Part shown: positions 1-64,000 of the stretch, one piece after another
Numbering within the stretch: the stretch's first letter is position 1
How the letters are laid out: each line of letters starts with the position of its first letter
Source: Chrysoperla carnea
Taxonomy: Eukaryota > Arthropoda > Insecta > Neuroptera > Chrysopidae
DNA length: 64,000 nucleotides
Assembly (NCBI RefSeq): GCF_905475395.1
Contig: NC_058341.1
Location: 35,789,501-35,853,500 of the forward strand
Reading direction: 5' to 3'
Notes under the pieces: model-generated
The model's input: the letters and a program-made list of their open reading frames with translations, nothing else
The model's database searches: none
What the model was told of the DNA's origin: nothing
Position numbers and translations under genes: made by a program

Positions 1-919
1 ATCAAGATTTCCTTGTAATTATTTTGAAATGATAAAGGCTACCTGTTGAAAAAATAACGGTTGGTACACATGTCACATATCAATCCATCAATCCAACATA
101 TTACGACAATTCAACATTAGTAGACGTAAAATAAAATCGAATTGGATCTTGTTACGCTGAGGTGACAAAATGAAACCTAGCTTGAGTTGTTGATATTTTT
201 TGGAATTCAATATTTTAGTAGTTCTTGCGAAATTTACCACTTTTGGCACGGAATGAATATAAAAATCTTAAATCAAACTCTTTTTATCAAATTCAATAAT
301 GAAAAATTAATTGAGAGTTGATGCAAGAAATATGTGCTATAAAAGTCTAAAACTTTCATAACATTTTCAACAATCAATATTTTTATCACAAAATACGTGA
401 ATTCCATTAACATAGGAAACAGTTAACATCATAAATTCATAATTTATTCATATTTAATATTTTTTAAGTGTACATTTAGTGTCTTAAAAGAAAACTCGTT
501 TTTAAAAATACACAACAATCATATAACGTTTATAATGCAAAGCAAAAACAGCAAATGATAAAAATAGAATCCAATTTCATCTTACTTAACTCAATGTATT
601 TTAAAATGTTAAAATTATCGTCAGTTCTAGTTTCCGTTTCAACTATTAACAACATCCAACACTCGCTGAAAGAAGCGCCTCTTAAAATACAATACTTTTA
701 TTATTATAATAATAACTTATTCAAAAACCGGTCACGAAACTGGCAATAATAAAAAAATGGATTTAATAAAAACTAAAACTGTAGTGTTTTGACATTTTAA
801 AAATAAATTGTCAACAAAAATTTTGTTTTTCAATAATATTTCAAAATTTGTAAACATATCGACACTGCCAATTAAAATGCATTTTTTATAATTTAAGTTA
901 AAATTAATTAGTTAATAAA
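1..919. other. AT-rich upstream region, no gene seen
   Basis: No convincing coding sequence or RNA gene. It contains the presumed 5' flank and 5' UTR of the myosin-XVIII-like gene. An in-frame TAA at 905-907, five codons before the ATG at 920, closes the reading frame upstream. Confidence 0.6.
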
Positions 920-3900
920 ATGCCACCACCTTTATCGGGGAATAAAGTTTCAAAAGTATCTTCATTAAAAATACCAGCAATATTTGCACAAAAAAGTGAT
1001 AGTGTTGAAAAACCAAAACCAGTTGTAAAGAAAATTACACCCTTAATGGGTAATAAATTTGTTACAAAAAATGAAACGGAAGTGAATTCGACGACGAAAA
1101 ATTATGAAGCAAAAATGGGAAACGGACTATCAAAAAAATCGAAAGAACAAAATAATAATGTAGAAACGAAAAATACGAGTGGTTTAGTTAATAGTTTAAT
1201 TAATAGTGATTGTGGGGATGTTGTTAGTAAAGCTACTGATACTCCCAAACAAAACTTGGAAAATGGAATTAACAAAAGTGAAAGTGTTGAGACAAAAATC
1301 GAAAGAAAAAGTTCTATTCACGAGAAACTAGAATCCAAACAAAATTTGGAAAATTCGAATGATTTAAAAACAACGGTAAAAAATATTCAAGTTGATTATA
1401 CAAAACAAAAAGAAATTAAATCCAAGAATAGTCCACAACTAAACGGTTCATCAGTCGAAAATAAAACTGTTTTGGAATCAACTGCGAAAATTAAAGAAGT
1501 AAGCTCAACGGCAGTCGTAAACGGAATACAAAAGAATTCGATACAAAAAATTGAAGATTGCACAACAAATTTAGGTGATAAAATAGAATCCAAGTCTAGA
1601 ATCGAAAAGAATTCTAACTTTGAAACGAAACAGTCAAACAGTTCTACCATAATTTTGGAATCAACTACTGGCAAGGAAATAAAAACGATAGTATCAAATG
1701 GAAGTGATAAAATTGAAAAGACTTCTTCGAAATCAATTTCGATTACAAAAAGGAACAGTAATGGAGAAATTAAGTCAACTTTAGAAAGCAATTTTGAAAC
1801 AAATCAATTAATTGGATCGCCTTCCAAACTAGAAAGTAAAACTAGTTTGGAAGCAGTATCCAAAGGTAAAGATATTCCTTCTACCATTGAGACAAAACCA
1901 AATTTGACAACGAAAGAAAATGGAATACAAAAAATTGAAAAAAGCATAACTGATTTAAAAATTGAAAATAAATCAATAAATGGTTCCGTTTCGAAAATAG
2001 AAAATAAAAATTGTTTGGATTCGAAAACGAATATTAAAGAAATAAAATCTACATCAACAGTGAATGGAATATCAAGTAATCAGAAGCTAGTATCGAAAGA
2101 AAATGGAATACAAAAAACTGAAGTATCCAATTCCAAATTAGTTTCGGTTTCAAAAAGAGACGGTAAAGAAGAAATTCAGTCGATTATTGAAAAGAGCTCG
2201 AATTTTGAAACGAAACAGTTAAACGGTTCTGCTTCTAAAATCGAAAATACTACGGCTGTTGAAGAAATAAAATCGACAACATCTTCGGTTAATGGAATAT
2301 CACGTAACCAGAATTTGGTTTCGAAAGAAAATGGAATACAAAAAATTGAAGAATCAACATCCCAATCAAATTATATTTCAAAAAGAGGCAGTCAAGGAGA
2401 AATTAAAACTACCGAAAAAAGTTCAAATTTTGAAACAAAACAGTCGAATGTCTCCACAATCAACTTGAAATCTGAAACGGCTATTGAAAAAGTGAAATCT
2501 AAATCGACAGTGAATGGAACAAGCCAGAATTTGATATTGCAAGAAAATGGAAATCAAAAAGTTGCTGAATCTGCATCCAAGTCAACGTCATCTTCAACAA
2601 AAAGAGGCAGCAAAGAAGAAATTAAAGCAACTGAAATTAAATCAAATATTCAGACGAATCAATCAAATGGGTCTAGTTTGGAAGTAACGAAAAGGAAAAA
2701 TTCGACTATAACGGTAAATGGAACACAAAAAATTGAAGAATCCACAGCGAAATTAAGTCCATTAGAAATATGCGAAACCAAAATTAGCGAACGACAAATT
2801 AAAACAAATAAAATTAGTGAAGAAACTATATCAAAATTAATTGGAAACTCAAGCGAAAACAAAGAAAATACAAATTTACTTCAAAATAGTTCAAAAACTC
2901 ATCAAAATGGTGAGAACATTTCAGGGACAAATGTTTCTTCAAAATTATTAAATGGGAAAAATAGTTTAAGTAAAGAAAATCTAAATAAATCTGCCTGTGA
3001 TAATTTATTAGAAAGTGATAAAAAATCAAAAAGTAAATCAATAAGTCCAATAAAAGATTCTAGTACAACACGAACCAAAAAAATCAAAATACGACAAGGA
3101 TCGATTGATTCAAATTATGGATCATCCTCTACATTGCAAACTTCGCCATCATTATCGTCTCTAAGTTCGAATGATACAATGACAACTTCAAATTATGAAT
3201 CGCAATCAACTTTAACAAGCTCTAATTACGATACAGCTAAATCGCATTTAACAGCGAACTATCAATTACCACCTGTAGCGCCTGTAACTAGAAAGTCAAG
3301 ACCAATAAAAAAAGCGTTTACAGCACCGTTACAAAATTTACCTGAATCAACACAAAAAATTGCAGCTGTTTTACAAACTCGGCCATTAAGAAGTGGTTGT
3401 ACTTCACCGATACCTCGAATAAAATCACCGCAATCACACGAAGAAAAAGTAACAACTGGTCGTCTATTAATTTCCCGTTCGCCATCTCCATCAATTTCGA
3501 ATTCACGTGCGAGTAGCGTATCTCGTTCCTGCTCGCCATCACTTTCACGAGCATCACGAAGTCAATCTCTAACATATTCACGAAATTCGAATAGTTCAGC
3601 CACGCCAAGGCGAATATTCCCACAGGAACCAACGAAAATAAACTTAGATGATTTACGGCAAAGAGAACCATCACCAGTAATTTTTGATGCAAATTTAAGT
3701 TTTGTCATCGGATGCAAATCTCAAATGCGTCAAAATGTTAAAACTACAGCCGCACATATGGATGCGACAACAGCATCAAATTATTTGAGTACAAAAATAT
3801 CGGAATTTTTAAATCGTACCGATCATGTTATGGATGAGTGGAAAAATCTGGGACATCGTGGGGACGATGAAGATTCATTTCCAAAATCTGAAGAACAACG

Positions 3901-6900
3901 TCGTATTTTAGGGCGTTCTAAAAGTGCTGCAAATATTGCTATTAAGGGATACACGCTATTTAGTAAAGATCGTTCGAATAGTCTTGGCAAATCGAATTCT
4001 TTAGCAAGATCTCGTTCTAATTCAACTGTACGAGATTTTTTCACCGATGACGTATTTTCTGAATGTGATGAGGTTATTAAGATTAAATTCATACTTCTTT
4101 TTAATTTCTGACAGAAAATTATTGTATTCACCCGGAAAATTAAAATAATAATTGTTTAAGTATTTAAGTATATGTTAACAATATTTTTACCCTTTTTGGA
4201 TAGATAGTGAGATCTTTGAAATTTTTTACTTTAAATTAGGTTACAAAAACGGGGAGGGGTTTGAACAAGGAAAAACAGCTAAATGAGAATATTTACCATT
4301 ACCAAAGTTTTAGAAAATAAGTTTTACTATAATTTGTCCAATGAATACAATAATTTACTTAACTAGGAAGTAGTTTATCTGATCTCTATGGATCATACTC
4401 TCCATTGATTATAACATTACATTAATTATTATTTTCTTCTGATTTCAGTTAAGCGAAATGACTGCAGATTTAGCTGAGGAACATTCAACGGCAACGTTAG
4501 CTGCAGAACGTTTAGATGCTGAAACGTCAGAAAGAATTCGATTAGAACGTGAATTGTCTGAAGTACAAAATAAAAATAAAACATTGCAACAGACATCGGA
4601 ACGCTTAGAAATGGAATTGTTATATGCACGATCTGATATTAATGGTGTCATTTCGGAAGAAGATGAAGAAGGTGAAGGTGATACTAGTGTGTATAAAGCA
4701 AAATATGAACGAGCTGTCAGAGAACTAGAATTTACACGAAGGCGATTGCAACAACAGCATGAAGATGATTTGGAACAACTTGTTGGTTTGAAAAAACAAT
4801 TAGAGAAAAAGGTATGTTTTAATAACCGATGTCTATATTTGCCCAAAAATGTTTTTTCTTACAGCAGTACCGCCAGTAAAGTTTTAAATATTTAAACAAA
4901 CGCGAAGCGGTAGCATGAGAGACTCATCTTTATCTTCAATACCGAAAAGTAATTTCTCGTTTATTGTTTCTTTTAGTTATCTGACGCATATGAGGAAGTC
5001 GAAGAACAGCGGCAAGTTGTTGGACAATGGAAACGTAAAGTACAAAAATTAACGTCAGAAATGAATGACTTACGATTATTAATTGAAGAACAAAATGCTA
5101 GAAATAATTTACTTGAGAAAAAGCAACGAAAATTCGATTCAGAAACCCAATTATTACAAGACGAAGTACGTCAAGAAAAGCAACAAAAAGATCGATTAAG
5201 TCGTGAAAAGGACATTTTATTGGCGGAAAAATATACTCTAGAAAGTAATTTAGCTGATGTACGCTTAGAATTAGAATTAAAAGAAGAACGATTGAACTCA
5301 TTACAACAAGAATATAATGACATAACATTTGGTGGAAAATCTGATGATGAAGTTACTACGTTACGTAAGCAGAAACAAGATGCTGAACGTCGTGTACATG
5401 AACAAGAGGAAGAATTGGATGATTTAGCTGGTCAAGTTCAAATGTTAGAACAAGCGAAAGTTCGATTGGAAATGTCTTTGGAACAGCAACGCAAAGAGTC
5501 TCGTCGTGAAGCACAACAACGTGATGATGAGCTCGAAGAAGTACGGTGTAATGCTCAGAAAAAAGTTAAAGGTAATAACTACTTAGCTCTTAAACTTCTT
5601 TTGCCTAAATTTTGTGTATTTCATATAAAAAGAAATAAACAAAAATTCAAGTTTACTGCTATATTACCGGACTTACAGCTTTTATAAAGTAGAACATTTC
5701 GTTTTTCAAACCAAGTGATCTTTTAACCTCAACGGTGATAGGATTTTCAGTTTATCGGTTCGTTTTAACATATTGAAACATATGGAAAAGTCAATGAATG
5801 ATCTGCCTTTCTGTTATGCAATTAATTTCATAACACAAACAAAGGGTCACAAAACAAAAACGACAATTAAATGTAAATTTTCCAAATAATATAATTTCCT
5901 TTTTGCTGTTTTATAGCTTTGGAAGCACAATTGGAAAATGAACATGAGGAGAGAACATTATTGTTGCGAGAAAAACATTCATTAGAACGAAGATTAGCAG
6001 AAACCGCAGAGGCTGGACGAACAGAACGACAAGGTGATGAAGCTTTGTTGCAGAGATTGAAACGTGATCTCCGACGAACAAAAGCATTATTACGTGATGC
6101 ACAAACAATGCTCGAACGTAATAAGGCTGATAATCCTGGTAAAGCTGTTATTCGACAATTGAGGAATCAGGTAAATAAATGTATTTCATATTTTTTTAAC
6201 TCGGAAAATGTGTCATATAATTCAAAAGCAACTTTTGTTTAAAATTTTATTTCTTTTCTACAGCTTGATGACTTAGAATGTGCTCGTGCTGCAGCCGTAA
6301 AAGCGAAACAAACACTCGAAGGTGAATTGTCAGATGTACAGTCACAATTGGATGATGCCCATCGACAAAAAGCTGAGGCTGAAGAACGAGCAAATATTGC
6401 AAATAGAGAACGTACAGACTTAAGAACACAACTTGAAGAGAATGAAGAAGAATTAGCCGAAGTATTAAAGAAATATCGTGCAACCGTGCAACAATTATCA
6501 ACAGAACAAATGGCATTACAAGAACAAATATCAATTAATTCTGATATTGAAGCTGAACGAAATAGTTTGAAAGAACAACTGGCTGAATTAACTATGAAAT
6601 TAGAAGCAATGGAAACATTGGGCGATCCTTCATCTAGTGCTCAGGCGAAACGGTAAGAATTTTTAAATTATACGAATTTGTATCACATGTAATTATCATG
6701 GCTGTGGATACAGATTGATACACAGCTGTCACAGAACGCTATTGGTCGTAAATTTGATCTCGACAACGTGTGTTGAATTACATCCAGAGCTGCGTTTGCT
6801 ACTCAATTTATATGAAAAAAGAAAATTTTAGGACTTGTGTGTGAAGATGTAAAGAGTAAATAATGTACTGTAAAAAGTTATATTCAAAGTAAAGAAATCA

Positions 6901-9772
6901 TCCTTGAATAAAAAAAGTGATTCAACCTGCTAACCCTAATTTTAGAATCGATAAGAGAATTGAAGAATCTTTCCCTTGTATAATCTTTGTTCCATAATTC
7001 ATGATATATGTCGAGAACGGTAGTCGTTTGCTTGTGCCTTAACCAATTGAGCCACCTGGGTTGGTATGCTTAATTAAAAATATATTAATTAACTATTTAT
7101 CTTTGCAGAATGGAATTAAGAGCAAAAGAATTAGAATCAAAATTAGAATTCGAACAAACAACACGTGCTCGATTAGAGGTTCAAATTACACGATTAAAAG
7201 AAGCCACCGATAAATTACAAACAGATTTAGCACATGCCAGAACTAAAGAAGCACAAGCACAAGATAACTTAAGAAAACTACAAAGAAGTTTAAGGTTTGT
7301 TATTAATTTTACAAGAATAGAAAGTTTTGTTAAAACTTCTAATTTCGTTTTAAATTTACAGAGAGCTACGTGAGGAACATACAGCGTTAGCAACACGTGA
7401 AAATGAATCATTACAAAAACGTAAAGAACTAGAAAAGAAATTAGAATCATCAGAAGCAGAAACAGTAGCAGCACGTGCTGATTTACGATTAGCATTACAA
7501 AGAATTGATGACTTACAAGCGGCTATTCAAGGTGAACTTGAAGATACAATATCGGATCATTCTGATAGTGATAATGACAGTTATAGTTCGGATGAAAGTA
7601 TTGATACATTTTTAGCAAATCATAAACTAAGTCCAACCAAACCTGATCGATCGTCTTTACATCTTGATACTAGTCCAAGGTGAGTAATGCTCAGTGCTTT
7701 ATTTATTGATTTTAAGCAAGTACAGTTTTTATAATTTTCAATCAATTGTTTTTACTGAATTTTATAACCATCAGTAATTCAAAATTATAAAACCGTAGTA
7801 TATAGACCGTGGGATACCACGAGTTTTTTTAAATAATAAATACATATTTGAAACTTCGTGAGGGCTTCCTTTTAATGAGTCTACCTCGAGTTTTCCTCTA
7901 CGATTTTTTTCGAATAGGCTGCGTTTTCAAATGAGCATGACGAAGTCATATTTGAGTTATCGTTCTGGAAAAAACGCAACAGGGAATTTGTCGGACAATA
8001 TGGTCACTTGCACCGATGGGCACGTCAACCACCTCGAACGTACTTAAGTAATTATTAATGTTATCAAGTGATCATAGCTATAGTGTCCGACAAATTCAAT
8101 CACGAAGTTTGAAATAGGTATTCATTATTTAAAAAAAACACTGGTGTCCCACGGTCTAGTAGGCTTGGAAAGATTTTAGCATTTAGGAAATGCTGTAGTC
8201 ATTCTTTATTATTAAAAGAGGTTGCTTTATCAAAAATCAATTGCAAAAATATCTTTATAATAGAATCTTCCCCAATTTTGCCTTCGGAAATCGATTTAAA
8301 ACTGTTGAATTTCTTATGAAGATGCCTACTTACTTCGCTAAACTTTCGTTATAGTTTTTATAAATCCTAAACAAATTTTTTTCTATCGTCTCGATATTTT
8401 AAGTGATTTTTGTGTACATATATGCACACAAAAATAATAAATAATGATATTTTTGCAATGAGATTCTTACTGGGATAATATTTCTTCAGGGGCTTTGTAG
8501 TCTTCTTTCACTTTAAAAAAAATTTATCATGTGCATTAATTCTTCACGTAATATATTTCTAGTGACCTTGTGCTAGTATGGTCTCTTTTGTATGAAATAT
8601 CAGTTAATATTTAAAAATCGCTCTTGAATTCACTATTGAAAAACAACAATAATAAAGGGTTCAAAGTAATTTTTTTTTATTGATTCCTAAATCCGTTATT
8701 TCCTGAGTGAATTAACTCAAAAATTGATAAAAATACCAATAAAAATTAAAAACTTTTATACTTTTCAATAAGCGATTATCATATATGAGTAAGGTTCAGT
8801 CGTTTGACGCTTAAAACTGGGTACGGAAGCTGAAATAATCAGGAATTCACAATGGTTTATTAAATTCATTTTCATTAGCAAATATGGAACGGATAAATTT
8901 TGAGACAGTTCGTATCTAAGTATACATTTTGTCCAGTTAAAGTTGGCAATCTAATATTGGTTTACACGTGTGTCGGTATCCGTCTTATACTGAGCGTACT
9001 TTTGCGTAAAATATACCCGTTATTTTTACCGGCGTCATGACGCAAGGGAGTGGTAATGTGTTTATAAGTCTGTATATGTGTGTTCCTTTACGCACTATAG
9101 AGACCAAACACGTCTGCCGATTTCGATGATTCTTACGTCAATCGATTCGACTTAATCTTGCGAGTACCACTAAAGATGGCATTAATTTGGCATCCAGACG
9201 CCATATTGTGAAAAAGGAACAAATTAAAGTCGACGAACTATGTTATTGGGATATCATTGAATAGGTATTAAATAGACAAATCGATTGATGTAAGAATCAT
9301 TAAAATCGGACCAAGTTTTTGGTCTCTAGAGCGCCACAAAGTACCAAGAATACACACATAGGCTGAAACTGAAAGTCGGCGTTTAAAATCCTAACTAAGA
9401 AGTGTAAAATAAAAAAATAAATTAAAAAAATCAAAATACCTGGCTGCGTTAAATAAAAACTGAAAATAAAAAAAAAGTTCAGTATAGTTTAGACATAGCG
9501 ACTCGAACAGTCGGGGCCCATTTAAATCTAGATCGGCTCAAATCTTCCCTATAATTTTTTGTGCTGTGTTTTTATTTAACGCAGTCGGATTTGTTGATTT
9601 TTTTAATTTTTGTTATAACTTTCAAATTAATAAAATTCACTAAATCCTCAATTCTAACGCTTGCGCTTTTTATTACTAACAAAATGTATTCTCAAAATGA
9701 GTAGTTTCTTTCTTTTATAGATCAAATGAGAAAAGGCTCAGAGTGGGTACACCAGAAGATTCGTTCGCATAA
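920..9772 (+). CDS. Myo18A: Myosin-XVIII-like tail protein lacking a motor (8 exons)
   Basis: Exons 920-4072, 4449-4811, 4977-5571, 5917-6170, 6264-6652, 7109-7294, 7362-7679, 9721-9772; 5310 nt, 1769 aa. Phases match at every junction, with GT-AG introns. Exons 2-8 (residues 1052-1769) match the myosin-XVIII coiled-coil tail in order: a segment beginning LSEMTADLAEEHS, then KYERAVRELEFTRRRLQQ, EKKQRKFDSE, LLAEKYTLESNLADVRLELE, EEELDDLAGQVQMLEQAKV, LKRDLRRTKALLRDAQTML, ALQRIDDLQAAI, and an acidic serine-rich C-terminus. Exon 1 (1051 codons) is Ser/Thr/Lys/Asn-rich, contains tandem repeats and has no P-loop, switch or other motor motif; it ends with SR-like, likely phosphorylated stretches and a more ordered block. 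The start is the first ATG after an in-frame TAA. The family makes motor-plus-rod actin-associated proteins; here the product would be a rod with a disordered head. Either this is an internal-promoter isoform of a gene whose motor lies upstream of the window, or a motorless gene. Donor 1 (GAG|GTTATT) is weak. The tail identity is very secure; the exon 1 to exon 2 joining is inferred. Confidence 0.88.
1480..2770 (+). repeat. Degenerate tandem repeats coding the disordered head
   Basis: Within exon 1 of the myosin-XVIII-like gene, about residues 190-615, a unit of roughly 66-76 codons recurs with drift. Landmarks are VNGI/VNGT (near residues 198, 380, 456, 530, 596), KENGIQKIE, SKRGSKEEIK and SNFETKQSNGS (near 231, 289, 426, 502, 574). 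The last three periods are the most regular. The repeats are coding and low complexity, with no known fold. Confidence 0.75.
7803..8158. mobile_element. MITE-like inverted repeat in last Myo18 intron
   Basis: Long terminal inverted repeats of about 55 bp begin TAGACCGTGGGA and end TCCCACGGTCTA, with nested inner arms around TTGTCGGACA and TGTCCGACAA. It is non-coding, about 356 bp, and flanked by TA. This looks like a non-autonomous DNA transposon; the superfamily is not assigned. Confidence 0.8.
9074..9361. mobile_element. MITE-like inverted repeat in last Myo18 intron
   Basis: Imperfect terminal inverted repeats: the left arm has CTATAGAGACCAAA and GATGATTCTTACGTCAATCG, and the right arm carries their reverse complements. 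It is about 290 bp, non-coding and unrelated to the neighbouring element. Confidence 0.75.
9421..9612. mobile_element. Small MITE, family shared with 31531-31748
   Basis: Terminal inverted repeats include CTGCGTTAAATAAAAAC and its complement. The interior motif CGACTCGAACAGT followed by a GGCCCATT-like segment also occurs, diverged, in the element at 31531-31748, so the two are copies of one family about 200 bp long. Confidence 0.75.
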
Positions 9773-12049
9773 AAAAAAGATGTAGAAAGAACTGCCTAAA
9801 AAAAGTGATATAAAAAAGAGAAAGACTTTAACAATTTTATTTAAATTAAAATTATTCATTTTGTAAACATATCTAATTTTTAAATTTAGACAAAATATAA
9901 TGATTATTAGTTTATTGCGATTATTTAAAAGAAAAGTACTCTAAAATCGAATGATGATAAAAAAATTATTGACTTAAAGAAGGATGATAACTGTAATCTA
10001 AATATTGATAATTATAAATCAATTTATAGTTTTTCAAAGTAAAAAAAATTAGGCAAATATTTAAAAATATGTTTTTAATTTTGTTAAATACGTAAATCTT
10101 TTCTTATTCTTTTCTGAATCTATGAAAAATTATTTATTTTTTTCCGATGATATATTCTTTAAAACAATAAATTAATTATCGCTGATATTTTAATGTAGAT
10201 TCATGTAATCAACAATTATGTTTTATTTTGATTTAAAAAAATTTTTTTAACCATATCTAGAATAATGAATGTCCCATTAAATTTGCTTTTCGAAATTTAA
10301 TGGGACAAAGGAAGGATTGGCATTGAACGTGCGGTATTTTTGCATATATCAAGCCTGAGCTACGTTTGTTATCATTTAAAATGCTTTTCCATTACGCATT
10401 ATTCTATAAATATAATGCTTTTATGGAGGCAACTTGCTTTTTGAGAGTAAATACCAAATTCAAAGTAAAATTATGGGAAAACCCTCCTCTGTTTGTGTTA
10501 TTAGAGGAGTGCATTTTCACAGATCTAGTTAAAATGCTTAAAATTTTCAAGAAATATATATTTTTATACAAAATCAAAGATTTTTTATTGGCTAAGTCAA
10601 AACAATACACGTAGAAAGAGATAAAATATATTTTAGATACTCATTTGCTGTAGTTTATCTTTTTTTAATAAAAGAAGTACTTTTAAGAGTACCCTTTTTA
10701 TTTAACATGATTATTTGAATGCCAAAATTATTCAACTCAAAGTAGTAAAGCTGTTTTTGATTAAAATGGCATCTTTTTCCCTAGTTATCTTTTAGCAAAA
10801 CAATTTTCTATAAAAAATTAAACCACTCCAAAAAATTTTGAACTAAAAGGTCTCCATGAATTTGGCATTTACTATATTATTTTATTTTCTGGTTTATTGG
10901 CGTACTTTGCAAAGTATTACCTGTATAATAATTGACATACTAAAACAATTTCCACTCAGTTATAACCGCCCGTGTACTTAACCAAATCAGCAATTTTATA
11001 CATGCTGTCAGCGGTTTTTAAGTTAATCGTACTTATTTTACTTGTTAACAAAATTTTACATCAATAAATTTGCTTAAAAGGTAATTTAATTCGCTCAAGA
11101 TTACAAAATCATTCATTAATTAGCCAAAAAATGTTTGTATAATTTTGAATATATAAAAAAAAACAATTTCCTTATTGTTAGTATTAAAAAATAACTCAAT
11201 CATTAGGCGCTTCAAATATTTTGAAGTAGAAATTATTTAAAAATAATAAATGATAAAATAAAATAAATAAATCTAGATTATTTAAATAAAGGCTTAAAAA
11301 AAACAACTGATTAGTAAAATGAGTTTATTTATTTTATTTTATAAAATAAATATAATTAATTACGGCAGTAAATATTTGTTAATTAATTAATTATATTATC
11401 AATTTTTTTTGTATACAAAATCAGAACAAAAACAAAAATAATAATTAATAAGTACATTATTATTTTACATAATTATTCATATAATAATTAATATAAAAAA
11501 TAATTAAATATAATATAAAAAAAGTAATAATTGTAATATTTAAAAATAATTTTTTTATATAATGCGAGATTAAGTCATTTGTAAATCATTTTTATTTGTA
11601 TAATTTTTAATTGTATTATATTAAATTTTTTTAGATGATAATTAATATTCATATTTTATTGATATTTAATATATATGTTGTGGATTCATTTAAAAAAATA
11701 AAAAACGTATTGTTATTCATATTTCGTAGTTTTTTTTTCATATTCCAGAATTTTTTACACATCTTAAGTCTTTTAACATTAAAAATATACGGAGTGCTAA
11801 TTACCGGATTGGACAATTCTCTCAGAACAAAGACAAGCAATAGAAAAAGGTCTTTACAAAAGTTATTTGGTTTTAAATCAACTTAACTCATAGTTTTAAA
11901 GAGCATAATATTTTACGTTCATATATGTATCCTCGTCTTAGGTCAACTGGGTCAACATTACCTGTTGATAAATTGTAAAACTTAGTTAAAATTGTAAAAA
12001 CCTTAGATCGTTTATACATAACTGGACTTTAGAGGTAATGTTGACCTGA
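9773..12049. other. AT-rich region with two short hairpins
   Basis: 3' UTR and intergenic DNA after the Myo18 stop. No coding sequence is supported. A perfect 14-bp stem with an 8-nt loop lies at 10271-10306 (GTCCCATTAAATTT arm). A 13-bp inverted pair, GTCAACATTACCT and its complement, lies at 11951-11963 and 12033-12045. The remainder is poly-A/T-rich. Confidence 0.6.
10271..10306. repeat. Perfect short hairpin
   Basis: Arms 10271-10284 and 10293-10306 (GTCCCATTAAATTT and its exact complement) around an 8-nt loop. Possibly a minimal MITE relic or a structured RNA. Confidence 0.6.
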
Positions 12050-12960
12050 TACATTGGATACCTTCACGCTGAAAAATATTGCTTATTTTAAACAAAGCTT
12101 AGCATTTTTATAAACAATGGATATAGTTTTGAGAACCCATAAGAAATTATGTTACCAATAGAAAGTTAGGTGAGGAATATGTTATATCTGTAAAGTTTGT
12201 GGGTGAGTCTGTGGTATCACATCTTGTCAAATGCTTTTTCGATGCTAAGGACTAATGGCGACGGTAAAAGCAACATGCATGTAAGTATATAAACTTAAAT
12301 TATAATTATAAATTATAAAAATTTTACTTATTTTGTACAAAAACTAATAAAAAAAGAAGAATCTCTGTTAATTTTTTTTATGAAATTTTACAATTTTTTT
12401 GCTATAAATAAATAAAAATTGTTATGTATTCTAAATTTTGTTTTATTTTTTAAATTTTTTATCCTATTATTTTCCTTTCAGAACAAAATTATCAATTAAT
12501 TACTTATTTAGTAAAGGTAGGTATATATGTATATTAATAAGCCTGGTGGTTGTGTGGGTATAGCACTTGCTTATGTAAACATGGTACTCTGGTTCGTGTC
12601 CTGGTGTGATTAACATTTTTGGTTTTAAATTAAATTAATTTTTCCTGATGTTAAAAATTTTCCACTATTTTTATAGTTTAAATTATCTATATAACCCGCC
12701 CTCTTGCTATAAATTATGTCATAAATCTATAAAAAATTTGAATGAATAATAATAATGGTTATTTTATATAGTAAAAAATCAATTTTCGGGATAACGTTTT
12801 CAAATTAATATAAATAAATAAATATCGTTATATATTTTAAATTTTGTTTTATTTTATTCTATCCCATTTTTCCTTTCAGAACAAAATTATTAATTAACTA
12901 ACTAATTTTTTTTTAGTAAAGGTACAAACAAATTCTTATAAAATATAGGTGAGATAAAGA
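12050..12960 (-). repeat. Composite repeat, copy B (tail part)
   Basis: In reverse complement this matches the stretch around 54640-55310. The shared blocks are a segment near CGCTATTAGTCCTTAGCATCG-like sequence, an AT-rich segment ending near TTGATAATTTTGTTCTGAAAG, a tRNA-like head, and AGCAAGAGGGCGGGTTATA. A second partial copy of the AT-rich tail lies at 12800-12925. It is interrupted and mosaic. Confidence 0.75.
12541..12614 (+). repeat. tRNA-like SINE head (type 1)
   Basis: An A-box-like segment TGTGTGGGTATAGCA and a B-box GGTTCGTGTCC are spaced as in a tRNA, but there is no acceptor stem. The same head recurs, mostly on the minus strand, at 18485, 25550, 26011, 54700 and 55449. Confidence 0.7.
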
Positions 12961-13380
12961 AGTTGGATTGTAAATACGTAATATTCTTTTTGGATTTTCA
13001 TTTTATCTTTGTGTGGTATTTGGTTTGTAAAAAAAAAGTTGATGCAAAAAAATTTTTTTAAGATGAAATTAATTATATGGAATTATGTGCAAGTAATTCG
13101 TAAATAGTTTTTATGTATTTTGATTTCATTTAAATAAAGTTGAAAACTCAAACCCTGTTTTTATTTTATTTTTCCCCATCTCTCTGTAGCTATACAATAT
13201 TATTTCAGTTAAAAATAGGTAAGTATTTCGAACTTCACGATAGGTAAGTATTTCAAACTTCGTTTGCCATTTTTTTTTGTAATAATACTACTCAAAATTT
13301 TCCCAAAATGAGTTTTACTTTTTGTTATAATTTAAGAAAGTCGAAAATATGAATATAATTATTTATTAATACGAATAACA

Positions 13381-13453
13381 GAGCCCTAATGGTATAATGG
13401 TTAGCGTATCTGACTTCGCATAAAAAGTCCCTTGGTTCGAAACTAGGTGAGGA
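13381..13453 (+). repeat. tRNA-Arg-like SINE head
   Basis: CCTAATGGTATAATGGTTAG carries an A box, CTGACTTCG resembles the anticodon arm of insect tRNA-Arg(TCG), and GGTTCGAAAC is the B box. The acceptor stem is absent, so this is a tRNA-derived repeat rather than a gene. Confidence 0.65.
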
Positions 13454-13588
13454 CATATATTAAAAAAAAGTTCATTAAATCTTTTAAGCAAAATCTGATT
13501 TTTATTTTCATTTTTTTTTAAATTTCCACCACAGCATGTTTGCCTAGTAAATGATGAAAAAATTAGTTTTTTTTCGTTCAAAAACTTC

Positions 13589-13860
13589 AATTTTTTTCAC
13601 ATTTCTACTAGGAGAACATCAAGGACGGACGGAATAAGTAGTACCTGATAGCAAGGTAATTGTTGTCACCTCGTAAGTCAGAAAGTTAGTGGTCTGCACA
13701 CCCGTGTTTGGTGAGTGTGACCTCTAGTGGGCAGACCAATAACTTTCTGCCAAAATAAAATTTTAGACTTTCGGGGTGAAAACACTTACTCACCTTTCTC
13801 CTTATCAGGAACTACTAATTCCCACTTATGTTCTCCTAGTACAAATGTTGAAAAAATTGA
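13589..13860. mobile_element. MITE bearing the TAGGAGAACAT terminal box
   Basis: Terminal arms of about 32 bp share TACTAGGAGAACAT and its complement. A second nested inverted pair carries AGAAAGTTAGTGGTCTGC and its near complement. It is about 270 bp. The terminal box is the same word found as an alternating array in the composite repeats nearby. Confidence 0.8.
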
Positions 13861-14105
13861 AAATTTTTTCGAAATTATATTATTTTTTGAATATAAAATT
13901 AAACTGACCAATTAATTTATATTAGCTGAGCAATTATCAGCGAATGCTTCCCGATCGCGCATAGGTGGAGTTTTTTCAATCTTTAATAAAAAATTTTCTG
14001 ATGCTGACCAATTAATGAGACCAACTGACCTTTTATGACCAATTTCTGACCTTTCAGATGGTATAATTGGTCAATCGAAATTCCGCACATGAGGTGCTAA
14101 GATCG

Positions 14106-14722
14106 CGGAGCTAAATTGCTTGGTTATGCTAAAATAAGATACTTTCTAATAGGAGAACATGTCATCTAGTATATCTCAGTCATATTCTCCTATTACAAAA
14201 TATTAAAAATTTGTATTAATAAAATTAAAAAATCGGTCGTTAAGACTAAAATTTGAAATTTTGTAACAGAAGAACATGTTATATATTTTATCCTACTTTC
14301 TTATAACATATTCGCCTATTACAAAATATTAAAAAAATACTTTTTTTGCTTGCTTTTTTGTTGTACATGCTAACTTCTTATTCTTGTTAAATGAAATTTA
14401 ATAAGATTTTGTAATAGGAGAATATGTTATTTCACAAAAAAAATTAATTATGTTAGTCCCACTTTCCTACTTATGTCATAAATCACTCTTCTGTCAGGGG
14501 GTGGGAATTAAAATAACATTAAATATACCTCCGTCATAAAAAAATGAAATTATCCCCAGCATAATAAGTTATTTAATTAAAAATTAATCGGGACATTGCC
14601 AGATACGAACCGAGGTACCCATTAGCCGGAGGCGACTAGGCTAGCCATTACTCCACCATTGACATGTTATAATTATCAATATTGAAATATACAAACCTTT
14701 TACTCTCCTTTTTTCAATAAAT
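14106..14722 (-). repeat. Composite repeat, copy B (box-array part)
   Basis: Reverse-complement match to 17654-18280 and 53928-54500. It contains at least five boxes of the type TAATAGGAGAACATG in alternating orientation (near 14150, 14195, 14265, 14315, 14410) and a tRNA-like head at 14590-14663. Confidence 0.78.
14590..14663 (-). repeat. tRNA-like SINE head (type 2)
   Basis: The minus strand reads GGAGTAATGGCTAGCCTAGT (A-box region) and CTCGGTTCGTATCTGG (B-box region). The same head occurs at 17715 and 53992. Confidence 0.65.
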
Positions 14723-14996
14723 TTGTTTTCTTAAGACGTAAAGGATTAAAAAAGGTAGGCACGGTTTCGTAATTTTCTATATAATTTCATAGTTGTCTGA
14801 AGGCCTATTTTTTTTCAGAATTTTGATTAAGCACTAATTACCTAAATATTTAAAAAAGAAAACAATAATAATTTTGACTAATTATTAATAGGTATTGATT
14901 TTAGTTCAATTAAAAATTGTAAATAAATAAATATTGAAGTTGTGATTTTTTTTGGTAAATTTAGCTTTGGGTCAATATAAGTTTGAAGAAATAAAG

Positions 14997-17146
14997 ATGT
15001 ATCTAATTCAAATATTATTTATAATTCTTATTAGTGTTTTTTCATGTAAGTAGAAATATCCCTAGTGCCTGGCATACATTTTCTGGAATTATATTATCAT
15101 AGCTAAAAATTTGTCCCGGGAAAGTTACTAGCTATAGTTCGACAACATTGAGCAAAGTTGATATTGAGAGGACTGCACTACTTAAGTTGTGATCGTAGTG
15201 TTATTACACTTAAGTTATGATTGTTGGTAGTTTTCAAAGTGTCAAACTACAGAAGAGAGCCGATCATCTCCTTATTAACTTCCGACAAAAAGTAAATCAA
15301 TTAAGTTTAAGCTGACGAGGCATTTAAAAAGGAGGACGCACACGGCTGGCTGTATGTGATCTTACCTATAGGCTATATACTCGTCGAATTAAAAAGAAAT
15401 CACATGCTATAGGATAGATCTGATCATCCTGAACATATTTTGATATGTTTCTGGTTTCCTGATCTCCAATATGCGAGAGCGAGGCCCGTAAAGTTTCGGA
15501 AACAAAACAAAATTTTCATTCAATCAAATACGTTGATGTGTATTTGTTAAAATAAAGTTAAAATATAATTTTTATGATATGTTTCATATAGAATAAATAG
15601 TATTGAGTCTCTATGTATGGCTTTGAAGACTAGGGGGTAATCGAAAAAAATAGACACAGAGTCTTGTTGTAATTACGAGTTGATTGAGTTGAGTTTGTCG
15701 ACTATAGAGGAATTGGTTGGGAAGTTTTTAGTCCTTGCGTTCAAAAATAATTCTAGAAAATTAACGCCAACTCTATTACTAAAATTTTGTAATAAAATTG
15801 TCTGTTATGATAAAATTATTAGTTTTAATGGGTTTCTCAATCAATAATACATATGTTGATAATGGTTGGAGAGCGAATAGAAATTACCCATGGTTAGCAA
15901 GAATACTCCTTGATTATAGTCAAGAGACTGGGCCTTGGGAGAGTTGTGAAGGAAGTTTAATTGCATCAAATTGGATTTTAACGGCGAGGCATTGTGGAAT
16001 TTACAATCTTGAATTAAAGAGTGAAGTAAGGATATCATTTTATATTTATAATGAGATTACACTCTAATTATTGAAAATTTAAACAAAAATCAATTATCAA
16101 GTTTTCTATTGGTTGCGTGCAGAACATAATTCAGCGCTACTAGATATTTAAAACTTTTGTATCGTGTCAATATATTATTTATTTGAGTTTTCACACAATG
16201 TTTGTAATTTTGTATCAATTATGGAGGGTAGAGATAAGGAGCACAATCTCTGTGAATTACGAAAAGAGCCTTTCTCCTTACCTTTTTCAAAATATCTCAT
16301 ATTCTTGCTGAACGTCTCCCAAAAGTGTGGTAATTCTCTTTTAATTTGATAAGAAATGAATACATAAATCAATACATTTCGCCCATTAAAATGGCTTTAG
16401 AGTTTATTTCGATGTGTATATCTTGCCTTAAAAAATTTCTCATTATTGAAGAAGCATTTTTGTCTCTGCCAGAAATCTAGTTGATTCATTTGTTTAAAAG
16501 CAGTTAGACTAAATCGGATAATTAGTACGCCACTTTTTCTTGAATTATGTTCATCTAAAGACTAATTCTTCAATTAATGACTATTTAATGTGTTATTTAG
16601 AATATTATGGTAAGCATTGGTGGCAACCACGATTTTAGAAATGGGGAGTTTATAAGAGTCTCTGAATATTTATTATATCCACAAATAGACGCAAGATATA
16701 ATACTGGTATAAATATAGCTCTATTAAAATTAGAACACGCTCCTAAAGGCTATAATCCAATACGAATACAATATACAGATCGCAGTTATGATGGTGAGAC
16801 TGTCACAGCTTATGGTTGGGAAGGCGAAAGAGTGGGAAAGAATTTATCCGATAATTTACGAGTTCTTCGTTTAAAAGTAGTTACTTCAGATACCAACGGC
16901 TTTTGTGATGGTGATAATTTATGTATTGATTTGGATGCAAACAATCAATTTAGTTTTATACTCAACAATGGCGGGCCAATGACGATGGAGATTAACGGAG
17001 TTGAAACTTTGATTGGAATAGCTCACACTAGTCAAAGAGTACACTTACACAAGAATGGAATATCACAAAAATTTTACTATTCCGTCTATATCAAACTTAG
17101 TTATCAACCCTATGCTAACTGGATAGAAAATACAATAAGAAAATAA
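14997..17146 (+). CDS. Secreted serine protease homologue, catalytically dead
   Basis: Exons 14997-15045, 15823-16025, 16601-17146; 265 aa, phases 1 and 0 consistent. A hydrophobic signal sequence is followed by a chymotrypsin fold: CEGSLIASNWILTARHC keeps the C42-C58 pair and the catalytic His (residue 73). The expected DIALLKL reads NIALLKL, so the Asp is Asn122. The expected GDSGGP reads LNNGGP, so the Ser is Asn207 and the preceding Asp is also Asn. AYGWEGE matches the usual TGWG region. The C-terminus YQPYANWIENTIRK is complete. Known serine protease homologues act as non-enzymatic cofactors in arthropod proteolytic cascades, for example in melanisation; this role is inferred. An alternative start is the ATG at 15807, which would avoid the first intron (777 bp). 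No clip domain is visible. Confidence 0.85.
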
Positions 17147-17653
17147 AAATTTTTATAATGTATTTTAATGCCATCTAATTCGGGTGCTAGAGGAATAGAA
17201 TTAAGTATACAATTATAGATCGCCTGGTCCAATTTAACATAAAATTTGAGGTAGGGGCAAGTGCTACGTATTATGATCCCGCAGGGTAAAATGATTCCTC
17301 GTTGTTTTAAGTGAACCATTAAAGCCATCTACTTTATTTATCGATAGAAGGCTTCCACGTAATAAAACTTAACAAAAACTGATTAAAAAAATGATTTAAA
17401 ATGATTTTTATTTATCCCGAAAAACGATTTTATAAAAATAACTATTATTCATTCATATTTATTTTAGGTAAAATATGTACAAATATATATAATAAAATAT
17501 CGTTTTTATCAATTTTTCTGGTTTAATTATTATTATTCAATATTATATCTACCTCTACCTACCTTTATCTTTTATCCTTTACATCGATTTCAGGAATATC
17601 AAACAGAACATACATTTTTAACAAAATATTACTACAATTTATTTATAGTTAAG
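17147..17653. other. AT-rich spacer
   Basis: 3' flank of the protease homologue. No gene, RNA or clear repeat was found. Confidence 0.5.
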
Positions 17654-17714
17654 TTTATTGAAAAAAAATGAGTAAAAGGTATATATATTACATTATTGAT
17701 ATGTATGGTATGTC

Positions 17715-17787
17715 AAAGGAGGAGTAGTGGCTAGCCTAGTCGCCTCCAGATAGAGAACACCTCGGTTCGAAACTATCACTGTCCCGA
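17715..17787 (+). repeat. tRNA-like SINE head (type 2)
   Basis: GTAGTGGCTAGCCTAGTCG and CTCGGTTCGAAACT correspond to the A-box and B-box regions. There is no acceptor-stem pairing. Confidence 0.65.
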
Positions 17788-18484
17788 TTAATTTTTAATT
17801 AAATCAGTTATTATTTTTTTACATAATTGTTATGAGAACCAAAAGCGACAAATAAGTAAGAGAGCGAGGTATATTTTATGTTATTTTAATTCCCACCCCC
17901 TGAAAGAAAAGTGATTTATGACATTTATGACATAAGTAGGAAAGTGGGACTAACATAATTAATTTTTTTTTTGTAAAATAACATGTTCTCCTATTACAAA
18001 ATCTTATTGAATTTCATTTAACAAGAATGAATAAGTTAGCATGTACAACAAAAAAGCAAGCAAAATAAATAGGCGAATATGTTTATAAGAAAGTGGGATA
18101 AAATATATAACATGTTCTTCTGTTACAAAATTTCAAATTTTAGTCTTATAGAGCGATTTTTTAATTTTATAAATACAAATTTTAATATTTTGTAATAGGA
18201 GAATATGAGTGAGATATACTATATGACATGTTCTCCTATTAGAAAGTATCTTATTTTAGCATAACCAAGCCATTTTGTACATATTTTTAACATTTTGTAG
18301 CAAGAGAACATGATTTTAAAGAGATATTTATGATCATTTAAATTGCCGCCCCCTGACAGAATAGTGATTTATGACATATGTATAACTGACGTAATTTATA
18401 GCAAGAGGGCGGGTTATAAAGATAATTTAAACTATAAAAAGAGTGGAAAATTTTAACATCAGGGAAAATTTAAAAGTAAAAATG

Positions 18485-18559
18485 TTAACCATACCAGGAT
18501 ACGAACCAACGTACCTTGGGTTTAGAGGCAAGTGCCATACACACACAGCCATCCGGATT
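18485..18559 (-). repeat. tRNA-like SINE head (type 1)
   Basis: The minus strand carries TGTGTGTATGGCACTTGCC and GGTTCGTATCCTGG, as in the copy at 12541. Confidence 0.7.
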
Positions 18560-18849
18560 ATTTATAATTATATAATTAACTTAATACTTACCTACCTTAT
18601 TAATTAATTGATAATTTTGTTCTGAAAGAAAAAATAGGACAGAAAATTTAAAAAATAAAACAAAATTTAAAATATATAACGGTTTTTATTAATTTATAAC
18701 AAAAAAAAATAAATTTTTTAAATTTTCATGAAAAATCATATTGTACATTTTCATAAAACAAATTAATAGAGATTCTTTTCTTATTAGAGTTTTTATACAA
18801 AATATTAATAATAACAAGTGAAAACAAACAATTGACTGAGTTAATTGTT

Positions 18850-19490
18850 GAAATACCATGTATAGGCAGTGTTGATAACTCTGTCACATTTCACATACAT
18901 ACATATCTGACATATTTAACTGAATAACGTCAGAATAACGTTCATATCTTGCATACTAGTAAACATTTTCACTTGTCCATTCGTAAAGTGAGAATTCTTC
19001 ATCTGAAATGATAAAAAAAATTTAGTCCGATCCCCTATTTAGTAAAATTTTCAGAGGTATCAATTTTCCTCAAAATTTCCATAACATTCTACAATATTCC
19101 GCTTTCTTCGTACTTTTCAATTTTCAATGAATTTTTTTCTAATAAATACAGAATATTCTGTAATATTTTCTTAGTCAAGAGTGTCATTTGTATTCCAAAA
19201 TTTCCTCTGTAAAAGAGAATCGTTAAAAAAAATTTTGTATCCATTTCCACACTACCATTGAGGTAGGATACATCAGCGCGTTTTTTTTTACGTGGTATCC
19301 CCTATAGGCCTAATCCACGATCTTTTCCTTCTGTTTAAGTGCATCCGGTTACATTTAAACAGAAGAGAAAGATAAATAATCATCCAATTTGTCGTGACCG
19401 GAACATGACAAATTGGATAACATTATCGCAATTCCTAAAAAAAAATTACAGGACAGGTATTCCTAAAATATAAGAAAGAGATAAAAAAAA
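18850..19490. other. AT-rich spacer with small hairpins
   Basis: Two inverted pairs: CTTCTGTTTAA and its complement near 19340-19365, and ATCCAATTTGTC (19382-19393) with its complement (19407-19418). No gene is supported. Confidence 0.5.
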
Positions 19491-19636
19491 CATAAATATC
19501 CCTGGAAAAAAATTCAATTATTTTAAAAGGAAAAGGAATAAATAAAAATTGCTTTATTTACAATAACCTTTATGCATAAATATTTCTGAAGGTCCATTTG
19601 ACTTAACCATATCAACCTAGTTATAAGTAGACTTAC

Positions 19637-19719
19637 CCCAGAATGAAACCAATCCAAAATATCACAGGCAATAACACAGGCGAAAAATCCATGCAATCAA
19701 GATCATTTTTTCCGTACAT
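19637..19719 (-). other. Candidate first coding exon in repeat copy 1
   Basis: On the minus strand an ATG at 19717-19719 opens 27 codons plus 2 nt and ends at a good donor (GG|GTAAGT). It includes MDFSPVLLPVIFWIGFIL, which looks like a signal or membrane segment. Upstream on the same strand CTATAAGC lies about 33 bp before a TCAACTC initiator-like word. No downstream exon of matching phase was found, so coding status is uncertain. Confidence 0.35.
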
Positions 19720-20363
19720 TATCTGTCTAGATATACCTAACTCACTTTAAGTGATGACTGCGCACGTTGCAAGTTCCGTCTCAACGTCATCATGAGTTGA
19801 TACAATCCCCTATCGAGGCGCTTGGCTTATAGACAGACATAACGAGAAAAAATTGATTTTTGACTACACAATTTCTCATAGTGTTATAACACATGCAAAA
19901 ATCGAACGAGTTTTTCCTGAGAAACATCATACTAACCTTAGTTAGTCAACGTCGCTTCTCAGGATATAGGGCAGACCGATTTTACAAATTTAAATTAATG
20001 AACTGATATTTAGAGTAAAATAAATTGAAAAAAAAACAAAAATATCTCTGGGCATAAAAGTTAAAAATTGCTTAATTTGCAATAATATTTATGCATAAAC
20101 AATTAAAGAAAGTTCTAGGATAGGATATGATAAAAAAAGATAATTCTAGGATAGGATATGAATTTTACAAGTCACAAACACAGAATTATACAAATGACAA
20201 TGTCGGAGATGAAAAAGCATAAATATCTCTGGAAAAAAATTCAATTATTTTAAAAAGAAAAGGAATAAATAAAAATTGCTTAATTTACAATAACCTTTAT
20301 GCATAAATATTTCTGAAGGTCCATTTGACTTAACCATATCAACCTAGTTATAAGTAGACTTAC

Positions 20364-20446
20364 CCCAGAATGAAACCAATCCAAAATATCACAGGCAATA
20401 ACACAGGCGAAAAATCCATGCAATCAAGATCATTTTTTCCGTACAT
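20364..20446 (-). other. Candidate first coding exon in repeat copy 2
   Basis: Identical in reading to the candidate in copy 1, with the donor at 20363. Confidence 0.35.
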
Positions 20447-20804
20447 TATCTGTCTAGATATACCTAACTCACTTTAAGTGATGACTGCGCACGTTGCAAG
20501 TTCCGTCTCAACGTCATCATGAGTTGATACAATCCCCTATCGAGGCGCTTGGCTTATAGACAGACATAACGAGAAAAAATTGATTTTTGACTACACAATT
20601 TCTCATAGTGTTATAACACATGCAACAAATCGAACGAGTGTTTCCTGAGAAACATCATACTAACCTTAGTTAGTCAACGTCGCTTCTCAGAATTTAGGGC
20701 AGACCGAATTTACAAATTTAAAATAATATATTTAAAAAAGAAAATAAAAAAAATTTAAAAAGAAAAATTAGGCAATTTTTCAACCCAGTTATAAGTAGAC
20801 TTAC

Positions 20805-20887
20805 CCCAGAATGAAACCAATCCAATATATCACAGGCTATAACACAAGCGAAAAATCCATGCAATCAAGATCATTTTTTCCGTACAT
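20805..20887 (-). pseudogene. Candidate first exon in repeat copy 3, broken
   Basis: Same layout, but a base change gives MDFSLVL followed by TAG inside the hydrophobic segment. The donor is retained. Either this copy is dead or the frame is not coding. Confidence 0.3.
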
Positions 20888-21493
20888 TATCTGTCTAGAT
20901 ATACCTAACTCACTTTAAGTGATGACTGCGCACGTTGCAAGTTCCGTCTCAACGTCATCATGAGTTGATACAATCCCCTATCGAGGCGCTTGGCTTATAG
21001 ACAGACATAACGAGAAAAAATTGATTTTTGACTACACAATTTCTCATAGTGTTATAACACATGCAAAAATCGAACGAGTTTTTCCTGAGAAACATCATAC
21101 TAACCTTAGTTAGTCAACGTCGCTTCTCAGGATATAGGGCAGACCGATTTTACAAATTTAAATTAATGAACTGATATTTAGAGTAAAATAAATTGAAAAA
21201 AAACAAAAATATCTCTGGGCATAAAAGTTAAAAATTGCTTAATTTGCAATAATATTTATGCATAAACAATTAAAGATGGCTCATTTAATCTTAATTTACC
21301 TTTATTAACATAAACTTACTTAGAAACAAACCCAAAAATGAAATTTAAGATTTGGAATTCAAATGAAGGGAATAGATAAATGTCAAATAAATAAGCTATT
21401 CATAGTGAATAGTAAAACACACACTCAAATTAATTATATTACTAAGAATAAATTATCACATGAGATTTAGAAAATAAAAATAAAAATTTTACT

Positions 21494-21566
21494 TACCTGG
21501 ATTTTGAACTCCATACCTGTGTAAGAGGAGTAGGACTCACTATACTCTCTGCCACACGACTTGATG
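21494..21566 (-). repeat. tRNA-like SINE head (type 3)
   Basis: The minus strand has GTGTGGCAGAGAGTATAGTG (A-box region) and GAGTTCAAAATCCAGG (B-box region). It sits beside the words CCTAATGAATAA and ACTTAC, which recur with the heads at 23615 and 23822. Confidence 0.6.
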
Positions 21567-21647
21567 TAAAACTGGACCAACCTAATGAATAAATATATTT
21601 TAGTGATAAATAATTAAAATAATTAAAAATAATTTTATTATTAGTGT

Positions 21648-21835
21648 ATGTACAAATATCAGCCAATTGATTCTCTGTAGGTATATGTTCAATTTTTAAA
21701 TTATCTTTTTTTAATTCTGATCGAATGAAATGGTATTTAATGCCAATATGTTTACTTCTTTTACTTTCCCAATTCTTAACTTATTGAATACTTGATTGAT
21801 TATCCTCAAAAATTACTGGTTTAACGATAATATTA
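21648..21835 (-). mobile_element. Copia-type RNase H fragment (minus)
   Basis: The minus-strand translation reads FEDNQSSIQ, stop, VKNWESKRSKHIGIKYHFIR, then IEHIPTENQLADICT. This is the RNase H C-terminus of Ty1/copia retrotransposons. It is a degenerate fragment. Confidence 0.8.
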
Positions 21836-21921
21836 AAACATTTATTTTACAAACCGCAGCTAGCTAATGCAGCAATATTCTGTTTTTTAGATTTTCAAAA
21901 TATATTATTTCCAAATAATTG

Positions 21922-22295
21922 AAGGGCGTACATGCGTCAACGATAATAGTAGAGAAATAAAAAACAATATGGTAATGCGATAGTTTAAATGATTTTCTAT
22001 GATTTAAGACAAGAAAAAAAACCTGTTATCGAATTATTTTCATTGAATTTTAAGTTTAAAAAATTGACTAAAAGTAAGATTTAATATGGGACTAAATGGA
22101 AAATATAAATACGATATTTTTCTAAAATTATATCGATACCAATACTTTTTTTTACAAGCTTTTACCAGGTAATAATTATTTAAACTTTTAATAGAATTTC
22201 AAAAAAATTTCTATTAATTTAAAATTCTTTAAAAGTTACATACTGTTTCCCTATGAACGCACGTAGCAAAACAGGTTCACGCATGTACGTGAACT
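21922..22295. mobile_element. MITE-like element, first of a pair
   Basis: Ends carry CGTACATGCGTCAAC and the complement of a near-identical word. The interior (TAAATGGAAAATATAAA, ATTATATCGATA, CATACTGTTTCCC) is shared, diverged, with 22611-22957. Confidence 0.65.
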
Positions 22296-22500
22296 TAAAT
22301 AACATTTCATTCGATCAGAATTTAAAAAAAAATTGATTATATACCTACAAAAAATGAACTGGCTGATATTTGTACCAAAGGTTTATCAAATCAAAAATTT
22401 CACAAATTTGCTAAGTCCATAGGAATCTGTTTTGTTTGAATTGAGCGGAGAGTTGAAATCAATTGAATACAAGTTTAGTTTTATTTATTATTTTGATAGA
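22296..22500 (+). mobile_element. Copia-type RNase H end and LTR edge (plus)
   Basis: Read in shifting frames, it gives FHSIRSEFKKK, YIPTKNELADICTKGLSNQ and FHKFAKSIGIC, then a stop: the terminal part of copia RNase H. It is followed by GAGCGGAGAGTTGAAATCA, the usual polypurine and LTR-start arrangement. It faces away from the minus-strand fragment at 21648. Confidence 0.75.
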
Positions 22501-22610
22501 ATTTTTTTCGATATTTAGTAACGGAGTTGTTGATGAAAACAATAATATTAAAACATTTCATTAATATTATGAATGTTCAAGTGATTGTAGAGATATTTAG
22601 TTATTCATTT

Positions 22611-22957
22611 AAGGACGTACATTCATGAGACTTGTAAGTAGATAAATAAAAATAATTATGATGATAAAAAAGTTTAAATGATTTAAGAAAGAAAAAATAT
22701 ACAATTATATAAATTAATCGAAACGTAATTAATGTTAAATTTTAAATTCAAAAAGTGACAAAAATTAATCTTTAACATAGGTTTAAATGGAAAATATAAA
22801 TCGATATTTCTCAAAAATTATATCGATAACTATACTTGAAACTTTTATCAGTTAGTAATTATTAAAAATTTTAATAAAATTTCAAAATTATTTCAAATTT
22901 AAATACTGTTTCCATATAAACGCACATAGCAAAACAGGTTGATGAATGAACGCCTTT
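22611..22957. mobile_element. MITE-like element, second of a pair
   Basis: Ends AAGGACGTACATTCATGA and a near complement. The interior matches the element at 21922. About 345 bp, non-coding. Confidence 0.65.
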
Positions 22958-23614
22958 AAATAAAAATTATAATTATTAAGATTAAAACTGTGTGTTTATT
23001 AGTAAACTCTACATCTAAAATAACACTAACGTCAAAAAATTTTATCGAACCATAGTACATATTCATTTTGTTATATTTATTATAAATAAATTTTGTATAA
23101 ATGAGATTGAATCTCTTGGGAATAAACGCAAGCTCGAAAAATTTTGAAATCAAATAAAAATACTTGTAGTCAATCACTAATAATAAAACAACTAATTCTA
23201 GAATGTGATTTCAATTGGAAAAAATAAACAAATGATTCAAACATAATTTTTTTAAATTAATATTAAAAGTTTTGTGTAAAAAAGTATTTGGACAAAATGT
23301 GAAACAAATTAAATATAATATAGAATTTTACAATGTACAAAAAAAGAATTAGAAAAATGTAAATTAAAACAAAAACTTACTCAGAAACAAATTCGAAAAT
23401 GAAATTTGACGTTTGGAAGTCAAATGAAGGTGAAACACAAAGCACAAATGTAACCAACTAACCACTATGAACGATGAAACACTACTGACCTAATGAATAA
23501 TTTTGATTGACCACACCCGAAAAAAGCGCGGAATTTAACACGCATTTAAATTAATGAAATTAATTTGAATAAATCAGAACATGAAATGTAGAGAAAAAAT
23601 TTAAAATTTTTATT

Positions 23615-23690
23615 TGCCCGAGCTTTGAACCATAGACCTTCGATCTACGAGTCGCACTCGCTTAACACCGAGCTGCGACACCTCTTATAT
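23615..23690 (-). repeat. tRNA-like SINE head (type 3)
   Basis: The minus strand has GCTCGGTGTTAAGCGAGTG and ATGGTTCAAAGCTCGGG as A-box and B-box regions. Confidence 0.6.
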
Positions 23691-23821
23691 GATGAAACAA
23701 TATCAAGAGACATTATCGGTGATAAAGCTGTACAAACCTAATGAAAAACTTTGAGTGACTAAAACACCTGCGGGATTGTTACACAAACTTAAATTAATAA
23801 TGTAGGGAAAAAAAAAATTTT

Positions 23822-23896
23822 GTACTTTTGTGGGTTTCGAACCCACGATCTTGGTACTACGAGTCGAACTCGCTTACCACTTCGCCATATGACCCG
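23822..23896 (-). repeat. tRNA-like SINE head, closest to an intact tRNA
   Basis: The minus strand begins GGGTCATATGGCGAAGTGG, has an anticodon-like loop CTCGTAG (CGT, threonine) and a perfect T arm GTGGGTTCGAAACCCAC. The 5' and 3' ends do not pair as an acceptor stem, so it is treated as a SINE or pseudo-tRNA. Confidence 0.6.
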
Positions 23897-24719
23897 ATAT
23901 ATATACATACAATTTAAAAAGGTAATATCAGTGAGAAAATTATATTAACCTAATGAATAAATAAATTTAACTTATTCCAAAATAAATGCGTATTCAAATT
24001 AATTTAATTGATTTGCAAAAAATCATATTAATAAATTCATTAAAAAAAAAATTAAAGTTTATACTTATCCGGGATTTGAGTGAGAAAACCGAATAAGTAT
24101 AAACCGACAACACATCCTTCTAAACCGAAACACATTAAGTCATTCGGATACAGTGTAGTAATAACTATTCATAGACCCTATTTATTAAGAATTTTTTGCT
24201 TCTATTATAAAATGTTCTATTACAAATATCAGGTTTTTCCTCGGTTTTACTACATTTATGTTGTTGTAAAACTGTCTCTTGTATGAAAAGTTTTCTTACA
24301 GATTTCACATGATTAATAATTTTTTTTTCTACTGTAAATGATTAATAAAATGATTATCATTACATGTGATGAGTGTTTATGTGACTTAGATGTGTTGTAA
24401 TTGTTGCGATTTTAACGAAATCAAGTATATATTAATAATATACTCAGATAAAAACTTTTAATCGTTTTCCTTAAAATGTGGTTTGATAAAACAGTTCCTA
24501 CGATTCTGAAAAAACCATATTTACTCAAAGAGTTGTTTTTGAAATTATAAATAGTAAAATAGGAAAATGAATCTAATTTCGCCTTAAACCTTGGTTAAAT
24601 TGTTTTTTTTGACGTCACGTAAATAACAAAAGATATTCACTTTGATATTCCTATATTATAACATACTATAAAATTTGCACCTAATTAACGCCCTCGTGGG
24701 TAAACAGTGATGTATACAA

Positions 24720-25100
24720 AAAAATGTTTCAAACAAAAGTTTTTTATTTTTTTATAAGCAACATTTTTTACATTTAAATTTTTGTTCTATCTCTAACGGT
24801 TTACAAGATGGGTCCTACGGACCCAAGACCCAATTGACCTATGATGCTCATTTACGAACTTGACCTGACTTTTTACGTCCTAAGTACGCTGTAAAAATTT
24901 CAAATCGATATCTTTTTTCGTTTTTGAGTTATCGTGTCCACAGACGGACGGACGGACGGACAACCGGAAATGGATTAATTAGGTGATTCTATGAACACCT
25001 ATACCAAAATTTTGTTCGTGGCATCAATATTTTTAAGCGTTACAAACTTGGGACGAAACTTAATATACTATGTATATTTCATATATACATGGTATAATAA
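24720..25100 (+). repeat. Dispersed repeat with GGAC run
   Basis: It contains a TTTTTCGTTTTTGAGTTATC word followed by GTGTCCACAGACGGAC, a (GGAC) run and AGGTGATTCTATGAACACC. Similar tails are, from memory, common dispersed repeats in insect genomes. There is no coding sequence and the family is unassigned. Confidence 0.5.
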
Positions 25101-25549
25101 TAAAGGGTGTCCCAAGATTAACGTCTGATTCGAACTTCTTGCGTTAATTTTTGAACATTCCTTTAAAAAAATTTTCTTATAAATACTACTAAGTAAACCA
25201 TAGAAATAAAAAGACAGCGAACGCTAGCCCGTAAGTGGATGCGATATACAAAGCGAGAGAAAAGACTGCCAGTAAGTTCCCCTGCGTCCTTGTCTAATAC
25301 ATATACTTACACTTACTAATACATATAATAAGTATATATGTACATATGATTATGACAAGGGCATAGGGAAACTCATTAACAGTCTTCTTTAAATTCCCAC
25401 CCCGACAGAATAGTGATTTATGACCTATGTATAATTGACGTAATTTATAGCAAGTGGGCGGGTTATATAGATAATTTAAAGTATAAAAAGAGTGGAAAAT
25501 TTTTAACATCAGGAAAAATTTTCAAGTTTAATTTAAAAGTAAAAATGTT

Positions 25550-25620
25550 AACCACACCAATATACGAACCAGCGTACCTTGGTTTTAAAGCCTAGTGCTC
25601 TACACACACAGCCATCCGGA
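25550..25620 (-). repeat. tRNA-like SINE head (type 1)
   Basis: B-box complement ACGAACC and the GCTGTGTGTGTAGAGCAC region on the minus strand, as in the family. Confidence 0.65.
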
Positions 25621-26010
25621 TTTTTAGTATACACATAATTAACTTAATGCTTACCTTTACTAAATAATTAATTAATTGATAATTTTGTTCTGAAAGAAAA
25701 AAAAGGATAGAAAATTAAAAAATAAAACAAAATTTAAAATACATAACAATTTTTATTTATTTATAAAACAAACAAAAAAGGTTTAAATTTTCATGAAAAA
25801 TCATATTGAACATTTTCGTAAAACAAATTAACAGAGATTCAATTCTTTCTCAGACATTCTTTCTTATTAGATATTATATTTTCAAACAAAATTCCGTTCT
25901 GTATGATTTGATAGAGCAATATTTTTGTCATTTATTATATGAATTTAAATATAAAAAAAAGGAAAATTTAAACATCGGGAAAAATTCATTTAATTTAAAG
26001 GAAAAATATT

Positions 26011-26082
26011 TACCACACCAGGATACGAACCAGCGTACTTTTGTTTCATAAGCAAGTGCTATACCCACACAACCACCCATCT
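26011..26082 (-). repeat. tRNA-like SINE head (type 1)
   Basis: The minus strand reads GTGTGGGTATAGCACTTGC and GGTTCGTATCCTGG, the least diverged head of the family here. Confidence 0.7.
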
Positions 26083-26790
26083 TATATAGAAAGATATAAT
26101 TAACTTAATACTTACCTTTACTAAATAATTAATTAATTGATAATACTTCAATATACTCTAAAAATGGAAGAGTTATCATGCAAATCGAAAATACAAGCCT
26201 TACCTCATAAATATAATATTTTTAAAGGAGCTCTAATGAACATTGTTACCCTAATATAATAAAAATGAAGTATAATCCCCTTAATTCCATTTAGTTGGTG
26301 TAAAAGTAAAAGTTCTTAGTTGTTTTTAGTAATCAAGTAAAAGTATTAAATTGTTGACCGAGTAAATAGGAAACAAATAAAGCAAACGCCATTAAATAAT
26401 AAAAGTCGATAAAAAGTTTATTAAATATTTATTACATAAATATTTTTAGTAATAAAGTTTAAGTAGTATTGTTAACAGAGTAAATAGAAAACAAATCAAG
26501 CAAATGTTATTAACGAATCAAAGTCGAATATAAGAAATTACTACTTAATACGTGAGTTTAAGTCGTGTGGCTATTCAAAGCTGATTAACTATCAATACAA
26601 TTTAGAAATACTTTTAAATAAAAAAAATAACAACATATTTGAAGATGGTAGAACTATAGTGATCCAAGTAACTTTTTTTATATCTGTGAGAAAATAAAAT
26701 AAAGTGGTTTTAGCTTTAAGTAAATTAATGATTAGTATTTATGGAAAATTGAATAATGGAAAAATAATATTCTATAAAATAATTTTATTT

Positions 26791-27187
26791 AAGGATGTAT
26801 GAGCCTGTATAATCAAGTAATTTCAGGTAAACAAATAGAAAAATAATGTATATTTTCAATTTTGATAGTGAATCATGCTATAACTTGACGATATAAGACG
26901 AAAAGTAAGAATAAAATTTCTAGATCATTGGCATTATTTTCAAAATATTAATAATTGAAAATTTTCTTTAATTATTCTAAGACAGTTATCTAAAAATTTT
27001 ATTCTTGTTTTTCGTCTACATTAATGAAGTTATAATGTAATTCATCATCAAAGTTGAAAGTTAGATAAAAATAATTTCAAACCTAAATCTACCCTACTCG
27101 TACATCTATTATTTGGATGGACACAGTTGATTTTGGATGGAGAAATTTTTTTGTTTGTTTTCATTCGTTCCATGCTCATACATCCTT
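26791..27187. mobile_element. Palindromic MITE-like element
   Basis: Exact terminal inverted repeat AAGGATGTATGAGC (26791-26804 and 27174-27187). Long inner arms lie at about 26853-26927 and 26989-27060, sharing GACGAAAA and AAGAATAAAATTT. A weaker outer pair, GTGATCCAAGTA, lies near 26660 and 27360. About 400 bp, non-coding. Confidence 0.8.
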
Positions 27188-27449
27188 AAAAATGACATTA
27201 GTTTTTATATATTAAAAATCAAATAATTCTGGAAGAGGTTGGAATTTCTCGGAGTCAATGGTGAAAAATTCTACTGGGATGAGTGTGGCATGGAACAATT
27301 ACGAAAAAATACATTTTTTTCTTGCACATATCTAAATATTCTACGTTATAAAAAATTATACTTGGATCACAATAACTCTATCTCTAGAACTATTAGAATA
27401 TTTATATTTTGATTGTACTGGAGTAAATCTAAGCAAAAAAAGGCTGTTA

Positions 27450-29435
27450 TATGGATTAAAAGTTCGAGCAGCGAAACTTTGGGGTTTTTCTTTTCACATC
27501 AAAATAAGTATTTTTTGAAATTTTTTACTTTCCCGGAGTGGTGCAACATGTTTAAAAAACAAAATGGCGTCAAAAATGAAATTTTTTTCAGAAATTTTAT
27601 CATTTTTATTTTATATTCGCAAAAATAGACATCGGTGCATATCCAAATTTGGTAGGTTTGTAGTCCATGTTAAGAACTACTCCTCATAATTTTTTGGTGG
27701 GGTTTCGTCCCTTCCCCTCCCAGTTATATATATATGTATACATACATATGGTAAAACAGTTCATTTGACTATAACTTGAAAAATATTCGATTGATTTTAA
27801 TGAAACTAATATCAATAGTAGGTTTTATTACTTACAACTTTCGGTTAAAATTTTAGCGAAATCCGTTAAATAGTTCGGCCAAAATTTCCAATTTAGGTAA
27901 TTGTTTAAAATGGCTGCCATTTTATGCCATTTTGTCCTACGAGGTTAAATTTTTTTTTAAATTGTAACATTTTTTATTATCTTTCGATTTTATAATAAGT
28001 GGCTTACCCGTAAAATGACCTCTTGATCCATATTTTTGCGAAAAACGGAAAATTTAACACTTTCTGGAAATAATTGTTTGGGGGGTGTATGGACTGGCTT
28101 TGCGGGGTGTTTTTTGCTTTGGCATGAGAAAACTATTTTTAAAAGAGGTCTATATGGTTTAAAGCAAAATTTTTAAGTTTTAACCCCCGCGCTGTAAGGG
28201 GGAAGGGGTTTATGAAATAAATGTATCTTAAAAGATTTTAAAAAGAGGTCAAAATAGTTTAAAATGCTAAAGTAACCCAAAATTTTAGATGCTTTTATTA
28301 ATATAGCACTTTTTACACCCTCCACCCCTTCCCCTCCCGCTTTCATATTTTTTGCAAATTCAAAATTTTTATGACGTATAAAGGGGTTTTGGGGGTCGCT
28401 GATCTCGAACTTTTGGCCCAAATAAGTACACCCCCTAAAAATATTACAATTGTTTTTGATAATCTATTGCAAAATTCGAGATCAGCGACCCCAAAAACCC
28501 CTTTATACGTCATAAAAATTTTGAATTTGCAAAAAATATGAAAGCGGGAGGGGAAGGGGTGGAGGGTGTAAAAAGTGCTATATTAATAAAAGCATCTAAA
28601 ATTTTGGGTTACTTTAGCATTTTAAACTATTTTGACATTCTTTTTAAAATCTTTTAAGATACATTTATTTCATAAACCCCTTCCCCCTTACAGCGCGGGG
28701 GTTAAAACTTAAAAATTTTGCTTTAAACCATATAGACCTCTTTTAAAAATAGTTTTCTCATGCCAAAGCAAAAAACACCCCCCAAAGCCAGTCCATACAC
28801 CCCCCAAACAATTATTTCCAGAAAGTGTTAAATTTTCCGTTTTTCGCAAAAATATGGATCAAGAGGTCATTTTACGGGTAAGCCACTTATTATAAAATCG
28901 AAAGATAATAAAAAATGCTACAATTTAAAAAAAAATTTAACCTCGTAGGACAAAATGGCATAAAATGGCAGCCATTTTAAACAATTACCTAAATTGGAAA
29001 TTTTGGCCGAACTATTTAACGGATTTCGCTAAAATTTTAACCGAAAGTTGTAAGTAATAAAACCTACTATTGATATTAGTTTCATTAAAATCAATCGAAT
29101 ATTTTTCAAGTTATAGTCAAATGAACTGTTTTACCATATGTATGTATACATATATATATAACTGGGAGGGGAAGGGACGAAACCCCACCAAAAAATTATG
29201 AGGAGTAGTTCTTAACATGGACTACAAACCTACCAAATTTGGATATGCACCGATGTCTATTTTTGCGAATATAAAATAAAAATGATAAAATTTCTGAAAA
29301 AAATTTCATTTTTGACGCCATTTTGTTTTTTAAACATGTTGCACCACTCCGGGAAAGTAAAAAATTTCAAAAAATACTTATTTTGATGTGAAAAGAAAAA
29401 CCCCAAAGTTTCGCTGCTCGAACTTTTAATCCATA
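27450..29435. repeat. Near-perfect 2-kb inverted repeat (arms ~0.97 kb)
   Basis: The left arm, 27450 to about 28413, is repeated in reverse complement from about 28471 to 29435 around a spacer near 57 nt. By eye only a handful of substitutions and a small indel separate the arms, for example one base in the ACTGGCTTTG[C/G]GGGGTG segment. It contains no convincing ORF; the open frames are shadows of the palindrome. No terminal duplication is obvious at the edges. It ends about 200 bp before the first ionotropic receptor gene. It is either a foldback-type element or a recent inverted duplication. If transcribed it would form a long hairpin RNA. Confidence 0.93.
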
Positions 29436-31530
29436 CACAAGGCGTAATTTCACTCTACTATTGATGATTTTTTGTAATGTATTTGATTAGCCTAACGGCA
29501 GGTCAATTTTATTATTATTAATAACTCTATCAAACTAATTTATTATTAGATCAATCGTATTATTAAAAATAATCATTCAATTTTAAGTTTATGGAAATAT
29601 TAAGAAATTTACGTGAGCTAAATTCGAAGCTCACAGTTTGAAAATGGACAATGTAGAAACACTTTTAAATATAATCATAAAAACATATTTATTAAATCAA
29701 TCGTATTGTACAGTTTTTATTTCAAATAATAATTCAAATAATTTTAATTTTAATTTAATGGTGCCTGTAATTACAATTAAATCAACATCAATTAACGACG
29801 ACATCACATCTAAATATTACCATGATTTTGATCAAGCAATTTTAAAATCACTTGATCGTGGATGCGATTCATTTATTATTTATAATTCTAACGTTCAACA
29901 TTTTCTTAAAAGTATTGATTTAAACATACAACTTTCGTTTCATAAAATCGGTAACCGAAAGTTTATTTATATTTTTAATTACATTGATGTTAATATAACG
30001 TTAATTAATGATATTCTATCACCGAAAATAATAAAGTCTATACCAGATTGTATAATTATTTATCCAGATAATTTAATTACTAATACTTATAATTCGAGTC
30101 CATTTTATGTCGAACAAAGTTATAAAATCGTTACTCGCGAAATGAATGATCCACATCTGATTTTATTGGATTATTGGTTCACAAATAATCAAACTTTTTT
30201 GCTTAATAATTATTTATTTCCTTTGAAAGCTCAAAATTTGTATAAAACACCGGTTAGTGTAGCATTAATACCAACCTTACCACCGTACATATTCATTGAG
30301 AGTAAGTTTTAAAATGAATGTTGTAATAAGAAAGGCTCAAATGTTCACTGATCAATTTTGTTGAATTTTCCTAACTTTCGCGGACAGTTAATTCCTATAA
30401 AAGTATAGTAAAAAACTAAAACGTACCACTCGAAACTCGAGAAAAAAAAATTGTTGAAATTGTAGAGTAAAAAACAGGTGACAGGAATTGATGACAAATA
30501 TTTTCAAAAGCTAAAGATTTTCGAAAAAAGTGTCAGTTTCTTTATGAGGATCAACAATTTAAAGTGTTTTTCTATCTCTTACCTTTTAGGATCTTAATTG
30601 ATTATTGAAGAAACTCGTAGAATTAGATTCAATCTGATGTCAGAAGTCAGAACATGAAATTCCCCATCAAACTAAGCAACTTTTGCTTAAGTTATTTTTT
30701 GATTGGTTCCCTACAAAACGAGCTATTAGTCATAATGGATGAAAATGGTCCACCTGTATATTTGGCTATAGACAAAAACCGCTTCATTGAGCCTGTAAAA
30801 TTGTCATTTTAAACAAGCCATAGTTTTATATTTTCAAGTTAAAGTATTGGATTATTATTCTTTAAGAGGCTTGTAAATCGTTTTTTCTCGCTTCGCAAAT
30901 ATCACGTGAACTCAATATATAAAATTTTAGCCCTAATCTTGGAATCTGCAATAAAAAAAATGTATGGCTATAAACTATTAGTTAAAAAATACAAATGGCT
31001 AGATAATGAGCCCTTCAAGTTAGAAAAAAATTTGCCCAATAGCTGAATGAACACATATGAGCCTCTCCATGTTAGAATTTTTTTTAAAAGTAAGTTTATC
31101 CATAGAAGATGTAATTGTCTATCCAAATAAACAATCAGAAACAATTATCGACGGTATTGAAGTACGTATTCTTCGTGAATATGCTAATCGATTTAACATT
31201 ACATTAAATTTTACAATGGAGCCGGAATTATGGGGATATATATTTCCAAATCGAACTGGAATTGGTTTACTTGGAAAAATGCTAGAAAATAGATTGGATA
31301 TTTGTCTTGGTAATGCAATGCATTTCAATAAAATGCCAAGTTTTTACTTGAATTTTTTGAAACAGGTGCTTGGTTTCACTGGATTGTAATGGATAAGTAT
31401 CTGCAATTCTCCGTTGACACAATATTTTCTCAACTTACATGCTTGGTGCCTATACCTGAGTAATTAATAAATTTTATTATTATTTTAAATTTATATAAAT
31501 TGGGTGATCTAGTCGTAATAATAAATATTT

Positions 31531-31748
31531 AAAAAAATAAACCGACTTCGTCAAATAAAATCTGAAAAGAAAGAAATAAGCCCAGTAGTTTACACAACGA
31601 CTTTAACAGTTGAGACCCATTATTGCGAAGATTTGAGCCGGTCTAGATTTTAATGGACCCGGCTGTTAAAGTCGCTATGTAAAGAACTGAACTTGTTTCT
31701 TTCTTTCAGAATTATTTGACGCAGTCGATGTTTCTGATATTTTTTTTA
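31531..31748. mobile_element. Small MITE in receptor 1 intron 3
   Basis: Inverted ends share GACTTCGTCAAATAA or GACTGCGTCAAATAA and GAAAGAAA. The centre (AACAGTTGAGACCCATT) matches the element at 9421-9612. It is absent from the paralogue, so it was inserted after duplication or lost there. Confidence 0.75.
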
Positions 31749-34154
31749 TTAGTAATTTTATAATATTTTTTTATTATATAAATTTTTATGCCAATTTATT
31801 ATTCCTAATTAAACTTTACACATAACTTATATACTTATATTTGTGTGACCCCCTTTAAATTTCTTTTATTTTGGTACCCTAGTACTAACCCCTCAAGCTC
31901 TAACCCTCTTTAATATTGAATGAAATGAAATTTTCTATCCGGCGTACTGTTTTCGAACTACAAGCAAAAAACTGAGAAAGTACAAAAATTTCGCAGTTAT
32001 TTGGCTCCCAAAAGTTCTACACACCTTCTGAAATAACGCGAACTCGGATTACACGCATTAAGGACCAAAAGCTTACTATAAATTAATTCTTCAAAAATTT
32101 TTTGCCTATTAGCCTTTTTCAAAATACCTATGTATTTCTATGATTTTATCAAAATTTAAAGAGCCTATTTATTACAAATATAGTCATCCTACATTATACA
32201 TAAGTTATTTAGTAAATTTTTGTCTATATTTAGAGGGCCTATTCTTGTAGAGTTTAAATCATGTAGAAAATTGGGAGATCTTAATGTTCAAAAAAACCAA
32301 ATTATTGTGAATATTTCGGTAAATGTACGTTTTTCGTTTTAAAAGTTTGGTACCACCATCAAGTACCGGGTGGTCCACCAGGTACTTGAAAACCAATTGA
32401 TAGAAATGAGCGTACATTTGAATTAATTAATAAATTCTATTACGTAGGGGTACGATTTAGTAAGGAGCTTCTTTGTGCTTCTCAATATCGATTTTAAATT
32501 ATAAAATTCTCTTAAATGTAATGGTCACTAATCGAACATATTTAATGTTTCAGACATGGTAGCAAATTGCGACTTCTTATAAACATTTTTTCATTTCCAC
32601 TATGGGTCTCGTTACTTTTTTCGCTTTTATTATTAGCTGTAACACTGAGTTTCATTAAATATCAAACATTTAATCAAGTTGATAAAACAAATTCTCTGAA
32701 TGAAAAATTCAACGACATTTCTTATTCGTTTTTCGTTATTTATCGTTTATTTTTATCCCAATCATTACCTGATTGGTTATTAAATCAATTGATAAAATTA
32801 TCTACACGCTTTTTATTAACATTGATTTTATTCGAAGCAATAGTTATGTGCTCAGCATATGTTGGAGGTTTATCAGCGATTTTAACAGTACCAAGATATG
32901 AAAGGGCAATTCAAACAAGACAAGATTTAATTGAAAGTAAAATGGAATGAGGAGCGAATGATTTTTCTTGGCTTGGTGCAATTAATCAGTCGAAAAATGT
33001 ATTGCTCAATTTTTGTAATCGATTTTAATGAGTAACTAAAAATTAATGATATAATGAATTTTATAATTTTAGCCGCAGGATATCGAGTTGGTAAAAACGT
33101 TTAGAGTTTACGATGACGATAAATTAAGAAATCTTCCTCTAAAATCTTTTGCTTATCTTATAGACGAGATAAACAGTGGTAATAATTGAATGCAATAAAT
33201 ATTACATAATTTTGTTATTCTACACGCAACCAATATGACACGAACAACCCATGAAAAACATTGTTTTCAGTTTTGAACTATTTTCATTAATAACAATCCT
33301 GTACAATCGCCCCAAACATACATTATAAAATGGGAAAATAGATTGTTTTCAAGGCTGAAATACAGTTGAAAAAGACTGTTTTTGTATTTTCTGAATTTTC
33401 AATTTCGGAAAATGGATTTAGGAAATTCGGAAAAACGGTCTACTTTACAAAAAAACATAACAAAAGACGTTTTATGCATAAAATGAACCAAAAAACTAAT
33501 TTAATTTTTATATCATTTTTTTGGGAAACTTTTACGTCGAATAATCTTCGGAAATTTACTTCAACATATGTACAAAAAACAGTGTAACTTGCAGTCATGG
33601 ACATTCAATGGCTCCGAAAAGTGACTTGTCACCAAGAATATATTAATTAGATATTAAATATTATTATTATAAATTCATTATGTGCACACTGTTTGCATGT
33701 ATTGTTTATCTGTACTTTATATATGTTTACCTGTACTTTATTCCTACATCGATTAGTCTTTGAGTGATCGTAACAAACGTTAAATAAACTTCAATTACAT
33801 ATTTTTGATTTTTATCAAAAATTTTTTACTGTAAAATTTGTTTTTAATTTCACAGGTGTGTATGCAGTCCCTAGTTATGTACCAAGGGATTTTATTGAAA
33901 ATTTTCAATTAATGAGTGAACCTATACACTTTGGAGGAATCCACACTATTTTTCAAAAAAGCTCACCATTTATTAACGAGTTTAATAAAATCGTTTATAG
34001 ATTACGTGATACTGGAGTTCTACTTCATATTCAACAAGAAGTAATTTGTATGGATAAAAAAGGCGCACACGCTATTCACTATTAGTTCTTTTCATTAAAA
34101 CATTATCAAAATTCTTAATATTCAATTTCGACCTCAATCTTCTCCAGTTGCTTT

Positions 34155-34276
34155 TAAGGTATTTCCAGCATGAAAGCACTTATTGTCAATAGATTTGGCC
34201 TATTTCTTTCACAGACTCAGTGGATTTTACCATAGTTTTAACATAGGAACTGCAAATACCATGCTGGAAATACGTT
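34155..34276. repeat. Short inverted repeat in receptor 1 intron 6
   Basis: GTATTTCCAGCATG at 34159-34172 and its complement at 34259-34272, with about 86 bp between. MITE-like. Confidence 0.6.
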
Positions 34277-35439
34277 AATAGATACAATAGAAACACTTTG
34301 CTTTGTATCAATAATTTCGTTGCAGCCAATAGTTATTCAATTTTGAAATCGACTTCAAAATATAATTGTTCAGAAAGAAATTATTTCAAGAAGTATTTGT
34401 TTTAAATTTATTGAATACATTTTAATGAAAATAAAGGAATGTAAAAGATGCCTGCATTAGCGTTTGCTCCTTTTTTACTCGAATTATAAAATTTTAGCTT
34501 AGAATAAATTTTGTCTATATAGAAGTTTTTTTTTTTTTTAGATAAAATTAAAGTACTTAAATTATTCAGTACAATTTCATTTAAAAACCAAAGGACGTAT
34601 AAACGATAATACAATACAATTATTAACCCCAGTTACTTTTAACGACTTAGAAAGTGTGTTTATGTTATGGTGTTTAGGAATATTGATTTCTTTTATTGGA
34701 TTTTTATTTGAAATATATAAAAGTCGAAAAAATACGCTTAGGTAATAATTCAAAAATATACATCGCAAACGATTTATGCTAATAAAAAGTAATTCGAAAC
34801 AATAACGTCTAGTTTAATTTAGTTAATTCATACCTTTCGTTTTCTGATCTTCCTATTTTTTTTTCTAAGTCACTACAGTAAGTTCCTGTAGTCACCATTT
34901 AAATTTTTTAAAGAAATAAATAGGTAGGTTATAAATACATTTTAATTATTTTTTGTTGTTAATTAATTATGTTGAATTAAATTTGCTTCAATATAAGATA
35001 ATGCATCAGATCTCAGTTTACTTATACTATATCATTACGAATTCGAAATATTGGTCCGAGAGATACGCAGGTAAAATTCTTGTGATCGTACTTCCAAACT
35101 TTAAAAAACCAGTGCATCAATGTGATTTACTTTTACAAAATTTTCACTATTTATTAGGATGCATCAAAATATACGATTCTCCCATCATTAATTTAATTAT
35201 TTATTTGATAAAAGTTGTACAGCAAATGAAAACAAGTCTAAATAAACATAATTCGTATATATGTTTAGAATAGAAATTTAAATGAATATACATCTTCAGT
35301 ATCTAATTGTGTATTGGTACCATTTAGGAAACAAGGTAAAATTTAAAAAAACAAAAATAACCTCTATAATTAATTCCAAATATTGTATAAAATTGATTTG
35401 ATCAAGTAGTAAAATGATCGTAGTTTTGAAAATATTTAT

Positions 35440-35760
35440 AAACGTTTGGAGTACGAAATCTTAAATTCGTGCTTAAAACATATCTAAGAACATTCTCCAT
35501 TAAATTACCATTTTCCTTAAAGCCTTCTTCAAACTGAATCAATTTTGAAGATCATCGCCTATTTTTTAGTATTTTCGTGTACGGAACCCTAAACTCGCAC
35601 TTGAAACATAGCTAAGACACTCTCCATTAAATTATCTTTCAAACGGAACAAAAAAATAAAAATCGGTTCACCCATTTAGGCGCTACGATGCCACAGACAA
35701 ACATACACACAAAGCGATCAAACTTATAACACCCCTTTTTTTGGTTCGGGGGTTAAAAAA
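35440..35760 (+). repeat. Dispersed retroelement-like tail
   Basis: A CATAGCTAAGACA-type word and a CATTCTCCATTAAATTA or CACTCTCCATTAAATTA word each occur twice. It ends with GGCGCTACGATGCCACAGAC, ACTTATAACACCCC and GGTTCGGGGGTTAAAAAA. Similar endings are, from memory, widespread in insect retroelement tails. Family not assigned. Confidence 0.5.
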
Positions 35761-36504
35761 CTTATCTAATTTGACGTATTTATTTTTAAAATTTAACCGC
35801 CATATAATGTTGCAATTTTTGTACTTAGATTAAGGATCATTTATGAATTTAGGACCAGATTTAAAACCTCGCATAAAAACCGGTAATTATGTGAAAAACA
35901 AGCGGTACGCAATAGTCAGCCTAAAATCTAATTTTTTTAAGTTTCCAAGTTGATTGGATAATTATAATTGAGAGAAAAGCATATTTAAATTTCAAAAAGT
36001 TATGCGTACCTACATATAAATTCTTGAAATGTTCCCCTTCAACTATAGGTGTTCATCAAAGTCGGTAATAACTCTAGATATTCAACACCTAAAATGCTAT
36101 TCAAATGATTGTAAAATAATTATTTTTCATGGCGTGGGGTTTCAATTTTTTTTTTGATTACTATCAAATTAGTATAAATTGAAGGTTTATGTTATTACAA
36201 TATCATTTTTTTATATTTGATTATGTTAATGTTGGTATATAATTATTATAAACATGGGGTGACCTCAGCCTCCATATACAGACTATGTCGATTTTAATTG
36301 TATCTTTGGACGATACGAAGTAAACGATACCCCTGTTAACTTCTATATTCAGTGGGTCAATGTTGATCTGTCAGAAATTGATCAGAAAAAATTAATTAAG
36401 GCATGCTACCTATGCTTCGTCAGACGCATACTTGACTGTTTTCTATGCTGCGTCTGATGAGCACTGCTGTCATACTTGACTGTTAAAAAATAAAGTGAAG
36501 TAAA

Positions 36505-36582
36505 ATGAGTGATCGCGATATTCGACTACGCCTATTAATGCTAGAAGAAATTGGAGCAGAAGAAATTCTATTGGAACAGTGA
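36505..36582 (+). pseudogene. Possible transposon ORF remnant
   Basis: A 25-codon frame (MSDRDIRLRLLMLEEI start) followed at once by TGA and further broken sequence, embedded in repeated words such as CATACTTGACTGTT (twice just upstream). It looks like a decayed transposase start. The family is not assigned. Confidence 0.3.
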
Positions 36583-37234
36583 ATGTTTGATGGTAATGGT
36601 GAAGTCCATACTAAATGTCGCTCAGTTTATGTTTTGGATCTTATAAAGGATGATAATTAGAACAGATTCCTCATACAGATATCAGTACTCCGACACAACT
36701 ACTTTGGAATCCATTTTTGACAACTAACTATTTATTAATGTATCGTTTTAACTTTTGTTATATTTCTAACGGTCTAGTGTAAGCAAAACTAAAAATTTTA
36801 AAAATTCTGAAAACAATGTAAATTTTTAAAGCATCATATCTCAAAATCTGTTGAACATACGGAGCTGTGAGTTGGCTTCAATTGTTTCAAATTTAATATA
36901 ATTTCAAAAGGATAGTAGCAACTAATGTCAAAAACTCATAGCTTTTGAATAGAACTGCAAAAATTGAAAAATTCCGAAAATTTCCGAAAAAGTCAGATTA
37001 TTGTTATTTCTTATTTATGATTATTTTTTTATGTAGTAATATAATTTGTGACCTCATTATAGCATGTCGTGCAGAAGAGGTAAAGATAATTATTTACGAA
37101 ATAAATAACATAAATAAAAATACCTAATCAACAAAAATGTCATTAAATAAACATAAACCAACAACAAATATTTATTTAAAACTTTTACGTTTTTCCGAAT
37201 TATTTAGATTATTCAACACCAAAAGTTTGATAAT

Positions 37235-40200
37235 ATGTTAGAAACACTTTTAAATATAATCATAAAAACATATTTATTAGATCAATCATATTGTACAGTT
37301 TTTATTTCAAATAATGATTTTAATTTTAATTTAATAGTGCCTGTAATTACAATTAAATCAACATCAATTAATGACGATATCACATCTAAATATTACCATG
37401 ATTTTGATCAAGCAATTTTAAAATCCCTGAATCTTGGATGTGATTCATTTATTATTTATAATTCCAACGTCCAAGATTTTCTTAAAAGTATTGATTTAAA
37501 CATACAACTTTCGTTTCGCAAAATAGCTAATCGAAAGTTTATTTACATTTTTAATTATATTGATGTTAATATGATATTAATTAATGATATTTTATCATCG
37601 AAAGTAGTCAAATTTATACCAGATTTTATAATTATTTATCCAAATAATTTAATAACTAATATTAATAATTCAAGTTCATTTTATGTCGAGCAAAATGCGT
37701 TATTTGGTGTACAAAGTTATAAAATAGTTACTCGTGAAATGAATGACCCACAATTGATTTTGTTAGATTTTTGGTTTACTAATAATCAATCTTTTTTGGG
37801 CAATGTTAATTTATTTCCATTGAAACCTCAAAATTTGTATAAAGTACCTGTGAGTGTAGCTTTAATACCAACTTTTTCACCGTATATAATAATTGAAAGT
37901 AAGATTTAAAATTTAATATATATATAAGAGAAGTTCAAGTATTCCCTTTACGATTTTGCTTAATTTTATTGAGAAGCGTCAATCACGATAAAATATTCGG
38001 GGTATATCTTCGAAACAATAAGTGATAATTTTTTGCTTTTCTAAGATCTATTATTTCAACGGCTTTATCCATTTTTTCGATAAATAATATTGGCTATAAT
38101 AAGGTAAAGCTATGTTTGACTCTGGGTATAGGCAATGATGTATCAGTAACATATCTTAAAGCAGTTACTAACTTCAGAAAATATTCCCATTTTCTTTTTT
38201 TTCTTTAAACATTTTCAACTACTATCTTTCAATAACATATAATTTAAATTCTCAAGAGTAAAACTTTTGGAGCAATATACTACCCTAAGAATTTGGGGTG
38301 CAACCCTAAGAATATTTCATCTCCAATTATTGCAATAAATCCATTACAGTAAGAAATACGAAAAAATTTGGTTAAAATTATTGAAGTTACTTTGAATTTA
38401 TTAAAATGTGGCTCGAAAAAAAGGCTCGACTTTTATTGAAAACTTACAATATTGCGAAAAATTCAGGAAAATCGGTGGAGCGAATAAGAGTCACACTTAC
38501 ACAATGAATTATTAATTTAATTAATTAATTTAAAATTGATTTATTATTTAATAATTTATATATTTATTTATTTTCTTATTTTTTTAAGAATGATTTTATG
38601 AAACAGTAAGTTTTATTTCCGTAGAAGATGTAATTGTTTATCCTAATGCACAATCAGAAAGTGTTGTCGATGGTATCGAAGTGCGAATCCTTCGTGAATA
38701 TGCAAATCAATTTAACATAACATTAAATTTTACAATTGATCCTGAATTATGGGGTGAAATCTATTCTAATCGTACTGGAATTGGTTTGCTTGGAAATATG
38801 GTGGAAAATCGACTTGATATTTGTATCGGTAATAAAATCAAGTTTTTATATTTAGTCGAGAGTTTGTAATGCGTAAAAGAAGAGTATTTAAACAATTAAC
38901 TCTATTTAAATTTTTTTACAGCTGCTCTTTTATACTGGGATATGATAGATGAGTATCTTCAATTTTCTGGTATTACAGTATTTACACGAATTATTGGTCT
39001 GGTGCCTTCATCTGAGTAATTATATTTTTATAATCGAGGTTGTCAAAATTTAAAAAAATCTTAGATACATGATTTGCACGTTCAACTTCGTATTGTATTC
39101 CCTGGCAATTTGGTTTAAAATCTCATATTTCGAATAAGTTTGGATGAAATACTTTAGTTATTTTATTATTTTTTATGAAATAGCACAATAGTATAGACGT
39201 CTAACCACTTTCTATTGACATAGATGTTCATGGCTTCACCCAATTTTTTGTTCCGCTGAATTCAATTTTATAGATAAATGAATAGCGAAATATAATTTCA
39301 CTCGGAAAAAGTTTCTCCCATACCTACTTCTTTAAAGTTCGAAATATTTACGATTTCAGAAAAAATAAATTGATAAAAACTTATATGTTTCAGGCATGGA
39401 AACAAATTAGGACTTCTCATTAATATATTTTCATTTCCTCTTTGGTTGTCATTAATTTTTTCGCTTTTCGTGTTGACATTAACACTGACCTTTTGTACAA
39501 ATCAAACATTTAATCACCTCTGCAAAAACTATTCTGAGAATAAAATAATGAAGGACATTTTCCAATCATTTTTCGTTGTTTATCGTTTACATTTGCTTCA
39601 GTCGTTACCAGAATTGATATTAAATCGATTTACAAAATCAGTGCTGCATATTTTATTATTATTAATTTTATTGCAAGCGTTATTTATAAGCTCAGCTTAT
39701 GTAAGTGGTTTGTCAGCAATTTTAACCTTACCAATATATGCTAAAACAATTCAAACACGGCAAGATTTAATTGACAGCAAAATGGAATGGGGAGCTAACG
39801 ATGAGGCGTGGATTGGTCCAATATCTCGTTCAACTAATGTACTAATATAAATTTTAGTATCCCTACACTGTAAAAAAGTACTAGTTACAACAAAATAAGT
39901 TCTTAATATAGTTGAAAGTAGATATTTTCTTGGTTCTAGAAAATTTTTAAGAAGTTAAGTTTCTTGAATTAAGTATTGAAGTCGTTGACTCAAGAAATAT
40001 TTACTTGTTTTAAGAACATCAACAACAAAGTAAAGGCGTTTACTTTAGTATAGTAATTTTTTACAGTGTATAGTGTCAAATATATAATTGTATATAATTT
40101 AATTTTATATTTTTAGCCACAGGATATTGACTTATTAAAAACAGCTAGAATTTATGATGATGATAAATTAAAAAATTTACCTCCTAAAACTTATGCGTAT

Positions 40201-41375
40201 CTCGTAGATGAAATAAATGGTGGTAAGATTCATTTAATTTGAACATGATAATTACCAAAAAAACCAAGAAATTAATTTTCTTTTTTAAGGTGTATATGGA
40301 GTTCCAAGTTACGTTCCCGAGAATTATGTTTTAAATTCGCAGGTAATGCGTGAACCAATATATTCCGAAGGAATCCACACTGTGTTTCAAAAGAGTTCAC
40401 CATTTATTAAAGAATTTGACAAATTCGTTTCTAGATTACGCCAAACTGGGGTTCTACTTCATATTCAACAACAAGTAATTATAAACTAAATTAAAATGTC
40501 GCAAGAATGACTATGCAATTTTTGAAAAGATAATATAGATCGTTATTCTTCAATGACGGTCTGTGTGTCAACCAAGATAACATAACCGAGATAATAAAAA
40601 TTATTGTCGATTTATTTCATTGTTCATCTTTTCAGCGATATTAATTTTATTAGAATCGAATAAATAAACAAGGGCGACTGACTATAAATGCTTGAATTTT
40701 GCCATTGAGATTGAGATCCTTTTGGCTTTATTTGAGAAATATTGACCACTTCCTTGCAAAATATGAAAAAAACTTTGAACGTGTGTGGAGGACTCTATAT
40801 AATTTAAAGCCTACACTATTATCCTTCGAATGATTCAATCGAAATCGTTTTTCATCTAATATTATCAAAGAGTTAATGAATAGAAAACTTTCTTTTTTCG
40901 ATATAAAAATCCTTTTGTAGTTAGAACGGTTCATAAGGATACAAATTTTGATTAAACGGAAAGTTTTTTAATTGATTAAAAACTTAGAAATTAGAAACGA
41001 GACTGATTGCTTTTTAGAACCTAGAAACTATAATGATTTAATGTGTAGTACTTGTATTTGCGCCATGTTAATTTATATTACTTAATATTTTCGATTTAAA
41101 ATAGGTATATCTTTTTATAACTTGATTTCTTTGTTTTTAAGGTCACATTAAAATACTTAAATTATTCGGTACAATTGCATTTAAAAGCGAAAGGACGTAT
41201 AAATGAAAATTCGAATGATACATTCACTTCAGTAACTTTTAACGATCTTGAAAGTGTTTTTCTCTTATGGTGTTTAGGAATGATTATTTCTTTTATTAAA
41301 TTTGTGGTAGAAATATCTGAAAGAAAAAAAATTAATTCATATAATTTCAAAATACGAATTTTGGCGGATTACTAA
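37235..41375 (+). CDS. Divergent ionotropic receptor 2 (intact)
   Basis: Exons 37235-37898, 38625-38828, 38922-39015, 39394-39838, 40117-40222, 40290-40474, 41142-41375; 643 aa. Phases are 1, 1, 2, 0, 1, 0. Domains are as in the upstream paralogue: N-terminal domain, S1 (GIEVRILREYANQFNITLNF, NRTGIGLLGNM), TM1 (FSFPLWLSLIFSLFVLTLTL), TM2 with SAYVSGLSAILTLP, S2 (GVYGVPSYVPENYV, GIHTVFQKSSPFIKEF, LRQTGVLLHIQQQ) and TM3 (VFLLWCLGMIISFIKFVVEI). W453 is present where receptor 1 has a stop. It was probably produced by tandem duplication, and every exon aligns one to one. A ligand-gated channel role in chemosensation is inferred from the family; the ligand is unknown and the protein is too diverged to place among co-receptors. 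Donor 4 (AAT|GTACTA) is weak but is conserved in position with the paralogue. Confidence 0.88.
39864..40070. mobile_element. MITE in receptor 2 intron 4
   Basis: Terminal inverted repeat TACACTGTAAAAAA at 39864 with its complement ending at 40070; about 207 bp. It is absent from the corresponding intron of receptor 1, which is only 74 bp long. Confidence 0.8.
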
Positions 41376-43096
41376 ACAAAATAAAAGCTTTGTATTTTCA
41401 AAATAATAATGATGAGTTTATTTCAATATCCCACTTTTAGTCCCTTATAAATTTTTCACGACTGGGCACAAGTCCAGGGCCTCCGAGCGTCTGAAAGCCC
41501 CCAAGAATTAAATGAAAAAAAAATGTAAAAAAAATCAAGCAGCAAATGGCTGATGAAATAAGCGAGCATGCGATCTTCTATCATAGATTTCCAAAACTAC
41601 GTAACTCAGAGTGCTTATAATAAATACAAAGTAAAAATGCTGTAAAAATCAGATAGTCAAAAAAATTAAAGAAATTTTAACATACAATGAAACTAATGTT
41701 TAAATAATATCAATATAAATTAATAATTTTTCATATTACACGTGATGGTTTTATTTTTTTCTTTAAAATAAGAAGCGGTCCCTTATATGGGGGCCCCCTA
41801 TAATTTTCGACCCAGGGCTCCTCAAATATTTAATCTGCCCTTGAATAAGGCACTATTAAAGAGAATTAAAAAGTTAATATTAAATTTTATATAAGTAAAT
41901 AAATTAATCGTAATATTTTTGAGATTTTGATATTTTTAAGTAATTTTTTATAATCATCGATATAATTTTATATATCACATAATCTTGACAGAATATTAAT
42001 CCAAAAGGCGTATAAAAACTTAAATAAATGGCTTTTATGATTAGGTATCACACATATATTTATATTTAAATTTCAAATGATAAAAAATTGTGGTTATTAA
42101 TAGTTTTAAAGGCCAACCATTTTTAAATTTATTATTATTAATTATTGTCAGTAAGAAATAAATACTGTATGATCCAAAAAAGTTTAGTTTCTGGTTTATA
42201 TTAACATTAGATTTGTATACGATTTTCCCATACCTATGCAGTTTAATTAATCACAAAATTTTCAAAAAAATTGTTGAAGTCTCTCTAAAAAACACAACAT
42301 TTTTAAAATTTTGGAAAATTGGAAAATATTTCCCGCTGGCCATAATGCAGCCACGTACCATACTTCCCATTACCGCAGCAAAATTTACATTGGTATTGTC
42401 TACTGGGAAAATTATTAATGACGTCAAGCAGTTAATATGACCGGCATATATAGATTTAGGTCTTAAAAAACAGTATTGGTCTATGGTCGATTATATTAAA
42501 AACTTTAATTTTACTTCACTTGTATGTATGTCTGTACTGATAATTTACAATTGAAATTTAATCCACTTTCCGGTTTTGGATTTAGCTGACATTTTGCATG
42601 CATTTGTAAATCGGAAGATAATGAATATTTATGATAAACATGGCCTGATTTTCCATGCACTTCCACCATATTTGATCTACATAGGTTTGTTTAGTTTTTA
42701 ATTAAAAATTTAAATAAAAAACACTATTTAAGAGTATTATGAGTCCCTCTCTTATTATTATGAGTCCCTCATATTTGACTATTTGTAAAAGGTGGAGGCG
42801 CTGAGTTAAAATATCAAGGATGGTTCTGAGCGCTTCAAGCTTTTCTAAATATTCAAGTAGGCAATCAAAGGAAAAATTATTTTAGTACAATTTAACAATA
42901 AGAGCTTGTTCCTTAAAAAGCTATTTTTATTTAAATTATTTTGTGATCGACTCGTAAGTATAAATACTTGCCCATATTCTTTGAACATAAAGTTTTCGTG
43001 ACACAAAAACGCCACTGAAATATTCGTATAAATTCGAAATATTAAACGATACTTTGTATCTAGTTTATAATTTCATTAAACTAAATCTAAAAAAAA
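41376..43096. other. AT-rich intergenic region
   Basis: No supported gene. The 3' end is the promoter region of the secreted-protein locus, with TATAAA at 43027-43032, about 65 bp before the ATG. Confidence 0.5.
43027..43032 (+). promoter_or_regulatory. Possible TATA box of secreted-protein locus
   Basis: TATAAA in GTATAAATTCG. Transcription would start near 43057-43062, leaving a 5' UTR of about 35-40 nt before the ATG at 43097. Confidence 0.4.
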
Positions 43097-43181
43097 ATGG
43101 CCAGAATAATAACTTCTAATAAATTGTGTTTCGTAACATTCCTAGTTTTTTCTTTTATGCTAGTCACTTATTCGTGTGCTG
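43097..43181 (+). CDS. Shared signal-peptide exon of small secreted proteins
   Basis: An ATG after an A-rich leader opens 28 codons plus one base. MARIITSNKLCFVTFLVF continues into a hydrophobic stretch ending TYSCA, a clear signal peptide with likely cleavage near the end. The strong donor G|GTAAGT leaves phase 1. It can splice in frame to each of three downstream terminal exons (44259, 45456, 47012), all of which begin in phase 1 with AT after the acceptor. I found no second signal-peptide exon between them. The gene is not recognised; the products would be secreted cysteine-containing proteins of 109, 132 or 113 aa before cleavage. Confidence 0.8.
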
Positions 43182-44258
43182 GTAAGTAATTTTTGATATT
43201 CGATTATTTTAAAGAGTATTTACAGTAAATTTATTACTGAATTTTTGGAGGTATAAATATTGAACTTGTAAATTATTTAAGAAGATCTTCTCTAATATCT
43301 ACAAGCACCGTGATTTAAATGTAGTAAATAGATCAAATCTTGATTATTTTTTAAAATCGTTATAGAATCAACGTCAAAAGTCAATATTTTATAAGTAAAC
43401 AAATACATTAATATTTAATCTAAATATGCCAAATATAATACGTTTTTCAAAAGTGATGAAAATCAAAAGTGCTCAAACTTAATAAAAATTCAAAAATTTG
43501 CTTGTACGGTTCAACACTAATGATGAATTTTGATTTTTCCAATATTAATTAAATATTCACAAGTGCGAATTTCAAACTTTACATTACCGTATCAAACCAT
43601 TACTCAATTTCAAAAATGCGCCCTGAATTACAACTAAAACAAGCCCATTTCAATTTCGATCAAGATGAATGTACGCACTACACTGAGATATCTTACAAAA
43701 TAGTATGTAATCTTTATATCATATACAACTTAAAATTATAGTTTTAGCGCTTTTGTAGCCATTCCAATCTATGTTAATTATATTTAATTTAGTTGCTTTT
43801 ATCAAAAAATATGTAAATAATATCTTTTAAATGGAAAAGAAAATACCTGAACAATAATTGGTTTGTCTCTGAAGTGTTGAAGAGTGGTCTGCCTCTGATT
43901 GTATTTTGGTATGGAATTTAGCAAAATGAACAATTTTCGATTAAAAACACCACCAATGTATTGTCTCTTTTTTTATATACGTTTTTTATGGCCAACTAGC
44001 TTCGTAGTACTAAATTAGAATTACTATATCAATTGCAAAAACATTTTTTGTATTATTTTTTGTCCTTGAAGCTTGCAGTCCGAATAAACCAACAAGCTCA
44101 ATAAAAACCTGTGTGTTCAAATTGCCATTCTTTTAGATTGTCTGAAATATTGGAATTGGTCAGAATACTGGCCATATTCCCATGAATTATTCCGTTATAT
44201 TGTAGCAAAATCGTCTTCTTTTTAATATTGACAGCAAAAAAATTATACTTTGTTTTAG

Positions 44259-44503
44259 ATCTTAAATCATATTTACTATGTCAAAAATGTCAATCCAGTA
44301 CTCAAGTCTGTGACATTTGTGAAAGAACAATTCTAGACAACACTAAACTCTTTACGACTGTCATTTGTAGTGAAATGGATACAAATGCGAATTTAGTCCA
44401 AACAAATCAATTTAACACAACAATGGATAATCCATATCCTGGAATGGAATATATTATTTATGTACAATACTTGAATATGGATTTCCCTAATTATGAATAT
44501 TAG
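44259..44503 (+). CDS. Terminal exon A of small secreted protein locus
   Basis: The acceptor TGTTTTAG precedes 245 nt ending in TAG. Translation starts DLKSYLLCQKCQSSTQVC and keeps the C-x2-C-x6-C-x18-C spacing of the other two cassettes, with two extra Cys-bearing positions. The tail NPYPGMEYIIYVQYLNM corresponds to NPxPGxxYxWNxTxxLP in B and C. It is the most diverged copy and has no known domain. It is followed about 100 bp later by a run of 13 G at 44602-44614. Confidence 0.72.
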
Positions 44504-44601
44504 GCTATTTCTCAGTAATAGTAAGAGTATAACGTAAAAGAGCATGCTAAACCTAAGCATATTAATTTTCTTAACTTTATAACCTAAATAGAACTTTGAA
44601 A

Positions 44602-44614
44602 GGGGGGGGGGGGG
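44602..44614 (+). repeat. Poly-G run (G13)
   Basis: Thirteen consecutive G in strongly AT-rich DNA, about 100 bp after terminal exon A. It is the only such run in the window. Confidence 0.95.
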
Positions 44615-45455
44615 TATTTTAGAGTGAACTGACAGAAAATATCGATATTTATATATACGCTTTATTTATGAAAATTGGAAAAGATTGGGTACCTGTTATT
44701 AATTTTTAATTTTTAAATAAATACATACCTAATAGCTATTTCTTAACTTGATGAATCAAGCAATAAGCTTGAAACAAAATTCTGCTAAGTCTACCTTCTC
44801 TTATCGTCATTCAATTCCGAAATCAAAAAGGCTACACACACCAAAAAATGGTTCTGAAATCCCTGACACATTTCTGTAAATTTCTTGTATATAAGAAAGA
44901 AAATGATGTAATAAATATTTTATAATCCATTTTTTGTAATATATGCCCAATTTTCGTAAAATTTGCATGTGCGTGACGTCAAATTTGCATAATATGTATA
45001 ATAGCCAATAAACCAAAAATAGTTTTACGTTATCATGTATGTTTATCTTTGTCTGTAACCAGTTTTTTGCCTCACACATTATAATACAAATCCTGTATTT
45101 AGAATAATATATGAGACACGGAATATGAGGGAAGGACATTCATGCAAGATAATAGCAGCTTTCTTATACGCATTGCTTAATGTATAAATGTACTCCTCTC
45201 ACACTTATTGATGTACTATGGGAAATGATTTAAAAAAACAGTGTGTATATATGCAAGTTTTACTGATGTATAATTACTCGATGTGATAAATCGAATTTAA
45301 ATATTATACTCTTACTATAACTGAGCCTTGTCCTAACTAATAATATTTAAAAAAATTATAAACAATACACCTATATACCTACTATCTCATGTAAATTAAA
45401 AAAAAAATAAATATAAAAACTATTAAAATTATAATGAATTGTTATTTGTTTCTAG

Positions 45456-45769
45456 ATTTTAAAGCAATTACTTGTTTTGCTTGTCCAGCCGCTACTAATC
45501 TATGTGAAGTTACAGTTAAAACCATATTGAATGGATCCTTAATTAAAACAATTACAAAATGTTATGAAATTGTTCCAACTCTTACATTATTGGGCAGTTT
45601 AAATAATACATCCCCAAATCCAACACCTGGATTACAATACTCTTGGAATATTACTCATATGTTACCACCTAATATATTTAATTTGGGATTATTAGGACCC
45701 CCTAGACATGTTAATAATAATAAAAATGATATATTTCATAATATTTTTCATAAAGTATTAAAATCATAA
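45456..45769 (+). CDS. Terminal exon B of small secreted protein locus
   Basis: The acceptor TTTGTTTCTAG precedes 314 nt ending in TAA. DFKAITCFACPAATNLCEV, VKTILNGSLI and KCYEIVP give C-x2-C-x6-C-x18-C. LNNTSPNPTPG and LPPNIFNLGLLG follow, with two N-glycosylation motifs (NNTS, NITH). It has a longer His/Asn/Lys-rich tail than C. It is closely related to exon C, including in the sequence flanking the acceptor, so it is a recent tandem duplicate. Confidence 0.8.
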
Positions 45770-46199
45770 ACTTTAGAAATGTTTTTTGTGAATAATTTTT
45801 CAAAAATATAAAATCATCAAAATTTTAAAGATTTGTTTTTTAATCAGTCCTCTAAAATTAAAGTTAAAGTTTTCTTCAACAAATTAAATTACCTTGGTTT
45901 GAATCAGCAAAAATTATTTTTCGAAATTTGTGTAGCTTATGGAAATAAGAACAAATATTCTGTACATTGTCTATAAAATTAAAGTGCCACAAATAACACC
46001 AATGTAAAATACACAGTTAGGCAGAATTCCTTTAAAATAATTTTGAAGCATTCTCATAAGTTTATTTGTTTGGGGAAAATAATTATAGTGTTTTAATTAT
46101 TTATGTTGCTTACCGCTAATAAAAATAGCTCCAATTAAGGCGTTTCAATACCAAAACGAAAGTGTTACCATAAAAACTGGTTAAAACTTTGTTTAAAAA

Positions 46200-46400
46200 G
46201 ATTGACTTTGATAGTTTATTTTTCCTAAAACGTACAGAGAATCGATATAAATTTTTCACAAACGATATCCAAAATACCTTAAAAAGTTGAAATGAAAATG
46301 ATAAAAAAATTTAAAATTTTAATTATCAATTAATAATCCTTTTATAGGTCTTTTGTGAAAAGTTCATGTCGATTCTCTGTACGGTTTATGAGAAATGTGC
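46200..46400. mobile_element. MITE-like inverted repeat between exons B and C
   Basis: Arms containing GTACAGAGAATCGA and its complement (46231 and 46367 regions), flanked by TTTTTCACAAA and TTTTGTGAAAA. A third, direct copy of the arm motif (TTCAGAGAATC) lies near 46450. Confidence 0.65.
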
Positions 46401-47011
46401 CCTTTTTGGTAAAAACACTGACATTGATAGTTAATTTCTCTTGAACCGTTCAGAGAATCCTACATAAGATGTATAAAGTATAAAAGAATGATTAATTGCT
46501 CAATAAAATTTTTTTGGATCATTTTTATTTTTTTTGGTTTCGAAATACCTCAAATTAACTAGCACAAATAAGAATTTTTACATACATATCTTTTTTTCTA
46601 TGAAAAATACTACTCTGATTTGCTTTTTACGGCCTAGAAGAATATTATTACATTGACATTTAAGTAGTCCAAGAGAATATTAATATGGTATCACAAAATG
46701 TCATATAATGTGGCCTCTATATAATCTTGAATAATCCCAGTGTACTCAATATTAACCACTTCATCGATTTTCCACACTTAACGTAGAAAAATAGTGATTC
46801 TAATAGGAATTACAACTTTTACATCATATTAAGATTTCGAAAATATCAGTTTTATGTCAAATTTTCGTAAAACTTAATTTAATATTTAATATAACTGAAG
46901 CTTGGCTTAGTCGAATAATATTCTAAATAATGTAGTAACTTTGTAATTCTAGTTTAAAAAATATCTTTATTAAAGCTATCGAAATCACGATATATTGTTA
47001 TTTGTTTCTAG

Positions 47012-47268
47012 ATTTTAAAGCAATTACTTGTTTCATGTGTCCAAAAGCTACAAATCAATGTGAAGTTAATGTAAAAACAATAGTGAATGGTTCTCTAGTT
47101 AATACAATAACCAAATGTTATAAATTAGTACCAAGTTCTTCATTATTGGGAACAATGAATAATACATCCCCAAATCCAATACCTGGCTTTGAATACAAGT
47201 GGAATCTTACTTATTTGTTACCACCTAACATATTTAATTTGGGACTTTTTGGAAGTCATAATCCATAA
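47012..47268 (+). CDS. Terminal exon C of small secreted protein locus
   Basis: The acceptor TTTGTTTCTAG is followed by 257 nt ending in TAA. DFKAITCFMCPKATNQCEVN, TKCYKLVP, MNNTSPNPIPGFEYKWNLT and LPPNIFNLGLFG match exon B almost throughout, with identical cysteine spacing. Joined to the signal exon at 43097 it gives 113 aa. It lies 3.8 kb from that exon. It may be an alternative last exon, or the body of a separate gene whose own first exon was lost or missed. Confidence 0.78.
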
Positions 47269-50200
47269 ACTTTAAAAATATTTTGTAAATAATTTTTTAA
47301 AAATATAAAGACATCAAAGTAATTTAATGATTTATTTTTTAATCAGTCCTAAAATAAGAAGTACTTTTTTCTTTATCGGAGTAGATATCTTTCATTAAAA
47401 ATTATATGCCGAAAATTGTGCAAGTAATGGAAAAATCAAAAGAATTTGGATCAACATTTCCTAAGTTCTAGAAAATAAAAACTTGAAAAAACTAGATATT
47501 GGTTTTACAAAGAAAAATTGATTTCTCCACATTGGCAATGGCTATGAAATCTTGCTTTCACAAAGTAACGTCACTGAAATATTCCTCCTTAGTTTCGAGG
47601 CATTCTTAGTTTAAAGTTTAGTCAATTGAGTGTGTTAATGAAATATTTATTTTACTTCTATGAATAATACACAGAAAATATTGCATGCGATATCTTTATG
47701 AAAGTCATAAATATTAATGTCCACCGGCCATAGCAAAGTGATCAAGTTGCACCGAAAATTCCCATTCTAATAAATTCCATTCTAATAAATTCCCCAACAG
47801 TCTTTAAATTCCGTTAAAAGACTGCTAGAGTTATGTCTCTTTAAAGATTATCTCACCTTTTTCATAGTTATTATAGAGAGCTTCAAAATGGTGGAAGTGC
47901 AGATAAATACATCAAACATTATCATTTATAGCAACCATATATGTATTAAGCGCTTCCACCAAAATTATATTAAAAGTAGTACATTTAATCCGTCTAGGTC
48001 GTTTGTATTCAAGCAACAAATTTAGTTCTCTTTGTTTAGAAAATAAATTGTATTCATTTTTTTAAACTTTAAGGTCAAATAAAACTTTATGAATATTTTC
48101 AAACATGGTAAAAATTCGCTTTTCATATTTGAGGCGAAGGGGTCTCACATAGATAATTTTATTATTGTTTTTTATTTATGGCATTTAATCAAAAGTTGAT
48201 AAAAATCAGTCTACGTAAAAAATTTACGTGAATCGTCACTCGACATCTATGTACAATGCATTTGAGGATGAAGTGACAATTTTACTACTTAAATTTAATA
48301 TTTATATAAACCTGTGTCTGATTGTCAAAAAAATAAGATTACTATAAGAAAATCTTAGATTCCATAATTTTTGACAAATTAAGGAAAACCGCAAATTATT
48401 ACAAGGAAGAATTATTGATGAAGAATTATATCAAATTGCATTTTGCATGTCTTCAACGCAAATTTTAAGTTTGTGGTTCAATTAAAAATTTTCCGGATAG
48501 CCTAAAAGAGAAATCCTTAGGTATGATAGTTTCTTAAAGAAAAACGTTGTTAGACGTGACTTCGACAACAACCTCTCAAATTTCGGTATCTGTTAAGATG
48601 AGTTGCAAGTTATTATGATAAGGCAGTAGATCTTAATTAGTTTATTATATCTGCACATATAGACTATAGAGGTAATCATCTATTTTGGTAAATATACCTA
48701 ATATCCAATAGCGTAACTTGCCTTGAGGAGGGCTCATACCAAGATTTGAACCAGGAGTCCTTTTTGCCATAGTCTTGAGGCAGTTCAGCGCCTTAATTGT
48801 TGAAAAAATCGACAGTTAAAATAAGTTAGCAAATATATTTCTATAAAATCGTCAAATTGAAAATTGGAAAACAAATCAAGGAGCGTGGTGGTCCCATATC
48901 GTTGCTACCACTGATATAGCGGTTTCTACGGCCCTGCTAATATAATCAAAGTTAATCCATTTAATTAAAAACCTCTTTAAAATAATCAATAATTGAATAA
49001 AAATTATTTTTTAAATATTTAAGTTAATTACCAAGTGCCATACTTGATCAAAGTTGACCAGTAATCTTCACATGAATCAAATTTTCAAAGTCGGTATGGT
49101 AGTATTTTTTTCACTTAAGATATAAATCTAACAAATCTTTTAACAAATATTTACAATATTTTTATCTGTTGATAGTTTTTTTAGTAAGAATTTTACAATT
49201 GTTACACATTTTATTTACGTGAGCAAATTTTATAAGTACTTGCTCAGATTGAAATTTGTAAAATCACTTAAATAACAACGATCAAAATCATAGATCAGTA
49301 CAATGAAAAAAGTAAACATATAAACATAACTGCACACATTTAATTAATTCTATTCCTATTTTTAATAAAATTTTAAAAAGAAACTGCAGAATTGTTACAG
49401 AGGATGGCTTATGGCTAAATTCAACAGTGACAGTTTCATTTCTTTTTTTTATTTATATATATATTTTTTAATTTGAAATATGAATTGATAAGATTGAATG
49501 TGCATCGAATTTAATGTTCAAATACTATTTTTTTACTCATTTCTGTACTTTACAAGTTAGAATTCGCCCTTTAAGCTTGGAAATGCAACTAATTTGAAAA
49601 GAAACAGAAACATTTGATGCCAAATATCTCATAAACTGCTCACATGCATGCATGTAAAGAACAACCTGCCATCAAATCTACAGCCAATTTAGCCGAAAGC
49701 CATTCAAAATAAGAACTCTACAGTATAAACTACAAGCCAATGCTAAAATCTTTCGGGTAAAATGACCCACAAGGAATCATGTGGAAAAAGATGCTCCTAT
49801 ATGTAAAAAAAGAAGTAAGTTGGCGTCAGTTTTGCACGGCACAGGTGAGTACAGGTGAGAATATCAATGTTAGAACCTTTGGTGTCTCACCCCAGCACCA
49901 GCAAATATGTACGACGTTACTGGATACTAACTATGCATAAGTATTCGAAGCAAATTACAAAAATGATGTACAAAAATTTCCGATAACTTCGGTACCAGAT
50001 GTTTAAAAAAATTTTTGATATTTCGCTTCGAATACTTATGCAGGGATAGTACCTATCCTAATACCCATTATACAAATATTTTATTTACTAGCCTCCACCT
50101 ACACCATCTCATATTATTTCTTCACACTCCGCAAATTGTTTATGAATATATGTCCAATCATCATGAATATCAAAAGAGTTGATCAAATTAAGAAATCAAT

Positions 50201-50866
50201 CGATAATCATCGAGTGAAAAACACGATCGGAATGTATAAATCACGAGATGTGTAAATCACAATTACAGACCAATCGATGATTTTTCAGAAGCAACGTTAG
50301 GCAGAAAGAATATCGTTTATAAAATCGATTTTTTGAAAACTCGGTGTTTTAAAAGTGTGCAAAAAACTATATCGGAAACAGAATCTAAAAACTATTAAAA
50401 TATTTTTTATTCGACTGTGAATTTTAAGTAAAGGCCATATGGAATGTTTCTGATTGTATGAAATATATTTTAAAACACAAAATTTTAAAAAATGTTATTA
50501 AAATTTATTGCTTGGACTCACATAATAGGACGAAATAATAAATTAAAATGGGTAAATTATTAAAGCTCTTATCAAGTGAACATTATTTGTTTAGGGGAAA
50601 GCATTAGTAATTGTTTACATTTTGTAAATGAGTGAAAAATTTCTTCGAAACTTTCATTTTGGGAATTTTTCATATATAGATTTTGATAACATCCTTGACG
50701 TAATAACAGGTAAGTATGGAATAAAAAAAATTAAATGTTATCAATATTTTGATAAAAATTATTTACTATTCGATACAATATATAAATACCGAAAATGGAT
50801 CAAGTTTTTTTATTGTATTTCATATCTTTATCTTTAAATGTGTAAAATCCAATAATTTAAAAAAAA
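47269..50866. other. AT-rich intergenic region with one MITE
   Basis: No gene is supported over 3.6 kb. A small inverted-repeat element lies at 49920-50059. The segment before 50867 is the presumed promoter and 5' UTR of the AA15 gene. Confidence 0.5.
49920..50059. mobile_element. Small MITE-like inverted repeat
   Basis: GGATACTAACTATGCATAAG with GTATTCGAAGC at the left and their near complement (GCTTCGAATAC, TTATGCAGGGATAGTACC) at the right; about 140 bp. Confidence 0.7.
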
Positions 50867-53290
50867 ATGTTTGTATATTTAATAATAACAACAAGTGTGC
50901 TTATTTTGGACTATGCAAATGGTCATGGAAATTTAATGAATCCACCGAGCAGAAATTCTTTATGGCGATTTGATAAACAAGCACCAATTAATTATGATGA
51001 TAATGGCCTTAATTGTGGAGGTTTAGATGTAAATATTCTTTTATTTTTTGTAATTTAAATATTGTTGAGTAGAATCACAGCTACATCTGTTTTTGTGTAC
51101 AAATGATAAATTTTGGGCATTAAACAAAAAAATTACCACCTTTTATTGAAACCCAGGATGAAACTGAGTCCTTCATTTTTACGAAGTGGCTTTGATGAAA
51201 AAATTATTTTTTGCATTTTATTATAATAATAGCTGACGAAATTTTTAATGTTTATCATATCAAACTAGCGAATGTTTATCAAAATATGGTGGAAGCGATG
51301 GAAAAAAAATGAAAATTTAGTTTTACAACTTTTATATTTCCTTTTGTTTTTATGTCATATTATCGTACTTTTATCCAAAATTAATAAAAAATTTTAATTT
51401 AAATAATAGAATTTATACCGAACAGACAAACATTCGGGCAAACTTTTTTCTATTTTGTTTTCTTTTGCATTTTTAATTGATGTAACTCTGTGTCACAAAA
51501 ACTGCACGTCTTATACCATTCTAAGTGTTATAACTATCGCATTATATGCGAATAACGCCTAGAATGATTTTGCTTTTATTTTGACTTAGAGTATATATAC
51601 TTGACGAACCATGCCTCACCTGAAAATTTCAATAATATATTTGGCGATTCTAGGTCAGAAAGTTGACTTTCCTGTAAAATAGTATAAAATTCCCGGACAA
51701 AATATTGGATGCTGTAGCGTATGTAATATTAAGCCTCGACTATCCAAGTTTCTAGCCTAGGATCGTAATTTACTTTCTTTCTTTTTTATAAATATTTAGG
51801 AAAAATTTTGAGTATATTAAATCAATTTTCAATAAAATTTGATTAAAATTATTCAAGAAAAAATTTACGTTCTTAATTCGTGTAAATAAAGCAGTAAAAA
51901 AAGATCAACTCGACACTAATCAACCCAAATCGATCTGACTTCGTTTGAGTAGTAAACAGGGAAATATGATTTCAATTAAACATTGAAACTCATGAAAACT
52001 TGAAAAGCGTTATAAAATACAATTTATTCCAAGTTCAAATAAAAAGCAAGGTTCAAAAAGAAACCGAATCATTTTTTCGTCTATTTTTTTAAGTAAACCT
52101 CAAATGAAAAAATTTAAAAATAAGTCGAATCTACTTGCTATCGTCGACCGTGTTTTGAGCCACAGACACAGTCACATATTTTTTTAAAAGCATGTCGAAA
52201 CAAAGTACCTACGCCGCAAAAATTTGCAATCAGACAATAAATAAATAACAAACATTAGATAATGATATTTTTTCGATATCCCAACTTTGTTTGAAAATAG
52301 GTGGAGCTGTGACTCAACTTAGTTACTAATTGTTGATGCACATAAAAAATTAAAATTGTTTCCAGGTACAACATAATCATAACAAAGGAAAATGTGGACT
52401 TTGTGGTGATAGTTTTAGCTTACCTACTCCAAGACCAAATGAAGATGGTGGCAAATTTGGGACAGGTACAATTGCTGCCATATATAATCCAGGAGATAAT
52501 ATAACCACAATGGTTCGAATAACAGCAAATCACAAAGGCTACTTTAAATTTAGTTTATGTAATCTGGACGAAGCAGAAGTTGAGTCCGAAGAATGTTTTA
52601 AACCATTAAAAACCTCAACTGGCGAAGATGTTTATCAATTAAAACAATTTCTTCCAGGAATTTTTAAACCTCAAATACAATTACCAAACGACGTTTTATG
52701 TGAACATTGCGTTTTTCGATGGACTTGGACTTCAGGTATCGTAAATTTCTTAATGCAATTTATCCCCTAAGTCCTCTAAAATTTTTTTGAATTTAAAAGA
52801 ATTCGAAAATTTGTATAGACGCAGTCCTATATTAGCCTTACAATACTTAGAAAGCGTTCTATTAAGAGAATACTGCACTTTTTGAGGGTCAAAATAGTTC
52901 GTTCGCGAAAGTTCGAATTGCTATATTTTCGCTAAAAATCATCGGATCTGGATCTAGCCTTCTCCTTTTCAAATTATATAATCCAAAATTTTGATCATTC
53001 TCTACTGTTTTGTTCTGACAGATTCATCAATGTGATCAAAATTATTCTGTAGATATTATATACTGTTGCTTACGGCTTGTTGCAATAAGTCCAAAAAATT
53101 TAGTATGCGCCTTTGACTTTATGAAGATGATCTTAACATCATGTTAATTAAATTCAATGATTTTTTTTATTTAGGTAATAATTGGGGCACTTGTTCAGAT
53201 GGTACTCAAGCTGTTGGATGCGGTCCACAAGAAACTTTTGTTAATTGTGCAGATATTGCTATCTTTCCAAAACTCTTTGATCAAAATTAA
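50867..53290 (+). CDS. AA15 lytic polysaccharide monooxygenase
   Basis: Exons 50867-51028, 52366-52735, 53175-53290; 215 aa, phases 0 and 1. Signal peptide of about 19 residues, then mature N-terminal His in NGHGNLMNPPSRNSLWRF: His1 is the first ligand of the copper histidine brace. NYDDNGLNCGG, KGKCGLCGDSF, the second brace His in ITANHKGYFKFSL, HCVFRWTWTSGNNWGTC and AVGCGPQETFVNCADIAIF follow, as in arthropod AA15 (chitin-binding type-4 domain) proteins. Length is typical of a single-domain member without a GPI or binding-module extension. Characterised AA15 enzymes oxidatively cleave chitin and, in some, cellulose; the secreted product probably acts in cuticle or gut chitin turnover, which is inference. 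Exon 1 ends LD|V at a GTAAAT donor. Confidence 0.93.
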
Positions 53291-53991
53291 CTTCTGTACT
53301 CTTTGCCTGATGCACCCAATTTCTCAGAATATAAGACGCTTATTATCTTACAAAAATGTTAAAAAACATGTTGAAAATGTTTAAAAATAATTATGTTTTA
53401 ATGATATTAATTTTTATAAATAATTTTAAAAATTTGTATGTATATTTATTTATTTTTTGAAATTAAAATTATATTTGATTAATGTTCGATTTTTCCACAT
53501 TCTACCTCATAGTTTTCCGACTTTTGAATTAGCAACCAGTTTAACAAAATTAAAAAAAAAATTTGAAGAAATAGTCGAAAATTTTTAAGTGGTGTTAGGG
53601 GAAAATATTTACTCAGTTTTACCAGTTACCACTACCTAAATGTTCGTTGGTGATTAGTTAGTGCCAAAGAGGTTATATAACATAGAGGTTTAAGAGCATA
53701 TAAAACGCAAAAAGTGAATTATTGACCGCTAATAAAAATGAAAAAGGGGCCGTCTTTCCTCTTTGCAGCCTGACAAAGCACGAATATTAATCTTTTTTAA
53801 TTTTTGTATAAACACTTGTATGTCTGTGTATTTCATAGAGGTAATATAAGACAGACGAAGACAAGCTAAGACTCGTACTTCTTTTTATATCTCTCTCTAT
53901 AACGATCAACCGTTTGAATAGCCACTTTTTATTGAAAAAAGGTGAGTAAAAGGTATCTATATTACATTATTGATACGTATAATATGTCAAA

Positions 53992-54066
53992 GGTGGAGTA
54001 CTGGCTAGCCAAGTTACCTCCGGTTACCTCCGGTTACGAAGTACCTCAGTTCGAAACTAGCATTCC
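53992..54066 (+). repeat. tRNA-like SINE head (type 2)
   Basis: GGAGTACTGGCTAGCCAAGT and CTCAGTTCGAAACT. The word CCTCCGGTTA is tandemly duplicated inside this copy. Confidence 0.6.
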
Positions 54067-54699
54067 CCGATAAATTTTTAATTAAATAAGTTATTATCCC
54101 GAGATAAAGTCATTTTTTTACATAATTGTTATGAGAACCAAAAGCGACAAATAAGTAAGAGAGCGAGGTATACTTTATGTTATTTTAATTCCCACTTCCT
54201 GACAGAAGAGTTATTTATGACATAAGGAACATGTTCTCCTATTACAAAATCTTATAAAATTTCATTCATGTACAACAATTTTGTAATAGGCGAATATGTT
54301 ATAAAAAAATTTAATAAAATAAATATGTTCTCCTGTTACAAAATTTCATATTTCATTCTTAACGAGCGATTGTTTTAATTTTATAAACACAAATTTTAAT
54401 ATTTTTTAATAGGAGAATATGAGTTAGATAAACTATATGACATGCTCTCCTGTTAAAAAGTTTCATATTTTAGCATAACCAAGCCATTTTGTACATATTT
54501 TTAATATTTTGTAACAAGAGAACATGATTTTAAAGATATATATTTATGATTTTTTAAATTCCCACCCCCTGACATAATAGTGATTTATGACTGACGTTAT
54601 TTATAGCAAGAGGGCGGGTTATATAGATAATTTAAATTATAAAAAGAGTGGAAAATTTTTAACATCAGGAAAAATTCATTTAATTTAAAAGTAAAAATG

Positions 54700-54775
54700 T
54701 TAACCACACCAAGATACGAACTAGCGTACCATGGTTTCTCAGGCAAGTGCTATACCCACACAACCACCAGGCTTA
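54700..54775 (-). repeat. tRNA-like SINE head (type 1)
   Basis: The minus strand has GTGTGGGTATAGCACTTGCC and AGTTCGTATCTTGG, as in the rest of the family. Confidence 0.65.
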
Positions 54776-55319
54776 TTTATTACCGTATAAGTAACTTAAT
54801 ACTTACGTTTACTAAATAATTAATTAATTGATAATTTTGTCCTGAAAGGAAAATAATAGAATAAAAAATTTAAAAAATACAACAAAATTTAAAATACATA
54901 ACGAATTTTATTTATTTATAGCCAAAAAAAAAGTGTTTTATATTTTCATGAAGAATCATAATGTACATTTTCATAAAACAAATTAACAGAGATTCTTCTT
55001 TTTTTTATTAAAGTTTTTATACAAAATAAGTAAAATTTATATATTTATAATTTTAATTTATTTAAGTTTATATACTTAAACGCATGTTGCTTTTAGCGTC
55101 GCTATTAGTCCTTAGCATCGAAAAAGCGTTTGAAAAGATGTGTTACTACAGATTCACCCACAAACTTTCCAGATACAACATACTCGCCTAACTTTCTATT
55201 GGTAACATAATTTACTATTGATTCTCAAAAACTTATCCTTTGTTTAAAAAATTGCTAAGCTTTGTTTAAAATAAGCAATACTTTTTTCATCCTGAATGTA
55301 TACAAATTTATTAGGTCAA

Positions 55320-55600
55320 CATAGTAATTTATGACTGGCGTTATTTAAAGCAAGAAGGCGGGGTTATATAGATAATTTAAAGTATAAAAAGAGTGGAAAA
55401 TTTTTAACATCAGGAAAAATTTTAAAGTTGAATTTAAATGTTAAAATGCTAACCACACCAGGATACGAACTAGTGTAACTTGGTATCATAGGCAAGTGCT
55501 ATACACACACACCCACCCGGATTATATTTTAATTTATTATTAAGTTAATAATAATTTTTACAAAATTAATTAAGTAATTGATAATTTTGTTCTGTGGTTA
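55320..55600 (+). repeat. Composite repeat, copy E (truncated)
   Basis: It begins near TTTATGACTGGCGTTATTTA, runs through GAAGGCGGGGTTATA and a type 1 head (55449-55520, minus), and stops at TTGATAATTTTGTTCTG. It directly follows copy D. Confidence 0.7.
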
Positions 55601-55891
55601 TGCATTTGTATTCTTTATAAGTTTATAACTTTTAACTACATCTACTGGCATATATGGGAACTATTCAATATTACAGTTTTCTATTATACCAAAATATCAT
55701 TGCTTGTATTTGACATTTGACAAATTTGATACAAAAATTGTTTTTGTTGACATGCAAACTAATCATTTTTGGAACCCACTTTCTGTTTCTGCTTTATAAA
55801 ATTTTTGAAAACAACGTGCCTGTAATAATCACCTAACTTTAGTTTACGATCTACTTCTAGTGTAACTTGAACAAAGTGAAATATCTTCATC

Positions 55892-58312
55892 ATGTCTTTT
55901 TGTAATCTAAATGATCACGTATTAATTAAAGATGAAAATATTGAAGTTGAACAATTACATGCAGAAATAATAATTAAGAACGAACTCGATGAAGAAGAAA
56001 AATATTCAAGTGATGTTGAGGATAAAATATTTACTAGCCAAAGTTACACATTACCCACGAGTTCCGTTAATTATAAACAAGAAATTGAAGAAGTACTATT
56101 AGAAGAAAAACTTGATGAATTATTAGAAGAAAAATATTCAAGTGATGTTGAGGATAAAATATTTACTAACCAAAGTTATGCATTACCCACTAGTTCTGTA
56201 AATCATAAACAAGAAATTGAAGAAGTAATATTACCTAGTGATGTAACAAAACAAAAAGGAGAACTTGAAGAAATAGTAGAGAAATATTCATGTGATGTTG
56301 GGGAGAAAATATTCGCTCAAAGTTTTCCATTAATCGTCGATTCCAAAAATGAAAAACCAATACTTTCTAGAAGTAAATTTTCATGTGACATTTGTGATAA
56401 AAAATTTAACCGACGTAAAGATTTATTAGGACATAAACGAAAACATTCTACCCATCGTTCGACTTTATTTCAACATAAACCAGGAAACAGGAGATTTTCA
56501 TGCAATGTTTGTAATAAGACATTTACACTTAAAAGCACATTAATTAGACATAGAAGAATACATACCGGAGAATTATCGTGTGATGAATGCGATAAAAAAT
56601 TTACTACAAATTCAAATTTAATTGAACATAAACGCAAACATGACGTCATAAAATCGTCTCCATGTGACGTATGTGGTGAGATATTTTCTCTTAAAGATTC
56701 TTTAATTAAACATAAACAAACGCATTTCGAAGGAGGAAAAATGTTTGTGTGTGACGTGTGTGATAAATCATTTAAATCTAAAGGTTATTTACTTAAACAT
56801 AAACAAATACATACCGGGAGAAAACCTTTTCCATGTGATGTTTGTGGTAAATCATTTACTCGACGAAACTATTTAGAAGATCATCAACGAATACATACCG
56901 GGGAAGAACTTTTTTCATGTGATTTTTGTGATAAGACATTTGTTTATCGAAGTAGTTTAACTGTACATAAACTTACGCATACTGGAGTTAAATTTTTTAC
57001 ATGTAATATTTGTAACAAAAAATTTGCTCATAAAAGTAATTTTATTAGACATAAACGAATTCATACGATGGAAAAATCGTTTTCATGTGATGTTTGTGGT
57101 AAATCGTTTACTCAACGCAGCTATTTAGTTCAGCATCAAAAGCAACATGATGCAATAAAGAAATTTTTATGTGATATTTGCTGTAAAACATTCACTCGTT
57201 ATACAGTTTTAGTCCAACATAAAAGAATTCATACCGGAGAAAAACCATTTACATGTGAAGTTTGCGGTAAAGCTTTTAGTCTTACAAGTAATTTAAATAA
57301 ACATTTGCGAATTCATACAAGAAACACTAAAACTTTTGATAGTAAAACCATTACCAGCGATAGGGAAAAAATTTTCCCGTGTATTGTTTGTAATAAAAGA
57401 TTTACTAACAAAGCCTATTTATCAAAACATAGTGTTATTCATACAGGAGAAAAACCATTTTCATGTGAAGTATGTGGTAAAAAATTTACTCATAAAAGCA
57501 GTTTTGTTAAACATAAACGAATTCATACGACGGGAGAATCGTTTTCATGCGATATTTGTGGTAAATTATTTACTCAACGCACTTATTTAGTTGTGCATCG
57601 AAAAGAGCATGCTGATCTAAAGGAATTTGTTTGTGATATTTGCTATAAAACGTTTACTCAATATACAATTTTAATCGAACATAAACAAATTCATGAAGAA
57701 AAACCATTTACGTGTGAAGTATGCAATAGAGCATTTGGTCTTGAGAGTTATTTAAAAAGTCATTTACGAACTCATACAAGAGACACTAAAACTTTAACCG
57801 GTGATAGCAATTTCAGTACAATTAGCCAACAAAAACATTCGGAGGAAGGTGAAAAACCATTTTCATGTGATATTTGTAACAAACGGTTTTTATTAAATAA
57901 ATATTTAATAAAACATAAACGTTTACATACTGAAGAAATATCATTTGCATGCGATTTTTGTGAAAAACGATGTAATAACAAATATAATTTAATTCAACAT
58001 AGACGAGTTCATACAGGGGAAAAACCGTTTGCGTGTGATCTTTGTGACAAAAAATTTTCACAATTAAGTGGTTTAAAACAGCATAAAACTACACACAACA
58101 AACCACAGAAAGATATTAATGTACGTAAAAGTATGCATACTAAAGAATTACGTATTAAATGTGAGTATTGTGATAAAAGATTTCCACGAAATTTTGATTT
58201 AATTCAACATACACGGGTGCATACAGGAGAAAAACCATTTTCATGTGAAGTTTGTGATAAAAAGTTTTCACAGCCAGCTGGTTTAAAACGACATAAATGT
58301 ACTCAAAATTGA
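55892..58312 (+). CDS. C2H2 zinc finger protein with 21 fingers, intronless
   Basis: 806 aa in one exon. The N-terminal ~150 residues are acidic and hold two near-identical ~48-residue repeats (SSDVEDKIFT, SYTLPTSSVNYKQEIEEV) plus a third partial copy. No ZAD, BTB or KRAB domain is visible. From about residue 168 there are 21 C2H2 fingers, many with TGEKPF-type linkers, typical of a sequence-specific DNA-binding nuclear factor. Fingers 8-11 and 13-16 correspond one to one (KSNFIRHKRIH/KSSFVKHKRIH, QRSYLVQHQKQH/QRTYLVVHRKEH, YTVLVQHKRIH/YTILIEHKQIH), and so do 18-19 and 20-21, so the array grew by block duplication. Finger 18 has Cys in place of the usual hydrophobic Phe (CEKRCNN). The last finger ends HKCTQN, giving C2HC-type ligands if the Cys is used. 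Target unknown. Confidence 0.92.
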   Translation: MSFCNLNDHVLIKDENIEVEQLHAEIIIKNELDEEEKYSSDVEDKIFTSQSYTLPTSSVNYKQEIEEVLLEEKLDELLEEKYSSDVEDKIFTNQSYALPTSSVNHKQEIEEVILPSDVTKQKGELEEIVEKYSCDVGEKIFAQSFPLIVDSKNEKPILSRSKFSCDICDKKFNRRKDLLGHKRKHSTHRSTLFQHKPGNRRFSCNVCNKTFTLKSTLIRHRRIHTGELSCDECDKKFTTNSNLIEHKRKHDVIKSSPCDVCGEIFSLKDSLIKHKQTHFEGGKMFVCDVCDKSFKSKGYLLKHKQIHTGRKPFPCDVCGKSFTRRNYLEDHQRIHTGEELFSCDFCDKTFVYRSSLTVHKLTHTGVKFFTCNICNKKFAHKSNFIRHKRIHTMEKSFSCDVCGKSFTQRSYLVQHQKQHDAIKKFLCDICCKTFTRYTVLVQHKRIHTGEKPFTCEVCGKAFSLTSNLNKHLRIHTRNTKTFDSKTITSDREKIFPCIVCNKRFTNKAYLSKHSVIHTGEKPFSCEVCGKKFTHKSSFVKHKRIHTTGESFSCDICGKLFTQRTYLVVHRKEHADLKEFVCDICYKTFTQYTILIEHKQIHEEKPFTCEVCNRAFGLESYLKSHLRTHTRDTKTLTGDSNFSTISQQKHSEEGEKPFSCDICNKRFLLNKYLIKHKRLHTEEISFACDFCEKRCNNKYNLIQHRRVHTGEKPFACDLCDKKFSQLSGLKQHKTTHNKPQKDINVRKSMHTKELRIKCEYCDKRFPRNFDLIQHTRVHTGEKPFSCEVCDKKFSQPAGLKRHKCTQN

Positions 58313-60683
58313 TTTTATGTAATGTATGAATCATTGTTGTTAAAAGACTATTGATAACTGGAAGTTGCAACCTTAGATCATATATTTTAAATAGATGAGC
58401 CCAGCGTATACCAAGTATATATATTTTGGATCCACAGAGTAGATTAACAAAGACAAAAATACAATATTCAAACAGCTGACGGAGAAACACGTAATACCGA
58501 AGGATGGTATTCAATGCAAAAAACAGAGCTTTACATCCAATAATATTAAATGAAAACAATTGTAATACGTAAGATTGACTAGTTTTATTAATAAAAATAT
58601 TTGAATATATATACATAAAAACTTAAGGTGATAATCATACAACAATGTACAGATTATGTAAATTTAAAAAAATATCTTCAAAAATCAATAAAAATATTTT
58701 AAAAATTATATTTATAATTATTATTTTATCCTAGAAAATTGAAAAATAATACTAAAATGGATACAAGGTTCGAAATATTATAAATTTTAAAATAATTATG
58801 GGTTCGAGTGATTTTACAATATCGTTTAATTAACGGTCTTTTTTATAGTTAATTTAGGTCTTATTTAAAAAATTATAATGTCATTAATGTAATTTTGCTA
58901 ATTTAGAAGTATTATGTACATAAAAATAATAAATAATATTAGAAAGAAGGAATATTTTAATTTATTTTTCAATAACTTGATAATTTTGCAATTTATCAAT
59001 AGAAAAAATGGAATGGCAGAATACAATTTGCCCTTTTGAGTAAATACTGAAAATAGTTACAAAATTTAGACCGTCGTGAGTTTTATATAATCCGGGTGGA
59101 ATACGAAATACCTCAAGCTTATAACTGTTAAAAATCGACAAAAATTTATATTAGATTAATTAGGAAAGAATAACGTTCTAATATAAATGCTTTCCCATTG
59201 TATCAGTTAATAACAAGAGCTATTTCGTAGCTCTCCTGCGTTATGTAACACCAACAAACTGCATAATTTTCGCCTCCTGCATTAATAAATATTTCTATTT
59301 TCTGTATTCCAAAGAGCAGACTGTATTCTGCCATTTCATTTTTTGTATTAAAATGTCCCAATCTACTTTTTGCAAGATCTCATGTTTAAGATATTAGGTA
59401 TAATATAATTATTTATTGATATGATAAATCGAACCCTGAAGGAAACAAAGACATACTTAAAATAATTTTAAACACTACATAAATTAAATTTATTCAGTTT
59501 CATCATCTTTTTGAATATAATTTACAATTATTCATCTACCGAATGGATTAATAAATTTAGATAATTGCACTTAAATGAAAACAGTCAGGCTTATTTACGT
59601 CAAATGAAATTATTTTTGTTTTTGTATATTATTATTCTTTAATTTAGGCTTTTTATCAGAGTTTTATCGCGAAAAAACTAGTAAGAATTAACTAAAATGA
59701 AATAGCCAGTAAGAGCCAATGAGCTATGGTATCGTTTTTCTAATTGATTAATATTTGACGAGCGTCAATGTGCAAATTATTTGCTAAACAAGCGAGTTTT
59801 TCCAAATTTTATTTACAATTTAATTATTAACAATGAATACTTGAGTTCTCCCCAATATAGACAGTCTGTGTTACGTCAAGATAATGTAGAATAATCTAGA
59901 ATTTAGACTAATGATTACGTATCAATGTTAGATAATTTAAAACTAATTGAATTTTCGATCAAGATGATGAAACAATAACATCAACACAAATATAATAAAT
60001 ATTAGGCAAATTTTGGTATTATTCAGGTTATAACAACTAAAAATAGTGGAGTCATATCTTTTCTTCTGAATTCTTTGATACTTCGATTTTTTTCAATCAT
60101 TTCATTTTATTTCTAATGGTTCACACACATTAAGTCAAATATTTCAAAATTAAAACCTAGATTAGACGTTACCAAACTTTGAAAATATTTCTGAGCTCTA
60201 GACCTCTAGGTCGAAGTTCACCGACCCTTTCGTGAATCAAGCAATATAAATATACAAACGGAATATCGGTTATTATATAGGCCGTATTTTTTTGCAAGTT
60301 TTAAATTATTTTGGTTCAATTGTATGATCATAGCTATTCTAATGTTTTTAGAAAGCAATCCACAAAACCGATTATATCATTTCAATTTTTACATATTTAT
60401 ATATCTAGATTGCTAAAATTATCCGAATTTATTTCACCTTCGTATTTAAATTATATTCATAAAAATTTTTTACCGATAGTCGACATACTAAAATTTTTTG
60501 TATAACCTGATTAAGTATTGCTACCAAAACTCGCTAAAAAAATTAATTCTAAGTTTTCTTTATACTTTTTTCATATCAACAATGTAATAGCATTTGCCTA
60601 TATTCATTTTATAAAAACAAATAAGCAATTGATAAAAATATTTAAACTGAAAATCAGCTGAATTTCAATATCGATAAAAAATT
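58313..60683. other. Intergenic region with one MITE
   Basis: No gene is supported between the zinc finger gene and the convergently oriented EF-hand gene. It holds the 3' UTRs and one inverted-repeat element at 59003-59345. Confidence 0.5.
59003..59345. mobile_element. MITE-like inverted repeat
   Basis: Ends AAAAAATGGAATGGCAGAAT and the near complement ATTCTGCCATTTCATTTTTT, extending to about 50 bp including AATACTGAAAATAG. About 343 bp, non-coding. Confidence 0.8.
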
Positions 60684-61330
60684 TTATTTAAAAACTGCGA
60701 TTTTTTTCAAAAAGTCTGCTCGCTTCATAGCTTTTTCTTCTTCTTCACGCTTTCGTTCTTCTTGTTCCATGCGTATTTCCTCTTCAAACTTACTTTTTAC
60801 AGACAATTCCTTAATCTACAAATACAAAGAGAAAATCAAATGAAATATGCTTGAGAAAATTAATTGTTATTGAATATTAGTAGAAAAAGATCGATCGGAA
60901 AAAATATTTTATTGTTATTAGCTTTCCGTTTCCTACTGGAAGTGAGAACACATCACATTTGAAAGATTTTGTGAATCTCAAACTCTTTGGCTTTTCCAGA
61001 TCGATCCCTTTTGCGTAAGAATCTTTGAAAAAATTAAAACTGCTTACCTTTGCTTCGAAAAATGATTTTGCTCCATTTACACCAACTTCATTTACATCAA
61101 TCTCTGTTAATTTTGCTAGCTGATCTAAACCGGAGTCTAATTCTAAATCACCAGCCCGTGCTTTTCGATATATTAATAAGAATTCACGAAATGAAATTTT
61201 TTGATCTTTATCTTCATCAACTTCAGCAATCATCGCCTTCAATCCAATATGTGTTTGTGGTGCTCCCAATTTTTCCATCATACGTTTTAGTTCTGTTAAA
61301 TCTAAATAGCCATCATGGCCTTCGTCAAAT
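60684..61330 (-). CDS. Swip-1: Swiprosin-1/EFhd2-like EF-hand protein, 3' exons
   Basis: Two exons on the minus strand: 61330-61048 and 60815-60684 (stop at 60686-60684). The frame is continuous, with the first base of the upstream exon completing a codon from an exon outside the visible set. EF-hand loops DEGHDGYLDLTE and DEDKDQKISFRE both have the Asp/Glu calcium ligands. MMEKLGAPQTHIGLK, SFREFLLIYRKARAGDLELD, DVNEVGVNGAKSFFEAK and the charged coiled C-terminus KFEEEIRMEQEERKREEEE are characteristic of Swiprosin/EFhd proteins, calcium-regulated actin-binding proteins. It is partial: the N-terminal disordered part and first exon were not found before the end of the window. A downstream in-frame ATG at 61281 exists but lies inside EF-hand 1 and is not the likely start. 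Confidence 0.93.
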
Positions 61331-64000
61331 CTGTAAACAAAATGAAATTTTCGATTAGATTTGTATTTTATTACAAAATGCTGTAAATGACAAAACTTTT
61401 ATTACGAAACTTTCAAAAAATACGATTCTCGGAAGCTATTGAATACTAGACGAAAATTTCTATATCCCTAGACATTCGAGTTTTTCTATCGAATCGATAT
61501 TATTAGTACGATAGGAAATAATTGGAAAACTCTAATTGAATAACTATAATACGGAAAAATTGTTGGGTTTAAACGAGGATATGTTTTAGATACCTTGAAT
61601 TAGACTTTGATCTGCAGGGTTTTCTAAAAATCGCCACGGATTCAACTGATAAGGTATGGCCACACGATGGCGAACATCACAACGTCGAGCACCGAATTAA
61701 GTATTGAATACCTATATAAAAATGCTAAATAAATGGATTGTAGATCGCCTCCATTTATCTGCTGATCCTTGAATCCAACATGGGATACATTCCTAAATCT
61801 AATTTTTTTTTGAAACACATTATATTATGATTTCCAGGACAAGTATTTGCCTCCTGCTTTATAACCCAATTTATTCCTCCCCCTAAATCCGTGGCTGTAT
61901 TTATAGAGCCCATTAGAGTCCACCAGCCAGGAAGGCATTGTAAAATGTGAACTTTTCTCAAATTATAACGTGGAGACAAGTGGGAAGAAATTACATGAAT
62001 AAGATTTCAGCAAATACTAGAAACTTCATTCTTCCGGTATTACAAAAGATTTGTATATTGTTCACAATACAATTTTTTTTTATAAATTTATGAAAGATGA
62101 TATATGAATAACCCTTGGCAGATAGGTAAATAATATTCATAAGTGCTTTCAGGAAGTTTACTGTATGGAAGAAATATGATACAGTACATGAGTACGGATT
62201 ATGATTTTCAAGTTTACAAATACCTACCTACTTTGTATAAAATACGTGTTATTTATTTTACACCTTCAATATTAAGTTTTAACTAGTGGTGGTGGATATA
62301 GCTTTTGGGGGACTAGATCAATATATTTTTGATACAGAAAATTATTGCATGATAGCATATAAGCTTGTACTGAAATAAGGTATAATTTACGTAAGGAAGA
62401 AAAGGGGGTAGAAGGAAACTTCATATTTGAATTTCATTGCCAATTTCATGTTCATTTTTATCTTCGTTTCGCATGTTCGTTTTTTTGTAGATTTATGATT
62501 ACTTAAAGAGGGAAGGATAGGGTTCCAACGGTATTTGTCACGCAAACTTAACTTTTCTGATTTATTTCCTCATTTCCTAACGACAAGTATAATTTTAAGA
62601 ACAAATTCAAATAATATTACTTCTTATCATTTAAAATGTCCCGGTATGACTTTTTTCAAAATTGACAACCCTAGTAGGGGACTCGAAATTGCAACATTTT
62701 ATTTTTAGAAGAGTTGCAGAAAAAGTGACGCTGCGTACCAAGGGGGAAAAGAGGTAGGAAAGTGAACGAAGGATGAAATTTCCATTACGTATTTTATGGA
62801 TAGTCCAATATCATAAAATATCGATTTCATTTTTTCAGGATGAAAACAATAATTTTCTACCAGAAAGTTAATAAAAATGGTTAAGAGAAACCACATTACA
62901 CGTGATTCAAAAACGATATTACCTCTGTATTATTTATTATGCATATAAACGTGATATAGACATGCACATGAGTGACCGGCATTTGGTTTTCGGACTATAC
63001 AATGGTAAAGAGAATAAAATCTACGGAGAATTAACAAGGTGAGCCTTCAATAATTAAAATAGTTCATCATTTTATCATCCTTCTCCAAGTCTAACATTTA
63101 TAGAGATATTTGCAACTTAATTTTTGATACTATTTTGTTTGTGGAAAAGGAAATCATGAAGTGTTCACATGATTTTTTGAAGTGAAAATATATCGAGCTC
63201 CCGTCGAAATTTATTTCGAAATATCCTAGAGATTTTTATTATCTTGGATAAAATTTATATAAATGCTAAAAACTCCTGAAAATTTTTTACTTTCATTATT
63301 TACCAGACCATTTTTTTCGCCTGTGTTAATTATATATAATACGTAATAAGTATGTATTTTAATTAAATAAGATTCCACACATAGATTTGTTTATTCTTTT
63401 CAATTTAAAATTAACATCTGGTTAGTTTTTTTTTATACTTTTAATATTTACATCATTAAATTGTTTCAAAAGGAAATGATGTTTTTAACCAGCGCACGTA
63501 CCCATTCAATATACCAACGGAACCTACTATTCATAAAAAGTTAATTTCTTTTAAATTTTATTAATATTATTACATAATAAACCATTTATTAAATAATTTT
63601 TTATTTAATATTATGCACGTGAATTTCTTTTTTAAACGGTTTGCTTAGCATGTTCTCTATGGTCTTCCAATAAGAGTGATACTTTTTACAAATTTGAATT
63701 AAAAAAAAAACTATTCAACGCAACGTATTGAAGAAAATTGTTCCTTATTTTGTAGCTTAGATATTGAACATTTGTTGTACACTAAACATCGCTCAAATGT
63801 TCTCAACAAATTTCTGGTAGGCCCGAATTTTAATGTCGAAATTTTTTAAATACAATAATTCTTTTACTTGATTTAGGTATACGCTGAATGTTGATAATAA
63901 CAACCAACATACACTTTTCAGATAAAATCCAAAAAAACAGTCCAATAACTTTTAACTTCTAGCTTTTTTTTGAAACAAACTATACATTTTCAATTAGAAT
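61331..64000. other. Upstream intron/flank of Swip-1, no exon found
   Basis: AT-rich. The missing 5' exon of the EF-hand gene was not recognised here. One minus-strand open frame of 74 codons (61979-61755) is compositionally unlike its surroundings; see findings. Confidence 0.5.

Follow-up and report, generated by a model that had tools for sequence, protein, structure and literature searches.

A lacewing locus in which one signal-peptide exon probably serves three alternative last exons

In the lacewing Chrysoperla carnea, an exon encoding a predicted signal peptide is followed by three exons that each carry their own stop codon, which raises the question of whether this locus is a single gene with a choice of three secreted proteins or a row of adjacent genes. 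The locus lies in the window, the whole stretch of 64,000 nucleotides analysed here (C5:35789501-35853500), and it was compared with the genome sequence of 559,487,470 bases in 337 contigs. Positions are those of the window. A preliminary description had proposed a combinatorial secreted locus, in which one signal exon is joined to any of three endings.

The coding part of exon 1 (43097..43181, plus strand) starts with the ATG at 43097 and comprises 28 codons and the first base of the next codon. Its product, MARIITSNKLCFVTFLVFSFMLVTYSCA, plus the one extra base, covers a complete predicted signal peptide. The exon is closed by a phase-1 splice donor, GTAAGT (43182..43187, plus strand, with the GT at 43182), which at 7.6 bits has the top donor score among all the rows of the signal-exon scan described below. 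Sites of signal peptidase cleavage can be placed by the -3/-1 rule, and since S-C-A before D satisfies this rule, the predicted cleavage point is the splice junction itself, between S-C-A and D. In a protein search of the whole genome, the sole match of exon 1 is exon 1 itself. Upstream, the candidate TATA box TATAAATA (42959..42966, plus strand) is weak because of its AT-rich surroundings and a second TATAAA at 43027.

Three terminal exons follow on the plus strand. Exon A (44259..44503, acceptor TTTGTTTTAG) would provide a mature protein of 81 residues, exon B (45456..45769) one of 104 and exon C (47012..47268) one of 85, each with its own stop codon. TAG stands directly 5´ of every one of them, and the phase of exon 1 is compatible with all three: its last G and the first bases of each terminal exon form GAT (D), followed by (L/F)-K. 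The spacing C-x2-C-x6-C-x18-C is exact in A, B and C. Mature A has five cysteines, the fifth within the x18 stretch, while mature B and C have four each, and at least one copy of the standard N-glycosylation sequon can be read in each product. The preliminary description had placed all four exons correctly to the base, and its claims that phase-1 exon 1 can be joined in frame to each ending, of the D-(L/F)-K start with a separate stop and of the common cysteine pattern are confirmed. When this pattern was relaxed (x2, x5-8, x15-21) and searched in six frames of the window, four places were found, namely A, B, C and a minus-strand match at 20627 whose last spacing is x21.

The pyrimidine content of the acceptors is lowest in A (0.55), intermediate in B (0.65) and highest in C (0.70). 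Such a gradient would be compatible with a proximal acceptor that is weaker and lets the distal exons compete, but three values are no proof. AATAAA occurs 3´ of every terminal exon: at 44716..44721 for A, at 46118..46123 as the first canonical candidate for B, and at 47474..47479 for C, all on the plus strand. ATTAAA is also present 3´ of B at 45857, 45883 and 45978. These candidate poly(A) signals are weak because AATAAA appears about 3 times per kb on the plus strand of the window; at about 27% GC, both TATA and poly(A) signals are uninformative. The 3´ flank of exon A also contains a run of 13 G (44602-44614), unusual at this composition.

Genome-wide protein searches, in which only first-look candidates were scored, yielded no further credible copy of either exon 1 or the three endings, and very distant copies may be missed by this approach. 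Two weak matches (E 0.35, and E 8.6 with a stop) were taken as chance. The short DNA pattern of the exon start is found 65 times in the genome (33 + 32), against 81 (35 + 46) for a backwards control. In a looser in-frame search at 30 of these 65 places, a subset outside which the three terminal exons lie (they are among the other 35), D-(L/F)-K together with a cysteine pair was read at four places and the four-cysteine pattern at none.

The family had been described as unrecognised, and in the searches made nothing in Pfam or NCBIfam exceeds a curated cut-off. The Pfam listing extended to E = 10, with filters that drop most matches above about 0.1. Below the cut-offs, it contains STL11_N (E 0.097 and 0.34), ZZ (0.43), A2L_zn_ribbon (0.047) and CoV_NSP3_C, which has the lowest E of all (0.012 with the signal peptide, 0.33 without it). 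The one NCBIfam match (E 0.032) scores 13 bits where the cut-off is 350. Neither spliced isoform B nor a profile of the three exons matched the PDB at E up to 10. Ly6/three-finger and SVWC domains have about 8 or more cysteines; they were considered and dropped, as the mature proteins have 4-5 and no such family is among the Pfam matches listed. Structures predicted from alignments of the three exons are of low confidence (mean pLDDT 44.4 for B and 46.5 for C), and in both models a hairpin is predicted around residues 16-38. By sequence, the proteins appear to form an orphan family.

The remainder of the window holds several other features. A trypsin-like gene (14997-17146) includes a Pfam Trypsin match at 15783-16067, a part at 16601-17146 with no Pfam match and a possible phase-1 signal exon at 14997-15045. 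At 27435-29450, a long nested palindrome has arms of 812 bases with 99% complementarity, 392 bases apart, and an inner pair of 178 bases with 97%; its probable source is a recent mobile element or an inverted duplication. Two sets of reading frames arranged in tandem (29617-34085 and 37208-39850), alike by eye, are ionotropic receptor-like. An exon at 39377-39850 matches Lig_chan just under the cut-off, and no Pfam match was obtained for 29617-30312 or 31051-31389. Finally, downstream of the locus, an exon at 52354-52770 matches lytic polysaccharide mono-oxygenase (LPMO_10, E = 6.1e-9).

Several comparisons bear on whether the terminal exons are real coding sequences. At the composition of the window, a stop-free frame of the length observed has a chance of about 8e-4 for A, 1e-4 for B and 5e-4 for C. 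A and B/C recover each other in the whole-genome protein searches, with E from 5.5e-4 to 4e-3. Over 78 codons (234 bases), B and C show 45 base differences, with 15, 9 and 21 at the three codon positions. The resulting 21 residue differences compare with a simulated mean of 30.9, and none of the 5000 neutral simulations gave a number as low, while 92.4% of them contain a stop. The dN/dS ratio of the pair is 0.42 by NG86 (codon bootstrap 0.19-0.74), about 0.14 by YN00 and about 0.19 by ML, the last two from the printed dN and dS. Moreover, the length difference between B and C is 57 bases, a multiple of three, and the stop can be aligned between them. These comparisons indicate that protein constraint has shaped B and C.

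As for the origin of the exons, B and C are 72% identical, whereas A shares 29-32% with either, which identifies B/C as the apparent younger tandem duplicate and A as an older paralogue. At the DNA level, 45400-45697 aligns with 46956-47253 without gaps at 79.5%, and further 3´, 45765-45945 aligns with 47264-47433 at 74%. The recognizable copied unit thus comprises the end of the intron with its acceptor, the exon and about 180 bases past the stop, with no trace of a signal exon. A block of 40 bases (45438..45477 in B, plus strand; 18 intron and 22 exon bases) is identical in B and C across the acceptor. An identical run of such length is reached in 64 of 20,000 column shuffles, and the 38 intron bases that precede the block match at 25 positions. 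The identity points to selection at both acceptors, although the same pattern would result from local gene conversion. Weaker likeness between B and C continues upstream, where the best alignment (45002-45363 with 46560-46939) scores 73, the best of 200 shuffles reaching 71. The intron upstream of A resembles that of B no more than shuffled sequence does (94 of 200 shuffles as good), and its likeness to that of C is marginal (2 of 200), the alignment consisting of scattered AT-rich matches.

The extent of the copy can be bounded from the interval between B and C. The 3´ similarity of B ends at 45945, 1066 bases before exon C, and about 380 of these bases belong to a dispersed inverted-repeat element (46183..46561). 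Of its 1710 first-look candidates 40 were scored, with the listed matches on contigs C1-C6, and its layout suggests a MITE-like element. Provided that the duplication was tandem and no sequence has been lost, about 690 bases of room would be left upstream of the exon and the unit would start no earlier than about 44770; under the same proviso, the limited room implies that it reached neither exon A nor exon 1. Another dispersed repeat, a copy of about 100 bases, lies upstream of B (45149..45253). Here, 40 of 170 first-look candidates were scored, and the listed non-self matches all fall within about 45145-45259.

A second signal exon was sought in two kinds of scan. The strict one, which required an ATG start, at least 15 codons, a hydrophobic stretch and a phase-1 donor, returned exon 1 alone from 42000-47010, and with relaxed thresholds no signal exon was found in 43190-47016. 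Over the whole window, the strict scan gave four rows on the plus strand (two nested) and three on the minus strand (two nested). The other scan targeted signal peptides split between exons, looking for their downstream part, and found none with donors from about 43280 to 47008, with four on the plus and five on the minus strand in the whole window. The scans covered first exons of at least 15 codons and, for split signals, donors beyond the first 90 bases of the stretch. Within these limits, the earlier statement that no second signal exon was found stands. Local alignment for a remnant of exon 1 stayed at shuffle level in 43200-45455, 45770-47011 and 47270-52000, where 67, 89 and 140 of 200 shuffles, respectively, did as well. 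These scans could miss a signal exon that is very short, split several times or strongly degenerate, and a first exon copied in a larger duplication could have been deleted later.

Clusters like this one commonly originate by tandem gene duplication, and the locus might consist of three adjacent genes, with A spliced to exon 1 and B and C each served by a small, split or diverged signal-bearing first exon of its own. The fact that B and C can be aligned upstream beyond their acceptors, slightly above the shuffle maximum, speaks in the same direction. Nevertheless, neither kind of scan yielded a candidate signal exon from exon 1 to C, the search for a remnant of exon 1 gave nothing above shuffle level, and the room between B and C restricts the copied unit, unless sequence was lost. 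Three separate genes are thus quite unlikely.

It is also unlikely that only A, or A with one of B and C, is in use, with the remaining exon a duplicate that has recently fallen silent. B and C have kept intact frames, share an identical acceptor block and show a dN/dS below 1, which weighs against silencing even though A, the nearest to exon 1 and followed by candidate poly(A) signals of its own, is where default splicing could stop. The high proportion of neutral simulations with a stop points the same way, very recent silencing still being compatible with all of these results. A further alternative, that these are chance open frames in AT-rich DNA, would be in line with a loose start motif that is not enriched in the genome relative to its control. 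Three adjacent copies with the full cysteine pattern, homology of A detected genome-wide, coding constraint and improbably long frames make this explanation highly improbable.

The locus is thus probably one orphan gene in which three alternative last exons share one signal exon. This one-gene reading is favoured because no rival first exon was found, the unit copied between B and C lacks one and the acceptors are conserved. On the same grounds, the earlier proposal of one signal exon with three alternative endings remains the best reading, but the word combinatorial does not apply, as the choice is a single one of one in three. The anatomy of the exons, their frame and their conservation are established, together with the lack of a further signal exon or a credible copy in the scans and searches made.

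For this single gene, we infer transcription, the use of each junction, the poly(A) sites, secretion, disulphides and regulation. One promoter and one first exon would provide the 5´ UTR and the whole signal peptide, and the pre-mRNA would be joined to A, B or C, each bringing a stop, a 3´ UTR and a poly(A) site. Since the splice junction and the predicted cleavage site of the signal peptide coincide, the exchanged product would be the entire mature protein, secreted, probably N-glycosylated and containing cysteines. Splicing into A, with cleavage at that point, may compete with skipping to B or C and so decide which ending is chosen. B and C would derive from a tandem duplication of the acceptor, the exon and its 3´ flank, and A would be an older copy.

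A broader and rather doubtful proposal is that this is a lineage-specific secretion cassette of a predatory lacewing. Complete mature proteins would have been added to one promoter and signal exon by copying of terminal exons, each with acceptor and 3´ flank, and the choice among the three would be specific to a stage or gland, possibly in a salivary, venom or reproductive role. If this were true, new secreted proteins would arise without a new promoter or signal peptide. As the exon boundary coincides with the predicted cleavage site, a copied exon would at once be a complete new product. If the junctions are real, the locus would be a compact case of exon duplication in place of gene duplication for secreted proteins.

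The layout itself is already known from other insect genes and is not a discovery. Among the papers listed in searches on this layout and on the lacewing, judged by titles and the beginnings of abstracts, no description of this locus was found. In Locusta migratoria, the neuroparsin gene has five endings on two shared coding exons (PMC4237046). It resembles the lacewing locus in being one gene with cysteine-rich products, and it differs in having two shared coding exons instead of one and an unrelated pattern of at least 13 cysteines; its transcripts were observed, whereas those of the lacewing locus are predicted from sequence. The same text describes Locusta myosuppressin, in which coding exon 1 joins exon 2 or exon 3 to give a different peptide each time (PMC4237046). 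This is the closest match to the lacewing arrangement of one first exon with alternative endings, although it has two endings and produces short amidated peptides, and the cysteine pattern does not suggest sequence kinship.

Insect serpins offer another parallel. PpSerpin-1 has 21 C-terminal forms derived from alternative C-terminal exons of one gene (PMC10513286). In C. carnea itself, an alternatively spliced venom serpin is present, and of 281 venom genes of this lacewing 74 are reported to be alternatively spliced, with alternative last exons among the event classes (PMC12758981). Serpins share with the present locus the diversification of a secreted protein through duplicated alternative C-terminal exons. 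They exchange a C-terminal part only, whereas the lacewing locus would exchange the whole mature protein.
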